Shown here: in pieces, positions 1-64,000 of the stretch
How positions within the stretch are numbered: the stretch's first letter is position 1
Layout of the letters: every line of letters begins with the position of its first letter
NCBI GenBank assembly: GCA_023151275.1
Contig: JAKLJI010000002.1
Coordinates: 1-64,000 of the forward strand
Source: Bacteroidia bacterium
Lineage (GTDB): Bacteria > Bacteroidota > Bacteroidia > UKL13-3
DNA: 64,000 nucleotides
Direction of reading: 5' to 3'
The notes under the pieces: model-generated
Seen by the model: only the letters and a program-made list of their open reading frames with translations
What the model was told of the DNA's origin: nothing
Database searches by the model: none
Translations under genes and position numbers: made by a program

Positions 1-1
1 A

Positions 2-154
2 AAGGAGGCAAAGCACCCTTGGCACCTCTCAAACTTGATAGCATTTATCCGCTTGAATCTATTTGTGAAAATTGACCTTAAAAAATGGCTCGATAAACCC
101 TTTTTAGATGACGATGAAATTGATAAATTGGATTTACAACTAACCCTATTTTAA
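2..154 (+). pseudogene. IS4-like transposase, C-terminal end only
   Basis: An open frame enters from the left edge and stops with TAA at 152-154. It encodes about 50 residues, including FIRLNLFVKIDLKKWLDKPF and ending in QLTLF. A hydrophobic F-x-R-x-N-L-F stretch followed by a W-L-(D/N)-K-P-F segment and a short acidic tail is what I recall for the C-terminus of IS4-family transposases in Bacteroidota. The catalytic part lies outside the window, so I cannot say whether the element is intact. It lies immediately before a truncated IS5-like transposase, which suggests IS-on-IS insertion or decay. The family assignment is from memory of the C-terminal pattern and is moderately sure. Confidence 0.55.
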
Positions 155-250
155 ATTAAGGGGGGGATTATTTTCTAAAAGTGCTTTCTTTGATGTCGAA
201 ACCCGCATCAAATCAGGATTCTATTTTCTGTTTCCGAACGTTTTGGACGG

Positions 251-712
251 GTGTGGGTTTCAATATTAAGAACTAAAACAACAGGAGTAATTGGAGGGGC
301 ATTAAGTTTTGACAAAAATATTTACGATGGGAATACTCTTGATGAGGCGTTAAATCAGTACCAAAAATTGATTGGAAAAGAACCTCGGAAAATAATTCTT
401 GATTTAGGATACCGGGGTCGATCAAAAATAAATTCTACAGAAATTGTAACTCCAGACAAGTTTAAAAGGACAAAAATAAGTCAATACCTCAGGAGGAAGC
501 ATCAAAAAGACAAGAGACGACGAAGTAGCATAGAGCCAGTAATAGGTCACTTAAAGCAAGATCATCGGGTTGGAAGAAACTACTTGAAGGGACTTAAGGG
601 AGACCAAATAAACATCCTTCTAGCAGCTGCAGCCTACAACTTCAAGCGGTTCATCCGCTTGAAGGGGTGGTGTATTGACTTCTCAAACTTTCTATATATA
701 TATTGGAACTGA
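251..712 (+). pseudogene. IS5-like transposase, 5'-truncated
   Basis: The frame encodes the C-terminal half of an IS5-family DDE transposase. The segment ILDLGYRGRSK carries the second catalytic aspartate, and SSIEPVIGHLKQDHRVGRNY carries the glutamate in the usual IS5 context, followed by a hydrophobic AAAAYNFKRF stretch. The N-terminal DNA-binding part and the first aspartate are missing: the frame opens with GTG at 251 and the homologous region starts only a few codons later. At 153 residues it is well under half of a normal IS5 transposase (about 300 or more). The sequence at 770-788 could be the right terminus but no matching left inverted repeat is present. It is almost certainly non-functional debris beside the polysaccharide cluster. 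Confidence 0.8.
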
Positions 713-790
713 CTCTATGGTCTTTTATGTATCGTAACAGAATTCAATTTGCTCAAGAAAACCAAAATTGACTTTTTGAGGGACGACTAC

Positions 791-1555
791 CTACCTTAAA
801 CTCTGAGAAACTATCCTGTACTGAAAAATCTTAATAAGCGGCTTCAACAACAAGGTGTACCAACGAGGATTCAGACCATTAATTTTCCAGGCCTTACGAT
901 CTTCAATATTGGCTTGAATACGGTTCCATAGGGTTCGGTTACTTTTTCCTCCTGTGCGCATCCTTACAAAATACTTGGGTAAATAATGCACCTTGATTTT
1001 ATGTTTCAACATCAGACGCAACATCAATTCATAGTCGGCAGCAAAGCGTAAACTGGTATTGAAAGCCCCGTATTTCTCATAAATCTCCCGTTTTACAAAA
1101 AATACGGGATGAGGAGGCATAAATCCGCGATAATAACTTCTATCGTGATAAACACCGGCATCCCAGGTTCTTACAATTCTATCCGGATTGGAATTGGAGA
1201 TGTAATACAAATTGGCATAGAGCGCATCGCAAGAGGTTTGCTCAAACGCCTCCACCACCTGAGAAATCACCCGATTATTCATGTAAAAATCATCTGAATG
1301 CAGCAAGGCGATGATATCTCCTGTTGCTTTGGCAATGCCTTTATTCAGCGCAAAATAAACCCCATCGTCGGGCTCAGAAATAAACAGATCGATTTGCTTG
1401 CCATAAGATTCAACCAACTCAACCGTACCATCTTTGGAGCCACCATCCACAATAATGTATTCGATATCGGAATAGGTTTGTTCAAGCACCGACGAAATAG
1501 CATCCGGCAAGAAACGCTTATTGGAGAAAACGGCTGTGATAATAGAAACCTTCAT
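791..1555 (-). CDS. family 2 glycosyltransferase
   Basis: A 254-residue GT-A fold glycosyltransferase of family GT2. The N-terminus starts with the nucleotide-binding strand VSIITAVFSNKRF, followed by IIVDGGSKDGTVE, the usual DGxSxDGT loop, and a DD metal-binding motif in LLHSDDFY near residue 90. It probably adds one sugar of the polysaccharide repeat unit on undecaprenyl phosphate at the inner membrane; donor and acceptor cannot be read from sequence. The length and the DGGSKDGT start resemble WcaA/PGL-type enzymes. It is the last gene of the minus-strand cluster and its ATG overlaps the stop of the upstream GT2 gene by four bases, which implies translational coupling. IS debris begins directly downstream. 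Confidence 0.88.
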   Translation of the reverse strand: MKVSIITAVFSNKRFLPDAISSVLEQTYSDIEYIIVDGGSKDGTVELVESYGKQIDLFISEPDDGVYFALNKGIAKATGDIIALLHSDDFYMNNRVISQVVEAFEQTSCDALYANLYYISNSNPDRIVRTWDAGVYHDRSYYRGFMPPHPVFFVKREIYEKYGAFNTSLRFAADYELMLRLMLKHKIKVHYLPKYFVRMRTGGKSNRTLWNRIQANIEDRKAWKINGLNPRWYTLLLKPLIKIFQYRIVSQSLR

Positions 1556-2376
1556 GGCATTACCTGATTAATGGTTTTTCTGCCCGGATCGAAGAACCAG
1601 CCCCATTTGTTGAAATAGCGGATAGCCGAATTGATATGGTACCAAAGAAGTTTCGGATTTTTATAAGAGCCCTTTTGGTAGTGGTGAACAATGCTCACCT
1701 CGGGATAATAAATGGTTTGGTATTGTTGATTGATGCGCCGACTTAAATCGGTATCTTCCAAATACATGAAAAAGCCTTCATCAAATAAACCCGTGTATTT
1801 TAAGGCATCGCAGCGCATCAGCATAAAACAACCAGAGAGGTTGGCAACCTGCATAATTTGGTTGTAATCGCGGTGTTTTAACTCGTACTGGTTCATGCGT
1901 TTTTCCATGATACCTTTCAAAAAACCGGGAACAAAACGCCTAAAAATTAAATCGGAAGGCCCCGGCAATTGCTTGCAGAGGTATTGGGTTTCACCGTCGG
2001 GATACGTGATTTTGGGCATAATCAATCCCACATTCGGATGCGAATCAAGGTATTGAATAAGTTTCACCAAAGCCTCCGCATTGAACTCGATGTCTGGGTT
2101 AAGCACCAAATGGTACTGAGAATCCTGCAAAGACCTCTGAATAGCAATATTGTGCGCTTTGCCGTAGCCGAGGTTGCTAGGACTTTTTAGGTATTCGATG
2201 TCATTAAAATCAGTTGTCAAACTCCGCAAAGAATCGTCACTTGAATTATCGACAAGTATCATTTTTTTTCGGACAGGAATTGCCTGAAACATCTGAATTA
2301 GTTCATGAATCTGCCGTGGCGGATTATGAAATAAAACCAAAGAAGCAGTAAGTTGAATTGGCTGATTTTCTGACAT
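1552..2376 (-). CDS. family 2 glycosyltransferase (rhamnosyltransferase-like)
   Basis: A GT2 enzyme of about 274 residues. It contains the nucleotide-binding segment LVLFHNPPRQ, ILVDNSSDD, a central NPDIEF (DxE-type metal site), and MYLEDTDLSRR with the conserved E-D general-base pair. This layout is typical of the WbbL/rhamnosyltransferase-like branch of GT2, although the sugar cannot be deduced. I start it at the ATG at 2376 rather than the in-frame TTG at 2385. It sits 20 bases after the upstream GT4 gene and overlaps the next gene by four bases, so it is part of the same transcription unit. Its likely role is a side-chain or backbone sugar transfer in the exopolysaccharide repeat unit. 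Confidence 0.87.
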   Translation of the reverse strand: MSENQPIQLTASLVLFHNPPRQIHELIQMFQAIPVRKKMILVDNSSDDSLRSLTTDFNDIEYLKSPSNLGYGKAHNIAIQRSLQDSQYHLVLNPDIEFNAEALVKLIQYLDSHPNVGLIMPKITYPDGETQYLCKQLPGPSDLIFRRFVPGFLKGIMEKRMNQYELKHRDYNQIMQVANLSGCFMLMRCDALKYTGLFDEGFFMYLEDTDLSRRINQQYQTIYYPEVSIVHHYQKGSYKNPKLLWYHINSAIRYFNKWGWFFDPGRKTINQVMP

Positions 2377-2396
2377 TGCCTTCAAATAAAGTAAAT

Positions 2397-3461
2397 TTAG
2401 GAATTATCCAGCAAGCTTTGGTATAGATTAAAATAGCTTTTGGCCATATTTTCAGCATCTGGAAAACGTAATTCTACCTTGTTTCCTGCTAGTTCAAGCG
2501 CATCTAATCGTTCAATTAAATCGGTTTCGGAATTACTTTTAAACAAGCTAACTCCCTTATCATTTAATGCTGCAAGTTCAGTATGCGGAGGAATATCCGA
2601 AAGCAAACAAGGTAATTTCCAAGCCAAGGCCTCAATTACAGAAAAAGGCAAGCCCTCTGATAAAGAGGCAGAAATATAGAGACTGGCCATGCTTCTCTCC
2701 TTGCCAAGCTCATCGGAGTTCAGCTGACCACAAAAATGAATTTGAGGAAATTCTTTGTATTTTTCTATTAGTGATTCAAGCAATGGCCCTTTACCTGCCA
2801 TGCGCAATTGGGCAGTTTTACTCCACTTAGACTTTAAAAAGGCATTGATGATTAATTCCGGATTCTTTCTTGGAATAAGAAGTCCTGCAACTAAAAAATA
2901 GGTTTTCTCTTCATTCAGGTTAGGATAAGGATTAACAGTTGGTTTGGGAATTCCATTTGGGATAATATGTAGATTTTGGCCAAGCCTGGAGCCAAATTTG
3001 TCCCTTAGAAACCTAGAAACCACAACTTGCCCTTCCAATTTTTTAAAAGCCTTAAACTCGGCATCTGCAAATTTTCTTCCTAAAAAGCTGCCATAGGTAT
3101 CGCAATAATTTTCAATAATATCACTTTGCAACACACCAACACGTTTAAATCCAACACCAAATTTGGAGGAAAAAACGGTTGGACGAAGCGTAGAAGTTTG
3201 AATTATATCTGGATTAATTTGCCTGAGTATTCTTTTGAACAAGATGCCAATTGCAAAAGTTGGCCAACAGCGTTTGATTCCAAGTTTATAAACCGGCACG
3301 CCCAAGTTTTCGAAAAACTTTTCTTCGGAATCAATTGGTTCAGTTGATAAAGTTAGAATTGATGGTTCATGACCTAATTTGATTAATTCAGGAATTAGGC
3401 AGATAAGTTGACTGGTAATCCCGCCTCTTTCTAAGGTTGATTGTATGAATAGAATTCGCAT
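2397..3461 (-). CDS. family 4 glycosyltransferase
   Basis: A GT-B fold enzyme of 354 residues. The N-terminal domain begins with RILFIQSTLERGGITSQL, the usual glycine-rich acceptor-side start (GGxxxxL). The C-terminal Rossmann domain contains AGLLIPRKNPELII and the signature SEGLPFSVIEAL, the E(x7)E motif that binds the nucleotide sugar in GT4 retaining enzymes. The ATG at 3461 shares one base with the stop codon of the upstream GT2 gene (TGATG), so the two are translationally coupled. An in-frame TTG one codon earlier is less likely. Function: transfer of a sugar onto the lipid-linked repeat unit; specificity unknown. Confidence 0.88.
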   Translation of the reverse strand: MRILFIQSTLERGGITSQLICLIPELIKLGHEPSILTLSTEPIDSEEKFFENLGVPVYKLGIKRCWPTFAIGILFKRILRQINPDIIQTSTLRPTVFSSKFGVGFKRVGVLQSDIIENYCDTYGSFLGRKFADAEFKAFKKLEGQVVVSRFLRDKFGSRLGQNLHIIPNGIPKPTVNPYPNLNEEKTYFLVAGLLIPRKNPELIINAFLKSKWSKTAQLRMAGKGPLLESLIEKYKEFPQIHFCGQLNSDELGKERSMASLYISASLSEGLPFSVIEALAWKLPCLLSDIPPHTELAALNDKGVSLFKSNSETDLIERLDALELAGNKVELRFPDAENMAKSYFNLYQSLLDNS

Positions 3462-4408
3462 CAATTAACCTGCTTAACTTTTAAGATTAATGAAAACAGG
3501 AATTTCGCTATAGGTACAGGGAAACTCGAAATTACCTTTAAAAGAAGCAACTGATTTGGACGTGAATAATAATCCATTCTAGGGTCAAGAAAAAATGCGT
3601 TAGCCTCTTTAGTCTTTCCTACTAACATATTGGAAAGGCCAACCAAAAAGAGGTTTTTTGCTGCCATAGCCATTATCCCTTCTGAGAGTCCTTTATCTTC
3701 TGTTTTGGCAGCAATTTTTTCAAGCACCCCAATTACTGGCAATTCCTGAAGTAATCTTTCAGGAACATCCGATCTATTTTCGGCATTTCTCCAATAAATT
3801 GCACCAGGTCTTTGACTAATATAAACCGGTTTATTTAGAAACATTTTCAAAAACAAAACTGTATCCTCTCCATAAGAAAGATCAACGGGAAAACCACCAA
3901 GACTTTGGAAAAAGGCTTTAGAACAGGCCATGTTATAAGAAGTAACAGGCATATCTGCAGCGATATAATTCAAAGGAAAATCAACCAACTTAAAGAATCT
4001 TCCTTCCTCCTGTGTTTGAATGATTTTGCGTTCTCTTTTTCTACCTGTTCTGGTTACAATATGGTAGGAATCTGCATAAGCTCCTCCATCCGGAAAGGCT
4101 TCAATCATTTCTTTCAATTCTGCCAAATGGTGTGGCAAAAACTCATCATCAGCATCTAAAAAGACCAAATATTGGAATTTTGCCTCGGATGCACCTTTAT
4201 TTCGGGCAAATGAAACACCCTGCCTTGTTTCAAATAAGACTTTTATCCTCGAATCAATAATTGATTCAAGTTCTTTTAAGCTATCATCATTTGAATTGTT
4301 ATCTACAATTAATAGTTCAAAATCCCTACAACTCTGAGCAAGAACCGATTTTACGGCTCTAGCGATATATGATCTTTTATTGTATAACGGAATAATTACA
4401 CTGAACAT
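3461..4408 (-). CDS. family 2 glycosyltransferase
   Basis: A 315-residue GT2 enzyme with a clean N-terminal GT-A domain: FSVIIPLYNKRSYI, LLIVDNNSNDDSL, then FLDADDEF as the DxD-type metal-binding motif near residue 88. The C-terminal third is hydrophobic and amphipathic (FPVPIAKFLFSLILKVK), probably a membrane-association segment. It lies three bases downstream of the preceding GT2 gene and its stop overlaps the start of the GT4 gene after it. It is one of four GT2 enzymes in the cluster, so several different linkages are likely made. No residue in the sequence tells the sugar. Confidence 0.88.
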   Translation of the reverse strand: MFSVIIPLYNKRSYIARAVKSVLAQSCRDFELLIVDNNSNDDSLKELESIIDSRIKVLFETRQGVSFARNKGASEAKFQYLVFLDADDEFLPHHLAELKEMIEAFPDGGAYADSYHIVTRTGRKRERKIIQTQEEGRFFKLVDFPLNYIAADMPVTSYNMACSKAFFQSLGGFPVDLSYGEDTVLFLKMFLNKPVYISQRPGAIYWRNAENRSDVPERLLQELPVIGVLEKIAAKTEDKGLSEGIMAMAAKNLFLVGLSNMLVGKTKEANAFFLDPRMDYYSRPNQLLLLKVISSFPVPIAKFLFSLILKVKQVN

Positions 4409-4411
4409 AAG

Positions 4412-5248
4412 TTAGGAAAGATGAGAGTATTTTAATTTCCGATAAACCAAAAGTGCAAATGGGATTTTACTCAATAAGGTTAGCCATTTAGCTTTTCTAC
4501 TTTTTGCTTTAAATGTCAACTCTAAATGGGGAATGAGGTTTGAATTAAAAAGCATCAAAAGTCTCTTATCCTCCTCAAACATGGAGGTAAAATTAGAACT
4601 TTGAGAAGAAATTCCTGTTTCAGCGTAAACTCCAAAAACAAAATCAAAAAACAGGAAGGCTCCTACCCCATTCTTGTAATACAAAGAATTAAAAAAATGA
4701 GCATCTGCTTTAATTGGAAAATCTTTGTAATGAAACCCACCAAAATCCCTCAAGGTTTCCACCCTACAAACCATGGATTGATGATTCAAATTCAACAAGC
4801 CGTTCACCAAATTTTGTTCAAGTTGAGCAGAATACCTTCTAATAAAACTTGTTTCCTTAATTCGTACTTGGGTATGGCCATATAAAATCTTTATCTGTTC
4901 GGGTATGGGCCTTGCGAAAACTTCTGTTAAGATTTCAGGCCTATCCGGAAAAGCATCACCCATATTCATAAACCAAATCCAATCTCCTGAAGCCACCTGC
5001 AAGGCTTTGTTCATAGCATCGTAAGGTCCTTGATCATTGCCGTAGATAACAGATGAGATGCACGATTTACATGCCTGAAAAATTTCCTGGTACTGGAGTC
5101 CATCGCCCTTTTGAACAATTAAGTATTCAAGATTTGGATAAACCAGCTTTTTTACACTTTCTAGCGTGCGAATTGTTTCATCCAAACTTTGTTTGAAGGA
5201 GACAGAAACAACAGTGATTCTTGGAAGTTCAATGGGTTGCATTCTCAT
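4412..5248 (-). CDS. family 2 glycosyltransferase, atypical metal motif
   Basis: A 278-residue member of the GT2 branch that includes Bacteroides-type capsule transferases. The start ITVVSVSFKQSLDETIRTLE and the YLIVQKGDGLQY segment correspond to the nucleotide-binding strand and the D-G loop. The metal-binding position reads WIWFMNMGDAF rather than a plain DxD, which is usual for this branch (NxGD). A later HQSMVCR segment matches the conserved histidine region of these enzymes. Its 5' end overlaps the polymerase gene by 20 bases from ATG 5248, or 14 from a second ATG at 5242. Role inferred: sugar transfer in repeat-unit assembly. Confidence 0.82.
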   Translation of the reverse strand: MRMQPIELPRITVVSVSFKQSLDETIRTLESVKKLVYPNLEYLIVQKGDGLQYQEIFQACKSCISSVIYGNDQGPYDAMNKALQVASGDWIWFMNMGDAFPDRPEILTEVFARPIPEQIKILYGHTQVRIKETSFIRRYSAQLEQNLVNGLLNLNHQSMVCRVETLRDFGGFHYKDFPIKADAHFFNSLYYKNGVGAFLFFDFVFGVYAETGISSQSSNFTSMFEEDKRLLMLFNSNLIPHLELTFKAKSRKAKWLTLLSKIPFALLVYRKLKYSHLS

Positions 5249-6485
5249 CTAAAGCAAGCTTAAAAGTAGGCTGATTTACCCTAAAGTACCAAACCAAATC
5301 AATTGCTATTAAACAAAGTGGCTGTAAGCTATAGTAAATGCTATTGGGTTGAAGATTGAATTGAACAAAAAACAAAACAAATACAATCCAAGAGCCGGAG
5401 AAGTAAGAACGCCGAAAACTTATCCATAAAAACCAGGCGAACAAGAGAGTAGCAATTCCATATTGCCCCCACAAAAACACAAAACAATTGTGTGGTACGT
5501 GAATTCCCCATTGGGTGAAATCTCCCCAGGAATCATCAAATGCAAGAGAACCTGGACCTAACACATACCCATTATTTTCAATAAATCTGAAACCAGCATC
5601 CAAACTATTTTTCCTTTCGTGGTCGCTGTTTGAGGATTTTGAATTTTCCTTGGCAAAAAACAACCTGGCCACCGATGAATTAGGATTCTCCCTAAAATAT
5701 TCCATCATCATGGGCATGGAAGCTATTATTCCCAATACAAATACACCAGCTATGACTAAATAGATTTTCCAAAATTCAAACTTCATCCTTAGATAAATTC
5801 GGTATGCCCCATAAAGTAAAGCAATTACCAAACCCTGCCTAGACCCAGAAAGTTCAAGCAAGTAAAGTGCGAATACCCAAAATACGATACCCATAACATT
5901 TTGAAAAATGGAGCTTTTTGGGGGTCTGAATAACCAAGCAAGAACAAGTAAAATCAATAATGTATTAGCAAAAGTATTGGCATCAATTAGGGTTCCTCCT
6001 ACTCGATTCAAATTCTTACTTACGTTTTCTGAAAGCAGCAAAGCAAACAAAATGGGTTGAGACGATTCAAGAATACCCTGAACAATTAAAACTCCTGCTG
6101 CAATTAAAACCAATTTATATAGGAACTTTCTGGCTGATTCAAAATCAGGAAACATGAAAAATGTCCAGGAGAAATATATCAAGTAAATCAGCACCCTAAC
6201 CAAATCATTAATTTTAGGTGAAGCGCCATGAACCAACCATTCGATTACAAAAAAGACAATAGAAAGGGAAAAATAAAAAACAGAAATCCAGGAAATCGTT
6301 GTAATAAAAAAACGCTCCGGATTAAATCGCCTTACCAGGTAATAACTAGAGACACCCAAACATAGCATTAAAATAAAAAGGTAAGGTACCCTGAAAAGGC
6401 CCGTTAGCAAATACAAATTGGTAATTAAAACCACACCAACCAGGTAATTGAGAAATTTTTCCAGCTTACTTGGTTCTCCCATCAT
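5229..6485 (-). CDS. O-antigen polymerase/ligase-like membrane protein (Wzy-like)
   Basis: A 418-residue integral membrane protein with about ten to twelve hydrophobic segments and one large periplasmic loop at roughly residues 250-330. The segment LELSGSRQGLVIALL before that loop and HNCFVFLWGQYG after it are the arginine- and histidine-bearing motifs of the O-antigen ligase/polymerase family. In a cluster with a flippase and a Wzz-like protein, the simplest reading is the Wzy polymerase that joins repeat units in the periplasm. A WaaL-type ligase cannot be excluded because the two share the fold and motifs. It overlaps the upstream GT4 gene by four bases and the downstream GT2 gene by 20. 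Confidence 0.78.
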   Translation of the reverse strand: MMGEPSKLEKFLNYLVGVVLITNLYLLTGLFRVPYLFILMLCLGVSSYYLVRRFNPERFFITTISWISVFYFSLSIVFFVIEWLVHGASPKINDLVRVLIYLIYFSWTFFMFPDFESARKFLYKLVLIAAGVLIVQGILESSQPILFALLLSENVSKNLNRVGGTLIDANTFANTLLILLVLAWLFRPPKSSIFQNVMGIVFWVFALYLLELSGSRQGLVIALLYGAYRIYLRMKFEFWKIYLVIAGVFVLGIIASMPMMMEYFRENPNSSVARLFFAKENSKSSNSDHERKNSLDAGFRFIENNGYVLGPGSLAFDDSWGDFTQWGIHVPHNCFVFLWGQYGIATLLFAWFLWISFRRSYFSGSWIVFVLFFVQFNLQPNSIYYSLQPLCLIAIDLVWYFRVNQPTFKLALDENATH

Positions 6486-7678
6486 ACATCAATTAATTGG
6501 CTTTGAATCACTTTAACCAAAAAATCACCAAGTGCAATCTGTCTTTCTTTGTTTCTCTTTTCAACTTCTTGAATTGGAAGCTTAGATAAGTTAAGTACCT
6601 GTTTTAAAGCCTGAGCAAGACTTTGAGAATCCCCGGTTTTAAAATACACTTCGTTATTTCCTTGAATTTCAAGATTCACAGGTATATCGCTCATTACAAC
6701 AGGAATCCCCATAGAAACCGCCTCAAAAACGGAACCGCCGCCAGGTCCTCCTTCAAACAAGGTTGGTTGAACCAGAGCTCTAGCATTCCACATTATTTTT
6801 CTCTGATGACTTTTAGGAATGAAGCCCAATAGAATTACTTTCTCTGATAATCCCAACTGATTGATTAGACCAATCAATTCATCCAGATAACCAGGATTCC
6901 TGTAATCATGCTGAGCGCCTGTACATACCAGTTTGAAATTCAATTCCGGATTCTGGGTAATAAATTCGGCAAAAGCCAAAAAGGCTGTTTTATGGTCTTT
7001 ATGAATCCAGAACTGATTCGAAATCAAAAAATAATTAGTGGGTAATTTGTACTCAGAAATATCAATAGCATCAAGTTTGGAGTTATCATCAGCAAGGGGG
7101 CAAAAGGGCATTGCATAAACTCTCGCACTCGCTGAAGGGAAAAACTTTTTTGCATCCGAGGCTACCGCTTTTGAATTGACAATTAAAGCTTTGGAAAGGG
7201 TAAGCATTTTATGGAAAAATGCATCTCTCAGTAAAGATTCTTTTTTATTGAAGAACCCTGGATAATACTTATGCTGAAAATCATAAATATATCCTAGCCA
7301 AGGTTTAGAAAATCCTTTAGGAGCCAGCTCAAAAAAAGGGAAAATGATATCTAGAGATTTGGATTTATCTAAAAACTCTTCTTGATTTCTGCAAAAAATT
7401 GGTCTTATATGCGTTTCAAGGAAAAACACCTCTTCTAATTTTGAAATATCAGGGGGAGGAACAGGTTTAAACCGTTTTAATTTAACTAACTTCCAAATAA
7501 CTCTTCTTAGGACTGGTTTTAATGAATTATCTTGTTTGGGTTGAGTTATGAATACTTCAATTTCTAAGCCATGACGCTCCTTAACTGCCATCAATCCTTT
7601 TAAGATAATTCGGATAAAATCTACACCACCACCCCAAAGGATAAAACCACTTGTATTTATGCCGATTTTTATCCCCAT
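6482..7678 (-). CDS. family 4 glycosyltransferase
   Basis: A GT-B enzyme of 398 residues. The N-terminus GIKIGINTSGFILWGGGVDF has the glycine-rich start of GT4 enzymes, and the C-terminal domain has FLISNQFWIHKDH, LLGFIPKSHQRKIMWNA and the nucleotide-sugar site FEGGPGGGSVFEAVSMG with the two conserved glutamates. The extra glycines between the glutamates are seen in some mannosyltransferase-like members. Its ATG at 7678 abuts the end of the acyltransferase gene (one shared base), and its stop overlaps the polymerase start. It is part of the same operon and probably adds a sugar to the lipid-linked intermediate. Confidence 0.87.
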   Translation of the reverse strand: MGIKIGINTSGFILWGGGVDFIRIILKGLMAVKERHGLEIEVFITQPKQDNSLKPVLRRVIWKLVKLKRFKPVPPPDISKLEEVFFLETHIRPIFCRNQEEFLDKSKSLDIIFPFFELAPKGFSKPWLGYIYDFQHKYYPGFFNKKESLLRDAFFHKMLTLSKALIVNSKAVASDAKKFFPSASARVYAMPFCPLADDNSKLDAIDISEYKLPTNYFLISNQFWIHKDHKTAFLAFAEFITQNPELNFKLVCTGAQHDYRNPGYLDELIGLINQLGLSEKVILLGFIPKSHQRKIMWNARALVQPTLFEGGPGGGSVFEAVSMGIPVVMSDIPVNLEIQGNNEVYFKTGDSQSLAQALKQVLNLSKLPIQEVEKRNKERQIALGDFLVKVIQSQLIDV

Positions 7679-8298
7679 TAGCTTATTCTTTTGGCAGGCA
7701 CACCAACATAGGTGCCTGGCTCAACAATTGATTTAGTTATAACGGCTCCAGCTCCAATAACCGCATCATCACAAATTGAAATCCGCTCTACGGTACATGC
7801 GCCAATTCCCATAAAAACGCGCTTGCCAATTTTCACATTTCCAGCAATGTGAACAGCTGGTGAGATTGTTGTAAAATCTCCAATTACAGATTCATGTCCA
7901 ACATAACTTTTCACATTCAAATGTACATGGTTACCAATGCTTACATCGGTGGTTACAATAACACCAGGTGCTAATAATAATCCATGTCCAAATTGACAAT
8001 ATTCGTAATCGTAAAAAGCAGAAGGATGAATGGCGTCGGGAAATTCAACACCAGAAAATTTACTAATTTCTTGACCTAGTTTTGCTCTGAGTTTTGGATT
8101 TCCAATTCCTATCCAAACTTTATGGTTGCCATGGGTGATTAGTTCTTTGAATCGTTCTTCGGAAATTACTTCAATACCATGTATCTGAGATCCAACAAAA
8201 TCTCTTCCTACGAAATGATCCGGTTTGGCTTGTCCGGATGCTCTTAGAATCCATTCGCTTTCGCGAGCTTGCCCACTAGATCCCAGAATAAAATTCAT
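7678..8298 (-). CDS. NeuD/PglD-type sugar O- or N-acyltransferase
   Basis: A 206-residue two-domain enzyme. Residues 1-75 form the small Rossmann-like nucleotide-sugar domain (start NFILGSSGQARESEWIL). Residues 85-206 are a left-handed beta-helix built of hexapeptide repeats, for example VTTDVSIGNHVHLNVKSYVG and IGKRVFMGIGACTVERISI, with the C-terminal VPAKRI typical of the family. The expected catalytic histidine lies in the helix region (HPSAFYDYEY or NHVHLN). The family transfers an acetyl group from acetyl-CoA to an amino sugar nucleotide. It sits three bases after a DegT aminotransferase, the same pairing as PglE/PglD in bacillosamine synthesis, so the pair probably makes an N-acylated amino sugar for the polysaccharide. 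The exact sugar is inference. Confidence 0.85.
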   Translation of the reverse strand: MNFILGSSGQARESEWILRASGQAKPDHFVGRDFVGSQIHGIEVISEERFKELITHGNHKVWIGIGNPKLRAKLGQEISKFSGVEFPDAIHPSAFYDYEYCQFGHGLLLAPGVIVTTDVSIGNHVHLNVKSYVGHESVIGDFTTISPAVHIAGNVKIGKRVFMGIGACTVERISICDDAVIGAGAVITKSIVEPGTYVGVPAKRIS

Positions 8299-8300
8299 GG

Positions 8301-9395
8301 TTAGTTGAATTTATTAATCACATCACAAATCATTTTTACTTGCCCTTCGGAAAGTCCGGGGTAGCTTGGCAGATTTATGCCTCTCCAACCAATATCTTCT
8401 GCAACTTTAAATTTTTGAAAATTCTGACTATACATGGGCATGGTATGAACCGGATAAAAAACCGGTCTGGTCTCAACACCCTGGTTGGCTAGTTCTTCCC
8501 TTAATTTATCTCTAGATTCAGAGTTTTTAGTTAAGATAGAAACCATCCAATAGCTATGAACACAATCTGACTTTTCTTGATGAATCTGAATTTCAGGATT
8601 TTGAATAAACTCCTTATACCAATTGGCAACCTGACGTTTCCTTTTCAAAAACTCATCAACCTGTTCAAGTTGTGCCAATCCAATTGCGGCGCAGATATTT
8701 GTCATTCGGTAGTTGTATCCGATTACATCATGCCAATACTGCCTATATTTTGCAAGCCCTTGACCTTTGAAATGATTAGCCCTATCCATTAAGGTATCAT
8801 CATTACTTACCACCATTCCTCCTTCACCTGTTGTTATGGTCTTGTTCCCGTAAAATGAAAAGGTAGAAATATCGCCAAAAGTACCCACATGTTTTCCTTT
8901 GTAATAGGTACCAATTGCTTCTGCACAGTCCTCTATCAGATACAAATTATGTCTTTTACAAACCGAAACTATTTCATCCATTTCACAGGGATGACCATAG
9001 AGATGGACAGCCATTATTGCTTTGGTTTTCGGTGTGATTCTTGACTCCAAATCTGCAGGGTCCAACTGCCAAGTATCTGAAAGGCTATCAGCAAATACAG
9101 GCGTTGCACCTGCATACTTTATTGCATTTACAGAGGCTATATAGGTTAAGGTTGGTACAATAACCTCATCCTCTTCTCCAATTCCTAAGGCAAGCAAAGC
9201 CAAATGCAAAGCAACAGTTCCATTGCAAACACCTGTGGCATGTTTCACTCCGATGTAATTTGCAAATCCCTTTTCAAAAAGTGGTAGAAATTTTCCTTTT
9301 GAGGAGATCCACGATGAATCAAGACATTCGTTTACATATTCTTTTTCACGACCCGAAAGACTTGGCTGGTATACAGGTATTTTAATTTCTGACAT
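8301..9395 (-). CDS. DegT/DnrJ/EryC1/StrS family sugar aminotransferase
   Basis: A PLP-dependent aminotransferase of 364 residues, the normal family length. Visible are the N-terminal PVYQPSLSGREKEYV, the GTVALHLALLALGIG cofactor-binding loop, LIEDCAEAIG with the aspartate that contacts the pyridine nitrogen, and FSFYGNKTITTGEGG, whose lysine forms the internal aldimine. The enzyme converts a keto-sugar nucleotide to an amino sugar, normally with glutamate as donor. The next gene is a NeuD/PglD-like acyltransferase, so an N-acylated sugar is the likely product. The 4,6-dehydratase or oxidase that makes the keto substrate is not in the window. Its family members include PglE, PseC and WbpE; I cannot choose between them. 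Confidence 0.9.
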   Translation of the reverse strand: MSEIKIPVYQPSLSGREKEYVNECLDSSWISSKGKFLPLFEKGFANYIGVKHATGVCNGTVALHLALLALGIGEEDEVIVPTLTYIASVNAIKYAGATPVFADSLSDTWQLDPADLESRITPKTKAIMAVHLYGHPCEMDEIVSVCKRHNLYLIEDCAEAIGTYYKGKHVGTFGDISTFSFYGNKTITTGEGGMVVSNDDTLMDRANHFKGQGLAKYRQYWHDVIGYNYRMTNICAAIGLAQLEQVDEFLKRKRQVANWYKEFIQNPEIQIHQEKSDCVHSYWMVSILTKNSESRDKLREELANQGVETRPVFYPVHTMPMYSQNFQKFKVAEDIGWRGINLPSYPGLSEGQVKMICDVINKFN

Positions 9396-9440
9396 GGACT
9401 ATTCAATTGACCTATGAACTACGAATTAAACACAATCTGC

Positions 9441-10802
9441 CTATTTTAACCAGATTCCTTTAGCTTTTTTATTTACGAGCAACTTTACCTGAGCTGGAAA
9501 CAAGATGGTTGCAGGAAAAATTGAAATTAAGGTGGCTAACAAGACTCCTTCCGGTCCAAAATCAAACCCCTTCACGAGTAGGAATGCCAATGGAATATTA
9601 AAAATTGAAACAACCACAGAAGTAATCATTTGCAAACGAATATGTTCAGTTCCATTAATAAAAAAGGCGAAAATGGTATTCCACGCAGAAATTGCTACAA
9701 AAGCGGCATTCATCCAGAGCAAGGGTTGGCTTACAATTACAGAATCACCGGCCCAAATGGGTATTATCCATGGTGCAAGAATACCCATTGCAATCAATCC
9801 AACTACGAGAAACGACCATAAGGTTAGCAATTTTCTAATTATCGAATTAATCCAAGGAATATCGTTTTTGTGATAGGCATCAGCAAATCCAGCCCAAAAA
9901 GGCACCATTACTACATTAAAACCTATCATGGGTACACCAAAATACTTGGATAAAACGGAATAATCTGCTACACTTTCATTTCCAAAAAAATAAGAAACCA
10001 GAAAATTACCTGTTGAAAACAACAACAAACCAGAAATCTGAATAATAAAAAATTGCAATCCTTTTGAAAAAATTCCTTTAAGATGATTGAATTTTATTTC
10101 CTTAGGCGAGGGTCTAAATGGCTTAAACTTAGTACCGAAAAGTAATAGTGTAAAAACGAACAGAACCAAAACAGGAGAAAAAGAGTTTACCCATGCTATT
10201 CGCTCTAAATTATTTTCATTGTCCAAGGAAATAAACCAGGTTGCAATGAAAATAATTAAATAGGTGAAAAAATCTATCAAATTACTTAAATAAACCTTGT
10301 GGGAAGCCAATAAAACGGAGCTAATCACTGATAAAACCAATTTCGCCAGAAATCCATAAAACAAAATTGAAAGTATAATGTCAAGTTGATTTTTTTCTAG
10401 CGCGGAGACGTTTAAAATCTTGAGCCAATTAATATGAGGAGTAATTGCAAAAAAGAGGATAGCACTCAGCATGCAAATTCCCAGAACCATGGCATAGGTA
10501 GTACTAACCAATTGCTTTGCTTCCCTTTCATGGCCCAATGAAATTGAGCGTGTAAATTTACTTCTGAAACCATGTGCTAAACCAATATCCAAAAGGTAAA
10601 ACCAAGAAATTAAAGTTGAGATATTCATCCATAAACCAAAATTGGATTTATCTAAACACTTTAAGGTTAATGGCACCAACCAAAGAGTCAATATGGCAAC
10701 CATTCCTTTCAGAAAAAAGGCACTTCCGATATTAATCACGGTGGTTCGACTTCTTTCGTGACTAAATCGACTTAGAATGCGATTTAATAGGAAGTTTTTC
10801 AA
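9441..10802 (-). CDS. polysaccharide flippase (Wzx-like, MATE/MOP superfamily)
   Basis: A 453-residue membrane protein with about 12 to 14 hydrophobic helices and a basic N-terminus (LNRILSRFSHERSRT). Features of the PST/Wzx branch include the early AFFLKGMVAILTLWLVPLTL helix and a loop with GLWMNISTLISWFYLLDIGL; a GLWxxI-plus-LDxGL pattern is usual for such flippases. It should turn the undecaprenyl-linked repeat unit across the inner membrane. The ATG overlaps the stop of the Wzz-like gene by four bases. A 45-base gap separates it from the aminotransferase gene, the widest in the operon. Substrate is presumably the glycan made by the neighbouring transferases. Confidence 0.87.
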   Translation of the reverse strand: MKNFLLNRILSRFSHERSRTTVINIGSAFFLKGMVAILTLWLVPLTLKCLDKSNFGLWMNISTLISWFYLLDIGLAHGFRSKFTRSISLGHEREAKQLVSTTYAMVLGICMLSAILFFAITPHINWLKILNVSALEKNQLDIILSILFYGFLAKLVLSVISSVLLASHKVYLSNLIDFFTYLIIFIATWFISLDNENNLERIAWVNSFSPVLVLFVFTLLLFGTKFKPFRPSPKEIKFNHLKGIFSKGLQFFIIQISGLLLFSTGNFLVSYFFGNESVADYSVLSKYFGVPMIGFNVVMVPFWAGFADAYHKNDIPWINSIIRKLLTLWSFLVVGLIAMGILAPWIIPIWAGDSVIVSQPLLWMNAAFVAISAWNTIFAFFINGTEHIRLQMITSVVVSIFNIPLAFLLVKGFDFGPEGVLLATLISIFPATILFPAQVKLLVNKKAKGIWLK

Positions 10803-11872
10803 ACAGAATCAAAAAATCTGTACCTGACAATAAATAAAAAAGTCAATCCTAAAATCAATAAAAAAGTAGATGCGATACCACCGGCAAGCGAAAAGGCGAG
10901 CTTTGATTTTTCAATTTTATCTAAAGGAAATTCAGGTAAGTCAACCAATTCAAAAACAGGCTTTTGCTGTTCAAGGTTGTATTTTGTCAATTCTTTGTTC
11001 TTTAATAACTCACCATACATAATGGACAAAACTTCAACATCTCTTCTTAACCTACTTTCTCTTAATCTACCCTGGGTTCTAATCAATCCCAATCCCTGGT
11101 CAATAGCTAAAGCTTTCTCAGATTCAAGTAGCTCCAGTAACTGTTTAACCGAATCAACCTTATTTGAAATTAAATCGAATTGTTCTTGTTGACTTTTAGC
11201 CATTGCTCGGATGTAGAAATTGCTAATTTCATCGTACAAGGCCAATACAAAAGCCCTAGAAACTTTTTCATCTTTATGTTTGAAAACCAACTCCATTACT
11301 CCGGTTGAAGTATTACCAACAAATGAAGTAGCCTTCTTTTTTACTGATTCTACTTTTATCAAATTTGCCCTAGTCAGTATTTCGAGAAGAGATTTCATCG
11401 CGATTGCTTCTTGGTAATCAAGTTTCCTAATATCCGTTGAATGAAATTCTGTAAACCCATTCATTGCCGTATCATTTTTGAAAGCCGCATCAAGTTTATA
11501 AAATTTCAGTAAGGAGTTGGCAATACTTTCACCTGACTCCATTTTCTTCAATAAAGCCTGACCTTGTATTCTCTTGGTTCCTGCAAGGAAAATTATTCGC
11601 TCGTCTGTAATAGTTGGATTTACGAAAGAGCCTAATCCTAATTGTCCCACAATTGCCCCCAATCCTGAACTCACATTGGGTTTAGACTCATTGATAATAA
11701 ATGTTAGCCGCGACTCATAATAAGGTTTGCTTAGATAAGCAAATAAGAATCCACCTATTAAACCGGTAATAGCAACAAATACAATCCATAACTTTGCCTT
11801 ACTTACGAAGGCTAGCCAGTTTAGTACCTGTTTCTTTAATGTATCAAGCGTAAATTGAGAACCTTTAACCAT
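10799..11872 (-). CDS. Wzz-type chain length determinant / polysaccharide co-polymerase
   Basis: A 357-residue inner-membrane protein with two transmembrane segments that bracket a periplasmic domain: one near residues 29-49 (LWIVFVAITGLIGGFLFAYL), one near 326-350 (LAFSLAGGIASTFLLILGLT). The first is followed by SKPYYESRLTFIIN, the conserved post-TM1 strand of the Wzz domain, and the second is preceded by a proline-rich stretch (PVFELVDLPEFPLDK), also family-typical. The middle is predicted helical and rich in Q, E and L. It ends right after TM2, so it lacks the cytoplasmic tyrosine kinase domain found in Wzc. It lies one base after the SLBB exporter gene. Expected role: control of polymer length with Wzy. 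Confidence 0.86.
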   Translation of the reverse strand: MVKGSQFTLDTLKKQVLNWLAFVSKAKLWIVFVAITGLIGGFLFAYLSKPYYESRLTFIINESKPNVSSGLGAIVGQLGLGSFVNPTITDERIIFLAGTKRIQGQALLKKMESGESIANSLLKFYKLDAAFKNDTAMNGFTEFHSTDIRKLDYQEAIAMKSLLEILTRANLIKVESVKKKATSFVGNTSTGVMELVFKHKDEKVSRAFVLALYDEISNFYIRAMAKSQQEQFDLISNKVDSVKQLLELLESEKALAIDQGLGLIRTQGRLRESRLRRDVEVLSIMYGELLKNKELTKYNLEQQKPVFELVDLPEFPLDKIEKSKLAFSLAGGIASTFLLILGLTFLFIVRYRFFDSV

Positions 11873-11873
11873 T

Positions 11874-14321
11874 TTACTTTATGAAATTGGAAATTATTAC
11901 CAATGTACTGGTTAAGGTGGTGGCCATCGTTATTATTTCAATTGTAGATAATCTCCGCGTTTCATCGCGGGTTGGCACCACCAATTCACTCCCTGGCAAC
12001 ACTTTGGGATAAACCTTAAACAGAACGAAATTCTTGGTAGCTTTTGCTGTTCCGTTCGGATAAACTACATAGGCCCTTCTGCGCAATGCTCTTGATGAAT
12101 AACCTCCCGATTTGGAAATATAACTTCTAAATCCATCGCCTTTTTCAAAACGCAAGCGCGCTGGAAACAAAATTTCTCCCGAAACTGAAACAGTTTGACG
12201 CAAATAAGGAATTCGTACAATATCCGAATCGTTCAATAACAAATCGTATTTGGAGCCTTTTTTCTCAATAATCTTTTTCAAATCAATACCTACAACCTCG
12301 CTGGTTCTTGCGCGTTCTTCCGCAATCAAACGCGCCAAATCGGCGGTGTCTTTAGATTGCTTGCGTAGCGCTCTAAGCTTATTTTCAAGGATAATGTTTC
12401 CGGTTAATGAATTATCGCGACGTCTTATCAAAATGGCTCCTTCCGGAAAACTGGTTGCTGTCAATCCACCAGATTTTTCTACTATATCCGAAATGCGTTG
12501 TCGGCTGCTTTCCAAGGCGTAAGTTCCCGGATACAACACTTCTCCTTCAATAAATACTGTTTTTTGCTTCAAGTATCCCGGACGAGCAAATACCGTTACC
12601 ATATCAAATGGTTTCAGCATGTAATTTGATTTGTCTTTCAAATTAATATCTACCTCATGCAAGGTAACATCTGCAATGCGGGTTTCTAATTTTTTGCGGT
12701 CGGCATCGTCAACCCTTCTGGCAACTAAAACGCGATTCAATTCTGCCGCTTCTTTCAAACCACCTGCGGCTACAATCAGATCTTCCAGTTTCATGGATTC
12801 AGCATAAGGATACCAACCCGGATACAAAACCTGACCGGTGATTTGCACATACCGGTTCTCCATCATCTCCAACTTACTGGCAATAATCAACTTATCTTCT
12901 CTTCTCAATGGAATATCTGCAATCTTTCCAGCCAACAAGGCATCCAATTCAAGCGAAATCATTTCTTGGCTATTGTCGTCTTTGAGGCGGTAAATAATTG
13001 CCCTACCAGTAAAGGCATCTTCCTTAATTCCTTCAGCGCTGCTCACTAAGGCTTTAACTGTAGGGTTATCATTTAAAGCATAATAACCTGGACGAAATAC
13101 CGAACCTGAAATTTGAACCCGATTTTCGTAACGATTTAGAATACTATCAATCAAGAAAATATCTCCATTTTTGGGTTGAAATGATTCAAACAAGGAAGAA
13201 GGAATATCTGCAACGCTTTGTTGTTTGTTTCCTTTGCGTTCTACTTTGATGCGTTCCTTATAAGCATTTGACTGAAATCCACCTGCGTATTCCAATAGAT
13301 TGGTTAACGACTCACCTTGTTTGATTTCAAAAAATCCTTCCCGATTTACATAACCTTTCAATTCAACCCTGTTTTTTATTGGGCCAACTCGAATTAAGTC
13401 ATTGTCTTGAAGACGAATATCGGCTTTGGAATAGCCCTTCATCAAAAAATCATACACATCCAGGCGGGCAATAACTTTGTTGTTTCTTACCAACTGCACA
13501 TCGCGGAATGAGCCGTTCTCTCCAGGTCCACCCGAAGCATACAACGCATTGAACAAGCCTGCAAGTGATGGTAATGTATAGGTTCCGGGCTTTACCACCT
13601 CACCTACAATATAAACACGGATACTTCTGATTTTTCCCAAACTAATCATAACCTGCGTTTGGCCATTGGCAACACTGGGATTACTTTGAGCGATTTTGTT
13701 GCGAATTCGCACCTTAGCAGCTTCCAGGGTGGTGCCGTTTACCTGCACCGGTCCATAAAGAGGCAAACGAATAAAGCCATCCGGACTTACTTTTAAGGCA
13801 TGCGTTTCTTCAGAAAAGCCACTTAAATCAACAATCACCTCGTCATCTGGTCCCAATTGGTAATTGGCAGGACTTGCAATGCGAAGGTTGGGTTCAAAAC
13901 TCAGGTTTGAGGTTGAAAAGAGTTCTGCACCAAAGATGGGAGAACGAAAATAACTCAATGCCGATTCAAATTCAGATTTCAGCGACTCTTCTGATTCTCT
14001 GCTGCTTTCAACAACCTTTTTGGTTGAAGTCCCTTTTGATTCAAGAAGACTAAGCCGTTTTTTCAATTCCTCAATTTCGGAATTGGGCAAGTTACGTTTC
14101 TTCAATTCTTGCTCGGCCGTTTCAAGGGATATACCTTTTGATTTCAGGTCGGAATCAAAGGATTTAATCTGTTGATCGCTTAGAGAATTCACCTTCAACT
14201 GACTTAAGTCCCTGGTTTGAAGTATCCTATTTTGAGCATTTGCCAAAAACACTCCGGCAAAAAACAGGAAAATGGACAAGACTATGCCTGATGAGAACTT
14301 ATGATTTAAGCGAAATTTCAT
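11874..14321 (-). CDS. multi-SLBB outer-membrane polysaccharide export protein (Wza-like)
   Basis: I place the start at ATG 14321, giving 815 residues with a signal peptide (KFRLNHKF, a hydrophobic core, then LANAQNR). An upstream in-frame ATG at 14384 would put 21 unlikely residues before it. Residues 30-110 are charged and probably coiled-coil. A poly-export domain follows (YQLGPDDEVIVDLSGF), then six SLBB-like repeats that each begin with a V-x-GxVxxPG(x)Y pattern, for example IVGEVVKPGTYTL, ISGSVFRPGYYAL and IEGEVLYPGTYAL, and end near an AGGL/SGGY turn. The C-terminus has a short hydrophobic helix. E. coli Wza is about 380 residues with two SLBB repeats, so this is the long Bacteroidota form. 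It is the first gene of the cluster and exports the finished polymer across the outer membrane. Confidence 0.88.
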   Translation of the reverse strand: MKFRLNHKFSSGIVLSIFLFFAGVFLANAQNRILQTRDLSQLKVNSLSDQQIKSFDSDLKSKGISLETAEQELKKRNLPNSEIEELKKRLSLLESKGTSTKKVVESSRESEESLKSEFESALSYFRSPIFGAELFSTSNLSFEPNLRIASPANYQLGPDDEVIVDLSGFSEETHALKVSPDGFIRLPLYGPVQVNGTTLEAAKVRIRNKIAQSNPSVANGQTQVMISLGKIRSIRVYIVGEVVKPGTYTLPSLAGLFNALYASGGPGENGSFRDVQLVRNNKVIARLDVYDFLMKGYSKADIRLQDNDLIRVGPIKNRVELKGYVNREGFFEIKQGESLTNLLEYAGGFQSNAYKERIKVERKGNKQQSVADIPSSLFESFQPKNGDIFLIDSILNRYENRVQISGSVFRPGYYALNDNPTVKALVSSAEGIKEDAFTGRAIIYRLKDDNSQEMISLELDALLAGKIADIPLRREDKLIIASKLEMMENRYVQITGQVLYPGWYPYAESMKLEDLIVAAGGLKEAAELNRVLVARRVDDADRKKLETRIADVTLHEVDINLKDKSNYMLKPFDMVTVFARPGYLKQKTVFIEGEVLYPGTYALESSRQRISDIVEKSGGLTATSFPEGAILIRRRDNSLTGNIILENKLRALRKQSKDTADLARLIAEERARTSEVVGIDLKKIIEKKGSKYDLLLNDSDIVRIPYLRQTVSVSGEILFPARLRFEKGDGFRSYISKSGGYSSRALRRRAYVVYPNGTAKATKNFVLFKVYPKVLPGSELVVPTRDETRRLSTIEIITMATTLTSTLVIISNFIK

Positions 14322-14492
14322 GCCTGAATTGTAATGCAAGTCCGCAAAATAGGAAAAATCCTGAAAAAGCAGAGAAAGCGGCATATTTCATAGCTGTTTC
14401 ATAAGTGAAAACCACTAATCTGAAGGGAGGTTGAAAAGCCGGTGCAACCTTTTCGGTCTAAAAATAAACTATCCACCTAAACTCAAAGCGTG

Positions 14493-14500
14493 TATATTCG
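14493..14500 (+). promoter_or_regulatory. possible -7 promoter element upstream of the TonB-dependent receptor
   Basis: The octamer TATATTCG matches the Bacteroidota -7 consensus TAnnTTTG with one mismatch and lies nine bases before the receptor ATG. No clear TTG -33 element is visible at the usual distance, and such a short leader would be unusual. The 188-base divergent intergenic region must hold promoters for both this gene and the polysaccharide operon. Confidence 0.25.
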
Positions 14501-14509
14501 CCCCTCAGC

Positions 14510-16804
14510 ATGAAAAAAATCTACATTTTACTCAGCTTATTCTTATTAGTTATTACATCGTTAAATGCTCAAACGGGAGAAGTTAGGGGCTTTGTTTACG
14601 ACAAATCAAATGGCGAACCTATCATTTTCACCAATGTGGTAGTGAAGGAGTTGATGATTGGAAAAGCAACAGATATCAATGGTTTTTATTCCATCAACCG
14701 ATTAAAACCTGGAAAATATACCCTCATGTGTTGGTCGATTGGCTACGACACGTCTAAAGTGACCGTTGAAATTGGTGCAGGAAGAATAGCGACGCATAAT
14801 CTTTACCTGAAACAAAAAAACACGCAATTGGGCGAGGTTTCCATCAAAGCGGATAGGCAAAAGGCCAAGGAAAACGTGAACATTTCAACGAATGTAATCA
14901 CCCAAAAAGAACTTAAACAGCTTCCTACTTTTGGTGGCGAACCCGATTTGGTTCAATACTTACAGGTGTTGCCCGGCGTAAATTTTAGTGGTGACCAAGG
15001 CGGACAATTGTATGTGCGCGGCGGCCCCCCAGTGATGAACAAGGTTATGATGGATGGAATGATTATTTACAATCCCTTCCACTCCATTGGTTTGTTTTCG
15101 GTATTTGATGCCGATATCATTCGCAATGCAGAAGTAAGTGCCGGAGGTTTCAATGCTCAATATGGAGGTAGAATATCCGGTATTATTGATGTAACCACCC
15201 GGGAAGGAAACAAGAAGCAGTTTGGAGGAAAAATTTCCGCAAATCCAATCACCGCCAAAGTTTTGCTTGAAGGACCAATTTCTGCCTTCAGCGAAGGTGG
15301 TTCAAGCTCTTCAATTATCGCATCTTACAAAACCAGTTATTTGAATAAAACAGCTTCTACTTTCTATCCAAACGCCGATCCTACTTACGGTCTTCCCTAC
15401 TCTTTTTCGGATTTGTATGGAAAATTCAGCCATATTACGGCCAATGGAAGCCGTTTGAATTTGTTTGGTTTCAACTTTGCTGACAATGCCAATTTCAGCA
15501 CAACTAAGTACAATTGGAATTCGAGCGGATTTGGAGGAAATTTATTGGTTATTCCTGATGGTTCAAGCACCATTATCAATGCTGCATTCGGCTACTCCAA
15601 TTACCTCATGAAACAAGTAGAATCGGATGGGCTACCCAGAGAAAGCTCCATCAACGGTTTTAATGGAAGCATCTACTTCACCAATTTCCTTGGCAAAGAC
15701 GAGGTAAAATACGGTTTTGATGCAGTTGGATTTGCTACCGATTTTAATTACTTGAACAGTGCCGGAAGACGATTGGAAGCCAAAGATTACAACACAGAAG
15801 TTCAAGGATTTGTGAAGTATAAAAAGGTTTGGGACAGGTTGGTAATTGAACCGGGATTGCGTGCAATTTATTACGCTTCATTGGCTGAATCGAGCATTGA
15901 GCCGCGTTTAGGTATAAAATACAATGCAAGTTCATCAATCCGCTTAAAACTTGCTGCCGGAACCTATTCCCAAAACCTGATGAGCGCAGTAAGTGACCAA
16001 GACGTGGTGAACTTATTTTATGGATTTCTTTCAAGTCCAAGCAAAGTAAATGGAACAAGTTCCGGTTACAAAAGACAAACCGCCGAGCATTTGGTAGCCG
16101 GTATTGAATTTGATTTGGGTCGATTTGTTGAAGTGAACTCAGAGGTGTTTTTCAAAAATTTCTCGCAAATTACCAATACTAACCGCGATAAAATTTACGA
16201 CGATAACGAACGCTATCAATCTAAACCTTATTGGGAACGAGCAGATATCATTAAAGAAAGTGGACGTGCCTATGGAGCTGATTTCCGAGTAAAGTATGAG
16301 AAAAAACGCACTTACATTTGGGCGGTTTATTCCCTCACTTTTGTAGACAGATTCCTTCAAAAAGATGTATTGGTTACTTATTTCCCGCATTTCGACAGAA
16401 GGCACAACTTCAATCTGGTTTACACTTACCAGTTTGGTAAACAAAATAGCTGGAGTTTGAATACCCGTTACAATTTGGGTTCAGGATTTCCTTTTACGCA
16501 AACCCAGGGATTCTTCGAAAAAATCCCTTTGAATGGCGGTGTAGCATCAAATTACACCAATGCCAATGGTCAGATGGGAATTGCCTACACCGATGTTAAT
16601 AGCGGAAGACTTCCATACTTTCACCGTGTGGATGTATCCCTGAGCAAGAAGATTATTTTCGGAGAGCACAATGTGTTGAGCATTATTGCCTCAGCCACAA
16701 ACCTGCTAAACAGGGAAAACATTTTCTATTTCGATAGACTGAACTATAAAAGAATCAACCAGCTCCCAATTATGCCCACTTTGGGGATAAATTGGAGCTT
16801 TTAA
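14510..16804 (+). CDS. TonB-dependent receptor with carboxypeptidase-regulatory-like domain
   Basis: A 764-residue outer-membrane receptor. Residues 1-20 are a signal peptide (KKIYILLSLFLLVITSLNAQ). Residues 22-105 form a CarboxypepD-regulatory-like beta-sandwich (GEVRGFVYDKSNGEPIIFTN). A plug domain follows at about 115-235, with QVLPGVNFSGDQGGQLYVRG and NAQYGGRISGIIDV, the two most conserved plug motifs. The rest is a 22-strand-type barrel that ends in aromatic GINWSF, a usual outer-membrane C-terminus. No SusD partner lies next to it, so this is a stand-alone receptor rather than a SusC/D pair. Substrate unknown; the placement beside the polysaccharide cluster is divergent and not evidence of shared function. 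No obvious TonB box could be fixed by eye. Confidence 0.9.
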   Translation: MKKIYILLSLFLLVITSLNAQTGEVRGFVYDKSNGEPIIFTNVVVKELMIGKATDINGFYSINRLKPGKYTLMCWSIGYDTSKVTVEIGAGRIATHNLYLKQKNTQLGEVSIKADRQKAKENVNISTNVITQKELKQLPTFGGEPDLVQYLQVLPGVNFSGDQGGQLYVRGGPPVMNKVMMDGMIIYNPFHSIGLFSVFDADIIRNAEVSAGGFNAQYGGRISGIIDVTTREGNKKQFGGKISANPITAKVLLEGPISAFSEGGSSSSIIASYKTSYLNKTASTFYPNADPTYGLPYSFSDLYGKFSHITANGSRLNLFGFNFADNANFSTTKYNWNSSGFGGNLLVIPDGSSTIINAAFGYSNYLMKQVESDGLPRESSINGFNGSIYFTNFLGKDEVKYGFDAVGFATDFNYLNSAGRRLEAKDYNTEVQGFVKYKKVWDRLVIEPGLRAIYYASLAESSIEPRLGIKYNASSSIRLKLAAGTYSQNLMSAVSDQDVVNLFYGFLSSPSKVNGTSSGYKRQTAEHLVAGIEFDLGRFVEVNSEVFFKNFSQITNTNRDKIYDDNERYQSKPYWERADIIKESGRAYGADFRVKYEKKRTYIWAVYSLTFVDRFLQKDVLVTYFPHFDRRHNFNLVYTYQFGKQNSWSLNTRYNLGSGFPFTQTQGFFEKIPLNGGVASNYTNANGQMGIAYTDVNSGRLPYFHRVDVSLSKKIIFGEHNVLSIIASATNLLNRENIFYFDRLNYKRINQLPIMPTLGINWSF

Positions 16805-16838
16805 GTAAGCATTGCGCGTCTAGTTTCGTTACCGAACT

Positions 16839-19800
16839 ATGCGCAAATTCACTTTTAATTCATACCAAAAGCGAAAGCCGGATTATTTCCGTAACTTCAG
16901 GTTATTGCTTTTCTTTTGTATTCTGGGATTGGCTCAATCGAAATGGGCTAATGCTCAACGAACTGCTGTTTACGAAGAAGATCAGCGCTATTACCAGCGT
17001 GGGCTAGAGCTATTTGACAAGGAAAAATATGCTGCGGCACAAAAGCATTTTCTTTGGTTTGAATCCTTCACCAAAGACCCTCAGCTAAAAATTAACGCTA
17101 GGTATTATGCTGCAACTTCCGGCATGGAATTGTTTAATCCGGATGCAGAGAAAATGCTCTTAGGAATAATTCAAGCCTATCCTGAAAACCCAAAAGCCAA
17201 ACTTGCAGCCTACCAATTGGGCCGATTTCATTATCGGAACAAAAACAACAAAGAGGCTGTAAAATGGCTGAATCAGGTTAGTCCTGACTATTTAAGTAAT
17301 GCTGAAAGTAAAGAGTATTATTTTACTAAAGGTTACTGCCATTTCAAAATCAATGAATTTAAGGAGTCGCAGGCTGCATTTAAATTTACCAAGGACGAAA
17401 AGAGCAAGTTCTACGACGCGAGTAATTATTATTATGCTTATGTATGCTACCAATCCGGAGATTTTAACGAAGCCCTTGAGCACTTTAACCGCATCAAGTA
17501 CCACAAAACATTTGGTCCGCTTTCATCGGTTTACGTAGCGCAGATTTACTTTTCAAGAAAGCAATACCAGGAGGTTGTTAACTATTGCGATACCATAACC
17601 AATAAAGAACTTGCTGTTGATGTTGCAGGCATGTTGGGTCAATCCTATTTCCACTTAAAGAATTACAACAAAGCCATTCCGTACTTGGAAAGCTTCATGA
17701 AAGAGGCGCCAGTACTTCCAAAGAACAGTGATTATTACCAATTGGCTTATTCCTATTACAAATCTGAACGCTACCAGGACGCAATTCAAAATCTGTTGAA
17801 AATTGAAAGTCCGAACGATACTATCAAACAAAGCTACCTGTTCATACTTGCCGATTGTTATTTAAGAACCAATCAAAAAGCCAGTGCCATTCAGGCCTTC
17901 GACCAATGTTATGCCGCTGGTCCGCTTACAGAAGCTGGAGAATTGGCTTTGCTGAACACCGCAAAATTATCGGACGAATTGAACCTGCAAGGCAATGCCA
18001 TGAGTGCCTATGCGAAGTTTATTGACCAATTCCCAAAATCATCAAAACTAGACGAGGTTAGGTCGAACCTTAGTAACCTCTTATTACATGCTCGAAATTT
18101 CAAAGAAGCGATAAAGATTTTAGAAAGCATTTCAAACCCCGGCAAACCCGAAAAGGTGATGTTGCAACGAGTAATGTATTACCGGGCTGAAGAACTTTAT
18201 TTAAACAGTTTATTTGCTGAGGCTTCCGATTTATTTGCCAGATCAGGAACCATGAATTTAGACCCGTATTACACCGGTTTATCCTGGTTTTGGATTGGAG
18301 AACTCGCTTACAAAAACGGAAAATATGCAGAAGCATTAACCTGGTACCAAAAAGCAAGAACCATCAACGAGTTTAAAACCACACGCTTTTATCCCTTATC
18401 GTGGTATGAATCTGCCTACAGCCAATTGAAACTTGAACAATACGATATAGCTATTGAAGCCTACAAAGAGTATATCAAGCTGGATCCAAGTCGCAGCAAT
18501 CCTGAGATTTTTACGGATGCTCTTATTCGTGTTGCAGATTGTTATTTCATTTCAAGAAGGTATGAACAAGCCATTGAATACTACGATAAAGTGGTGAGTT
18601 ATGACCTAAATGGTGGAGACTATGCACTGTATCAAAAATCTTTGATTCTTGGGGTTCAAAACAAGTACACCCAAAAAGGCGAAGTATTGAAGAAGTTGAT
18701 TCAAAGCTATCCCAAATCCATTTACATTGATGATGCAGTATATGAAAATGCCAACCTCTTGTTATTGAGTGAGGATTTTCCAGGTGCAATACGCGAGTTT
18801 GAATCTTTGATAAAAAATTATCCAAGAAGTCAGTATATCCGCAAAGCCAGATTGAGCAAGGCTTTGAGTTTATTCAACAACCAACAGGATGAAGAATCAT
18901 TGAAGGAGTTGAAAATTTTAATAACTGAAAATCCCGGTTCGGATGAAGCAAAAGACGGCTTGATGTTGGTGAAGAATATTTTGGTAAACAAAGGTGAAAG
19001 TGAAAAGTACCTGGAATTTGTAAAAGTACTACCCAACATCATAGTATCAGCAAGCACCCAGGATTCATTGAGTTATGAGGCAGCATTTAACTTGTATAAG
19101 GCAAAAGAAACAGCAAAAGCAGCCAAATCATTTGCCAATTACATGAGTAAGTTTCCCGGTGGTTATTTCATTTTGAAGGCCAATTATTTCAGGGCTGAAT
19201 GCGAATACAAATTGAAAAATTACGATGCTGCCCTACCCTGCTATGAATTTGTGGCCGATGGATTACGCAGTGACTTCTCGGAGTGGAGCACACGCCAAGC
19301 AGCGGTAATCCATTACATGAAAAAGAATTACGACAACGCCTATACTTATTATGCGGCTCTTGAACGCATTGCCTCAAACAAAGACAATATGATGGTTTCC
19401 TTGTTGGGACAAATGCGCAGCTCTAACATTCAAGGCAAAACCGACTCGGCAACAACTGCTGCTATCAAATACTTGAATTCGGGGTTGGCGCAAAAAGAGC
19501 CGGGATTAGAAGCCCGTATTTTAGTTGGCAGACATTACCTGAACAGGGGAAAATTGGATTCAGCCCAGCATGAATTTGTAAGTATATTAAAAGAAACCAA
19601 AAACATCATTGGCGCTGAAGCAAAATACCATTTGGCCTGGATTCATTACCAACGGAAAGACTACAAATCGGCACAGAAAGCCTGTCTTGAGTTGGCAGAT
19701 TTGTTTAGTTCCTTTGATTATTGGGTAGCAAAAGGATACATTCTCACAGCGGATTGCCTAGTAAAACAAAACGACTTTTTTCAAGCTAAAGCAACCTTGC

Positions 19801-19946
19801 AAAGTTTGATTGACAATTACGAAGGTGCTGAGATTCCTCAATTGGCAACCACCAAATTGAATGAAGTCATCGAACTTGAAAAACTTCAAAAAGACAAACA
19901 AAAGGATGAAGTGGAACAACGCATTAAGAAAAAGGAGAACAAATAA
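16839..19946 (+). CDS. large periplasmic tetratricopeptide repeat protein
   Basis: A 1035-residue protein that is almost wholly TPR repeats. A basic N-terminus (RKFTFNSYQKRK) is followed by a hydrophobic segment and an ANAQ cleavage-like site at about residue 40, so it is probably exported to the periplasm. Repeats of roughly 34 residues run from residue 48 to the end, with recurring (A/Y)-x-x-x-Y-(D/E)-x-A patterns, for example YQEVVNYCDTI, YQDAIQNLLKIE and YEQAIEYYDKVV; many resemble the YbgF/BamD type with long inter-helix loops. The C-terminus is lysine/glutamate-rich. Only one base separates its stop from the ATG of the following barrel gene, so the pair is co-translated. TPR scaffolds next to barrel proteins suggest an envelope complex, but the actual job is unknown. 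Confidence 0.85.
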   Translation: MRKFTFNSYQKRKPDYFRNFRLLLFFCILGLAQSKWANAQRTAVYEEDQRYYQRGLELFDKEKYAAAQKHFLWFESFTKDPQLKINARYYAATSGMELFNPDAEKMLLGIIQAYPENPKAKLAAYQLGRFHYRNKNNKEAVKWLNQVSPDYLSNAESKEYYFTKGYCHFKINEFKESQAAFKFTKDEKSKFYDASNYYYAYVCYQSGDFNEALEHFNRIKYHKTFGPLSSVYVAQIYFSRKQYQEVVNYCDTITNKELAVDVAGMLGQSYFHLKNYNKAIPYLESFMKEAPVLPKNSDYYQLAYSYYKSERYQDAIQNLLKIESPNDTIKQSYLFILADCYLRTNQKASAIQAFDQCYAAGPLTEAGELALLNTAKLSDELNLQGNAMSAYAKFIDQFPKSSKLDEVRSNLSNLLLHARNFKEAIKILESISNPGKPEKVMLQRVMYYRAEELYLNSLFAEASDLFARSGTMNLDPYYTGLSWFWIGELAYKNGKYAEALTWYQKARTINEFKTTRFYPLSWYESAYSQLKLEQYDIAIEAYKEYIKLDPSRSNPEIFTDALIRVADCYFISRRYEQAIEYYDKVVSYDLNGGDYALYQKSLILGVQNKYTQKGEVLKKLIQSYPKSIYIDDAVYENANLLLLSEDFPGAIREFESLIKNYPRSQYIRKARLSKALSLFNNQQDEESLKELKILITENPGSDEAKDGLMLVKNILVNKGESEKYLEFVKVLPNIIVSASTQDSLSYEAAFNLYKAKETAKAAKSFANYMSKFPGGYFILKANYFRAECEYKLKNYDAALPCYEFVADGLRSDFSEWSTRQAAVIHYMKKNYDNAYTYYAALERIASNKDNMMVSLLGQMRSSNIQGKTDSATTAAIKYLNSGLAQKEPGLEARILVGRHYLNRGKLDSAQHEFVSILKETKNIIGAEAKYHLAWIHYQRKDYKSAQKACLELADLFSSFDYWVAKGYILTADCLVKQNDFFQAKATLQSLIDNYEGAEIPQLATTKLNEVIELEKLQKDKQKDEVEQRIKKKENK

Positions 19947-19947
19947 A

Positions 19948-21594
19948 ATGAACAGGCCAATTCAATTCATAATCCTTATGAACCTGGGAGTTTTGTTGTT
20001 CTCAGGAAACGCAAATGCTCAACTCAAAGACACCTTAATTGATAATAAAGTATTTGAGGTTGAAAAAACGTTCAAACCTATATTATCTGAGGCCCTAAAA
20101 ATTCCTGTTAATCCCAACCCGGAGAAACCGGAATTGAAAAGACCTGAGTTCAAATACGACCAAGTTGCAATTCAGGCGGTAGCTTCCGAGCCCAATGTTT
20201 ACACTATCAAACCTTTGAGTATGGGAACCTCGGTTTTACCTAAACTGAAAGGCAATTACATGCGTGTTGGCTTTGGAAATTATTCAATGCCCATGGGCGA
20301 AATTTATTTGAATACTGTTCGCAACAGAAAGGTTCAAGCCGGTGTTTTTCTCAAGCATTTGTCGGCATCCGGTAATGAGCAATTCAATAATTTTAGCAAC
20401 AATACCGCTTATGGTTATGTAAAATCATTTCAGAAAAAACAGGTGTATTCATTGGATGCCTATTATTACAGAAATCGGGTTCAATTGTATGCCACACCCA
20501 AAGACATTCAGAACGCTGAAGAATTGGGAAAACGCGTTTATCAAACCTTTGATATCAAAGGAGCAATAGCTTCTTCGCACAGCGACAGTTCTGATTTTAA
20601 GCACCACACCGAGTTGAATTTTTACAGGTATCAGAATCAAGCAAAAGATGCCGAAAACGACTATCAAATAAAAACACGGTTGAATAAAACCTTTGAAGGA
20701 ATTCCTTTCGAGTTGGATGCAGGATTGCGAATCAACCAATACCAATTTCAGGGCATGGAATTCAACAGAAGATTTTTTCATTTCAATCCCATGATTCGCC
20801 TGGATGACAAGGATTTTTACTTGCATGGAGGTTTGAATACTTTTTTTGCTACCGATAGCAATGGCACCAACAGCTATTTCTTTCCAAAAGCAGAAGGAGG
20901 ATTTCATTTGGTAGCGAAGAAACTTGTTGTGTATGCAGGTTTAACCGGAAATCCACTGATACGTACCTTCAGGTCTATCACTTCTGAAAATCCATTTATG
21001 AATTCGCCCATGGCGGGTTTAACAGTGAATCGATTTGAAATTTTTGGTGGTTTCAAAGGACAATTGGGGCCAATGACTGCATTTACCTTGCAAAGCAGCT
21101 CAAGCCGATTGGAAAACAATTTGTTTTATGGATATGATTCAAGCAGCTATGCGCAACTTGCCTTGTATGATTCAGGAAAAGGCTCACTAACAAGACTGGT
21201 AGCTAGTTTAACGCATGGAATTGGCGATAAATGGCGGTTTGGAACTCAAGTGGCTGTAAACAATTATACCTTATCAACCCTATCGAAAGCCTTTGGTCGC
21301 CCTGAATTGGAAATCCAGGCCCATGCTTTATACCACATGGGAGAAAAATTCACCATTCGCGTAGATTATTCCTATTGGGGAAAACGGTATTCGCTAATTA
21401 AGAAACCCAATTCACAGGAAGAAGTGAAACTAGATCCCTTCAACGATGTGAGTTTAGGATTGGAATACCACTACCGCAAAAACCTGGGAGCCTTTGTAAA
21501 TTTGAACAACTTGGCATCAACCGGCTACCAAAGGTGGTACAACTATCCTGTTTATGGCTTTAATTTGCTAGCAGGCTTTAATTTTACATTTTAA
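19948..21594 (+). CDS. outer-membrane beta-barrel protein, partner of the TPR protein
   Basis: I start this at ATG 19948, one base after the stop of the TPR gene; an upstream in-frame ATG would produce a lysine-rich tail inside that gene. The 548-residue product has a signal peptide (RPIQFIILMNLGVLLFSG, then NANAQ). A proline-rich periplasmic linker follows (about residues 45-75, with NPNPEKPELKRPEFKYD), then alternating hydrophobic strands through to a C-terminal aromatic (LAGFNFTF). This fits an outer-membrane barrel of about 18 or more strands. It has no plug or carboxypeptidase-like domain, so it is not a classical TonB receptor even if databases may label it so. The pair lies 21 bases before murA, which suggests a cell-envelope role. 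Function unknown. Confidence 0.75.
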   Translation: MNRPIQFIILMNLGVLLFSGNANAQLKDTLIDNKVFEVEKTFKPILSEALKIPVNPNPEKPELKRPEFKYDQVAIQAVASEPNVYTIKPLSMGTSVLPKLKGNYMRVGFGNYSMPMGEIYLNTVRNRKVQAGVFLKHLSASGNEQFNNFSNNTAYGYVKSFQKKQVYSLDAYYYRNRVQLYATPKDIQNAEELGKRVYQTFDIKGAIASSHSDSSDFKHHTELNFYRYQNQAKDAENDYQIKTRLNKTFEGIPFELDAGLRINQYQFQGMEFNRRFFHFNPMIRLDDKDFYLHGGLNTFFATDSNGTNSYFFPKAEGGFHLVAKKLVVYAGLTGNPLIRTFRSITSENPFMNSPMAGLTVNRFEIFGGFKGQLGPMTAFTLQSSSSRLENNLFYGYDSSSYAQLALYDSGKGSLTRLVASLTHGIGDKWRFGTQVAVNNYTLSTLSKAFGRPELEIQAHALYHMGEKFTIRVDYSYWGKRYSLIKKPNSQEEVKLDPFNDVSLGLEYHYRKNLGAFVNLNNLASTGYQRWYNYPVYGFNLLAGFNFTF

Positions 21595-21615
21595 TTTCAG
21601 GAGAAAATAATCGAC

Positions 21616-22923
21616 ATGGGTTCGTTTAAAGTAACAGGCGGAAAAACACTTAAAGGAGAAATAACCCCTCAAGGTGCAAAAAATGAAGCCCTACAAATAT
21701 TATCTGCGGTTTTAATTACCGAAGAAGAAGTGCATATCAGCAATATCCCGGTAATTCGGGATGTAATGAAGCTAATTGAATTGCTTGGAGATTTGGGCGT
21801 TGAAACCCGGAAAACAGGAGAAGGTGCCTATACATTTAGAGCAAGGAATATCAACCTGGAATACTTAATCAGTGATGATTTCAAGAAAAAAGGTGCAAGC
21901 TTACGTGGCTCTATTATGATTATTGGTCCGTTGCTTGCACGTTTTGGAAAGGCCTACATTCCTGAACCGGGCGGTGATAAAATCGGACGTCGTCCGGTAG
22001 ATACCCATTTGAGGGGATTTGAAGCGCTGGGTGCCAGTTTTGAACATGAACATAGCGACCGCTTTTACCGCATAAATGCATCCAATTTAAAAGGAACAGA
22101 CATGGTGCTTGACGAAGCATCTGTTACCGGAACTGCCAATATTGTTATGGCTGCTTGCCTTGCCAAAGGAACAACCACCATTTACAATGCAGCATGCGAA
22201 CCTTATGTGCAACAATTGTGTCGCATGCTCAACTCAATGGGTGCAAAAATCACCGGAATTGGATCGAACCTACTCACCATTGAAGGAGTTGACAAACTTG
22301 GAGGCTGCTCTCACCGCATGTTGCCCGACATGATTGAAATTGGTTCTTTTATAGGATTGGCAGCCACAACCCAATCTGAAATAACCATCAAAAACTGTGC
22401 GATTCCTCATTTAGGAGTAATTCCAAAAGTGTTCCAACGCATGGGAATTGAAATGGAATTTAGGGGAGATGATATATTTCTTCCTGCACAACCTTCCTAT
22501 AAAATTGACACTTTAATTGACGGCAGTATTCTTACGATTAAGGATGGCATTTGGCCGGCATTCACACCTGATTTGATTTCTGTAGCCTTGGTAACTGCAA
22601 CACAAGCTAAAGGCTCGGTTCTCATTCACCAATGGATGTTTGAAAGTCGCTTATTCTTTGTAGATAACCTCATTGACATGGGCGCAAAAATCATTCTTTG
22701 CGATCCCCATCGTGCCGTGGTTATTGGTTCAAACCGGGAGACTAAACTTAGAGGAATTACCATGTCGTCGCCGGATATCCGTGCAGGAGTATCTATGTTG
22801 ATTGCCGCACTTGCGGCCCAAGGCAACAGTACCATTCACAATATCGAGCAAATAGACAGAGGCTATCAGTACATTGATCAGCGTCTTAAGGCAATTGGAG
22901 CGGAAATTACCCGAATGGACTAA
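21616..22923 (+). CDS. murA: UDP-N-acetylglucosamine 1-carboxyvinyltransferase
   Basis: A 435-residue EPSP-synthase-fold enzyme that adds enolpyruvate from PEP to UDP-GlcNAc in the first committed step of peptidoglycan synthesis. Visible are the N-terminal GGKTLKGEITPQGAKNEAL with the catalytic lysine-asparagine pair, ASLRGSIMIIGPLLARFGKA, and the mobile catalytic loop PGGDKIGRRPVDTH. In E. coli this loop carries Cys115, which reacts with fosfomycin; here the position is Asp121, the substitution known from mycobacteria and Chlamydia that makes the enzyme insensitive to the drug. The rest of the protein is full length and intact. It follows the barrel gene by 21 bases and its stop shares a base with the next ATG. 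Confidence 0.96.
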   Translation: MGSFKVTGGKTLKGEITPQGAKNEALQILSAVLITEEEVHISNIPVIRDVMKLIELLGDLGVETRKTGEGAYTFRARNINLEYLISDDFKKKGASLRGSIMIIGPLLARFGKAYIPEPGGDKIGRRPVDTHLRGFEALGASFEHEHSDRFYRINASNLKGTDMVLDEASVTGTANIVMAACLAKGTTTIYNAACEPYVQQLCRMLNSMGAKITGIGSNLLTIEGVDKLGGCSHRMLPDMIEIGSFIGLAATTQSEITIKNCAIPHLGVIPKVFQRMGIEMEFRGDDIFLPAQPSYKIDTLIDGSILTIKDGIWPAFTPDLISVALVTATQAKGSVLIHQWMFESRLFFVDNLIDMGAKIILCDPHRAVVIGSNRETKLRGITMSSPDIRAGVSMLIAALAAQGNSTIHNIEQIDRGYQYIDQRLKAIGAEITRMD

Positions 22924-23423
22924 TGACGAAATTCGTTTTATTGACCTTTGTTTTGCTGGGCTTTTGGGCTGAGAATTTCGCACAGTCGTTAAAGATTGGT
23001 GATGAATTTCCAAGTTTTAATTTTCAAGGCCAGTTTCAAAAACAAAGTCAGTTAAGCGATTACAAAGGAAGTTTTGTACTTATTCATTTCTGGGCATCCT
23101 GGAATGAAGAAAGCAGGACATTGCAGCAAAGTTTCACACCCGTTTACAGCCGATTCAGGGAAAAGCGATTTACCAAAGGAAGAAAATTCTACATCATCTC
23201 TGTGAGTATTGATGAGGTTCCCAAGCATTATGAGCTTGCACTAAAAAAGGACAACTTACCTTGGAATGCATTTGTTTGTGATTTTATTGGTTGGAAAACG
23301 CCCTTGCTTAAACTTGCAGGAGTTGAAAAAATTCCAAGTAATTTCCTACTTGACCCCTATGGTCGAATAATGGCCATGAATTTGAATGCCCAACAATTGG
23401 AGAAAATCTTAAGAGAACAATAA
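22923..23423 (+). CDS. TlpA-like thioredoxin-fold protein lacking the CxxC motif
   Basis: A 166-residue exported protein. A signal peptide (KFVLLTFVLLGFWAENFAQ) is followed by the TlpA/AhpC-type opening LKIGDEFPSFNFQG and the strand SFVLIHFWASWNEESRTLQQ. Where a redox-active member has WCxxC, this has W-N-E-E-S, so both cysteines are replaced by N and S. The cis-proline region is present (KIPSNFLLDPYGRI). The fold therefore seems kept while thiol-disulfide chemistry is lost, which points to a binding or scaffold role in the periplasm. It overlaps the murA stop by one base (TAATG) and should be co-expressed with it. Function not known. Confidence 0.8.
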   Translation: MTKFVLLTFVLLGFWAENFAQSLKIGDEFPSFNFQGQFQKQSQLSDYKGSFVLIHFWASWNEESRTLQQSFTPVYSRFREKRFTKGRKFYIISVSIDEVPKHYELALKKDNLPWNAFVCDFIGWKTPLLKLAGVEKIPSNFLLDPYGRIMAMNLNAQQLEKILREQ

Positions 23424-23502
23424 TCAAATTGATGGTGTCAGTATGTCATTTTTTGAGGGCTGGCAAGCAGTTTGAAACAAGTAAGCAAAAAGAATTTTAA
23501 AA

Positions 23503-24093
23503 ATGAACGAAGCAACGAACCAACCGGACGACAACCTGCATGAGGATTTGACAGTTAAGGAAGAAGCGAAAGGCCCTGATGCGGAATTGAAAGAGGCTGC
23601 AGAGGAAATATTGAACGAGCAAGCTGACAAAAACGCTGGTGCTCAAGATTCAGCTGCCAAACTACAGGCCGAATTGACAGAGGTTCAAGACAAATACCTA
23701 CGTCTTTTTGCTGAGTTTGACAACTACAAGCGCAGAACCATCAAAGAACGTTCAGAATTATTGAAAACGGCAAACCAAGAAACCCTACTCGCCATGTTGC
23801 CTGTTTTAGATGATTTTGAACGCGCTCAAAAATCCTTTGGAAACGATGTTCCTGAAGCAGTAAAAACCGGAATTGAATTGGTATTCCAGAAATTGAAATC
23901 AACCCTAACCCAAAAAGGATTGAAGGAAATGGAAAGCACCGGAAAAGATTTTGATAGTGAATTCCACGAGGCCATTACCAAAATTCCAGCTCCATCTGAA
24001 GAGATGAAAGGTAAGGTGTTTGATACGCTAGAAAAAGGTTACTTTCTGAATGAAAAGGTTATCCGCTTTGCCAAAGTGGTAGTGGGAGAATAA
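23503..24093 (+). CDS. grpE: GrpE nucleotide exchange factor
   Basis: A 196-residue GrpE. The first 60 or so residues are acidic and low-complexity. A long coiled coil follows ([20 protein letters not shown]), then the signature [20 protein letters not shown] and the hinge into the C-terminal beta domain ([25 protein letters not shown]). GrpE releases ADP from DnaK during the chaperone cycle. It lies seven bases before dnaJ, and the two are clearly one unit; dnaK is not in the window. The gap of 79 bases after the thioredoxin-like gene probably holds the promoter of this pair. No CIRCE-type inverted repeat was seen in it. Confidence 0.96.
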
Positions 24094-24100
24094 TAAAACC

Positions 24101-25255
24101 ATGGAAAAAAGAGACTATTACGAAGTTCTTGGTGTAAGTCGCTCTGCAAGCGCCGATGAGATAAAAAAGGCTTACAGGCAGATGGCCATCAAGTATCACC
24201 CCGACAAAAACCCAGGCGATAAATCTGCTGAAGATAAGTTTAAAGAAGCAGCTGAGGCCTATGAGGTATTAAGCGATCCTCAGAAAAAGGCAAATTACGA
24301 CCGATTTGGACATCAGCGCATGGGTGGCCCGGGTGGCGGTGGTCATCACATGAATATGGATGATATTTTCAGCCAATTCGGAGACATTTTTGGCGATGGA
24401 AATCCATTCGAATCCTTCTTTGGAGGCGGTGGCGGCGGAAGAGGCCGAGGAACCAGACAACGGGTAGGAACAAATCTTCGGGTGAAAGTAAAACTTACTT
24501 TACAGGAGATTGCCACAGGAGTTGAAAAGAAAATTCGCGTTAACAAGCAGGTTGCATGCTCTTCGTGCAGTGGAAGTGGTGCAAAAGATAAATCCTCATT
24601 CAAAACCTGCGGTACCTGCGGTGGAGCCGGTCAAGTTCGCAAAGTTACCCAAACCTTTTTGGGTCAGATGGCAACCACATCTACCTGTCCTACCTGCAAT
24701 GGCGAAGGAAATGTAATCACCAACAATTGTACTTCTTGCAGAGGAACCGGTCGAATGGAAGGAGAAGAAACCATTACCGTAAAAATTCCTGCAGGTGTTG
24801 CTGATGGCATGCAGATGAATATTTCAGGAAAAGGAAATGCCCCTGAACGAGGCGGAATACCTGGAGATTTACATGTGCTGTTTGAAGAGATTAAAGACCC
24901 AATTCTGAGAAGAGACGGTAACAATATCATCTACGAACATTTTATCAATTTTGCGGATGCGGCATTAGGAACTCAAATTGAGGTTCCAACTGTAACGGGC
25001 AAAGTAAAACTTAAAGTAGATGCAGGAACCCAATCTGGAAAAATCCTTCGTTTGAAAGGCAAAGGACTACCGGAAGTAAATAACCCAAGGTACGTTGGCG
25101 ACCAATTGGTTCAATTGAACGTTTGGACTCCAAAGAAGTTAAGCAACGAAGAAAAGAATATTCTGGAGAAGTTCAGGGATTCTGAGAACTTCCATCCAAA
25201 ACCGGAACAATCCGAGCGAAATTTCTTTGAACGAATGAAAGAGTTCTTCAACTAA
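24101..25255 (+). CDS. dnaJ: DnaJ co-chaperone
   Basis: A 384-residue type I J-protein. It has an N-terminal J domain with the HPD motif ([20 protein letters not shown]), a glycine/phenylalanine-rich linker (GGPGGGGHH through [14 protein letters not shown]), and a zinc-finger domain with four CxxCxGxG repeats: [36 protein letters not shown]. The C-terminal substrate-binding domains follow ([15 protein letters not shown]-like region with VKIPAG). All key residues are present. It stimulates DnaK ATPase activity. A strong hairpin terminator follows it at 25261-25287. Confidence 0.97.
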
Positions 25256-25260
25256 TATAG

Positions 25261-25287
25261 AGGCGGGCCAAATGGTTCGCCTTTTTT
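25261..25287 (+). terminator. rho-independent terminator after dnaJ
   Basis: A stem of AGGCGGGCC (25261-25269) with GGTTCGCCT (25274-25282), allowing two G-T pairs, and a four-base AAAT loop, is followed by six T (25282-25287). It lies five bases after the dnaJ stop. The last bases overlap the end of the convergent barrel gene, so it may stop both transcripts in part. Confidence 0.85.
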
Positions 25288-25999
25288 AATAAAACCGAGG
25301 GCAATAGGTTTTGAACTTTGGTCTATAATACAAAGCTATTCCTGAATACCAATACGAATCAGGTGGAATAAACCACTTTCTGTATCCATTTCCAGGAAGA
25401 TTGGCAGTTGTTAGATTCAAGTTATTCTCCAAATAAAGTGCAAAGTTTGGCGTGATTTTGAAGCCAAAATTAAGGCCAATCAAACCCGTTATTGCAAATC
25501 CTTTATCCGGGGTAAATGCTTCGGGATTTCCTGTTGCACCGTATCCAATTGAAGTAATATCTTGAAACTTATTAAGCGAATCGTAGGTGAAATAATGACC
25601 ACTGTAACGCATTACACCCAAGCCAAATTCTGCATTCATACAAAAAGGGCCTTTATCTAAAAAAATATCCCCTTTCAGGTTGCGTTGCATCTGGAATGAA
25701 AACTCATCAAAACTAGCTTCTAGGCCTTGCGTATTTTGAGATTTCATGGTAAATACACTTCCCGTTTTTGCTGATAAGCCCCACTCCCATTTGCTAGAAA
25801 CCTGTCTGTAAAAAGCCAGCTTTTTGGTGTTTCTGAATTCAGTTTGACCTTCAAAATTGCTTGTTAAGGTATAATCCATTTGGGTACCGTAATAAAAGGA
25901 GTACCCAGTTCCAACACCAAAGCGCCAGGAAGTTTTACCCTGTGCGAACAAGGTTTCAGCCCAGAAGCTGAGAATTAATAAAGGGTAGATATAGTTCAT
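25286..25999 (-). CDS. outer-membrane beta-barrel protein (paralogue of the next gene)
   Basis: A 237-residue exported protein from ATG 25999; an in-frame TTG at 26014 is less likely. A signal peptide (NYIYPLLILSFWAETLFAQ) is followed by alternating strands such as WRFGVGTGYSFYYGTQMDY, ending in aromatic residues with the unusual tail CPRFY. The gene next to it encodes a clear paralogue with the same opening (WRAGISTGFNFYIGYQMDY), the same NTQG and SIGYG landmarks and the tail CPRWF. It looks like an 8- to 10-strand small barrel similar in style to the PorT/OmpW-type outer-membrane beta-barrel proteins. Function unknown. It is convergent with dnaJ. Confidence 0.72.
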   Translation of the reverse strand: MNYIYPLLILSFWAETLFAQGKTSWRFGVGTGYSFYYGTQMDYTLTSNFEGQTEFRNTKKLAFYRQVSSKWEWGLSAKTGSVFTMKSQNTQGLEASFDEFSFQMQRNLKGDIFLDKGPFCMNAEFGLGVMRYSGHYFTYDSLNKFQDITSIGYGATGNPEAFTPDKGFAITGLIGLNFGFKITPNFALYLENNLNLTTANLPGNGYRKWFIPPDSYWYSGIALYYRPKFKTYCPRFY

Positions 26000-26087
26000 A
26001 TTGTTTCGCACCAATCAAACTGCTTGGCACGAAAATATGAATTTTACCTAATTTTAACTTAAAAACGTTAGTAAATGTTAAAAATTC

Positions 26088-26909
26088 CTAAAACCACCTT
26101 GGGCAACTGTTTCTACCGAAACTACCAACCTTTTTACCCAAATTGACATACAATGAAACGCCTGTGAATAAAAAACCATCGGGAGGATTAGTTTCTGAAA
26201 TAAGTAGGTTTCCCGAGAATTTATTGGAAAAGGTTTGCACATAGGTTGCCTCAGCATATCCAACCACATTACCGGAAAGGCGATAGCCATAACTCAATCC
26301 AAAATTGGCAGTTAGGGTGGTAATTCGGTCTGGAAGATTTTTTATGTTCTCATTCCTTACTCTTCCGATATCCGAATTCCCATAACCAATGCTAGATGCC
26401 ACAAGTGTTACCAATTTTGTTCTTGGGTCGAAATAAACGTATTGGGATTGAAAATTTATTAGACCCAAGCCAAATTGAACATTGAGTGAAGTTCGTGCTA
26501 CATCAAGCAGAATATTGTCATTTAGGCTCTTGTTAAAATTAACCTGAACCTCATTAAAACTACCCAAAATTCCTTGGGTATTGCTCGATTTCAAGGATTC
26601 AAACTTTCCGGTTCGGATGGCGCCACCAATTTCCCAATTGTTGTTTAGGGTATAATAAGCACCAAGACCATAGCCTAAGCGCAATTCATTTACCTTGCCA
26701 AAGTTTCTGGTGATTTGATAATCCATTTGATAGCCAATATAGAAATTGAATCCAGTTGAAATTCCGGCTCTCCAGCCCCCTTTTGTTCCATATTTTGCTA
26801 CAGCCGAACTTTGGAATGGACTAAATTTGCCCAACTTATCTGCACCCAAAAGCTTGGTTGTAAAAAGAATAAGGCAAAATACAAAAAGTGAAGGTAGGGT
26901 TTTACGCAT
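26088..26909 (-). CDS. outer-membrane beta-barrel protein (paralogue of the previous gene)
   Basis: A 273-residue protein from ATG 26909 (an ATG at 26921 would add VTL). The signal peptide is RKTLPSLFVFCLILFTTKLLG. The mature part has about ten alternating strands, with WRAGISTGFNFYIGYQMDY near the start, SNTQGILGSFNEVQVNF in the middle and CPRWF at the C-terminus. It is upstream of its paralogue on the same strand with an 88-base gap, so the two probably arose by tandem duplication and may share a promoter. The cysteine four residues before the C-terminal end is kept in both, which is uncommon for outer-membrane barrels. Function unknown. Confidence 0.72.
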   Translation of the reverse strand: MRKTLPSLFVFCLILFTTKLLGADKLGKFSPFQSSAVAKYGTKGGWRAGISTGFNFYIGYQMDYQITRNFGKVNELRLGYGLGAYYTLNNNWEIGGAIRTGKFESLKSSNTQGILGSFNEVQVNFNKSLNDNILLDVARTSLNVQFGLGLINFQSQYVYFDPRTKLVTLVASSIGYGNSDIGRVRNENIKNLPDRITTLTANFGLSYGYRLSGNVVGYAEATYVQTFSNKFSGNLLISETNPPDGFLFTGVSLYVNLGKKVGSFGRNSCPRWF

Positions 26910-27028
26910 AAGTGTGACCATTGTTCAAAACAGCCTTAGTTTTTGGGGTTTCTGTTAACTTTCATCAAAAATAAGGACCTGCCATCATATTGAATGCTTC
27001 CACTCAAAAAAAATGATAATCTTGCATT

Positions 27029-27967
27029 ATGATCATACAGGTAAATAACCTGACCAAAAGGTATAAAAATCACCTTGCGGTTGACAATTTAAGTTTAGCC
27101 ATTCCTGAAGGTTCCATTTTTGGACTATTGGGACCAAATGGTGCTGGAAAAACTAGTTTTATTCGAATCCTGACACAAATTACACAGGCGGATGAAGGAG
27201 AAATACTTTTTGGTGGAGAAAAATTAAACTCATCCCATGTGCTCCAAATCGGCTATTTGCCCGAAGAACGCGGACTTTATAAAAAAATGAAGGTTGGCGA
27301 GCAGCTGCTTTATTTTGCTGAGCTTAAGGGAATGAAGAGTTCAGAAGCTAAATCGCGTCTTAAGTATTGGATTGATAAGTTTGAAGTGCATACCTGGCTG
27401 AACAAAAAGGTTGAGGAGTTATCGAAAGGAATGCAACAAAAAGTTCAATTTATTGCAACTGTTATTCATCAACCTAAATTATTAATTCTGGATGAACCCT
27501 TTTCTGGCTTTGACCCCATTAATGCACAGGTTCTGACCGATGAAATTCTCAACCTAAGAAAAGAAGGAGCAACCATTATTTTTTCTACCCATAGAATGGA
27601 TTCTGTTGAACTGTTATGTGACCATATTGCTTTAATCAACCGATCAAAAAAAGTATTGGATGGCCCAGTACATCAAATCAAGCAAGAACACAAATCCAAT
27701 TTGTTTGAATTGGTTTACACCGGAAATACCATCAGCTCAAACCCTGTCTTTGATGCTCAGGAAATTTGGAATGAGGGCGATAAACGCTGTGTGGGAATCG
27801 TTCCAAATCAAAATATCAGCAACCGGGAACTCTTGTTGAATTTGATGAACCAGGGTATTGAACCCATTTCATTCCGTGAAAAGCTTCCGACAATGGAAGA
27901 GATTTTTATTAAAACTGTTGGTATTAGTAACCTTGAAAATCATGAAGAAAATCTGGCTGGTAAGTAA
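27029..27967 (+). CDS. ABC transporter ATP-binding protein (NatA-like)
   Basis: A 312-residue ATPase. Walker A is GPNGAGKT at about residue 36, the Q-loop is in LPEERGLYKKM, the signature is ELSKGMQQKVQF (a variant LSKGM form), Walker B is LLILDEPFSGFD, and the switch histidine is in IIFSTHRM. The last 80 residues form the extra C-terminal domain (DUF4162-like) found in sodium or antibiotic exporter ATPases of the NatA type. It overlaps the permease gene by 26 bases. Substrate cannot be deduced; the pair most resembles NatAB-type exporters. Confidence 0.92.
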   Translation: MIIQVNNLTKRYKNHLAVDNLSLAIPEGSIFGLLGPNGAGKTSFIRILTQITQADEGEILFGGEKLNSSHVLQIGYLPEERGLYKKMKVGEQLLYFAELKGMKSSEAKSRLKYWIDKFEVHTWLNKKVEELSKGMQQKVQFIATVIHQPKLLILDEPFSGFDPINAQVLTDEILNLRKEGATIIFSTHRMDSVELLCDHIALINRSKKVLDGPVHQIKQEHKSNLFELVYTGNTISSNPVFDAQEIWNEGDKRCVGIVPNQNISNRELLLNLMNQGIEPISFREKLPTMEEIFIKTVGISNLENHEENLAGK

Positions 27968-29267
27968 ACGTGAATTCTTAACGCGGGTAAAGAAAAAGTC
28001 GTTCTTGGTAATGACTTTACTATCTCCTCTGTTAATCGTATTGTTTTATGGTATTATTTTTTATTTCAGCATCAATAAAGATGTTACCGATTCTGTAAAA
28101 ACAATCTGCGTGGTAGATGCGGGTAATCATTTCAACAAGCAATTAAAAAACTCAAAAACAATTCATTTTGATTTTCGTGAAATTACCCACAAAGAGGCCA
28201 TCGATCGCATTGAAGCAGGGCTTTATTATGCCGTAATTGAGGTTCCTGAAGAATTGAAAGAAATTAAAACCCTTGAAATTCTTTGTATTGAACAACCAAG
28301 CCTTGGAACCTTGGATTATATTGAAACACAAATGCAATCGGTTATTCGAAATTCAAAGCTTGCATCCAATGGAATTAATCAGGACCTTTTGAATGAAATA
28401 AACCAGACCACGGTTCAACTAAAAACACTAAAAATTACAGATACAGGAGTTGAAAAAGGAAATTCAGGCGTAACAACCTTTATTGGATTTATTGGTGCAT
28501 TTCTGATTTACCTATTCATCTTCTTGTACGGAGTCCAGGTAATGCGCGGGGTGATTGAAGAGAAAACCAATCGTATTGTAGAATTAATCATATCATCTGT
28601 TAGACCTTTCCAGCTCATGATGGGAAAAATTATGGGCATTGCCATGGTTGGATTAACTCAGTTTGTAATTTGGGTGGTTTTGGTGGTGGTGTTAAGTGCT
28701 CCTGTATCGCAATTGGTTATGAACCTGTTGGATGTGAATCCCGAAATCATAGCCCAAGCCCAAACGCAGTCTCAAATTTCCGGAGCTGGACAAGAATCTA
28801 TTGGAGGTTTGGGAGGCTTTATTGCAGATTTAGGACAGTTTAATTTTCTATTGATAGGTGGAATGTTTTTGTTCTTTTTCATCAGTGGCTATTTGTTTTA
28901 TGGTTCTCTTTTTGCGGCCATTGGTTCAGCAGTTGACAACGAAACAGATACCCAGCAATTCATGTTTCCTATTACAATGCCCTTAATTTTTGCATTTGTT
29001 CTGGCCCAATCAAGCGTGGTAAATTCACCCAATAGTTCGCTTTCAGTTTGGTTGTCGATGATACCTTTTACTTCACCGGTTGTGATGATGGTTCGCCTTC
29101 CTTTTGGCGTTCCGCAATGGCAAATTCTGGCCTCCATGGCAAGTATGATAGTAGGATTCATTTTTACGGTATGGCTTGCCTCTAGAATTTATAGAATTGG
29201 CATTTTGACCTTTGGTAAAAAACCAACCTACCGTGAAATTTGGCGCTGGCTATTTATGAGTAACTAA
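27942..29267 (+). CDS. ABC-2 type transporter permease (NatB-like)
   Basis: I start it at ATG 27942 (KKIWLVSKREFLTRVKKKSF); an in-frame start 84 bases earlier lies deep in the ATPase gene. The 441-residue protein has one N-terminal transmembrane helix (LVMTLLSPLLIVLFYGIIFY), a soluble extracytoplasmic domain at about residues 45-155, then five to six helices in the C-terminal half starting with FIGFIGAFLIYLFIFLYGVQ. The motif VMRGVIEEKTNRIVELIISS is characteristic of the NatB/ABC-2 permease family. It works with the ATPase before it. Its stop shares one base with the ATG of the MFS gene. Confidence 0.9.
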   Translation: MKKIWLVSKREFLTRVKKKSFLVMTLLSPLLIVLFYGIIFYFSINKDVTDSVKTICVVDAGNHFNKQLKNSKTIHFDFREITHKEAIDRIEAGLYYAVIEVPEELKEIKTLEILCIEQPSLGTLDYIETQMQSVIRNSKLASNGINQDLLNEINQTTVQLKTLKITDTGVEKGNSGVTTFIGFIGAFLIYLFIFLYGVQVMRGVIEEKTNRIVELIISSVRPFQLMMGKIMGIAMVGLTQFVIWVVLVVVLSAPVSQLVMNLLDVNPEIIAQAQTQSQISGAGQESIGGLGGFIADLGQFNFLLIGGMFLFFFISGYLFYGSLFAAIGSAVDNETDTQQFMFPITMPLIFAFVLAQSSVVNSPNSSLSVWLSMIPFTSPVVMMVRLPFGVPQWQILASMASMIVGFIFTVWLASRIYRIGILTFGKKPTYREIWRWLFMSN

Positions 29268-30502
29268 TGCAAATTCAATCCGCAAAACTTCTTTTTAAAA
29301 ACACGTCTTTTCGCTCCTTTTTAGCCACACGTCTATTTATCACGCTGGGTTTTCAGATGCAGGCTGTGATAATTGGTTGGAAATTATACGACCTAACGCA
29401 CAATGCCTTCTCGCTGGGCTTGATTGGTTTGGCGGAGGCAATTCCGGCACTAAGCGTGGCACTTTATGCGGGTCATTTGGCCGATATCCGCAACAAAAAG
29501 CATATTATGCTCCTGTGCTTAATTGGTTTATTACTTAGCAGTGCCGGGTTGTTTGCAAGCACTTCAAGTTTGCTTGAATTAAGCACCGATTTTCGGGTCA
29601 AATTGATTTACTTTTTTATTTTTCTAAGCGGAATTGCTCGCGGATTTTATGCGCCTTCTTCGTTCTCATTAATTCCACGTTTAGTTCCCAGGGAACAATT
29701 GGCCCAGGCAGGAACTTTCAATAGCACCACTTGGCAATTTGCGGCGGTAGTTGGCCCGGCTAGTGGCGGATTAATTTACGGATTTTGGGGAATACAGGTA
29801 ACATTTCTCTTTATTCTCGGATTAATGAGTTTGAGCTTGTTCTTTTTATCACGTGTAAAAGGAGATTTCACACCTCATCCTCAACCCGAAGAAGCCCTAT
29901 CCTTAAGGTTGAAAGAAGGGATTCGGTTTGTTTATACCAACAAGGTTATTTTATCTGCACTTTCACTCGATTTGTTTTCTGTTCTTTTTGGCGGTGTGAC
30001 CGCCTTACTTCCCATTTTTGCCAATGAAATTTTGAATACAGGACCGGAAGGATTAGGCATTCTGAGGGCTGCACCTTCTTTAGGAGCAGTAATTTCGATG
30101 GGTTTAATAGGTGTATTGCCCGTTATTCAATTACCGGGAAAGGTTTTAATTCGCGTAGTATTCGGATTCGGCATTTGCATGATTGCATTTGCATTATCGG
30201 AATCATTTTGGCTATCTGTTTTCTTTTTGTTTCTGAGTGGCGCCCTAGATGGAATAAGTGTAGTAATTCGCTCTAATATTCTCCAACTTCAAACTCCCGA
30301 TCACATGCGAGGACGCGTTTCATCTGTAAATACCATGTTCATCGGTTCCAGCAATGAAATTGGGGCATTTGAGAGCGGTTTAGCCGCCAAATTATTGGGA
30401 ACAATCCCATCTGTAATTTTTGGAGGAAGCATGACACTTCTTGTAGTGAGTATTGCCCAATGGAAGGCAGATGCTCTGAAAAAGCTTCGATTCGATAATT
30501 AA
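29267..30502 (+). CDS. MFS transporter (EntS-like branch)
   Basis: A 411-residue major facilitator superfamily protein with twelve predicted helices. The loop between helices 2 and 3 is AGHLADIRNKKHIML, a match to the GxLaDrxGrr(k) signature of MFS proteins. A matching stretch occurs between halves (DHMRGRVSSVNTMFIGSSNE), typical of the MFS_3 or enterobactin-exporter branch. The ATG is coupled to the ABC permease stop (TAATG), so all three transporters are one operon. Substrate unknown; an exporter role is the likeliest for this branch. Confidence 0.88.
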   Translation: MQIQSAKLLFKNTSFRSFLATRLFITLGFQMQAVIIGWKLYDLTHNAFSLGLIGLAEAIPALSVALYAGHLADIRNKKHIMLLCLIGLLLSSAGLFASTSSLLELSTDFRVKLIYFFIFLSGIARGFYAPSSFSLIPRLVPREQLAQAGTFNSTTWQFAAVVGPASGGLIYGFWGIQVTFLFILGLMSLSLFFLSRVKGDFTPHPQPEEALSLRLKEGIRFVYTNKVILSALSLDLFSVLFGGVTALLPIFANEILNTGPEGLGILRAAPSLGAVISMGLIGVLPVIQLPGKVLIRVVFGFGICMIAFALSESFWLSVFFLFLSGALDGISVVIRSNILQLQTPDHMRGRVSSVNTMFIGSSNEIGAFESGLAAKLLGTIPSVIFGGSMTLLVVSIAQWKADALKKLRFDN

Positions 30503-30516
30503 GAGAAACAAAAAAA

Positions 30517-30541
30517 AGGCACCTCATCAGTGCCTCTTTTT
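30517..30541. terminator. bidirectional rho-independent terminator
   Basis: A stem AGGCAC (517-522 of the 30-kb line) with GTGCCT (530-535) and a seven-base loop CTCATCA lies between the convergent MFS gene and lon. It is flanked by seven A on the left and a T-run on the right, so it can end transcription in both directions. Confidence 0.85.
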
Positions 30542-30559
30542 AAAAAATTTAGTTCTGAT

Positions 30560-33037
30560 TTATGCTTTCTTTTCCGGTTCCGGAATGCTTAAATCAAGCG
30601 GGTTTTCTACGGGCTCCTTGGTTAATGCAATATCCAATACCTGCAACATATTGCTTACATAATGGAAGTTTAAATCCTTTAGGTAATCTGCTTTAATGTC
30701 TTCAATGTCTTTTCTATTGGCTTCGCAGAGAATAATATCACTAATTCCGGCACGCTTGGCCGCCAATATTTTCTCTTTTACCCCACCAATTGGAAGCACT
30801 TTTCCGCGTAAAGTGATTTCGCCAGTCATGGCCAAATTCGCTTTCACCCGCTTTTGGGTAAACACAGAAGCCAATGAAGTGAGCATGGTTATACCTGCCG
30901 AAGGTCCATCTTTTGGAACAGCTCCGGCTGGAACGTGTATGTGCAAATCAAAATTATCAAAAACGCGTGCATCAATATCCAAGTAAGAAGCATGGGCTTT
31001 CAAGAAAGTAAGTGCAGTAATTGCAGATTCTTTCATCACCTCCCCTAAATGACCGGTTAATGTTAATTTTCCTTTTCCTGGGGTTAAGCGGCTTTCTACA
31101 AACAAGATTTCACCACCAACACTTGTCCAAGCAAGGCCAGTAACCACTCCGGCAATCTCATTTCCTTGATACATTTCTTTTTCCAACCTGCCAGAACCCA
31201 GAATTTTATGTGCCGCTTCCAGACTTATTTTTTTATCAAACTTGCCGTTCATAACCTTTTCTTTGGCTATGTATCGCGCAATGGATGCGACTTGTTTTTC
31301 AAGACCTCTCACACCACTTTCGCGGGTATAGGATTCGATGATTTTTTCAAGCACTGCATCCGAAATGGTAAAATCGGTCTTTTTTAAGCCGTGGTTGGTT
31401 TTCTGACGTGGAATTAAATACTTCTGCGCAATTTGAATCTTTTCTTCGATGGTATAACCATTGATTTCAATGATTTCCATGCGGTCGAGAAGGGCAGGTT
31501 GAATGGTATCCAAACTATTGGCAGTTGCAATGAACATTACCCTGCTTAGGTCGTATTCAATTTCAACATAGTTGTCATAAAAGCTTGAATTTTGCTCTGG
31601 GTCAAGCACCTCAAGTAAGGCACTCGAAGGATCTCCGCGGAAGCTGTTTCCCATTTTATCAATCTCATCCAGCACAAAAACAGGATTTCCCGTTTTTACC
31701 TTTTTGATGTTTTGAATAATCCTTCCGGGCATTGCGCCAATATAAGTTCTGCGGTGTCCGCGTATTTCACTCTCATCGTGCAATCCACCTAAAGCAACGC
31801 GTGCATATTTTCTCCCCAAGGCTCTGGCTACTGATTTTCCCAAGGATGTTTTTCCAACACCTGGAGGGCCATATAGGCAGAGAATCGGGCTCTTCAAATC
31901 ATTTTTCAGCTTGATAACTGCAAGGTATTCGAGAATTCGTTCTTTTACCTTTTCAAGTCCAAAATGGTCTTCATTCAGAATTTTTTCAGCATGTTTCAGG
32001 TCGAAATTATCCTCGGTTATTTCATTCCAAGGCAAATCGAGTAACAATTGCAGGTAATTCAATTGAATGGAATGGTCTGGGGCCATTGGATTGATTCTGC
32101 GCAGCTTTTCAATCTCCTTCTTAAAGGCTTCAAGGGCATAATCTGGCCAGTTTTTGGATTCTCCCGCCTTTAGGAGGTTTTCGATTTCACGTTCCGGACT
32201 TTCAGCACCCAATTCTTCCTGGATGGCTTTGATTTGTTGATGCAGGAAATAGTCGCGCTGTTGTTTGTCCATATCTCCGCGCACTTTGCTTTCAATTTGT
32301 GCTTTGAGTTCACTAAAGTGAAAATCACGATTCAACGCTTCAAGCACCTTTGAGGCCCGCTGTTTGAAATCTCCCAGTTCAAGAATTTCCTGTTTAACTT
32401 TAACCTCTGCGTTCAAGTTTGAAGCAACGAAATGCACCAGGTAGTTTGGGGTTTTGATGTTTTTGATTGCAATGGCTGCCTCACTTGGCATATGAGGAGA
32501 CAGGCTAATTATTTTTTGGGAGAGTTCCTTGATGGATTCAACAATCGCCATTGATTCATCATCACCCGGATAAACAGATTCCTCAAAAGTAAAAACCTTT
32601 GCCCTGAGGTAAGGTTCTTTCGAAACAATATCCCCTAATCTAAAACGCTGTTTACCTTGAATTACTGCCATTGTGCTCCCATCAGGCATTTTGATGAGCC
32701 TTACAATCATGGCAAAGGTTCCAATTTGGTATAAATCCTCTTTTCCGGGATTTTCAACATCGGATGAAATTTGGGTGAGCACACCAATTTCACGATTTCC
32801 CTTATCGTATATCTCTTTGAGCAATTGAATGGAGGACTCCCTTCCCACAGTAATTGGGATTATGACACCCGGAAACAAAACTGTGTTTCTTAACGGCAAA
32901 ATTGGCAGTTCAACTGGCAAATCACCGTTATCAAGCTCCTCCTCTTCTTCATGACTAATCAAAGACAAGAAGTCTTGATTATCGGATTCATCATTTATTA
33001 AATTACTCATTATGAATGATTCTGACTTTTTTCGCAT
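30560..33037 (-). CDS. lon: Lon ATP-dependent protease
   Basis: An 825-residue Lon (LonA) protease, full length. The N-terminal substrate-recognition domain (about residues 40-235) starts with LPILPLRNTVLFPGVIIPIT. The AAA+ module has Walker A GPPGVGKTS and Walker B PVFVLDEIDKMG. The C-terminal serine protease domain has PKDGPSAGITM with the catalytic serine at about 713 and GGVKEKILAAKRAG with the catalytic lysine at about 754. It degrades damaged and regulatory proteins in the cytoplasm. The first codon may be ATG 33037 or the ATG at 33010 (SNLINDESDNQ); I keep the longer form without strong evidence. Confidence 0.97.
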   Translation of the reverse strand: MRKKSESFIMSNLINDESDNQDFLSLISHEEEEELDNGDLPVELPILPLRNTVLFPGVIIPITVGRESSIQLLKEIYDKGNREIGVLTQISSDVENPGKEDLYQIGTFAMIVRLIKMPDGSTMAVIQGKQRFRLGDIVSKEPYLRAKVFTFEESVYPGDDESMAIVESIKELSQKIISLSPHMPSEAAIAIKNIKTPNYLVHFVASNLNAEVKVKQEILELGDFKQRASKVLEALNRDFHFSELKAQIESKVRGDMDKQQRDYFLHQQIKAIQEELGAESPEREIENLLKAGESKNWPDYALEAFKKEIEKLRRINPMAPDHSIQLNYLQLLLDLPWNEITEDNFDLKHAEKILNEDHFGLEKVKERILEYLAVIKLKNDLKSPILCLYGPPGVGKTSLGKSVARALGRKYARVALGGLHDESEIRGHRRTYIGAMPGRIIQNIKKVKTGNPVFVLDEIDKMGNSFRGDPSSALLEVLDPEQNSSFYDNYVEIEYDLSRVMFIATANSLDTIQPALLDRMEIIEINGYTIEEKIQIAQKYLIPRQKTNHGLKKTDFTISDAVLEKIIESYTRESGVRGLEKQVASIARYIAKEKVMNGKFDKKISLEAAHKILGSGRLEKEMYQGNEIAGVVTGLAWTSVGGEILFVESRLTPGKGKLTLTGHLGEVMKESAITALTFLKAHASYLDIDARVFDNFDLHIHVPAGAVPKDGPSAGITMLTSLASVFTQKRVKANLAMTGEITLRGKVLPIGGVKEKILAAKRAGISDIILCEANRKDIEDIKADYLKDLNFHYVSNMLQVLDIALTKEPVENPLDLSIPEPEKKA

Positions 33038-33113
33038 TTCCTTGAACCTTTTTTAAGGGCATGTTAAATAATCAATTCGTGTGCCACCTTTTTTGCACGG
33101 AAGAATTGGCAGA

Positions 33114-33848
33114 TTAAGGATTTAATAAATTATCCAAAACAATTCCGGTAGCCACCGCTGCATTCAGGCTTTCTGCATACCCAAATCTTGGAATGCTTAG
33201 GCGTTTGGTTAGCTTTGAATCGAGAGTAGGTCGAATTCCTTTACCTTCATTTCCAATAAGTAAAATTGCAGAACCATTCCATTTAAATCCTGATGGATTA
33301 ACACCTTCCATTACGGCTCCAAAAACCGGCAATCGATTCTCGTCAAAAAAAAGCTCTAAGTCCATGTAATTCACCTGAACCCTGGCTAATGAACCCATGG
33401 TTGCTTGAATTACTTTTGGATTGTATAAGTCGGCGGTTTCCAAACTACAAACTACAGCTTTCACTCCATACCAATCCGCCAAACGGAGGATGGTTCCAAA
33501 ATTTCCGGGATCCTGAATGGTATCTAACGCCAAAACTAAGCCTGAAACAGGAACCTGGTAGGGTTTCTCTTCCAAAAAAGGGAAAACAGCTAATACATCC
33601 CTCGCACTTTGAAGATTGCTCATTTGTTCCATTTCCGAGTTACTTACTTCTTCAATTGCAATGGGTAAGGAGGCAAATTCATTTTCAAGTTCCAGACCAC
33701 GAACGACGTAAAGTTTATTCGGAAGAACGCCTGCTGCTATCAAATCTCCCGTAAGCTTCTTACCTTCGGTCACAAATAAACGCTCGGCGTACCTGTTTTT
33801 TTTATCTTTAAGCGATTTGATAAATTTTAGTTCGGTCTTAGGTAACAT
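33114..33848 (-). CDS. SpoU/TrmH-family RNA 2'-O-methyltransferase
   Basis: A 244-residue protein from ATG 33848. It has an N-terminal substrate-binding domain (FIKSLKDKKNRYAERLFVTE, the SpoU_sub_bind opening) and a C-terminal knotted SPOUT methyltransferase domain with its three motifs: LDTIQDPGNFGTILRLADW, LLIGNEGKGI and LSIPRFGYAESLNAAVA. It methylates a ribose 2'-hydroxyl in rRNA or tRNA; the exact target is not deducible. Frame stays open up to 33923 but those codons lie inside the divergent TamL-like gene. The 5' ends of the two genes overlap by 32 bases, which is unusual. Confidence 0.92.
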   Translation of the reverse strand: MLPKTELKFIKSLKDKKNRYAERLFVTEGKKLTGDLIAAGVLPNKLYVVRGLELENEFASLPIAIEEVSNSEMEQMSNLQSARDVLAVFPFLEEKPYQVPVSGLVLALDTIQDPGNFGTILRLADWYGVKAVVCSLETADLYNPKVIQATMGSLARVQVNYMDLELFFDENRLPVFGAVMEGVNPSGFKWNGSAILLIGNEGKGIRPTLDSKLTKRLSIPRFGYAESLNAAVATGIVLDNLLNP

Positions 33849-36156
33849 AGTAAAAGGGTATACAGCACTAATTCTGCTGTTGGGTTTTAGCGCCTGCAAT
33901 ATAGCTAAACATGCTTCCAACAATGGAGCCTTTCTCTACGAAAACCAGCTAAGTGTTCATGAAAAAAAGCAATCTCGGTTCTATTCAGGAGATTTAGAAA
34001 GTCAGATAAAGCAGCAGCCAAACAAAAAAATTCTAGGTGTTTACCGTTTAAGCATGCGGCTTTTCTTGCTTGGTTCGGGCGAAAAGGACAATAGAATCAA
34101 ACGTTTTATGCGGTATAACCTTGGGGACCCACCGGTAATACTGGACTCTTCCTTTATTTACGCAAGTATTAAAGGAATGAAGGCATACCTTAAAACACAA
34201 GGATTCTATCAATCTGAAATAAAATTTGAGGTTACTGGAAAAAATCACCGAAAAAAGGTGCATTACACTGTTTTTTTAGGAATGCCTTATACCATTTACA
34301 GTTCTCAAATACATGTTGCTGATCAAAAACTAGATTCCATTTTACGGTCTTATTCCGATGAAACATTGATTCGTGAAGGGAATCAACTAAAACTTGAAAA
34401 TCTACTCAACGAACAAACACGTATAACGGACCTCATGCGGAATCAGGGTTATTTTGATTTCAATAAAGAAGCCATTGAATTTGATATTGATACCGCATTC
34501 GCTCCTAACTTCAAGGCCTTTGTTGCTCCAAACATCCGTAATCCGGAAAACTTTGGCAGATACCATCCTTACAAGGTAAATTCAGTACAAATACAAATTG
34601 ATAATGCCCGTTTTTTGAGTGATAGTTCCGAAAAATGGGTTGAACAGAAAACGCCCACCTACTCCTTAAAAACAAGAGGATTTCTATTAAAACCGAATGT
34701 ACTTGAGCCTATTATTCTCCTTGAGCCAGATAGGCTGTTTAGTCAAAGAAGATCTAACCGAACCTTTCAGCGTTTAAATGATCTTCAGGTATTCAGAACA
34801 GTAAACATTACGGCCTCACCAGTGAATCAAGGAACTGATTCGGCCTTGCTGAATTATACCATTAAACTCACCCCGGCAAAGAAGTTTGATTTTTCAATAG
34901 AACCCCAGTTGATTACCTCCGACCAAGCAAACTTAGTCACAGGTTCTTCATTCAGAAATTATGGCTTGGCAACCATGCTAAGTTCAAATATCAATAATAT
35001 TTTCCATGGCGCCGAGGTATTGCAGCTTCGTTACCGCATTTCAGTGGAAGCCCAACGGGGACCTAGCATTCCAACCACGCCCTTTTTCAACAGTTTTGAA
35101 TCGAGTTTAAGCGCAAATCTTGTTTTTCCAAGGTTAATGGGACTATCGAGACTAGATCGCTATTTCGACCGCTCGGTGAATAAAACAATTTTGGTGGCCT
35201 CTGCCATTTATGAGCAAAATGTTTCCTGGATACGAAATGTATTTACGGTTGGTTTGAATTACCAAGTTAGCAAGGCACGAGTAACCTACAATTTTGCGCC
35301 CCTGGAGGTTAGTTTTATCAAAACAGATTTTGCAAATAGCAGCTTAGAACAACAAAGCAAAAACGACCCTTATCTTCAAAATATTTTTGCCAATAACCTC
35401 ATCACAGATTCCAGGTTTGGCTTGTTGTACACATCTCAAACCAATCGAAAAAACCAGAATTATTATGTTGTTCGTTGGGATGCGATAGAACTCGCGGGTA
35501 TTATCCCCTATTTAGTTTATAAGGCAAGTGGTGTCTCAAAAAACGATAGCGGTTATTATGGATTACTGAATGTTCGTTTCTTTAATTATATCAAAAGTTA
35601 TGTGGATGTAAGGTACAACCATATTTTAGATGTGAACAACAGACTTGCATTTCGCTTTGCAGGTGGATTAGCCCTTCCCTTCTGGAATTCGCCAGATTTT
35701 GTTCCCTTTGATAAGCGCTTTTTTAACGGTGGGGCGAACAGTATTCGTGCATTTTTGCCACGTTCATTGGGACCAGGTGCCTACAATGTTGAAGGCCAAT
35801 TGGACCGAAGTGGGGATTTTAAATTGGAAGCCAATGCCGAATACAGGTTCAATATCTTCAACAAATACCTGGAAGGAGCTTTATTTGTTGATGCTGGGAA
35901 TATTTGGAGAATTAAGGATGATGGAAGAAAAGAGGCTACATTTTACCCGAACACCTTTTTAAAACAATTGGCCCTCGGGACAGGTGCAGGCGTGCGATTA
36001 AACTTTGACTTTCTGGTATTTCGGGTTGATTGGTCATTACCCGTTTTGGATCCCCGAAAGGTAGAATCTGAACGCTATGTGATTCCGGAATACGCGGACC
36101 CAAAAGTGCTCTGGGATAAATCTATCTTCAATTTTGGAGTTGGATATCCGTTTTAG
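33817..36156 (+). CDS. TamL-like BamA/TamA-family outer-membrane lipoprotein
   Basis: A 779-residue Omp85-family protein. Near the N-terminus is a lipoprotein-type signal: VKGYTALILLLGFSAC, with the cysteine at about residue 27 as the likely lipidation site. POTRA-like domains follow at about residues 100-370, then a bacterial-surface-antigen barrel with RFFNGGANSIRAFLPRSLGP (the loop-6 type (V/I)RxF motif) and a C-terminal aromatic (FGVGYPF). Bacteroidota have a lipidated TamA relative called TamL, and this fits it. No tamB-like gene follows. No ATG or GTG precedes the signal; the only standard start is TTG at 33817, inside the 5' end of the divergent methyltransferase gene. Confidence 0.85.
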   Translation: MINFSSVLGNIVKGYTALILLLGFSACNIAKHASNNGAFLYENQLSVHEKKQSRFYSGDLESQIKQQPNKKILGVYRLSMRLFLLGSGEKDNRIKRFMRYNLGDPPVILDSSFIYASIKGMKAYLKTQGFYQSEIKFEVTGKNHRKKVHYTVFLGMPYTIYSSQIHVADQKLDSILRSYSDETLIREGNQLKLENLLNEQTRITDLMRNQGYFDFNKEAIEFDIDTAFAPNFKAFVAPNIRNPENFGRYHPYKVNSVQIQIDNARFLSDSSEKWVEQKTPTYSLKTRGFLLKPNVLEPIILLEPDRLFSQRRSNRTFQRLNDLQVFRTVNITASPVNQGTDSALLNYTIKLTPAKKFDFSIEPQLITSDQANLVTGSSFRNYGLATMLSSNINNIFHGAEVLQLRYRISVEAQRGPSIPTTPFFNSFESSLSANLVFPRLMGLSRLDRYFDRSVNKTILVASAIYEQNVSWIRNVFTVGLNYQVSKARVTYNFAPLEVSFIKTDFANSSLEQQSKNDPYLQNIFANNLITDSRFGLLYTSQTNRKNQNYYVVRWDAIELAGIIPYLVYKASGVSKNDSGYYGLLNVRFFNYIKSYVDVRYNHILDVNNRLAFRFAGGLALPFWNSPDFVPFDKRFFNGGANSIRAFLPRSLGPGAYNVEGQLDRSGDFKLEANAEYRFNIFNKYLEGALFVDAGNIWRIKDDGRKEATFYPNTFLKQLALGTGAGVRLNFDFLVFRVDWSLPVLDPRKVESERYVIPEYADPKVLWDKSIFNFGVGYPF

Positions 36157-36815
36157 GCCGATTCAGCAGCAAGCCGTTTCATATCCTTTACCTCAACAGG
36201 ATTTACATCCTTTTTAGTTTTGGCGAGTTGAATCATTGCCAAAGCAACCTGTTCAAGCGAACAAGACCAGGCAGACAAAAACAGATACATCAAAGGCCAA
36301 AGCACATAGGCTAATTTTAGCCAGCCCTTGATTTGGGTTTGTCCTTTTACAGGCTTCATAAAGCCTGGTCTGAAATTATGAACACTCGCAAAAGGCAATT
36401 TGCTCAAGGCATTTTCCGTTTTTCCTTTTACACGAGCCCACATTACTTTTCCAATTTCAGAGCTATCAGTCCCCGCACCAGACACATAAATAAATGTAGA
36501 TTTTGGATTAATCTCACTCAATTGGCGTGCAAAGGGGACCACCATTTCATACGTCCCTCTAAAAAACGACTCTTCGGTATGACCAATAGACGAAATCCCT
36601 GCACAAAAAAAGCAAGCATCGTAGTTGGTAAGTTGGTCCTTCAATGCGCCTAAAGTTGAAAAATCAGGAAGTATGGCCTCCTTTAGCTTGGAATGAACTT
36701 TACCTGTTGATTTTCTGGAAATGACCAAAACTTCTTCAATTTCCGGATGATTCAAACATACCAACAACACGCCCTCACCTACCATTCCTGTGGCTCCTGT
36801 AACGATTACTTTCAT
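36153..36815 (-). CDS. atypical short-chain dehydrogenase/NAD(P)-binding epimerase-like protein
   Basis: A 220-residue protein with a single Rossmann fold. The N-terminus KVIVTGATGMVGEGVLLVCL has the TGxxGxxG motif of atypical or extended SDR proteins, followed by VLVISRKSTGK. A conserved YVSGAGTDSSE segment holds the strand-5 region, but there is no clear YxxxK, so dehydrogenase chemistry is doubtful. The C-terminus has two hydrophobic stretches (LAYVLWPLMYLFLSAW) that could associate with the membrane. Similar proteins are annotated as NAD-dependent epimerase/dehydratase; no substrate known. It overlaps the end of the convergent TamL-like gene by four bases. Confidence 0.75.
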   Translation of the reverse strand: MKVIVTGATGMVGEGVLLVCLNHPEIEEVLVISRKSTGKVHSKLKEAILPDFSTLGALKDQLTNYDACFFCAGISSIGHTEESFFRGTYEMVVPFARQLSEINPKSTFIYVSGAGTDSSEIGKVMWARVKGKTENALSKLPFASVHNFRPGFMKPVKGQTQIKGWLKLAYVLWPLMYLFLSAWSCSLEQVALAMIQLAKTKKDVNPVEVKDMKRLAAESA

Positions 36816-36887
36816 CCTCTAAAAGTAAAATATTAACCCAATAAAACCTTTTTTTGAAATTCTTGTTTAGGAGTGAATTGCATATTT

Positions 36888-37850
36888 ATGTCAAGTACCC
36901 TATTTTCAAGTTTCACCTCGCCTATGGTTCTTGCCTTTGTTTTAGGCATCATTGCAACCCTTGTCCGAAGTGATTTAAAATTCCCGGATAGTCTCTATCA
37001 AAGTTTAACCATTTACCTGCTTTTTGCCATTGGCATTAAAGGCGGAGTAAAATTGTCGGAAACCCATTTTGAGGATGTTTATAAAACCGCAATCGGTGCT
37101 ATTATGATGTGCAGTATGATTCCTATTTGGAGTTTTTTAATTTTAAAATTTGTTGCCCGTTTCGACCATCTGAATGCTGCTGCCATGGCGGCCCATTTTG
37201 GCTCTGTGAGCGTAGTTACCTTTTCGCAGGCCTCGGTTTTTCTGGAGCAAAAAGGAATCAGTTTTGAAGGATTTATGCCCGCCATTTTAGCCATTATGGA
37301 AATCCCAGCCATATTGGTTGCTCTCTATATCGCAAGCAAAGAACCTGGAAGACAAGGGGGAAGCCGGCAACAAGTTCTTCATGAATTGCTTACTGGAAAA
37401 GGAAACCTGTTATTGATTGGAGGTTTAGTAATTGGCATGCTTACTGGCAAAAAAGGATTTGAACAGGTAAACTCATTTTTTGAGATTCCTTTCAAAGGAA
37501 TACTTTGCTTGTTTTTGCTTGAAGTTGGATTGGTAACTGGTCGAAGAATTCCGGATATTCGTCAGGCAGGAATCAAGTTGGTTATTTTTTCTTTACTCAT
37601 TCAAATCCTAAATGGAAGCATTGGAGTTTGGTTAGGAATTCAAACTGGTTTAAGTATTGGAGGAGCAACTTTATTTGGTGTTTTGTCTGCAAGTGCTTCC
37701 TATATTGCCGCACCTGCCGCCATTCGAATGGCTTTACCTGAAGCAAATCCGGGCTATTACTTAACCGCTTCGTTAGCCATTGCATTTCCATTTAACGTTA
37801 CCCTAGGAATTCCCTATTATTCATATTTGGCAACTCTATTCGCAAATTAA
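36888..37850 (+). CDS. SbtA-like sodium-dependent bicarbonate transporter
   Basis: A 320-residue membrane protein with about ten helices. Family landmarks are LLFAIGIKGGVKLSE near residue 50, AAHFGSVSVVTFSQA near 110, and the C-terminal repeat motif SASASYIAAPAAIRMALPEA with NPGYYLTASLAIAFPFN. They are the conserved segments of the SbtA/DUF897 family, sodium/bicarbonate symporters known from cyanobacteria. I start at ATG 36888 rather than GTG 36873; an AGGAG sits 14 bases upstream. The next gene, three bases later, encodes a PII-like protein, as in cyanobacterial sbtAB. It probably brings bicarbonate into the cytoplasm, perhaps for anaplerotic carboxylases. Confidence 0.88.
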   Translation: MSSTLFSSFTSPMVLAFVLGIIATLVRSDLKFPDSLYQSLTIYLLFAIGIKGGVKLSETHFEDVYKTAIGAIMMCSMIPIWSFLILKFVARFDHLNAAAMAAHFGSVSVVTFSQASVFLEQKGISFEGFMPAILAIMEIPAILVALYIASKEPGRQGGSRQQVLHELLTGKGNLLLIGGLVIGMLTGKKGFEQVNSFFEIPFKGILCLFLLEVGLVTGRRIPDIRQAGIKLVIFSLLIQILNGSIGVWLGIQTGLSIGGATLFGVLSASASYIAAPAAIRMALPEANPGYYLTASLAIAFPFNVTLGIPYYSYLATLFAN

Positions 37851-37853
37851 ACT

Positions 37854-38156
37854 ATGAACCTCGTACCATTTAAATTATTGACCATTGTGGCCACAGATGC
37901 AATTGAGCATCGCATTACCAAAGACTTGAAGAGCCTTGGTGCAAAAGGATATACTCGAAGCGAAGTGGAAGGCGAAGGAATTCATGGAAAACACTTTTCA
38001 GATTGGGAAGGAAGGAACATTAAAATTGAAACTCTGGTAAAGGAGGAAGTTGCCATTCAAATCATGGAGAAATTAAGCAGTGATTACTTTGGCAAGTATA
38101 GCATCATCTGTTTTCTAAGCACAGTTGAGGTACTCAGACCGGAGCGTTTTGCTTAA
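37854..38156 (+). CDS. PII-like regulator of the SbtA transporter (SbtB-like)
   Basis: A 100-residue protein with the ferredoxin-like fold of PII trimers: strand FKLLTIVATDAIEHRI, helix, then YTRSEVEGEG leading into a long loop (GIHGKHFSDWEGRN) that corresponds to the T-loop, and strand IKIETLVKEEVAIQIMEKL. The C-terminal strand reads YSIICFLSTVEVLR. In cyanobacteria, SbtB senses adenine nucleotides including cAMP and closes SbtA; some carry a C-terminal CGPxGC redox loop, which is absent here. The tight linkage to the sbtA-like gene and the fold support the same partnership, though the identity of the ligand is inference. Confidence 0.83.
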   Translation: MNLVPFKLLTIVATDAIEHRITKDLKSLGAKGYTRSEVEGEGIHGKHFSDWEGRNIKIETLVKEEVAIQIMEKLSSDYFGKYSIICFLSTVEVLRPERFA

Positions 38157-38161
38157 GTAAA

Positions 38162-41100
38162 TTACTCTTCCCTCAAAAGCGTAACTGAGCTATGAACCTC
38201 CTTGGGAGCATCCATATTGCTCAGGCGGTATTTGAAAACGAAATAATACACTCCTGTAGGACAATCTTCGCCTTTGTTTCGATTGGTGCCATTCCAGTTT
38301 ACCCCATCGTTTCCAATGCCGTCCTGTTTACCTTCAAAAACCACATTTCCCCAACGGTTGTAAATTTTGAGGTCGTACAACCTTCCTCCTTGCATATCAA
38401 TATCAAAGGCGTCATTGATTCCATCGCCATTGGGAGTAAATACATTCGGAATGTAAATCCAAACCTTGGGTTGAGTTTCTTTGCAAATACTATCTACACA
38501 TTCCTGCTCATTAAATGCCCATAAGCAAATGGTGAAAATTCCGGTATCAGCCAAATAGGTATGAAAAGGATTTTCTTCGGTACTGCGATTATTCTGGCCA
38601 GCTCTGGGTTGACCAAAATCCCAAACATACCTTACCGCACCTTTGGACAGGTTATTGAATTGGTAGGAAGGAGCCTTGGATTCATCAAAATCAAAATCTG
38701 CCTTTACACCGGTAACCTTGATGTATTTCATGCTTGAATCCACGCATTGCCCACCCGTTACCTGTGGCATCATAGTTACCAAAAATACACCTGTATCTGA
38801 ATACCTATGAACCACCTGCGAATCTGGCCAAATTCGATTAAGCAAAGTACCATCACCTAAGTTCCATTTGTAACCGGGAATTACCCCATTGTACCTAGCC
38901 ACTAATTCAAATTCTTCATCTTTACAAATGGTATCCAAGCCTATCAATTCTGCCTTTACAGAAGGTAAGACACGTAATTGACGTCTCGGTGCTGCCGGAT
39001 TCAAACTATCCGGAAAAACAGAACGGCAAGTTTTCATAATGCCCGCAATTGGATCGAACAAGGTATCTTCTCCTAGCAAATACACCTTGTAAATTCCAGG
39101 AGTTGTATACGTAAAACTTACAGCAGTATCGCGCTGGGTTGAGAAACTTGTGTTTTGAGGATCCCTAAAAAACCAAATCCAATTGATGAGTTGTTTGCCC
39201 GTTGTATTGGTAAAATTCACTTTGAATGGACTACAACCCAAGGTATCGCTCATGGTGAAGGAAGGCGCAGGACCATCAATAAACATGGGAATAGATGCCG
39301 TATCCAAACAACCTTTGCTACTTCGGACTATTAATCTGGCTGTAAAATTTCCATTTGACGTGTAATCGTAAACAGGATTTTGAAGGAAAATGGAATTCTT
39401 ATTCTCACCAAAATCCCATTGCCATGCTACAAGAGTATCATAGGGAGCAGCATTGTTAATAGCGGAGGAATCTAAAATCAAAGACCTATCCTGAAATGCC
39501 AGAATCTGCGGAGCGCAAAGGTATCTTGGCAACATGGGCTTGATGGCTGCCTGCAAATCAACCACTTTAATTTTTGTCTTGTAACTGAAGGTATCCCTAC
39601 AACCCAATGAATCCTCCATGACTAACCTTACGGTGTAATTGCCAATCTGTTTGTAAACATAGTCGGGAGAATATCCTTCATTTGTGAATCCCTTACCATC
39701 ACCAAAATCCCAATAATATTTCTCTTTGTTCTTTTGTAAGCGTGGTGCTTCAGTCCAATAAACCGCACCACCGGGACCAAAATCCCAAACTAGCGCCTCC
39801 GGTTTAAAAGTATCCGCCAAACAAACAATTTCTTTTTGAGGGGTAAAATAACCTGTGTAGCCGAACCCAAGCGTTTGTTGTGAACTACGCGTGCAATTTC
39901 TTGTTGTTACCAAACTTACCGTTACACGTTTTAAACCCGGAGTTGTGAATGTAAAATACTGGGAAGGAATGGTGTTTTCATTGGGTCCAAGATTTAAGGT
40001 AATGGTTTGCTGGTTGTTGAAATTTATGGTAACACGTTTAATGCTGTCTTGTATGGAATCAACCATACTTAACTTGATTGACCAGGGTCCACAACCAGAA
40101 TTTAGCCGAGTAATTAGGAATTGCGGGTTTACCGGGAATAACCTAAACATATTGTGGTACCAAGCGGTATCAATGCAAGGATTTCCGTTCTTATCTGTAC
40201 CATTTTGGATTATGATACCTACTGTAACCCATCCATCAGGATTACAGGTACTGTTATAAGTAAATTCGTAGGTACTAAACGACGAATCGAGCTGAACAAA
40301 ATTTTGCCACCCACAAGCCGAATCAAAATTCATCCATAACTTTTGCCTTCCACATTTTGGCAAAGTTTGATCAAACCAAAACTTTATAGGATTGTCCAAG
40401 CAAGCAATTCCGGTATAATAAAGTCCTCTGCGGATAGGATTGGAAAGGCTATCCCAACCAGCATCCGGATAGGTTAATTTTAATGCCGCTGTGCTGGTAT
40501 CAGTGCATCCACTAGCCATATCGGTGAGAATTAATTTTGGGAAATAACATTTTTCTTCACCCGGTTTATAGGCATGTTTTACGTTGATGGAATCTTTAGA
40601 GTAATTGCAATTTCGTCCCACATTGATTCCGTTTTTTGTATCGGTGGTGCAAGGCTCTGCAAAGCCATCATCAAAATCCCAAAGGCGGTTAATGTTCGGA
40701 TTGTTGTAGAAACAGGAATAATCTTTAACAGGTGTTCGAAAGAAAACAGTATCGTGAATTTCACATTGAGAACTGTTTCTGATGGGGTCTGTAAAATCTT
40801 CAATTACAGATTTGGGCCCAAGTACATCGATTAGTGTATCGGTAACCGTTTTACAGACACCCATGTTAACATACATTTTTACCCTGTATTGCCCACAGGT
40901 AATAAAATTCATACTTAGCGCAGTGATATTGGCGGCAGTATCGTAACGCATGGTATCACCAATGCGGTAAATCGACCAAAAAACCGAAGCCGGTGGTCCA
41001 TTCTGAGAGCTGATTGTGAAATTATTGTTTCGGTAACAACTGCTAACTTTATCCAGGTAAATCAAGCTATCTACTATAAAGTTTTCTCCTGCTGGCGTAA

Positions 41101-41935
41101 GTTCAAATTCTCCTTTACAACCGTTTCTATCAAATACAGTTAATTTGGCATTGAACTTCCCATTTCCGGTATAGGTATGGGAAAAGTTGGTCCAAGGGCT
41201 GGTGGCTGTTGTAAAATCACCAAAATTCCAGATGTAATTGCGAACTTGACCTTGAGGAATTTTTGAGGTATTGATAAATTGAACAGGGGTTCCGTTGCAT
41301 TGAGTAGTATAAACAGTCCTAAAGCTAACTTCCTGAAGTTTGGGCCAAACCAAAACCCCTTCTTTCATTTCCTTTCGGCTTAAACAACCGTTGGTATCCA
41401 CCACTTCAAGCACCAAATCATAAGCCCCACCCAGAGGAATACTGTATGAATGACAAATGGGATTGGGTGTTCCCGGTGGGGTGATGTTTGAGTTTCCATC
41501 GCCAAATAAAATTACACGTGTACTCAAGGGCGCATTGTCAAGTCCAACCGAAGAGCGGTCTTCTATACATACCTGATTGCCATCAAAACACTGGGTATCC
41601 TTTGTTGTGGTCACAAAATCGGCTTTGGGCAAATCAAGTACTTTGATTTCCGGACCATTGATGGTACATGATTGCGAATTGGTAAAAACCACAGTAACGC
41701 TTGGCGTGAATGTACCTCGCTGCGGGTATTGATATACAGGAGTTGCCTGTGTACTTGTTGCCGAGTTTCCAAAATTCCAAGAGTAACTGCTAACCGTTAG
41801 GCCTGCATCAAATTTCACCCCAAACAAGGTGGTATTGCCAATACAAACTTTTTTGGAGGACACAGTTATTTCGCAGTTTTGGGCAGAAGAACTGAAAGCA
41901 ATAAGAAAAAACAAGTAAGTAAGTATTCTTTGCAT
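38162..41935 (-). CDS. PKD-repeat surface protein with type B type IX sorting domain
   Basis: A 1257-residue secreted protein. It has a signal peptide (QRILTYLFFLIAFSSSAQ) and many PKD-like domains recognised by recurring W-(D/N)-F-G(D) motifs: YSWNFGN, YIWNFGDF, YYWDFGDG, WQWDFGEN, YKWNLGDG, YVWDFGQ. It ends with a gliding-motility-associated type C-terminal domain: IPNVFTPNGDGINDAFDI, then LKIYNRWGNVVFEG and TGVYYFVFKYRL. That domain is the type B sorting signal of the type IX secretion system, so the protein should cross the outer membrane and appear on the surface or medium. No catalytic domain is seen; adhesion is the likely use. Confidence 0.9.
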   Translation of the reverse strand: MQRILTYLFFLIAFSSSAQNCEITVSSKKVCIGNTTLFGVKFDAGLTVSSYSWNFGNSATSTQATPVYQYPQRGTFTPSVTVVFTNSQSCTINGPEIKVLDLPKADFVTTTKDTQCFDGNQVCIEDRSSVGLDNAPLSTRVILFGDGNSNITPPGTPNPICHSYSIPLGGAYDLVLEVVDTNGCLSRKEMKEGVLVWPKLQEVSFRTVYTTQCNGTPVQFINTSKIPQGQVRNYIWNFGDFTTATSPWTNFSHTYTGNGKFNAKLTVFDRNGCKGEFELTPAGENFIVDSLIYLDKVSSCYRNNNFTISSQNGPPASVFWSIYRIGDTMRYDTAANITALSMNFITCGQYRVKMYVNMGVCKTVTDTLIDVLGPKSVIEDFTDPIRNSSQCEIHDTVFFRTPVKDYSCFYNNPNINRLWDFDDGFAEPCTTDTKNGINVGRNCNYSKDSINVKHAYKPGEEKCYFPKLILTDMASGCTDTSTAALKLTYPDAGWDSLSNPIRRGLYYTGIACLDNPIKFWFDQTLPKCGRQKLWMNFDSACGWQNFVQLDSSFSTYEFTYNSTCNPDGWVTVGIIIQNGTDKNGNPCIDTAWYHNMFRLFPVNPQFLITRLNSGCGPWSIKLSMVDSIQDSIKRVTINFNNQQTITLNLGPNENTIPSQYFTFTTPGLKRVTVSLVTTRNCTRSSQQTLGFGYTGYFTPQKEIVCLADTFKPEALVWDFGPGGAVYWTEAPRLQKNKEKYYWDFGDGKGFTNEGYSPDYVYKQIGNYTVRLVMEDSLGCRDTFSYKTKIKVVDLQAAIKPMLPRYLCAPQILAFQDRSLILDSSAINNAAPYDTLVAWQWDFGENKNSIFLQNPVYDYTSNGNFTARLIVRSSKGCLDTASIPMFIDGPAPSFTMSDTLGCSPFKVNFTNTTGKQLINWIWFFRDPQNTSFSTQRDTAVSFTYTTPGIYKVYLLGEDTLFDPIAGIMKTCRSVFPDSLNPAAPRRQLRVLPSVKAELIGLDTICKDEEFELVARYNGVIPGYKWNLGDGTLLNRIWPDSQVVHRYSDTGVFLVTMMPQVTGGQCVDSSMKYIKVTGVKADFDFDESKAPSYQFNNLSKGAVRYVWDFGQPRAGQNNRSTEENPFHTYLADTGIFTICLWAFNEQECVDSICKETQPKVWIYIPNVFTPNGDGINDAFDIDMQGGRLYDLKIYNRWGNVVFEGKQDGIGNDGVNWNGTNRNKGEDCPTGVYYFVFKYRLSNMDAPKEVHSSVTLLREE

Positions 41936-42092
41936 AAATAAAGTTCTTTTGTAAAGTTAATGATTAGGCCCTCTTTAGTTGCATAATAAGTTATTAAAAG
42001 CAATGAAGACTCCCAAAATCTCGATTTTTTACAATGTGAGCAAAATGATTTCTGGGCAGAAATAACTTCGGAAGAATGGCGATGTTTGTTCT

Positions 42093-42518
42093 ATGGAATT
42101 GTCGATTACCACCCCTGCCTTGTTATTTCCGGCGATATCGCTTTTGATGCTTGCCTATACCAATAAGTTTCTGGCCATGGCCAATTTGGTTAGGAACCTA
42201 AACTCCCAATACAAACAAAACTCAGGGACAAAATCACATTTAAGTGCCCAAATCTCAAATTTGAGTCTTCGCCTGGTTTTGATAAAATACATGCAAGCTT
42301 TAGGTGTGTTCAGCTTCTTTTTCTGCGTACTGAGTATGGCTTTTATTTTTTACGGCAATAAGGAATTTCCGCTTGGGTTGTTTGCAATGAGTTTACTCAG
42401 TCTCCTTGCTTCGCTGGGTTTGAGTCTGTACGAAATCTTTATTTCGACAAAAGCATTGCAAATAGAATTGAAAGATATTGAAGATGAACAGGTTAATCAA
42501 ACCACACATTTCCTGTAA
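42093..42518 (+). CDS. DUF2721-family membrane protein
   Basis: A 141-residue protein with three predicted helices: an N-terminal one ending in a conserved polar face (PALLFPAISLLMLAYTNKFL), one at about residues 75-95 (ALGVFSFFFCVLSMAFIFYG) and one at 100-122. The ending SLYEIFISTKALQIELKDIE and the arrangement match DUF2721, a small membrane protein of unknown function found widely in bacteria. It is followed 20 bases later by mtaB, so they may be co-transcribed, although a good -7 element lies between them. Confidence 0.78.
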   Translation: MELSITTPALLFPAISLLMLAYTNKFLAMANLVRNLNSQYKQNSGTKSHLSAQISNLSLRLVLIKYMQALGVFSFFFCVLSMAFIFYGNKEFPLGLFAMSLLSLLASLGLSLYEIFISTKALQIELKDIEDEQVNQTTHFL

Positions 42519-42533
42519 AGAAGGGAATTTTAT

Positions 42534-42541
42534 TACCTTTG
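42534..42541 (+). promoter_or_regulatory. candidate -7 promoter element upstream of mtaB
   Basis: TACCTTTG fits the Bacteroidota -7 consensus TAnnTTTG exactly and lies six bases before the mtaB ATG. No TTG -33 element is obvious. If used, the transcript would be nearly leaderless. Confidence 0.35.
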
Positions 42542-42547
42542 CAGCCC

Positions 42548-43858
42548 ATGCAAAAAACGGTATCCTTTTACACCTTGGGTTGTAAACTCAATTTTTCAGA
42601 AACATCAACCATTGGTCGCTCTTTGATGGAAGAAGGCTATCGCAAGGTTGAATTTCAGGAAGGTGCAGATGTGTATGTAATCAATACCTGTTCAGTAACC
42701 GATCATGCCGACCGAAAATGCAAAAAGGTGGTAAAGGAAGCATTGCGCCATAATCCGCAGGCTTTTGTAGCAGTTATTGGTTGCTATGCACAACTTAAAC
42801 CCGCAGAAATCGCAGGAATTCCGGGTGTGGATTTGGTATTAGGTGCGGCTGAAAAGTTCAATATTAAAAATTATATCGGCACAGGAATTAAGAAAGAACA
42901 GGCAGAGATTCACGAAGGAAAAATTAAAGAGGTTTTAGATTACCATGCCTCCTACTCCATTGGCGACAGAACCCGCACCTTCCTTAAGGTTCAGGACGGC
43001 TGTGATTATTTTTGCTCCTTTTGCACCATTCCATTAGCACGAGGAAAAAGCAGGTCGGATACCCTAGAAAATGTAGTTAAACAAGCACATGAAATTGTGG
43101 CCCAGGGCACCAAAGAAATTGTTCTAACAGGTGTAAATACCGGTGATTTTGGCGCACAGACAGGTGAAACTTTCTTTGACTTGCTAAAAGCCTTAGATCA
43201 GGTTGAAGGATTAGAGCGCTTGCGCATTAGCAGCATTGAACCCAATTTGTTATCGGATGAAATAATTGATTTCGCAGCTGAGTCGAAAACCATCGTTCCT
43301 CATTTTCATATTCCTCTTCAATCAGGTTCAGATGAATTGCTAAAACTGATGCGCCGAAAATACCTGAGCAGATTGTATGCCTCACGTGTTGAACGCATAA
43401 AAGCCAAAATGCCGCATGCCTGCATTGGGGTGGATGTAATTGTTGGATTTCCGGGAGAAACTCAGGAAGAATTTTTGAAAACCTATACCTTCCTAAACGA
43501 ACTGGATATATCATACCTTCATGTTTTTCCTTACAGCGAACGAGTAAACACCACAGCCTACAAAATGCCCGGTAAAGTGAGAATGGGCGAGCGTACTGAT
43601 CGGGTAAAAATGCTACAAATATTGAGTGATAAAAAGAAAAGGCATTTCTACGAACAGCATTTGAATGGCGAGTTTAAGGTACTTTGGGAAGCTGAAAACG
43701 ATGGAAATACCATGTACGGCTTTACCGAAAATTACATCAAGGTAAAAACAGATTATGATCCCATGCTGGTGAACGAAATCACTTCGATGAAGCTAAAAAG
43801 TATCGATGAAGCGGGAATCGTTTCTGCAGGAATAATGCTCAGCATCCCGCAACATTAA
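42548..43858 (+). CDS. mtaB: tRNA t6A37 methylthiotransferase MtaB
   Basis: A 436-residue radical-SAM methylthiotransferase. The N-terminal UPF0004 domain has FYTLGCKLNFSET, INTCSVTDHADRKC and IGCYAQ, with three cysteines for the auxiliary iron-sulfur cluster. The radical-SAM CxxxCxxC is in DGCDYFCSFCTIPLARG. A C-terminal TRAM-like part ends the protein. The GCKLN form and the R-x-K-C in the second motif are typical of the MtaB branch, which converts t6A to ms2t6A at tRNA position 37, rather than MiaB or RimO. The start is ATG 42548; a TTG nine bases earlier is less likely. Confidence 0.9.
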   Translation: MQKTVSFYTLGCKLNFSETSTIGRSLMEEGYRKVEFQEGADVYVINTCSVTDHADRKCKKVVKEALRHNPQAFVAVIGCYAQLKPAEIAGIPGVDLVLGAAEKFNIKNYIGTGIKKEQAEIHEGKIKEVLDYHASYSIGDRTRTFLKVQDGCDYFCSFCTIPLARGKSRSDTLENVVKQAHEIVAQGTKEIVLTGVNTGDFGAQTGETFFDLLKALDQVEGLERLRISSIEPNLLSDEIIDFAAESKTIVPHFHIPLQSGSDELLKLMRRKYLSRLYASRVERIKAKMPHACIGVDVIVGFPGETQEEFLKTYTFLNELDISYLHVFPYSERVNTTAYKMPGKVRMGERTDRVKMLQILSDKKKRHFYEQHLNGEFKVLWEAENDGNTMYGFTENYIKVKTDYDPMLVNEITSMKLKSIDEAGIVSAGIMLSIPQH

Positions 43859-44021
43859 GCCTCAGGGTTACTTTAAGTAATACCCAAACTACAAAGAAAT
43901 TTGATAGATAAGTTGCCCTTGCCGATTAGGCTAGACTACTTCATTTTTAGATTGAATCGGAGAACTCAGGAATAGCATTTTCTGAAGAAATTATTACATT
44001 TATGGGTCATTTTAAACACCC

Positions 44022-44486
44022 ATGAAAGACTTTTTCCAGGAATTATTTGCCTACAACCAGCATTGCAACAGCCAGTTTTTGAAAGCATTTGAAAGGAATC
44101 CTGCTACGCTTTCTGAAAGTGCTGAAAAGTTGATGAGTCATGTATTGAATGCCCATCATATTTGGAACCATCGAATACTAAGTAAACCTAGTTCATTTGG
44201 AGTTTGGGAAGTTCATCCTGTGAAGAATTTACGTTCCCTTTCAGAATTAAACCAGCAGATGAGTTTGGAGCTTTTGGAACAGGTAGATTTAAACGCATGT
44301 ATTCACTATTCAAATACCCATGGAAAACAATTCCAAAACCAGGTGCGTGATATTCTTTTTCACCTGATAAACCACAGCAATTACCACCGGGGCCAAATTG
44401 CCCGCGAACTGAAACAGCATGGTTTGGAAGCACCTGTTAGTGATTTTATCATTTACCAACGGGAGAAAATAGAGAATTTGGATTAG
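44022..44486 (+). CDS. DinB-like family protein
   Basis: A 154-residue four-helix-bundle protein of the DinB/YfiT superfamily. The three metal-ligand histidines are recognisable: one in MSHVLNAHHIWNHRI near residues 40-50, and two in ILFHLINHSNYHRGQIARELK near 115-130, the characteristic HxxxHxxYHRGQ end. Family members are metal-dependent enzymes, often thiol-dependent transferases, but the substrate of this subgroup is unknown. It is monocistronic as far as I see, with 163 bases between it and mtaB. Confidence 0.85.
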   Translation: MKDFFQELFAYNQHCNSQFLKAFERNPATLSESAEKLMSHVLNAHHIWNHRILSKPSSFGVWEVHPVKNLRSLSELNQQMSLELLEQVDLNACIHYSNTHGKQFQNQVRDILFHLINHSNYHRGQIARELKQHGLEAPVSDFIIYQREKIENLD

Positions 44487-44535
44487 GCCTTACAATTCTT
44501 ACCTTAGAATAGGGTTCCAATTAAAAGCACAGCAG

Positions 44536-45201
44536 ATGAAAAGTACCAAAGCACATTACAAATTCAGGTCCCTTTCCAAATTTGCAGGGTTATTCCTTGT
44601 AATTGCTCTGGTTTTTAGCTCCTGCAAAAGAATAACCGAGGATACAAGGAGCGAGAATCCCCCTCCAAAAAACACCTTTACAGACCCCAGGGATGGGCAA
44701 GTATATGCAATTGTAAAAATTGGTGAACAATGGTGGTTTGCAGAAAACTTAAATTTTGAAATTAGAAATAACTGGAGTAGTTGGTGTTACGGAAACAACC
44801 CTGAAGATTGTTCCAAATACGGTAGGTTATACGATTGGCAAACGGCTTATTCGGTTTGTCCACAAGGCTGGCATTTACCAAGTGATGCTGAATGGAATCA
44901 ATTGATAACGTTTTGCGGTGGGGAACCTTTTGCAGGCGGCAAGATGAAAAGCAAAACGGGTTGGAATTCTCCCAATTTGGCCGCAACAGATAGTAGCGGT
45001 TTTTCCGGACTTCCGGGTGGGGTGCGTCGCTCCGATGAAACCTTTTCAGGAATTGGAACCGTCGGAACATGGTGGAGTTCATCGGAGAGCAATACTGCCG
45101 GATATGCTTGGGTTCGTAGTCTTTATCACAATGGTGGCGAAGTGGCCAGAGGAACTGCATACAGTGGATTAGGTTTATCCTGCCGTTGTATTCGGGATTA
45201 A
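44536..45201 (+). CDS. FISUMP-domain lipoprotein
   Basis: A 221-residue lipoprotein. The signal KFAGLFLVIALVFSSC ends in a lipobox with cysteine near residue 30. The mature part is a Fibrobacter succinogenes major paralogous (FISUMP) domain: DPRDGQVYAIVKIGEQWWFA, ENLNFE, YGRLYDWQTAYSVCPQGWHL, then GGVRRSDETFSGIGTVGTWW and a terminal GLSCRCIRD. All key segments of the domain are present. These proteins are common on Bacteroidota and Fibrobacterota surfaces; their molecular role is unknown. No secretion tail is present. Confidence 0.9.
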   Translation: MKSTKAHYKFRSLSKFAGLFLVIALVFSSCKRITEDTRSENPPPKNTFTDPRDGQVYAIVKIGEQWWFAENLNFEIRNNWSSWCYGNNPEDCSKYGRLYDWQTAYSVCPQGWHLPSDAEWNQLITFCGGEPFAGGKMKSKTGWNSPNLAATDSSGFSGLPGGVRRSDETFSGIGTVGTWWSSSESNTAGYAWVRSLYHNGGEVARGTAYSGLGLSCRCIRD

Positions 45202-45453
45202 AAAAAGTTGATTTTTTGATAAATTATATCGCCTGGAAACAGCTTTTAAACTGCTTCAAAATTGCTGAACAATTCAATTAAAAGCGCCTAAAAAAAAGAA
45301 ATTCATAGCGGTTAAATTTGGAATGAAGAGAAAAGGGTTTCCCTTAATGAATTAACTTAACCGCAGCCTGAAGAGCGCAGAATTTAAATTGAAATTTTGT
45401 CAATCAAATTTCAAATAAAAGACTGCATAGCCACCGAAAATTCAGCTGTATAG
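45202..45453. other. gene-free AT-rich intergenic stretch
   Basis: No reading frame of interest and no clear RNA structure is seen between the FISUMP lipoprotein and the decayed HTH gene. A short palindrome around AAAGGGTTTCCCTT near 45334 is the only local structure. Several stops occur in every frame. Confidence 0.6.
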
Positions 45454-45780
45454 CGAAAAGTAATAGACTTTGTAAAACTGTACCTCAAAACTTTCAATAT
45501 TACGCAGAAGAGATTGGCAGAGCTGTTTGAAATGCAAGACAGTAATTTGCACAAGTACTTAACTGGAGAACGAAAATTAAATGCCAATTTGATTTTGAAA
45601 TTAAGTGCATTCTCGCACTTAAGTCCAGAACATTGGTTGAGAATTGAAGTAAAAAACGAACTGATTGAGCTCAATCAAGAGAAGCAGAAAAATCGGGATT
45701 ACGAGAAATTTGATTACCTGAAACATTTTATTGAAAGGGAAGAACCCCATTTGGCTGTTTTTGAGAAAGGAAAATCTTGA
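45454..45780 (+). pseudogene. HTH (XRE/HigA-like antitoxin) remnant without a normal start
   Basis: The frame after an in-frame TAG at 45451 encodes 108 codons that end in TGA at 45780. Residues around ITQKRLAELFEMQDSNLHKY form the helix-turn-helix, followed by LTGERKLNANLILKLSAF and PEHWLRIEVKNELIEL, the pattern of antitoxin-like XRE proteins with an FWL-type segment. No ATG, GTG or early TTG precedes the first helix: an ATA at 45463 sits where a start would be expected, and the first usable TTG (45514) is inside the HTH. The gene is thus probably decayed at its start. No toxin gene is beside it. Confidence 0.55.
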
Positions 45781-45788
45781 GTCAATTT

Positions 45789-45982
45789 GCGTTAGGGGCA
45801 GGAACGGTACCGCGCCGGTAAGCCTGCCTTTGGCTGTTGGAAAAGGCAAGCGACCCAAGAAGCTCTGCCTTTTGCTTACAGCCTGGCAAGGCTTACCGGG
45901 GTAGTACAAGTGGATGACCCGGCCACGCGGCCACACGAAATGAACAATTGCTGAGTAACTTGCTAGCCGCGGGGCAACGCCC
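45789..45982. repeat. GC-rich structured intergenic element, possibly a dispersed repeat
   Basis: This 194-base block is clearly more GC-rich than its surroundings, begins with GCGTTAGGGG and ends with GGGGCAACGCCC. Inside, CCGGTAAGCC (45815-45824) is complementary to GGCTTACCGG (45890-45899), giving a perfect 10-bp stem around a 65-base interior that has further short complementarities. The start and end phrases remind me of dispersed intergenic repeats in Bacteroidota, but this is from memory and only one copy lies in the window. Confidence 0.45.
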
Positions 45983-45986
45983 ACAA

Positions 45987-46016
45987 AAAAGCCATGACAA
46001 TTTTGCCATGGCTTTT
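45987..46016. terminator. bidirectional terminator hairpin
   Basis: AAAAGCCATG (45987-45996) pairs perfectly with CATGGCTTTT (46007-46016) around a ten-base loop. The A-run on one side and T-run on the other allow use on both strands. It lies 15 bases beyond the stop of the DUF1015 gene and so probably ends the serC-serA-DUF1015 transcript. Confidence 0.8.
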
Positions 46017-46031
46017 GAAATTGGTACTAAA

Positions 46032-47297
46032 CTAGTTGCCTACCTTCTCACCGGGTCCATGCTCTAAAATGAGCAACCCGGTGCGGATTTTGGGTTCAAT
46101 CCAAGTGGATTTAGGTGGCATAATCAGGTTATTTTCTGCAATTACTTTCACTTCTTCGATGGATGTTGGAAACAAGGTAATTGCCAAATCAAATTCGCCG
46201 CTATCAACGGCTTCCTGAAGGTGACCTATCCCCTTTCCACCATCCATAAACGATAGGCGGTGATCGGTTTTGCTGTCGTTTATTTCAAAAATATTCCGCA
46301 GAATAAATTGTTCAACAATACTTACATCCAAGGTATCAAGCAACCCTTTCAAATCAGCTTTATACTCCTCGCGCAAGGTTAGCAGAAATGCCTTGTTTTG
46401 AAAATAAATTCCAAACTCACCTTTATTGAGAGGTTGAACCGGCAAATGTCCGGAAGGAACCACTTCAAACCAATGCTTAATGCGCTCCATAAAAGCAGGC
46501 GTTGCAACCAGTTTATCGCGCACCAGGCGGTGGTATTCAAAAATGGTTAGCTTGCTAAAAGGAATCAAACACACCGGAAAGTAATTGTAGCTTTCATCCC
46601 CAAAACCTGGGCCATCTTTTTGAATTCTGCGCTCACAATATGCAGCTGATCCTGCACTTCTGTGGTGTCCATCTGCAATGTAGAGGTATGGAATTCCGGA
46701 GAAGCGTTCCTCAATCAAATCAATATCTTCCTGGTGATTTACCACCCAAAGATTATGTTTCTTTTGGTCGGGACTGATAAAATTATATTCCGGAATATGA
46801 TGATTGATGTAATTCTGAATTACCTTATCAATTTCCTGATCATCGGGATAAGTAAGCAGAACAGGATTTCCCAGCGAATTGAAATACTCGATATGGGCTG
46901 CAATTTCGTTTTGCTTTTCGGTAAGCGTATTCTCGTGTTTTAGAATTGCATTGTTCAAATAATCCTGAACCGATGCAGCTGCGATAATTCCGGTGTATGC
47001 ATGACTACCCACAATCATTCTATAGATATAAAATGCGGGCTTTTCATCCTTGATTAAAACACCTTCTTCTTTAAAGCGATTCAAATATTCGAGACCTGAT
47101 GGAAAATGCTTGTCCGGATTTTTCTTCTCGCCTTTGAAGTGCAAATAAGGTTTTACCACATGCAGGTAAGAATACGTATTATTTTTCACCTCTTGAGATG
47201 CCTGTTCCTTTGAACCGGAATCGAAAGGTTGACAAGACACCTGACCCGCTTTTTCGCGAGAAGGACGCAATGCCGCAAACGGTTTAATTACAGCCAT
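46032..47297 (-). CDS. DUF1015-family protein, linked to serine biosynthesis genes
   Basis: A 421-residue cytoplasmic protein that starts with AVIKPFAALRPSRE, the usual opening of DUF1015 proteins (IKPFrglrp). The strongest motif is YIADGHHRSAGSA at residues 206-218. An A-D-G-H-H-R box is the family hallmark and resembles the nucleotide-binding G-x-H-R box of the ParB/sulfiredoxin fold. It lies ten bases downstream of serA and follows serC in the same direction, an order I believe is common in Bacteroidota. The biochemical function is not established; the context suggests a role in serine or phosphoserine metabolism. That is inference. Confidence 0.85.
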   Translation of the reverse strand: MAVIKPFAALRPSREKAGQVSCQPFDSGSKEQASQEVKNNTYSYLHVVKPYLHFKGEKKNPDKHFPSGLEYLNRFKEEGVLIKDEKPAFYIYRMIVGSHAYTGIIAAASVQDYLNNAILKHENTLTEKQNEIAAHIEYFNSLGNPVLLTYPDDQEIDKVIQNYINHHIPEYNFISPDQKKHNLWVVNHQEDIDLIEERFSGIPYLYIADGHHRSAGSAAYCERRIQKDGPGFGDESYNYFPVCLIPFSKLTIFEYHRLVRDKLVATPAFMERIKHWFEVVPSGHLPVQPLNKGEFGIYFQNKAFLLTLREEYKADLKGLLDTLDVSIVEQFILRNIFEINDSKTDHRLSFMDGGKGIGHLQEAVDSGEFDLAITLFPTSIEEVKVIAENNLIMPPKSTWIEPKIRTGLLILEHGPGEKVGN

Positions 47298-47306
47298 GAG
47301 GACTTA

Positions 47307-48275
47307 TCAAGCGTTTTTGAAGAATTCGATAACCTTTTCGGCCAACTCAATTGAAATGCGGTTCTGGGCTTCTTTGGTTGAACCACCCACATGCGGGCTA
47401 AGGCTAACATGCGGATGTTGCAAGATTTCCATGTTCACCGGAGGTTCCTTTTCAAACACATCCAATCCGGCAAAAGCAACCTGACCTGATTGCAAAGCTG
47501 CAAGCAAATCAGTTTCAGAAATAACTCCACCGCGCGAGCAATTCACCAATCCAACACCTTTTTTCATGCGTGAAATCATCGCTGCATCAACAGGAGATTT
47601 TTCGCCCTCGTTAAAAGGAATATGGAAGGTAATGAAATCACTTTGGCTAATTACCGACTGTTCACTAACGGTTTGAACCGGAACTTTAACGCGGGAATGA
47701 GCTCCCAACATTGGCAAATTGAGGATCAATTCAACTTGGCTAACATAAGGATCGAAGGCAAGCACTTTCATACCCAAGCCAATTGCAATTTTCGCCACTT
47801 CCTGACCAATGCGACCAAATCCGTAAATACCCATGGTTTTGCCTTGAAGTTCGATACCATTGGAGGCAATTTTCTTCAAATCACCGAATTTGGTATTGCC
47901 ATCAGTTGGCATTACACGGTTGGTTTGATGAAGAAAACGTGTTGCCGTGAACAGGTGCGCAAATACCAATTCTGCCACACTTACAGAAGATGATGCAGGT
48001 GTATTAACTACACGAATTCCTTTTTGTTTGGCAATATCCACATCAATATTATCAAGGCCAACTCCACCTCTACCGATTAATTTTAAATTGGGGCAAGCCT
48101 CAATAATATCTTTGCGAATTTTAGTTGCAGAACGCACCAAAACAGCATCGTAATTCTTAAGTGCAGTTATCAATTGGTCTTGAGGAATCTTGGTAGTATC
48201 AACCTGAAATCCTGCAGCTTCAAGCATAAGCTTGCCGCTATTATCTATACCGTCGTTTGCTAAAATCTTAATCAT
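47307..48275 (-). CDS. serA: D-3-phosphoglycerate dehydrogenase, short form
   Basis: A 322-residue D-2-hydroxyacid dehydrogenase from ATG 48275; an upstream in-frame start at 48308 lies inside the serC end. It has an N-terminal substrate-domain segment (VLVRSATKIRKDII), GRGGVGLDNIDVDIAKQKGI, the NAD motif GFGRIGQEVAKIAIGLG, the CSRGGVISE loop with the catalytic arginine region, and HVSLSPHVGGST with the active-site histidine. It lacks the ACT regulatory domain of longer SerA, so serine feedback would have to act differently or not at all. It oxidises 3-phosphoglycerate, the first step of serine synthesis. The neighbouring serC makes the assignment firm. Confidence 0.92.
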   Translation of the reverse strand: MIKILANDGIDNSGKLMLEAAGFQVDTTKIPQDQLITALKNYDAVLVRSATKIRKDIIEACPNLKLIGRGGVGLDNIDVDIAKQKGIRVVNTPASSSVSVAELVFAHLFTATRFLHQTNRVMPTDGNTKFGDLKKIASNGIELQGKTMGIYGFGRIGQEVAKIAIGLGMKVLAFDPYVSQVELILNLPMLGAHSRVKVPVQTVSEQSVISQSDFITFHIPFNEGEKSPVDAAMISRMKKGVGLVNCSRGGVISETDLLAALQSGQVAFAGLDVFEKEPPVNMEILQHPHVSLSPHVGGSTKEAQNRISIELAEKVIEFFKNA

Positions 48276-48288
48276 TTTATTTGAATAA

Positions 48289-49359
48289 TTATCCTTTAAT
48301 ACGTTCAAATTCTTTCATGGCATCAACCAAGGCCTGAACACTTTCTATTTCCAAGGCATTGTAAAGTGAAGCACGTAGGCCACCTACAGACCTATGGCCT
48401 TTTAATCCGCTAAGATTTGCGGCTTTACACATAGCAAAGAAATCGGCTTCCAATTCAGGATTGTTAAGCACAAAATTTACATTCATGCGACTTCTGTCTT
48501 CAGGAGCAACTGTTCCGCGGAACAAGCCATTGCGATCGATTTCGGCATAGAGTAAATCGGCTTTTGCTTTGTTGCGTTGTTCCATGGCCTCTAGGCCCAC
48601 AGATTTTATCCAACGCAAGGTATGAAGCGTAACAAAAATGGCAAATACACTTGGTGTATTGTACATAGAACCATTGTCGATATGAATTTGATAATCGAGC
48701 ATGGTTGGAATTTTTCGGCTAGCCTTTTTGATGGCATCTTTTTTCAATACCACCAAGGTAGTTCCTGCTGGGCCCATATTTTTCTGAGCACCTGCATATA
48801 TCATAGCAAAATCGTTTCCATTAATTGGACGCGAGAAGATATCCGAACTCATATCACAAACCACCGGAACCGGTGATGTTGGGAAATGGAACATTTCGGT
48901 TCCGTAAATGGTATTGTTAGAAGTGCAATGGAAATACTTGGAATCTCCTGAAATAACATAGTCTTTAGGGATGTAGGAAAAGTTTTTGTCCTCACTGCTG
49001 GCAACCACATTCACATTACCAAAAAATCCGGCTTCTTTCACGGCACGTTTAGCCCAAACACCTGTATTCAGGTAGGAAGCAGTTTCATTATCGCCCAGGA
49101 AATTCATGGGAATCATGTCGAACTGAAGGCTAGCTCCACCTTGAAGAAAAACGGCATCGTAATCATCACCCACATTGAGTAATTCTTTAACCAGAGCCTG
49201 AGCCTCTGCAACTACAGCCTCGTACTCCTTGCTGCGATGGCTGATTTCGATAAGCGATAAACCAGTGCCTGCAAAGTTCTGCAGCGCTGCGATTGATTCC
49301 TGAATGGCAGATGGCGGCAAAATAGCCGGACCTGCGGAGAAATTGTGCACTTTAGTCAT
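48289..49359 (-). CDS. serC: phosphoserine aminotransferase
   Basis: A 356-residue class V aminotransferase from ATG 49359. It begins with VHNFSAGPAILPPSAI, the unmistakable SerC opening. GLSLIEISHRSKEY follows, and the PLP lysine is in MIYAGAQKNMGPAGTTLVV. The ending GHRSVGGLRASLYNALEIE is the conserved C-terminal phosphate-binding segment. It converts 3-phosphohydroxypyruvate plus glutamate to phosphoserine. It is the first gene of the serC-serA-DUF1015 unit, with 13 bases to serA. The divergent small OM-protein gene starts 108 bases away, leaving one shared promoter region. Confidence 0.96.
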   Translation of the reverse strand: MTKVHNFSAGPAILPPSAIQESIAALQNFAGTGLSLIEISHRSKEYEAVVAEAQALVKELLNVGDDYDAVFLQGGASLQFDMIPMNFLGDNETASYLNTGVWAKRAVKEAGFFGNVNVVASSEDKNFSYIPKDYVISGDSKYFHCTSNNTIYGTEMFHFPTSPVPVVCDMSSDIFSRPINGNDFAMIYAGAQKNMGPAGTTLVVLKKDAIKKASRKIPTMLDYQIHIDNGSMYNTPSVFAIFVTLHTLRWIKSVGLEAMEQRNKAKADLLYAEIDRNGLFRGTVAPEDRSRMNVNFVLNNPELEADFFAMCKAANLSGLKGHRSVGGLRASLYNALEIESVQALVDAMKEFERIKG

Positions 49360-49422
49360 GAGAATTCCGTTGGTGATGCGAATTAAGGAAACCCTTAGCG
49401 AATTTTTAGCTGCCAATTGATT

Positions 49423-49430
49423 TATTTTTG
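49423..49430 (+). promoter_or_regulatory. candidate -7 promoter element for the small OM protein
   Basis: TATTTTTG matches TAnnTTTG exactly and lies 37 bases before the ATG at 49468, a reasonable leader length. No strict TTG -33 element is seen 17-23 bases upstream. Confidence 0.45.
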
Positions 49431-49467
49431 CCCCAGAAAGCCAAATCTGTACTTTAAGCTGAACGCG

Positions 49468-50061
49468 ATGAAAAGAAACATGAAAAGATACGCACTCTTG
49501 TTAAGTGGTTTAGGACTATTGCTAATGCTTGCAACTCCAAGCTTAGCTCAACGCAAGTTAAAAACACTTGACGAGGACCAAGCGGCCGAAGAGAAAAAAT
49601 ACGAGGACCCTTACAAAAATCGCTTAGGAAATGGCAAATGGCGTTTTGGTGGCAACTTTACTGGAGGCCTAAGTACAAATGGTGGCATGTTGTTTTTGCA
49701 GCCTATTGCTGGTTATATGGTGAAGCCAAAAACCATGCTGGGCGCAGGACTCACCTATATTTACTTTTCGCAGAAATATCCTGGATTTAGTTACAATGCA
49801 AGCTTTTATGGTCCACAAGCATTTGTGCGGCAAGGATTGGGAGAAAGCTTATTTCTTCATGCTGAATACAATCCCATAAACTTTCCTTTGATTCTGAATG
49901 CCTCAGGCGAAACAAAAAGAACCTGGGTAAATCAACTTTACCTGGGAGGTGGATATAGCCCTGGTGGAGGAGCTTATATTATGGGACTTTACAATGTCTT
50001 GTACGACAATACCAATCCTTTTGGAAGTCCTTGGGATATCCGTGCCGGATTTTTATTTTAA
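49468..50061 (+). CDS. small outer-membrane-type exported protein
   Basis: A 197-residue protein from ATG 49468, preceded by a good -7 element. The signal peptide is unusually well formed (KRYALLLSGLGLLLMLATPSLAQ). A short charged linker follows (RKLKTLDEDQAAEEKKYEDPY), then alternating strands such as GKWRFGGNFTGGLSTNGG and LFLHAEYNPINFPLI, ending in aromatic GFLF. It resembles an eight-strand outer-membrane barrel. No family name is recognised. It is divergent from serC and convergent with the rhomboid gene. Confidence 0.7.
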   Translation: MKRNMKRYALLLSGLGLLLMLATPSLAQRKLKTLDEDQAAEEKKYEDPYKNRLGNGKWRFGGNFTGGLSTNGGMLFLQPIAGYMVKPKTMLGAGLTYIYFSQKYPGFSYNASFYGPQAFVRQGLGESLFLHAEYNPINFPLILNASGETKRTWVNQLYLGGGYSPGGGAYIMGLYNVLYDNTNPFGSPWDIRAGFLF

Positions 50062-50070
50062 GATTCGCCC

Positions 50071-50667
50071 TTAGTTTGGCCAGATTTGATGCCAAAAGAA
50101 CTTTAACAATCCGGGTTTGAAAACCAGTGTGAAGAGCAAGCCATAAACGGCACCATAAAAGTGAGCTTCGTGGTTTATCCTGTCTGCGTTTTGCCTGGCA
50201 GCGTATTGGCAATAAGCCAGGTAAAGGATTCCAAACATAAAGCCGGGAATAATTCCATAAAACAATTGCATGGGATTAAAGAGAATATCCACAAAGACGA
50301 TGGCTGATGTAGCGCCTGAAGCACCCAACGACAAATAAGATGAGTTGTTCTGATTCTTGAGAAAGGAAGAAGAATTTGCAGCAACAATCGAACTTAGATA
50401 TAGTGCCAGGTACATTGGAATAGCCGCATTCCCAAAAACAAATTGGTATTCACGTTCAACCTGGGTGCCGAACATGTAAAGCACGAACATATTAATCAGC
50501 AAATGATTCCAATCTGCATGTAAAAAACCTGAACCCAACATGCGTATCCATTCTCCATTGTTTTTTATGCGATAAGGACTTAAAATCAACTTATTCAACA
50601 GATTTTGGTTTGAAAAAGCCTGTATGCTGATTAGGCAAGTAATACCAATAAGAATGTAGGTTACCAT
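50071..50667 (-). CDS. rhomboid-family intramembrane serine protease
   Basis: A 198-residue six-helix membrane protein. Catalytic serine S117 is in LSLGASGATSAIV (the GxSG box), and catalytic histidine H169 is in NHEAHFYGAVYG in the last helix. The conserved N-H-L-L-I-N-M-F segment of helix 2 (residues 54-61, the oxyanion asparagine and histidine) is intact. All residues for activity are present. Rhomboids cleave transmembrane substrates in the membrane; the target here is not known. It is the basic six-helix prokaryotic form without extra domains. Confidence 0.92.
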   Translation of the reverse strand: MVTYILIGITCLISIQAFSNQNLLNKLILSPYRIKNNGEWIRMLGSGFLHADWNHLLINMFVLYMFGTQVEREYQFVFGNAAIPMYLALYLSSIVAANSSSFLKNQNNSSYLSLGASGATSAIVFVDILFNPMQLFYGIIPGFMFGILYLAYCQYAARQNADRINHEAHFYGAVYGLLFTLVFKPGLLKFFWHQIWPN

Positions 50668-50827
50668 TTGATTCGATTAGGTGCGATAATAAGCAAAGAT
50701 GAACTTTTTTTCGAACTCAACCCTTCGAACCTTTTGGATTTCAGTTTCGGGTTTTAAAAGTGTTGAAACAGGTTGAAAAACACAACTTGTATTGAAAAAA
50801 ATGAACAAGATTTCTTTAGTTGCAGGC

Positions 50828-51349
50828 ATGAAGCGTATCGGATTATTGAGTGATACCCATGGATTAATTCCCAAGGCCCTTGAAAATTTCTTTTCAGAAT
50901 GCGATGAAATCTGGCATGCCGGAGATTGGGGTTCATTGGAATTGGTGGAGGCGTTGGAAAAGTTTAAACCGCTGAGGGCGGTATTTGGCAATATTGATGG
51001 ACAAGAATTTCGAATCCGGATGCCTGAGGTTTTAGAATTTGAAGTTGAAGGACTACGGGTTTGCATGCTCCATATTGGAGGTTATCCCGGCAAGTACAGT
51101 CCATTGTTTAAAAAAGTGGTCAGAAATAAGCAGTTTGATTTGATGATTTCTGGGCATTCCCATATCCTGAAAGTGATGCGAGACCCCTTATTGGGGATGA
51201 TGCACATGAACCCCGGAGCCGCTGGTAAACATGGGTTTCACAAAGTTTGTACCGCTTTACGGTTTGAAATTGATGCTGGGCAACTTAAAAACTTGGAAGT
51301 TTGGGAACAAAAGCCTGAACTGGTACAACCCGGGTTCAAAATCGGTTGA
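50828..51349 (+). CDS. YfcE/MJ0936-type metallophosphoesterase
   Basis: A 173-residue calcineurin-like phosphoesterase from ATG 50828 (KRIGLLSDTHGLIPKAL). Starts at 50801 or an earlier TTG would add residues that precede the usual start. Metal-ligand motifs are LLSDTHG, HAGDWGS, FGNIDG (GN[H/D]), and SGHSHILK with the C-terminal GxH pair, followed by NPGAAGKHG. The family hydrolyses phosphodiesters or phosphomonoesters in the cytoplasm with Mn or Ni; the physiological substrate is usually unknown. It is near but divergent from the rhomboid gene. Confidence 0.9.
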   Translation: MKRIGLLSDTHGLIPKALENFFSECDEIWHAGDWGSLELVEALEKFKPLRAVFGNIDGQEFRIRMPEVLEFEVEGLRVCMLHIGGYPGKYSPLFKKVVRNKQFDLMISGHSHILKVMRDPLLGMMHMNPGAAGKHGFHKVCTALRFEIDAGQLKNLEVWEQKPELVQPGFKIG

Positions 51350-51397
51350 CTTCAGAAAATAATTTACTATTTTGCCCACCAAACTATAAACGAACGT

Positions 51398-53614
51398 ATG
51401 AAGAAGTTTTTACTGGCAGCATCATGCGCTATTCTAAGTCTTCCGGCCTTTTCACAACAAAAAGTGAACAGTTGCGGAACCGATCAGCACTTTGAAGACC
51501 AAGCCAAAGCAAGTCCTGAGCTGTTGGCAGCACGCGCCAAATTCGACCAGGAATTTAAAGAATTCAAGAAAACCTACCGTTACGAAAATAACCTCAAGAA
51601 GAATGGTGCTCCTAAATACATCATTCCGGTTGTGGTGCATGTAATGCACAATTACGGTTCAGAAAACATTTCAGATGCTCAAATTCAAAGTGAAATTAAC
51701 TTTTTGAACAAGAGTTTCCGTAACCTAAATTCGGATACTGTAAACCGCAGACAAGACACATTCAATGGGGTATTCTACAGCTTTAAGCAATTGGCAGGAG
51801 ATGCTGAAATTGAATTTCGCTTAGCCAAACTCGACCCCAACGGAAATTGCACAAACGGAATCGTGCGTGTTCAAACTCCATTAACCGCCAAAGGCAATGA
51901 TGATTTGAAACGTCTTAGCGTTTGGGATACAAAAAAATACTTCAACATGTGGGTTGTACGTGCCATTAACCGCGGAAACACAGTTGGTATTGCAGGTTAT
52001 GCTCAATTCCCAATGGGCTTTAACAACGGTGCTTCAACAGATGGTATCATTGTAATTCACAATGAATTCGGAAACATTGGAACCTCTTCAGCAGGCCAAA
52101 CACCAAATGTTACCACAGTTACTCACGAAACAGGTCACTGGTTGGGCTTATACCATCCCTTCCAAACTCAGGGCGAAAACTGCGGACTAGATGGAGATGA
52201 GATCCTTGATACTCCTCCTACTGTTTTTGAAGCAACTTCAAACGAACCATTAAGAAATCGTTGCAGCGACAAACGTTTCAATACCTGTACCAACGAGATT
52301 CCTGATTTGCCAGACATGCAGGAAAACTACATGGACTATTTCATTGGCAACTGTGCATCAAACATGTTTACCAAAGAACAAATCACTCGTATGCACTTTG
52401 TACTTCAAAACTACCGCAAAACGTTATGGTCTGAAGAAAACCTGATTGCAACCGGTGTTAATGGCGGACCTACAGCCTGTGCTCCTATTGCTTCATTTAG
52501 CGCCAGCACCAGAACAACATGTGCCGGAAATACCGTTTCATTTACCGATAATTCATACAACAGCTCAATAAGCACTTGGAGTTGGAGCTTCCCAGGTGGT
52601 TCTCCTGCATCTTCTTTGTCAAAAAATCCAGGTCAGGTGAAATACGATAACCCTGGAACTTATGAAGTAAGCTTGGAAGTTACTGGTCCTAACGGAACCA
52701 GCAAAACCACTCAAAAAGAATACATCACCATCCTTCCTACTTCTGCTGATAACGGAAACGGTTATTACAATGCAGATTGGTGGTATCAAAACAACTGGTA
52801 TGAAAAAGGCTGGAGATTTGAATACGAAATCCCTAAAAACGTATTTGTAAGAACAACCGCAACTTCATTCAACCAGAATGCTTCAATGTTGTATCCAAAA
52901 GACCAATTTAATGTAAACTCAGGAGTTGGAACTTTGAATTCATTGATTTCACCAAGTTACGATTTCAGTGGAATTACAACAGGATACTTCTCGTTCAACT
53001 ATGCCTTTGCACAAGCTACACTTCCAGCAACGATTGGTGGAGGAAACACCCGCGAAGAATTGCGTGTTTACACCTCAACCGATTGCGGAAAAACCTGGAT
53101 TTCAAGAGCAACCATTTCTTCAGCTCAAATTTCAACCATCGGTTCAGGAACAAGCGCAGCATTACCAACAACCGTAAACTTTGTTCCAGCTGATCAATCA
53201 AAATGGAAAGAAGTAAAAATTGAAGGAAATCAAATTCCAAGTCAGCCAAACGTTCGCTTCAAAATTGAATTCAAATACATGGGTGGAAACAACTTCTACC
53301 TCGATAATGTGCGTTTAGGAATTAAAACTGGCGTGAATGAGCAAATTGCGAACCAAATTGGTTTCAAAATTCAGCCAAATCCTTTCTCAAACTTCACAAC
53401 CTTGAGCTACGAATTATCAGAAGCGCATCAGGTTGAAATCAAGTTGATGGATATTACAGGAAAGGAAATCGGAAACCTGTTTAATGGCATTCAAACAGCC
53501 GGAACACAAGAAATTGAATTGAATAAATCTGCATTCAACCTGAATTCAGGATTGTATTTGATTCACATGAACATTGATGGACAAAAATTTGCTAAAAAAA
53601 TAGTTGTTGAATAA
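51398..53614 (+). CDS. secreted M43-family zinc metalloprotease with PKD and type IX sorting domain
   Basis: A 738-residue exported protease. After the signal peptide ([19 protein letters not shown]) and a propeptide-like stretch, the metzincin domain carries [11 protein letters not shown] at residues 243-253, the extended zinc-binding HExxHxxGxxH. A Met-turn is in MQENYMDYF about 60 residues later, both as in pappalysin-type M43 proteases. A PKD-like domain follows at about 365-450 (WSWSFPGG). The C-terminal 85 residues contain [29 protein letters not shown] and [14 protein letters not shown], the type A sorting domain of type IX secretion. It is followed by a strong terminator. Confidence 0.93.
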
Positions 53615-53634
53615 CAGCCATTTGAACCAAAAAG

Positions 53635-53669
53635 AAAGCGTCTCTTAGCAAAGAGGCGCTTTTTTTTTG
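53635..53669 (+). terminator. rho-independent terminator after the M43 protease
   Basis: AAAGCGTCTCTT (53635-53646) pairs with AAGAGGCGCTTT (53651-53662) with a G-T pair and a four-base AGCA loop, followed by a run of nine or so T. It lies about 20 bases after the stop. Confidence 0.9.
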
Positions 53670-53712
53670 ATTCGGATTTGGATTAACGCCCGCGAATACT
53701 ACTTTTGCACCC

Positions 53713-53800
53713 GGAGAGATGGCAGAGTGGTCGAATGCGGCGGTCTTGAAAACCGTTGTCTGTAACAGGACCGGGGGTTCGAATCCCTCTCTCTCCGCCA
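53713..53800 (+). tRNA. tRNA-Ser (anticodon TGA)
   Basis: An 88-base class II tRNA. The acceptor stem GGAGAGA (53713-53719) pairs with TCTCTCC (53790-53796), followed by discriminator G and encoded CCA. The anticodon loop CTTGAAA reads TGA at 53747-53749. The long variable arm and the GGTTCGAATCC T-arm are clear. It reads UCA and probably UCG by wobble. A multi-hairpin island begins at the very next base. Confidence 0.96.
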
Positions 53801-53937
53801 GGTTTGAAGTCCGATTTTGCAAAGCAAAATCGGACTTTTCCATTATTAGCTAACACCAAGCCGAAGCGAAGGTTTGAGTGTTGGCTAATAATGAAAAAGT
53901 CCAAGCCTGGTGCGAAGCGTAAGGCGGACTTCAAACC
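53801..53937. repeat. multi-branched palindrome abutting tRNA-Ser
   Basis: Outer arms GGTTTGAAGTCC (53801-53812) and GGACTTCAAACC (53926-53937) are exact 12-bp complements. Inside, GTCCGATTTTGC (53809-53820) pairs with GCAAAATCGGAC (53824-53835) around AAA. A long imperfect stem of about 31 bp then runs from 53832-53862 to 53871-53902 with loop GAAGCGAA, and a weaker GCCTGGTGC/GCGTAAGGC hairpin lies at 53906-53925. The arms share bases, so at least two alternative folds compete. It carries no gene. Confidence 0.85.
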
Positions 53938-54008
53938 TGAAGCACTCCACCCTGGGATCATGGTGAAACCATAATCCAATCAATTTGAATAAACACCAAG
54001 CTGAAGCG
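53938..54008. repeat. 71-bp direct repeat, copy 1
   Basis: Nearly identical (67 of 71 bases) to 54089-54159. It contains the hairpin GGATCATGGT-GAA-ACCATAATCC with one mismatch, and ends in the ACACCAAGC-GAAGCG phrase shared with the other palindromes of the island. Confidence 0.9.
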
Positions 54009-54088
54009 CAACGAAGCTTAAAAGGGTGATAGCGCAAAAAAGGCCGTTGGCTGGAGCGAAGCGGAAGACAACAGCCTTTTGTTTGGTT

Positions 54089-54159
54089 TGAAGCCCTCCA
54101 CCCTGGGATCATGGTGAAACCATAATCCATTCAATTTGAATCAACACCAAGCCGAAGCG
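54089..54159. repeat. 71-bp direct repeat, copy 2
   Basis: Second copy of the repeat at 53938-54008, 151 bases apart. Its hairpin arms are 54106-54115 and 54119-54128. Its right end runs straight into a second AACACCAAGCC...GGTTTGAGTGTT stem (54143-54153 with 54167-54178) and a perfect 9-bp hairpin GCCTTGTGC-GAA-GCACAAGGC at 54201-54221. The larger palindrome is closed by GGTTTGAAG (54085-54093) and CTTCAAACC (54225-54233). Confidence 0.9.
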
Positions 54160-54257
54160 AAGCGAAGGTTTGAGTGTTGGCTATAAATGAAAAAGTCTGC
54201 GCCTTGTGCGAAGCACAAGGCTGACTTCAAACCTACTAATTAAGGATTTGTAAAAAT

Positions 54258-54289
54258 AAGCAGCCGAAAGACAACTCTTCCGGCTGCTT
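54258..54289. terminator. hairpin between the repeat island and the TPR gene
   Basis: AAGCAGCCG (54258-54266) pairs with CGGCTGCTT (54281-54289) around a 14-base interior. A second hairpin CTGTTTGAA (54291-54299) with TTCAAACAG (54304-54312) follows at once. The sequence has no long T-run on either side, so terminator function is only probable; it could end the minus-strand TPR transcript. Confidence 0.45.
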
Positions 54290-54362
54290 GCTGTTTGAAA
54301 GGCTTCAAACAGGCATCAATCACCCTGAACAACAACAACCACGATGAGAACAGGGAATCTCC

Positions 54363-55058
54363 TTAGGCCAAAGCCTCCAATATTCTGTAGCGTTCAAGCT
54401 CAAATTGCTGGGCTTTCTTAATATCGTGCAGTCCATATTCTACTTTATTCATCATCATCCAGCATCTGGCGCGAAGGCGATACGATTCTGCATGCTCCTT
54501 ATTGAGTTGAATGCTGATATCAAAACTGCGTTTTGCATGTTCAAAATTCCCCATTTTCAAAAGCACTAATCCCTCCTGATAATGGGCCATTCCTTCAAAA
54601 GGCATCATTTCCAGGGCCTCTCCAATTGTCTTTAAGGCCAGCTCTAATTCACCTTTAAGTACATACAATTCAGAAAGCCTGATGATAATATCACATTTCG
54701 TGTTTTCATCCGAGGCCATTTCAAGTGCCTGAAAAAACAAGCCTTCGGCGAGGTCATAATCCATTCCAACCCGATAATAATCGGCCAAACCAAGTAAACA
54801 GGAAACAGAACCCGGATAACGGTACATCAATTTTGTAAAAAGCTCGCGTGCTTCTTGTTCTTCTCCCAAATGCAATAAGCTATATGCTCTTATTAACTGG
54901 GCCTCAATATGACCTGGAGCAAAAAGTAAGTACGAATTGCTAAGGTGCAATGCGCTTTCAAAAAAGCTCCATTTCATGGCAGAACTTGCTTTAGCCAATA
55001 AATGACGAGGTTCTACGGTTACAGGAGCGATAAGTGTGCTAAATGTAGTGTGTGCCAT
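54363..55058 (-). CDS. cytoplasmic TPR protein
   Basis: A 231-residue protein without a signal peptide, made of about five TPR repeats: YLLFAPGHIEAQLIRAYSLL, CLLGLADYYRVGMDYDLAEG, IIRLSELYVLKGELELALKT, MAHYQEGLVLLKMGNFEHAK and SYRLRARCWMMMNKVEYGLH. The last repeat is the least canonical. It is alone on the minus strand, with 113 bases to the divergent WYL regulator. The TPR fold binds peptides or proteins; partner unknown. Confidence 0.82.
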   Translation of the reverse strand: MAHTTFSTLIAPVTVEPRHLLAKASSAMKWSFFESALHLSNSYLLFAPGHIEAQLIRAYSLLHLGEEQEARELFTKLMYRYPGSVSCLLGLADYYRVGMDYDLAEGLFFQALEMASDENTKCDIIIRLSELYVLKGELELALKTIGEALEMMPFEGMAHYQEGLVLLKMGNFEHAKRSFDISIQLNKEHAESYRLRARCWMMMNKVEYGLHDIKKAQQFELERYRILEALA

Positions 55059-55171
55059 AACTTGTTTTGATTTGATGATTCAAAATTCAGGCCTTACCTC
55101 GCAATCTATTTGCGGGCTGAAACTATTGATTTTATTGGTATTATTGCATAAACTTATTTTAATCTGCAAGT

Positions 55172-56173
55172 ATGCCAGTAAATAAAAATGCCTTAATGCG
55201 CTATCGGTTGATTGATGCAGCACTTAGAAACCGGTATAAACCCTATCCTAATAAGTATGATTTGATTAAAGCCTGCGAGAATTTGGGTAGAATATCCAGA
55301 AGAACCATCGAAAAGGATTTGTATGACATGATGTTTGATGAGGAGCTTCGCTACGAGGCTCCCATAAAATACTCGCGCAAGGAGAAAGGATATTTTTATG
55401 ACGACCCGAATTACAGCATCAACAATTTTCCACTTAAGGAGCAAGATTTGAATACACTTGAATTTGCATGCTCCTTACTTAAACAATTCGGTAACCTCGA
55501 CCCGGCAATGCAATTGCTTGAATCGGTTGAAAAAATGGAAACCTATATGAAAACTGTCGGCCAAAGTAAAAATTGGCAAAACCTGATTCAGGCAGAAAAA
55601 AGCTTAAGTGAGGCCGGCATGGATTTTCTTGGGCCATTATTGGAGGCAATTCGCTCCACAACCCGTTGTCTTTTGGTTTATCAACGCTTTCAAAGCGATA
55701 TCGCCAAATCCTACTTTTTTCACCCTTATGTCCTTAAGCAATACCGCCACCGCTGGTATGTGATTGGCTTCCGCGAAGACCGCAATGAAGTAGGTATTTT
55801 CTCTCTCGACCGAATACGGGAACTTGAGCTTTTGAATGAATCATTTGAATTGTCCCAAAATTTCAGTGCCGAAGATTATTTCAAATTTTCCTTTGGAATC
55901 ACAGTTCAACCCCAGGAAAAGCCCAAGAAAATTCGCTTGAAATTCAACAAAACGGAAGCGCCGTTCATTAAATCGCAGCCCTTGCACCAGAGTCAGGAAA
56001 TTGTTGAGGAAAATGAAAACTTCATGATTTTAGAGATTCACTGCTGGATTGGATTTGAATTAACGAATGCTATTTTGGGGTATGGAAGTCGGGTTGAAGT
56101 GATTTCTCCTCCTGAATTGCGCAATCAAATCCGTTCCGAATACCAGAATGCATTAGCTTTGTACACGAATTGA
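55172..56173 (+). CDS. WYL-domain transcriptional regulator
   Basis: A 333-residue regulator. The N-terminal part (about residues 1-80) is a winged helix-turn-helix of the HTH_11/DeoR-like type: MRYRLIDAALRN, then LGRISRRTIEKDLYDMM as the recognition helix region. A WYL domain sits at about 165-235 with HPYVLKQYRHRWYVIGFRED. A C-terminal WCX-like region ends it. WYL proteins sense nucleic acids or nucleotides and control, for example, DNA-damage or defence genes. The nearest downstream gene is mazG, three bases away. Confidence 0.9.
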   Translation: MPVNKNALMRYRLIDAALRNRYKPYPNKYDLIKACENLGRISRRTIEKDLYDMMFDEELRYEAPIKYSRKEKGYFYDDPNYSINNFPLKEQDLNTLEFACSLLKQFGNLDPAMQLLESVEKMETYMKTVGQSKNWQNLIQAEKSLSEAGMDFLGPLLEAIRSTTRCLLVYQRFQSDIAKSYFFHPYVLKQYRHRWYVIGFREDRNEVGIFSLDRIRELELLNESFELSQNFSAEDYFKFSFGITVQPQEKPKKIRLKFNKTEAPFIKSQPLHQSQEIVEENENFMILEIHCWIGFELTNAILGYGSRVEVISPPELRNQIRSEYQNALALYTN

Positions 56174-56176
56174 ATT

Positions 56177-56962
56177 ATGCATACCAAAGCACAAAAACTT
56201 GAAGCCTTTTCCAGATTGCTGGATATTATGGATGATTTGCGGGAGAAATGTCCCTGGGACAAAAAGCAAACCTTGGAAAGCTTAAGGCATTTAACCATTG
56301 AAGAAACCTACGAAATGAGCGATGCCATTTTGGAAGGCAATATGACCGAATTAAAAAAAGAATTGGGCGATGTATTGCTACATATTATTTTTTATGCTCG
56401 CATTGCAAGTGAAACCAAGGATTTTGATATCGGTCATGTGATTCACTCCCTCTGCGACAAACTAGTACAACGCCATCCGCATATTTACGGCGATGTAAAA
56501 GCAGAAACAGCAGAACAGGTAAAAGAGAACTGGGAACAAATCAAACTAAAAGAAGGCAATAAATCCGTTTTGAGTGGAGTATCCAAAGGCACTCCATCTA
56601 TTGTAAAGGCCTACAGAATGCAGGAAAAAGCTGCTCAGGTTGGGTTTGATTGGGAAACTTCGGAACAGGTCTGGGAAAAGGTAGATGAAGAATTAGGAGA
56701 ACTAAAAGCTGAATGGAACTCAGGAAACAAAGAAAAAGCGGAAAAAGAATTCGGAGATTTCCTTTTTGCCCTGATAAATCTGGCCCGCAAAAGTGGCATT
56801 AATCCCGATGATGCGCTGGAAGCCACCAATGGGAAATTCAAAAGGAGATTTATGTTTATTGAAGAACAAGTTGCCAAAAAAGGATTGAAAATGACCGATT
56901 TGAAACTGGATGAATTGGACGAATTCTGGAACCTGGCAAAAAAACTTCCTGAAAATCAATAA
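56177..56962 (+). CDS. mazG: MazG nucleoside triphosphate pyrophosphohydrolase
   Basis: A 261-residue tandem MazG protein. The first MazG domain has the metal-binding EExxE motif in HLTIEETYEMSDAI and ELGDVLLHIIFYARI. The second half repeats the pattern weakly in WEKVDEELGELKAEW and EFGDFLFALINLARK. The motif RLLDIMDDLREKCPWDKKQ at the start is the family signature. It hydrolyses (d)NTPs to NMP and PPi, cleaning out aberrant nucleotides. It is three bases after the WYL regulator, so they are probably co-transcribed. Confidence 0.94.
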   Translation: MHTKAQKLEAFSRLLDIMDDLREKCPWDKKQTLESLRHLTIEETYEMSDAILEGNMTELKKELGDVLLHIIFYARIASETKDFDIGHVIHSLCDKLVQRHPHIYGDVKAETAEQVKENWEQIKLKEGNKSVLSGVSKGTPSIVKAYRMQEKAAQVGFDWETSEQVWEKVDEELGELKAEWNSGNKEKAEKEFGDFLFALINLARKSGINPDDALEATNGKFKRRFMFIEEQVAKKGLKMTDLKLDELDEFWNLAKKLPENQ

Positions 56963-57052
56963 ATAAGTTAGCGATTAAAATCGTTTAATCTAAGTAACTC
57001 CCAAAACAAAGGCAGGAATTGCTTGTTAGCTGCCTATAAGAATTTGATTTAA

Positions 57053-57370
57053 ATGGTACAAAAAGTTACAGATACTGAGTTTTCACAAGTAATCGCATCC
57101 AACAAAAAAGTAGTTGTAAAGTATTTTGCAAATTGGTGTGGCTCTTGCAGATTATTCGCCCCAAAATACACCAAAATATCGAACAAGGAAGAGTATTCTG
57201 ATATCGTTTTTATTGAGGTTAATGCAGAAGAAAATCCTCAGGCCCGTAAGTTTGGAGGAGTTGTAAATCTTCCTTTTTTCGCCACCATTAAGGATGGCTC
57301 ACTGCTGAAAGGAGATTCTATTGCCAAGGAAGAGCCACTCGAATCTATGATTAAGGAACTTCTTGCCTAG
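57053..57370 (+). CDS. thioredoxin-family protein
   Basis: A 105-residue cytoplasmic thioredoxin. The active site is ANWCGSCRLFAPKY with a CGSC motif, and the cis-proline occurs in VVNLPFFATI. Both cysteines and the preceding tryptophan are kept, so it should be redox-active. It is a single-domain protein without a signal peptide. A small gene for an 81-residue protein follows 60 bases later; in some Bacteroidota a thioredoxin of this type and a small protein occur together. Confidence 0.9.
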   Translation: MVQKVTDTEFSQVIASNKKVVVKYFANWCGSCRLFAPKYTKISNKEEYSDIVFIEVNAEENPQARKFGGVVNLPFFATIKDGSLLKGDSIAKEEPLESMIKELLA

Positions 57371-57430
57371 GTAAGAAGTTGCCAAGTTTTTTAAACTCAT
57401 TTTTCAATTCTGTTTTTAAATTTGCTGATT

Positions 57431-57676
57431 ATGCAAATTTCCTGCATCAAACAACTGGCTGAAAATTATACTATTGAGCAATTGCGTGAGGCAGAGGAAT
57501 GCCTGATGGAAGAAAAAGCGCTTCCATTCCCCGTTTCGGGAGAAAGTGATTGTGAACAAATGACCCATATTTTGGCCGCAATCGAAATTCTTGAGCTAAA
57601 AGCATCAAGTGGCCAGGAATTACGCATGTGTATTCGGGAATTTTCACAGCGTGTTCGCACAAGTATTTCAAGCTAG
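57431..57676 (+). CDS. small alpha-helical protein, possibly DUF6952-like
   Basis: An 81-residue protein from ATG 57431 (a TTG at 57422 is possible). It is predicted all-helical, with IEQLREAEECLMEE and MTHILAAIEILELKASSG as the main helices and several cysteines. The position after a thioredoxin gene and the overall helical pattern fit what I remember of DUF6952, but I am not certain. No function is known. Confidence 0.6.
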   Translation: MQISCIKQLAENYTIEQLREAEECLMEEKALPFPVSGESDCEQMTHILAAIEILELKASSGQELRMCIREFSQRVRTSISS

Positions 57677-57795
57677 AACCCTGTAATTTAAGCCTTTAAA
57701 AAGTTTTTGATTTTTCCCCCTAACGGGTGTTGATAAACTCTTTGTTTTTTCTGTGAAATAGCAAAGAAAACCCCTGTTTAAACGGTTGAAAAATC

Positions 57796-57803
57796 TATTT
57801 TTG
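57796..57803 (+). promoter_or_regulatory. candidate -7 promoter element of the nuo operon
   Basis: TATTTTTG fits the TAnnTTTG consensus exactly and lies 20 bases before the nuoA ATG. No clear TTG -33 element is present. This is the likely promoter of nuoABCDEFGH. Confidence 0.5.
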
Positions 57804-57823
57804 CGAGGTTTTTCAAATACCTT

Positions 57824-58189
57824 ATGTCAACACCAACAGATTACATAGCCATTTTTGTCCAGTTCTTGGTAGCAATGGGCTTTGTGGTGACCACCATGAT
57901 TGTGAGTCACTGGGCGGGTCCTAAACGGAAAACTTCCGATAAGCTTGCCGTATTTGAATGTGGAATTGAATCAGAAGGCAACGCTCGTATGCCTTTTTCA
58001 ATTCGTTACTTCCTCACAGCAATTCTTTTTGTATTGTTTGATGTGGAAGTGGTATTCATGTATCCTTGGGCTGTAAATTTTAGAGCCCTCGGAACTATTG
58101 GATTCGTTGAAATGTTATTGTTCGTTGGAACCCTGTTGTTAGGATTTGCCTACATTATCAAAAAAGGCGCCCTGCAATGGGAAAAATAA
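57824..58189 (+). CDS. nuoA: NADH-quinone oxidoreductase subunit A
   Basis: A 121-residue membrane subunit of complex I with three helices: one near residues 7-27, one near 65-85 (FLTAILFVLFDVEVVFMYPW) and one near 95-113. The motif KLAVFECGIES and the FDVEVVFMYPWA segment are the most conserved in NuoA/ND3. It begins the operon; nuoB overlaps or follows at once. Confidence 0.96.
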   Translation: MSTPTDYIAIFVQFLVAMGFVVTTMIVSHWAGPKRKTSDKLAVFECGIESEGNARMPFSIRYFLTAILFVLFDVEVVFMYPWAVNFRALGTIGFVEMLLFVGTLLLGFAYIIKKGALQWEK

Positions 58190-58197
58190 GTAAACCA

Positions 58198-58740
58198 ATG
58201 TCATCACCCATCATCACACAAGCCCCTCCCGGCTTACAGGGAGAAGGATTTTTCGCCACTTCACTTGACAAAGCTGTTGGTTTGGCGCGTGCTAATTCAA
58301 TTTGGCCCCTTCCTTTTGCAACCTCTTGTTGTGGAATTGAATTTATGGCGACAATGGCCGCCAACTACGACATGGCAAGATTTGGCTCTGAGCGTTTGAG
58401 TTTCTCGCCAAGACAAGCAGACTTGTTAATGGTAATGGGAACCATCGCTAAAAAGATGGGCCCTGTTGTGCGTCAGGTTTATCTGCAAATGGCTGAACCT
58501 CGTTGGGTTATTGCTGTTGGTGCCTGCGCATCCAGCGGTGGTATTTTTGATACCTATTCCGTATTACAAGGAATCGACAAAGTTGTTCCTGTTGATGTTT
58601 ACGTGCCTGGTTGCCCGCCACGTCCTGAACAAATTTTAGATGGAATTACCAAAATTCAGGAATTGGTGAAAAACGAGTCGCTGCGCCGCCGGAACTCTCC
58701 GGAATATCAAGCATTAATGGCCTCTTACGGAATTCAATAA
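58198..58740 (+). CDS. nuoB: NADH-quinone oxidoreductase subunit B
   Basis: A 180-residue subunit that binds iron-sulfur cluster N2. Ligand cysteines are in ATSCCGIEF, VGACASSGG and VPGCPPRPEQ. The start could be ATG 58198 or ATG 58177, the latter inside nuoA. The NuoB/PSST core (SIWPLPFATSCCGIEF, RYG-like ANYDMARFG) is complete. It is one of the peripheral-arm subunits that pass electrons to quinone. Confidence 0.97.
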   Translation: MSSPIITQAPPGLQGEGFFATSLDKAVGLARANSIWPLPFATSCCGIEFMATMAANYDMARFGSERLSFSPRQADLLMVMGTIAKKMGPVVRQVYLQMAEPRWVIAVGACASSGGIFDTYSVLQGIDKVVPVDVYVPGCPPRPEQILDGITKIQELVKNESLRRRNSPEYQALMASYGIQ

Positions 58741-59246
58741 TGGCACAATTATCTAACGGACATTTGCTGAATGCAATTCAGGACAAGTTTGGAAACGCCA
58801 TTCTTGGTGCAGAAGAACCCAATGGACTTCTGACGCTAAACATTAACCCTGAAAAATTGCTTGAATTGGTTCGGTTCTTGTACAACCACGAAGAATTCAG
58901 GTTCCAATTCTTAACTGATATCTGCGGAGCCCATTTTCCTGATCAAAAAGGCGCTGAGCTTGCTTCCATCTATCACCTGCATAGCTTGGAAAACAATATG
59001 CGCATTCGCATCAAATGTTTCCTTTCTGCAGACCATCCTTTTGTTGATAGCCTAACTCCGGTATTTTCAGCTGCCAACTGGCAAGAGCGGGAAACCTTCG
59101 ATTTTTATGGTATTATTTTCAATGGGCATCCAAATCTGAAGCGCATTCTGAATGTTGACGAAATGGATTACCATCCGCTTCGAAAAGAATATCCGCTGGA
59201 GGATCAAACCCGCACTGATAAAAACGATTCATATTTCGGGAGATAA
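58740..59246 (+). CDS. nuoC: NADH-quinone oxidoreductase subunit C
   Basis: A 168-residue separate NuoC (30-kDa subunit). It carries the motif NWQERETFDFYGIIFNGHPN and HPLRKEYPLED, the signature of this family, in a normal position near the C-terminus. Its ATG shares the last base of nuoB (TAATG), so the genes are coupled. In this operon nuoC and nuoD are separate, not fused as in E. coli. Confidence 0.96.
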   Translation: MAQLSNGHLLNAIQDKFGNAILGAEEPNGLLTLNINPEKLLELVRFLYNHEEFRFQFLTDICGAHFPDQKGAELASIYHLHSLENNMRIRIKCFLSADHPFVDSLTPVFSAANWQERETFDFYGIIFNGHPNLKRILNVDEMDYHPLRKEYPLEDQTRTDKNDSYFGR

Positions 59247-59251
59247 TCACC

Positions 59252-60448
59252 ATGGAAGAAAACCGCATTTTAGCAGAAGATAAAAAGGAATATACCACCC
59301 TAAACCTAGGTCCAACACACCCGGCAACCCATGGTATTTTCCAAAATGTGCTCACCATGGATGGTGAGATTATTGTAGATTCCGAACAAACCGTTGGTTA
59401 TATCCACCGTGCATTCGAGAAAATTGCAGAACATCGCCCTTATTACCAAATCACTCCGCTTACCGACCGTCTGAATTACTGCTCATCCCCTATCAACAAC
59501 ATGGGATGGCACATGACAGTTGAGAAATTGTTGGGCGTTCAAACCCCAAAACGGGTGGATTACATGCGTGTAATCATAATGGAACTTGCCCGTATTGCCG
59601 ACCACTTGGTTTGTAATTCTGTAATTGGAGTAGATACAGGTGCCCTTACCGGATTCACATACGTGTTCCAATGGCGCGAGAAAATTTACGATATCTATGA
59701 GTCGATTTGCGGTGCACGCCTAACCACAAATATTGGCAGAATTGGCGGAATGGAACGCGATTTCACGCCGGAAGTAATTGCTTCTATACGCTCGTTTTTG
59801 AAAGAATTCCCTGCTGTATTTGATGAATTCTGTCGCTTGCTTGAAAGAAACCGGATTTTCATGGATCGCATAGTTGGTACCGGTGCAATTAGTGCAGAAC
59901 GTGCTTTAAACTACGGATTTACAGGTCCAAATCTGCGCGCTGCTGGTGTAGATTACGATGTTCGAGTGATGAACCCTTATTCATCTTATCAGGATTTTGA
60001 TTTCATTATTCCGGTAGGAACCAATGGCGATACTTACGACCGCTTTATGGTTCGTCAGGAAGAAATCAGACAAAGTTTAAGAATCATTGAACAGGCTTTG
60101 AATAATCTGCCTGAAGGTAAATTCTTCGCCGACGTTCCTGAGTTTTTCCTTCCTCCAAAAGAGGAAGTGTACAACAACATGGAAGCGCTGATTTGGCATT
60201 TCAAAATTGTAATGGGCGAAACCGACGTTCCGGTTGGAGAGGTTTACCATTCAGTTGAAGGCGGAAACGGTGAATTGGGATATTATTTGATTAGTGATGG
60301 TGGAAGGGCTCCTTTCCGTCTCCATTTCAGACGTCCTTGTTTCATCTACTATCAGGCATTTCCTGAAATGATAAAAGGCTCAACCCTAAGCGACGCAATT
60401 GTGGTGATGAGCTCAATGAATGTAATTGCAGGTGAACTCGACGCATAA
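59252..60448 (+). CDS. nuoD: NADH-quinone oxidoreductase subunit D
   Basis: A 398-residue 49-kDa subunit. It has LNLGPTHPATHGIFQNVLTM, ERHRPYYQI-like EHRPYYQITPLTDRLNY, and the C-terminal PRGELGYY-type region changed to GGNGELGYYLISDGGRAPFR. These form the quinone pocket with NuoB. It follows nuoC by five bases. All conserved regions are present. Confidence 0.97.
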   Translation: MEENRILAEDKKEYTTLNLGPTHPATHGIFQNVLTMDGEIIVDSEQTVGYIHRAFEKIAEHRPYYQITPLTDRLNYCSSPINNMGWHMTVEKLLGVQTPKRVDYMRVIIMELARIADHLVCNSVIGVDTGALTGFTYVFQWREKIYDIYESICGARLTTNIGRIGGMERDFTPEVIASIRSFLKEFPAVFDEFCRLLERNRIFMDRIVGTGAISAERALNYGFTGPNLRAAGVDYDVRVMNPYSSYQDFDFIIPVGTNGDTYDRFMVRQEEIRQSLRIIEQALNNLPEGKFFADVPEFFLPPKEEVYNNMEALIWHFKIVMGETDVPVGEVYHSVEGGNGELGYYLISDGGRAPFRLHFRRPCFIYYQAFPEMIKGSTLSDAIVVMSSMNVIAGELDA

Positions 60449-60459
60449 TCAACCAAGAA

Positions 60460-61005
60460 ATGAGTACAAGCAAAGAAATAAAATTCAGCAATGAAGCTTT
60501 AGAATTGGTCGCTAAAATGATCAGTCGCTATCCGGAAGGAAAACAAAAATCTGCCTTGTTGCCGGTTTTGCATCTGGCTCAGGCTGAGTTTGATGGCTGG
60601 TTAAGTCCGGAAGTAATGGATTATGTTGCTGAATTGCTTTCCATTCAACCCATTGAAGTGTATGAAGTAGCTTCATTTTATTCAATGTTCAACCTAAAAC
60701 CGGTAGGTAAATGCCTGCTTGAAGTTTGCCGCACCAGCTCTTGCTGGCTTAGAGGCGCAAACGAAATTGTTGAACACATCGAAAAGAAACTAGGTATTAA
60801 AGAAGGTGAAACTACCCCAGATGGTATGTTTACCTTGAAAACTGTTGAATGTTTAGGCTCATGCGGAACAGCTCCAATGATGATGTGTGGAGCGCAGTTT
60901 CATGAGAATTTGACATTCCAGAAAGTTGATTCCATACTTGACCAATTGAAATCGGAAGGAAAGCGTAAAACCTATCTTGACGATGTTACCGTAAATCATT
61001 ATTAA
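60460..61005 (+). CDS. nuoE: NADH-quinone oxidoreductase subunit E
   Basis: A 181-residue 24-kDa subunit with a thioredoxin-like [2Fe-2S] domain (cluster N1a). Ligand cysteines are in LLEVCRTSSCWLRGAN (C-x4-C) and VECLGSCGTAPMM (C-x3-C). The N-terminal helical part starts with SNEALELVAKMISRYPEGKQ. It forms the NADH module with NuoF and NuoG. Confidence 0.96.
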   Translation: MSTSKEIKFSNEALELVAKMISRYPEGKQKSALLPVLHLAQAEFDGWLSPEVMDYVAELLSIQPIEVYEVASFYSMFNLKPVGKCLLEVCRTSSCWLRGANEIVEHIEKKLGIKEGETTPDGMFTLKTVECLGSCGTAPMMMCGAQFHENLTFQKVDSILDQLKSEGKRKTYLDDVTVNHY

Positions 61006-61007
61006 TC

Positions 61008-62339
61008 ATGGGAAAAAAACTGCTACTGGCCAATGACCATATTCCTGGTATACAATCTTATCAGGTGTACAGGCAACATGGAGGTTATGCCTCGGTTGAA
61101 AAGGCACTAAAAACCATGAAACCGGAAGAGGTTCTGGAAGAAGTAAAAAAATCAGGTTTACGTGGACGCGGTGGTGCCGGATTTCCTACAGGAATGAAAT
61201 GGAGTTTTCTGGCAAAACCTGAAGGTGTTCCGCGCTATTTGGTTTGCAACGCCGACGAATCAGAACCGGGAACGTTTAAAGACAGATACTTAATGTCCAG
61301 AATACCCCATATTCTGGTAGAAGGTATGATTACCTCTAGCTATGCATTAGGTGCACATACCTCCTATATTTATATCCGTGGTGAATATTACTACGTAGCC
61401 CAAATTCTTGAAAAAGCCATTTCTGAGGCCTATGCCAATGGCTGGTTAGGAAAAAACATTCAAGGCTCTGGATACGACCTTGACTTGTACGTTCAAGTGG
61501 GTGGAGGAGCCTATATCTGTGGTGAAGAAACCGCATTGCTTGAATCTTTGGAAGGAAAGCGCGGAAATCCGCGTATCAAACCTCCATTCCCTGCTATTGC
61601 CGGTTTGTACGGATGTCCAACAGTAGTTAACAATGTTGAAACCATTTCAGCTGTTGTTCCAATTGTGAATGGCGGTGGTGATGCCTACGCTGCAATTGGT
61701 GTGGGGAAATCAACTGGAACTAAACTCATTTCAGCCTCCGGGCACATCAACAAGCCCGGTGTTTACGAAATTGAAATGGGTATTACCGTTGAAGATTTTA
61801 TTTACAGCGATGAATACTGCGGAGGTATTATCAACGGCAAAAAACTAAAAGCCGTTGTTGCCGGAGGTTCTTCGGTTCCGGTTTTACCCGCTGATCTTAT
61901 TATTACCACAGCTGCTGGTGAAAAACGCTTAATGACTTACGAAAGTCTTGCTGATGGCGGATTTGCAACAGGTACAATGTTAGGTTCGGGTGGATTTATT
62001 GTAATGGATGAAGACACCAGTATCGTTGAAAACTTGCACACTTTTGCGCGTTTCTACCACCACGAAAGTTGCGGACAATGCAGCCCATGTCGTGAAGGAA
62101 CAGGCTGGATGGAGAAAATCATCCACAAAATTCTGGATGGACATGGAACCTTGGAAGACGTGGATTTGCTTTGGGAAATTCAGAAGAAAATTGAAGGCAA
62201 TACCATTTGTCCGTTAGGAGATGCAGCTGCTTGGCCGGTTGCTTCGGCCATCAGACATTTTAGAGCTGAATTTGAAGAATACGTTAAGAATTCATCACAA
62301 ATTAAAAAAATCAGGCATTACGATTTAATCAATCACTAA
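61008..62339 (+). CDS. nuoF: NADH-quinone oxidoreductase subunit F
   Basis: A 443-residue NADH-binding 51-kDa subunit. It has the NADH/FMN motifs GLRGRGGAGFPTGMKW and GGGAYICGEETALLESLEGK, and the N3 cluster motif ESCGQCSPCREGTGWM with a further cysteine in TICPLGDAAAW. The whole family length is covered. It accepts hydride from NADH. Two bases separate it from nuoE. Confidence 0.97.
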   Translation: MGKKLLLANDHIPGIQSYQVYRQHGGYASVEKALKTMKPEEVLEEVKKSGLRGRGGAGFPTGMKWSFLAKPEGVPRYLVCNADESEPGTFKDRYLMSRIPHILVEGMITSSYALGAHTSYIYIRGEYYYVAQILEKAISEAYANGWLGKNIQGSGYDLDLYVQVGGGAYICGEETALLESLEGKRGNPRIKPPFPAIAGLYGCPTVVNNVETISAVVPIVNGGGDAYAAIGVGKSTGTKLISASGHINKPGVYEIEMGITVEDFIYSDEYCGGIINGKKLKAVVAGGSSVPVLPADLIITTAAGEKRLMTYESLADGGFATGTMLGSGGFIVMDEDTSIVENLHTFARFYHHESCGQCSPCREGTGWMEKIIHKILDGHGTLEDVDLLWEIQKKIEGNTICPLGDAAAWPVASAIRHFRAEFEEYVKNSSQIKKIRHYDLINH

Positions 62340-62373
62340 ACCTGAACCCTAAAAACGAATAGCCAATAAACCT

Positions 62374-63354
62374 ATGGCAAAAGTAACTATAGACGGAAGA
62401 ACAATTGAGGTTGCCGATGGCACTACAATTCTGCAAGCCGCACGAATGATTGGTCCGGACGTTGCGCCTCCAACCATGTGCTACTACAGTAAACTTAAAA
62501 CAAGTGGTGGCTATTGCCGCACCTGTTTGGTTGAGGTGAGTAAAGGTTCTGAAAAAGACCCTCGTCCAATGCCAAAACTGGTAGCTTCCTGCAGAACTAC
62601 TGTAATGGATGGAATGGAAGTAAAGAACAACACTTCCGAGAAAGTTGGCGATGCCAGAAAAGGTGTTGTGGAGTTCTTGCTTTTGAACCATCCTTTGGAT
62701 TGTCCGGTTTGCGACCAGGCCGGAGAATGCCACCTGCAAGACCTCTCTTACGAGCACGGTTCCGCAAAAACCCGGACAGATTTCGAGCGCAGAACTTTTG
62801 ATAAAATCGATATTGGTCCCTATGTTCAATTGCACATGAACCGCTGTATCCTTTGCTACCGTTGTGTAAAAACAGCTGATCAAGTTACAGATGGCAGGGT
62901 GCATGGCGTAATAAACAGAGGTGATCACGCCGAAATTTCAACGTACATTGAGAAAGCAATCGACAATGATTTCTCTGGAAACGTGATTGATGTTTGTCCG
63001 GTTGGTGCTTTAACCGACAAAACTTTCCGCTTCAAAAGCCGTGTTTGGTTTACAAAACCTGTTAACGCCCACCGCAATTGCGAAAAATGTTCGGGTAAAG
63101 TTGTGCTGTGGTACAAAGGCGAAGATGTGCTGCGCGTAACTGGTCGTAAAGACCAATGGGGTGAAGTTGAGGAATTTATTTGCAATACCTGCCGTTTCGA
63201 GAAAAAGCAAACCAATGATTGGACAATTGAAGGGCCTCGTCAGGTTAGCAGACATTCTGTAATTTCAGCGAACCATTACGAAGTATTCAAAAAGCCGAGA
63301 GAGCTTACAATCAATACCATTAAACCATTGGAATCAGGGGAGGGAAATAAATAA
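62374..63354 (+). CDS. nuoG: short NADH-quinone oxidoreductase subunit G (iron-sulfur protein)
   Basis: A 326-residue NuoG without the molybdopterin-like C-terminal domain (typical E. coli NuoG is about 900 residues). The N-terminal [2Fe-2S] ferredoxin domain has MCYYSKLKTSGGYCRTCLVE and ASCRT. The HxxxCxxCxxxxxC motif (N5) is in HPLDCPVCDQAGECHL and the two N4 parts are in CILCYRCVK and DVCPVGAL. After that lie CEKC (about residue 235) and CNTC (about residue 272). A truncated NuoG seems normal in Bacteroidota. Its stop TAA shares its last base with nuoH ATG. Confidence 0.92.
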   Translation: MAKVTIDGRTIEVADGTTILQAARMIGPDVAPPTMCYYSKLKTSGGYCRTCLVEVSKGSEKDPRPMPKLVASCRTTVMDGMEVKNNTSEKVGDARKGVVEFLLLNHPLDCPVCDQAGECHLQDLSYEHGSAKTRTDFERRTFDKIDIGPYVQLHMNRCILCYRCVKTADQVTDGRVHGVINRGDHAEISTYIEKAIDNDFSGNVIDVCPVGALTDKTFRFKSRVWFTKPVNAHRNCEKCSGKVVLWYKGEDVLRVTGRKDQWGEVEEFICNTCRFEKKQTNDWTIEGPRQVSRHSVISANHYEVFKKPRELTINTIKPLESGEGNK

Positions 63355-64000
63355 TGGAACCCATTATCTTCAAAATTATCCTTGTTGCAATCATGTTCCT
63401 GATTAGTTTGGGAATTGCAGCCTACTCCACTTATGCAGAAAGGAAAGTAGCCGCATTTCTTCAAGACAGGATTGGTCCTGACCGCGCAGGACCTTACGGT
63501 TTGTTGCAGCCCATTGCCGATGGTGTGAAAATGTTTCTTAAAGAAGAAATCATTCCAAACGTTTCCGACAAATGGCTTTTCATTTTAGGGCCAAGCATGT
63601 TCATGGTTACAGCACTTATGACCAGCGCAATTATTCCTTGGGGAAGACCCATGGAATTTGGTGGTGTAACCTACAACCTGCAAGTTGCTGATATCAATAT
63701 TGGTATTCTCTACATTATGGGAGTGCTCTCCCTTGGTGTGTATGGAATCATGATTGGCGGCTGGGCATCAAATAATAAATATGCATTATTGGGTGCTATT
63801 CGTGCATCAAGCCAAATGATTTCGTATGAATTGGCCATGGGCATGAGCATCATTTCAATTCTCCTGCTGACTGATGGTTCATTGAGTTTGAATGCCATTG
63901 TTGAGGGACAAAAAGGATGGAATTGGAATATTCTCTATCAACCTGTAGGTTTTATTATTTTCCTAGTTTGTGCATTTGCTGAAGCCAACCGTACACCATT
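63354..64000 (+). CDS. nuoH: NADH-quinone oxidoreductase subunit H (partial, runs off the window)
   Basis: The gene begins at ATG 63354 and has no stop before the right edge; 215 codons are visible. The translation contains the NuoH hallmarks AERKVAAFLQDRIGPDRAGP in helix 1 and its loop, and SYELAMGMSIIS and FAEANRTPF near the window end. These line the quinone channel of complex I. The remaining half should continue past 64000, presumably followed by nuoI to nuoN. Confidence 0.97.
   Translation, partial: MEPIIFKIILVAIMFLISLGIAAYSTYAERKVAAFLQDRIGPDRAGPYGLLQPIADGVKMFLKEEIIPNVSDKWLFILGPSMFMVTALMTSAIIPWGRPMEFGGVTYNLQVADINIGILYIMGVLSLGVYGIMIGGWASNNKYALLGAIRASSQMISYELAMGMSIISILLLTDGSLSLNAIVEGQKGWNWNILYQPVGFIIFLVCAFAEANRTP

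Follow-up and report, generated by a model that had tools for sequence, protein, structure and literature searches.

A probable family of cloverleaf-forming, non-coding mobile elements at the T-arm of tRNA-Ser, tRNA-Pro and tmRNA genes in Bacteroidota

The palindrome located directly behind a tRNA-Ser(TGA) gene in the window (the whole analysed stretch of 64,000 nucleotides) very probably belongs to a family of non-coding mobile insertion elements, about 150–180 bp in size, that has spread through Bacteroidota. Most likely the family is new, and its members fold into cloverleaves and insert specifically at the T-arm of tRNA-Ser, tRNA-Pro and tmRNA genes. Both the mobility of the element and the origin of its 17-bp duplication in the target are well supported. 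A search of open-access papers turned up no account of such an element.

ARAGORN places the end of the tRNA at 53800, and the first base past its CCA is 53801, which is where the first-pass annotation had the palindrome begin. The predicted RNA fold of 53801–53937 has an energy of -77.3 kcal/mol, whereas shuffled sequences average -30.3 (sd 3.8, z -12.3, 0/200). It takes the shape of a four-way cloverleaf in which the outer arms enclose hairpin 1, then the central stem, then hairpin 2. This agrees with the exact 12-bp outer arms enclosing hairpins and an imperfect stem that had been described, and the exact arm match extends to 15 nt in full (53799–53813/53925–53939). Three GGACT sites had also been reported as partners for AGTCC; the plus strand contains two GGACT and two AGTCC. 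The alternative folds that were proposed on this basis are weak, the ensemble strongly favouring one fold with the MFE structure equal to the centroid. As had been noted, the region is gene-less, with no ORF of ≥100 aa within 53801–53937. In Rfam 15 only the tRNA reaches its gathering score, and the remaining matches are far below theirs. Among 140-nt windows of the 64 kb, this region gives two of the top three folds. The strongest fold of the window, at 45781–45920, is an intergenic palindrome (GCCGGTAAGCC..GGCTTACCGG) with a sequence unrelated to the tRNA element.

The full feature exceeds 53801–53937. Element 1 occupies 53799–53972 and is followed by two partial units up to 54234, making an array of three units:

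53713–53800, plus strand: tRNA-Ser(TGA), the host RNA gene (ARAGORN; Rfam RF00005, 60.7 bits).
53782–53798, plus strand: 17-bp target block AATCCCTCTCTCTCCGC, tRNA positions 58–74, from sequence; duplicated exactly at at least 12 other loci, in relatives' intact insertions.
53799–53972, plus strand: element 1, 174 nt, CA...T, comprising the cloverleaf and the left arm of the right-end hairpin (sequence and fold; ends placed by analogy with intact copies).
53801–53812, plus strand: left outer arm of the cloverleaf, pairing with 53926–53937 (fold and sequence).
53813–53831, plus strand: hairpin 1, at the position of relatives' terminator hairpin, here with only a weak T-run (fold).
53832–53902, plus strand: central stem, long and imperfect (fold and sequence).
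53905–53925, plus strand: hairpin 2 with a GAA triloop (fold); GNA triloops predominate here in relatives.
53926–53937, plus strand: right outer arm (fold and sequence).
53938–53978, plus strand: right-end motif M1, TGAAGC..GGGATCA-hairpin-TAATCC (covariance model R1, 36.7 bits, E 2.4e-6).
53973–53989, plus strand: 17-nt block AATCCAATCAATTTGAA after element 1, its likeness to the tRNA 3' end gone; at least 15/17 identical to the block after element 2.
53990–54123, plus strand: element 2, 134 nt, lacking the left half and including M2 (sequence repeats).
54089–54129, plus strand: right-end motif M2 (covariance model R1, 40.5 bits, E 2.3e-7).
54124–54140, plus strand: 17-nt block AATCCATTCAATTTGAA after element 2 (sequence).
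54141–54234, plus strand: remnant of element 3, the right half of the cloverleaf without the motif (88% identity to element 1 over 77 nt).

The region 53938–54234 partly repeats the cloverleaf, in direct repeats of 82 nt (91%) and 77 nt (88% identity). The blocks at 53973–53989 and 54124–54140 are alike, and neither still resembles the tRNA end. The window's own copies thus lack the 17-bp duplication, and their origin by insertion is inferred from relatives. They are probably old members of the family whose flanking repeats have decayed.

A second copy was identified in the same genome on contig 75, directly after tRNA-Ser(GGA). Compared with the window copy, its stem sequences are changed on both sides (e.g., GGTTTGAAGTCC vs AGCTTGAAGCCC) and its layout is the same. 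A search of this genome with R1, a covariance model of the right-end motif built on 30 diverse copies, returned three matches above 35 bits (36–40), all located 3' of tRNA-Ser, with the next best at 13 bits. Among the family relatives examined, about a dozen show this layout downstream of tRNA-Ser; in others, a plain terminator follows the gene. The copies in this genome and beside the tRNA genes of relatives refute the earlier alternative that the palindrome is a random local decay product. In two loci from the window's genus (L099 and L100), arrays of AGCTTCCGAAGGAAGC hairpins with a spacing of ~40 nt lie just 3' of the element.

A pattern scan of one genome per species retrieved the motif from at least 119 stretches, with carriers including Pedobacter, Sphingobacterium, Olivibacter, Chitinophagaceae, Saprospiraceae, Cyclobacteriaceae, Bacteroidales, Crocinitomicaceae and others. 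Of the 98 pattern matches in listed loci, 69 lie shortly 3' of tRNA-Ser (TGA 51, GGA 7, GCT 6, CGA 5). None of the 98 lies 3' of any other tRNA, the pattern itself being biased to Ser-type copies, and the leftover matches fall at contig ends, in fragments or, by chance, in other phyla. Weaker covariance-model matches reveal the same element at tRNA-Pro and tmRNA. Carrier genomes contain 1–9 motif matches each, mostly at tRNA ends, and viral contigs yielded no motif copy under three patterns. A strict phylum search detected the element in 8 of 395 genomes with few candidates scored per genome, a figure that reflects either patchy distribution or poor sensitivity and that probably underestimates prevalence.

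Several individual loci deserve mention. A good copy after tRNA-Ser(GGA) was found in a candidate division TM6 MAG (GW2011_GWF2_37_49; L194); it resembles the copy of a Bacteroidales MAG (L117), which points to binning contamination or transfer. In Pedobacter (QKLU01000001, 264001–288000, covered by L200, L132 and L108) and in L255, two tRNA-Ser(TGA) genes 10–12 kb apart each have their own element, suggesting that the tRNA and element were duplicated around a gene block. Element copies without a full upstream tRNA (L138, 5400–5580; L161, 5940–6110; L282, 690–890) adjoin a recurrent coding fragment with the C-terminus ..EHLEGI.., the DNA of which is tRNA-Ser 3'-end-like (GAATCCCCTCTCCCCCGC).

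Members share one order of parts: the tRNA or tmRNA 3' end, the cloverleaf, TGAAGCC, and a conserved hairpin GGGATCA-stem/loop-TAATCCC. Folding was performed on 84 non-redundant segments running from the tRNA end to the motif. A cloverleaf with an outer arm of ≥6 bp formed in 68 of these 84 segments vs 81 of 1680 shuffles (5%), exactly three hairpins were present in 74, and the median z of fold strength was -8.3. The cloverleaf is kept although the segment sequences are unalike. A T-run of ≥4 follows hairpin 1 in 68/74, and GNRA loops occur in this hairpin. GNA triloops cap hairpin 2 in 34/74 and hairpin 1 in 12/74, and they form most of the loops of the right-end hairpin, which also has a conserved C-A mismatch. 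GNA triloops are very stable in DNA, which hints that the folded strand is DNA and is suggestive, though only that, of a folded, single-stranded DNA form. Most tRNA-adjacent copies of the element begin with CA, its last base is T in 61/61, and its median length is 151 nt. Its ends (left CA.., right ..GGGATCA-hp-T) form no terminal inverted repeats, the outer arms being internal on the right side.

The tRNA 3' end is repeated right after the motif at many loci. Where intact, this repeat measures exactly 17 bp (AATCCC and 11 further nt), corresponds to tRNA positions 58–74, and has TTCG| as its border in the tRNA and T| as its border at the element end. An exact duplication is present at at least 12 loci, a tmRNA among them (L281: AATCCCACCAACTCCAC), and further perfect cases were found at tRNA-Ser(CGA), tRNA-Pro(TGG) and tRNA-Pro(CGG). 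Beyond the second repeat lies a sequence like the original terminator, displaced downstream, e.g., AGAGCTTCAATCAAAAGATTGGAGCTTTTTT in Sphingobacterium. A reading of the element as an RNA terminator was given up, as the 17-bp duplications show DNA insertion.

Presence and absence of the element at one locus were observed in Sphingobacterium. At the orthologous tRNA-Ser(TGA) of S. gobiense (L222) and S. haloxyli (L292), the flanks align over 924 bp upstream (90%) and ~1.5 kb downstream (87%), and S. gobiense has 159 bp extra as a clean insertion. In S. haloxyli the two flank alignments share 17 bp, and this species has a different unit of its own after tRNA-Ser(TGA). In S. allocomposti (L191, L196), elements 97% identical to each other are present at tRNA-Ser(GCT), with AATCCCGCTCCTTCCGC as the flanking block, and at tRNA-Ser(GGA), with AATCCCTCTCTCTCCGC. 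The latter element sits behind a unit of a second kind, and its left block is the copy 3' of that unit. Nearly identical elements with tRNA-specific 17-bp blocks indicate that the duplicated block comes from the target and is not carried along. An A-B-A array of two different cloverleaves with 17-bp blocks between them was found in L263.

The second-kind unit of Sphingobacterium is also bounded by 17-bp blocks. It starts with AGAGCTTCAATC..GATTGGAGCTTTTTT and ends with a GGTTYAG..CTRAACC hairpin just before AATCCC. It was found at L292 (1505–1900, reverse strand reading), L222 (1084–1450), L212 (4159–4290) and L196, and up to three tandem copies occur behind one tRNA-Ser. Some intervals between two motif copies bear genes (L259, 500–1290; L114, 1279–3060; L257, 500–4340; L135, 582–1605), with contents comprising a ParE-type toxin pair (PF05016), a HigB/XRE-like pair (identified by eye), ADH/SDR/AraC genes and a single ORF. 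They may represent gene cassettes, or genes that entered the arrays later, and are kept as observations only, since they are few and their boundaries ambiguous. Integron cassettes with genes were considered as a description of the units and rejected: nearly all units are ~150 nt and gene-less, with gene-sized intervals at few loci.

We propose that the element enters the T-loop at a single point, between positions 57 and 58, of tRNA-Ser and less often of tRNA-Pro and tmRNA, duplicating positions 58–74 (17 bp) such that the tRNA retains a correct 3' end. The leading CA of the element often completes the encoded CCA, and hairpin 1 with its T-run usually supplies a new terminator. Together these features would make insertion close to harmless. 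At the right end, GGGAT (AGGAT in most tRNA-Pro copies) is the complement of the target ATCCC/ATCCT, and the right end and the displaced target copy form a T-arm-like hairpin. A target-like site is thereby re-created, which would explain the arrays. A trans-acting enzyme presumably recognises the folded DNA, perhaps in single-stranded form, and performs a 17-bp staggered insertion. Most tRNA-Pro copies with the target ATCCT have an AGGAT right-end arm, and in 102 of 106 copies the element base that faces target base 6 is its complement, most targets sharing one base there. At the seventh target base covariation is only weak (permutation p 0.036). Recognition of folded DNA and guidance by pairing are putative.

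More tentatively, and at somewhat less than even probability, the elements may represent a new class of hairpin-guided insertion, in which a single-stranded DNA cloverleaf is inserted by an undescribed integrase with a 17-bp stagger, the right-end strand pairs with the T-arm strand to pick the site, and CRISPR- or integron-like arrays accumulate on tRNA genes.

A search for the enzyme found no integrase or transposase linked to the element, and no recombinase family recurs among the neighbour genes. Several recurrent upstream genes keep a constant distance to the tRNA, as expected of conserved synteny. Tyrosine recombinases (PF00589) are encoded in all 16 carriers tested and occur near the element only in three ordinary tRNA-Pro islands. 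These islands (L275, L276 and L277) encode tyrosine integrases of ~440 aa and are inserted in tRNA-Pro, with the cloverleaf element directly past the tRNA fragment. Cas1 (PF01867) was detected in 3 of 21 carrier genomes and is absent from 18, and Y1_Tnp (PF01797) was detected in 14 of 21 and is absent from 7; neither is present in S. gobiense or S. haloxyli. A resident Cas1 or Y1 transposase was therefore rejected as the mover for many carriers, the enzyme genes being absent.

Movement by integron-like or tyrosine-integrase recombination is possible, if doubtful, and overlaps with our preferred explanation, being one version of how the element moves. Here, the mobile form would be a small circle with a folded att hairpin and a block of 17 bp of identity, and it would recombine with the tRNA T-arm, as in attC x attI recombination or with T-loop-type integrases. 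The identity block spanning the T-loop to the 3' end, the single block between units of an array, the att-like single-hairpin right end with its C-A mismatch, the occasional toxin-antitoxin genes in the gene-bearing intervals and the tyrosine recombinases of the tested carriers are all consistent with this. However, an integrase never recurs beside the element, and the S. allocomposti elements have different tRNA-specific blocks on both sides, a pattern that fits duplication of the target and does not fit a core carried along by the element. Moreover, the interval from GGGAT to ATCCC is highly variable in length, so that it cannot be a normal core site as double-stranded DNA.

The position of the structure had led the first-pass annotation to assign it to the tRNA-Ser precursor. 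That it is a structured element tied to the tRNA 3' end holds; the role in the precursor is disfavoured, given the T-run and the evidence for DNA insertion. It is very improbable that the family is a vertically inherited, fast-evolving RNA element of the precursor (a trailer, terminator or processing signal), even though it sits just past the CCA, its hairpin 1 carries a T-run and GNRA loops, and its structure is under strong selection. The right half lies beyond the terminator, and with the T-run found after hairpin 1 in most segments the transcript should usually stop before reaching it. The 17-bp duplications with a displaced original terminator, the presence/absence pair, the same family at tRNA-Pro and tmRNA, and the many relatives without the element also argue against such an RNA.

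Spread of the hairpins as REP/RAYT elements or MITEs, by a Y1 (HUH) transposase or an IS, is very improbable. The conserved short tag GAAGCC 5' of a mismatched hairpin recalls the REP design and Y1_Tnp is encoded in two-thirds of the carriers (14/21), but seven lack it, both species of the presence/absence pair among them, and the few copies per genome are at tRNA ends and not dispersed. IS200/IS605 elements are not known to make 17-bp duplications. A casposon- or CRISPR-like insertion by a Cas1-type integrase, with a staggered cut at the tRNA 3' end, a long duplication and repeat-unit-repeat arrays, is likewise very improbable. The duplication geometry of the element resembles that of the A. 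boonei casposase, which targets a tRNA-Pro gene, makes a 14-bp duplication and reads an upstream TCAAATC motif (PMC6614799), but Cas1 was found only in the three carriers noted above and the element lacks terminal inverted repeats.

Under the preferred reading, a mobile element of ~150 bp resides phylum-wide inside essential RNA genes without breaking them, and its structure survives near-total sequence turnover. Such an element implies that Bacteroidota possess a new DNA integration activity, and the search for the enzyme would gain a defined, testable target (T-arm, 17 bp). The element would also account for the variable repeats found 3' of many tRNA-Ser genes and may bear on the origin of repeat-unit arrays such as CRISPR and integrons. 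The enzyme might serve as a site-specific insertion tool.

Among known systems, integron attC arrays share with the element a tandem order of small units separated by single sites, folding of the site with some bases mismatched, similarity of sites within a genome, and toxin-antitoxin genes now and then between units. In contrast to integrons, where a cassette normally carries one gene, most units here lack genes and are built on a tRNA or tmRNA gene; the 17-bp block derives from the target, and no linked integrase was found. The attC core boxes RYYYAAC...GTTRRRY were not seen by eye in the right-end motif alignment, which shows TGAAGCC..GGGATCA..TAATCCC instead. Like tyrosine-integrase elements that target tRNA genes, the element uses the segment from the T-arm to the 3' end of a tRNA or tmRNA and restores the gene, but it encodes no integrase (no ORF in the element), its block is target-derived, and it is a folded non-coding unit. 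REP/RAYT elements and bacterial MITEs (e.g., BrickBuilt of Porphyromonas gingivalis, PMC4596501) are likewise small, non-autonomous, palindromic DNA, whereas the element is not dispersed, lacks transposase-type terminal inverted repeats, and has a fixed 17-bp duplication and a strict target. Casposons also insert at tRNA genes with a long target duplication (here 17 bp, positions 58–74); unlike them, the element is ~150 bp, non-coding and without terminal inverted repeats, it duplicates 17 bp and not 14, and most of its carriers have no Cas1.
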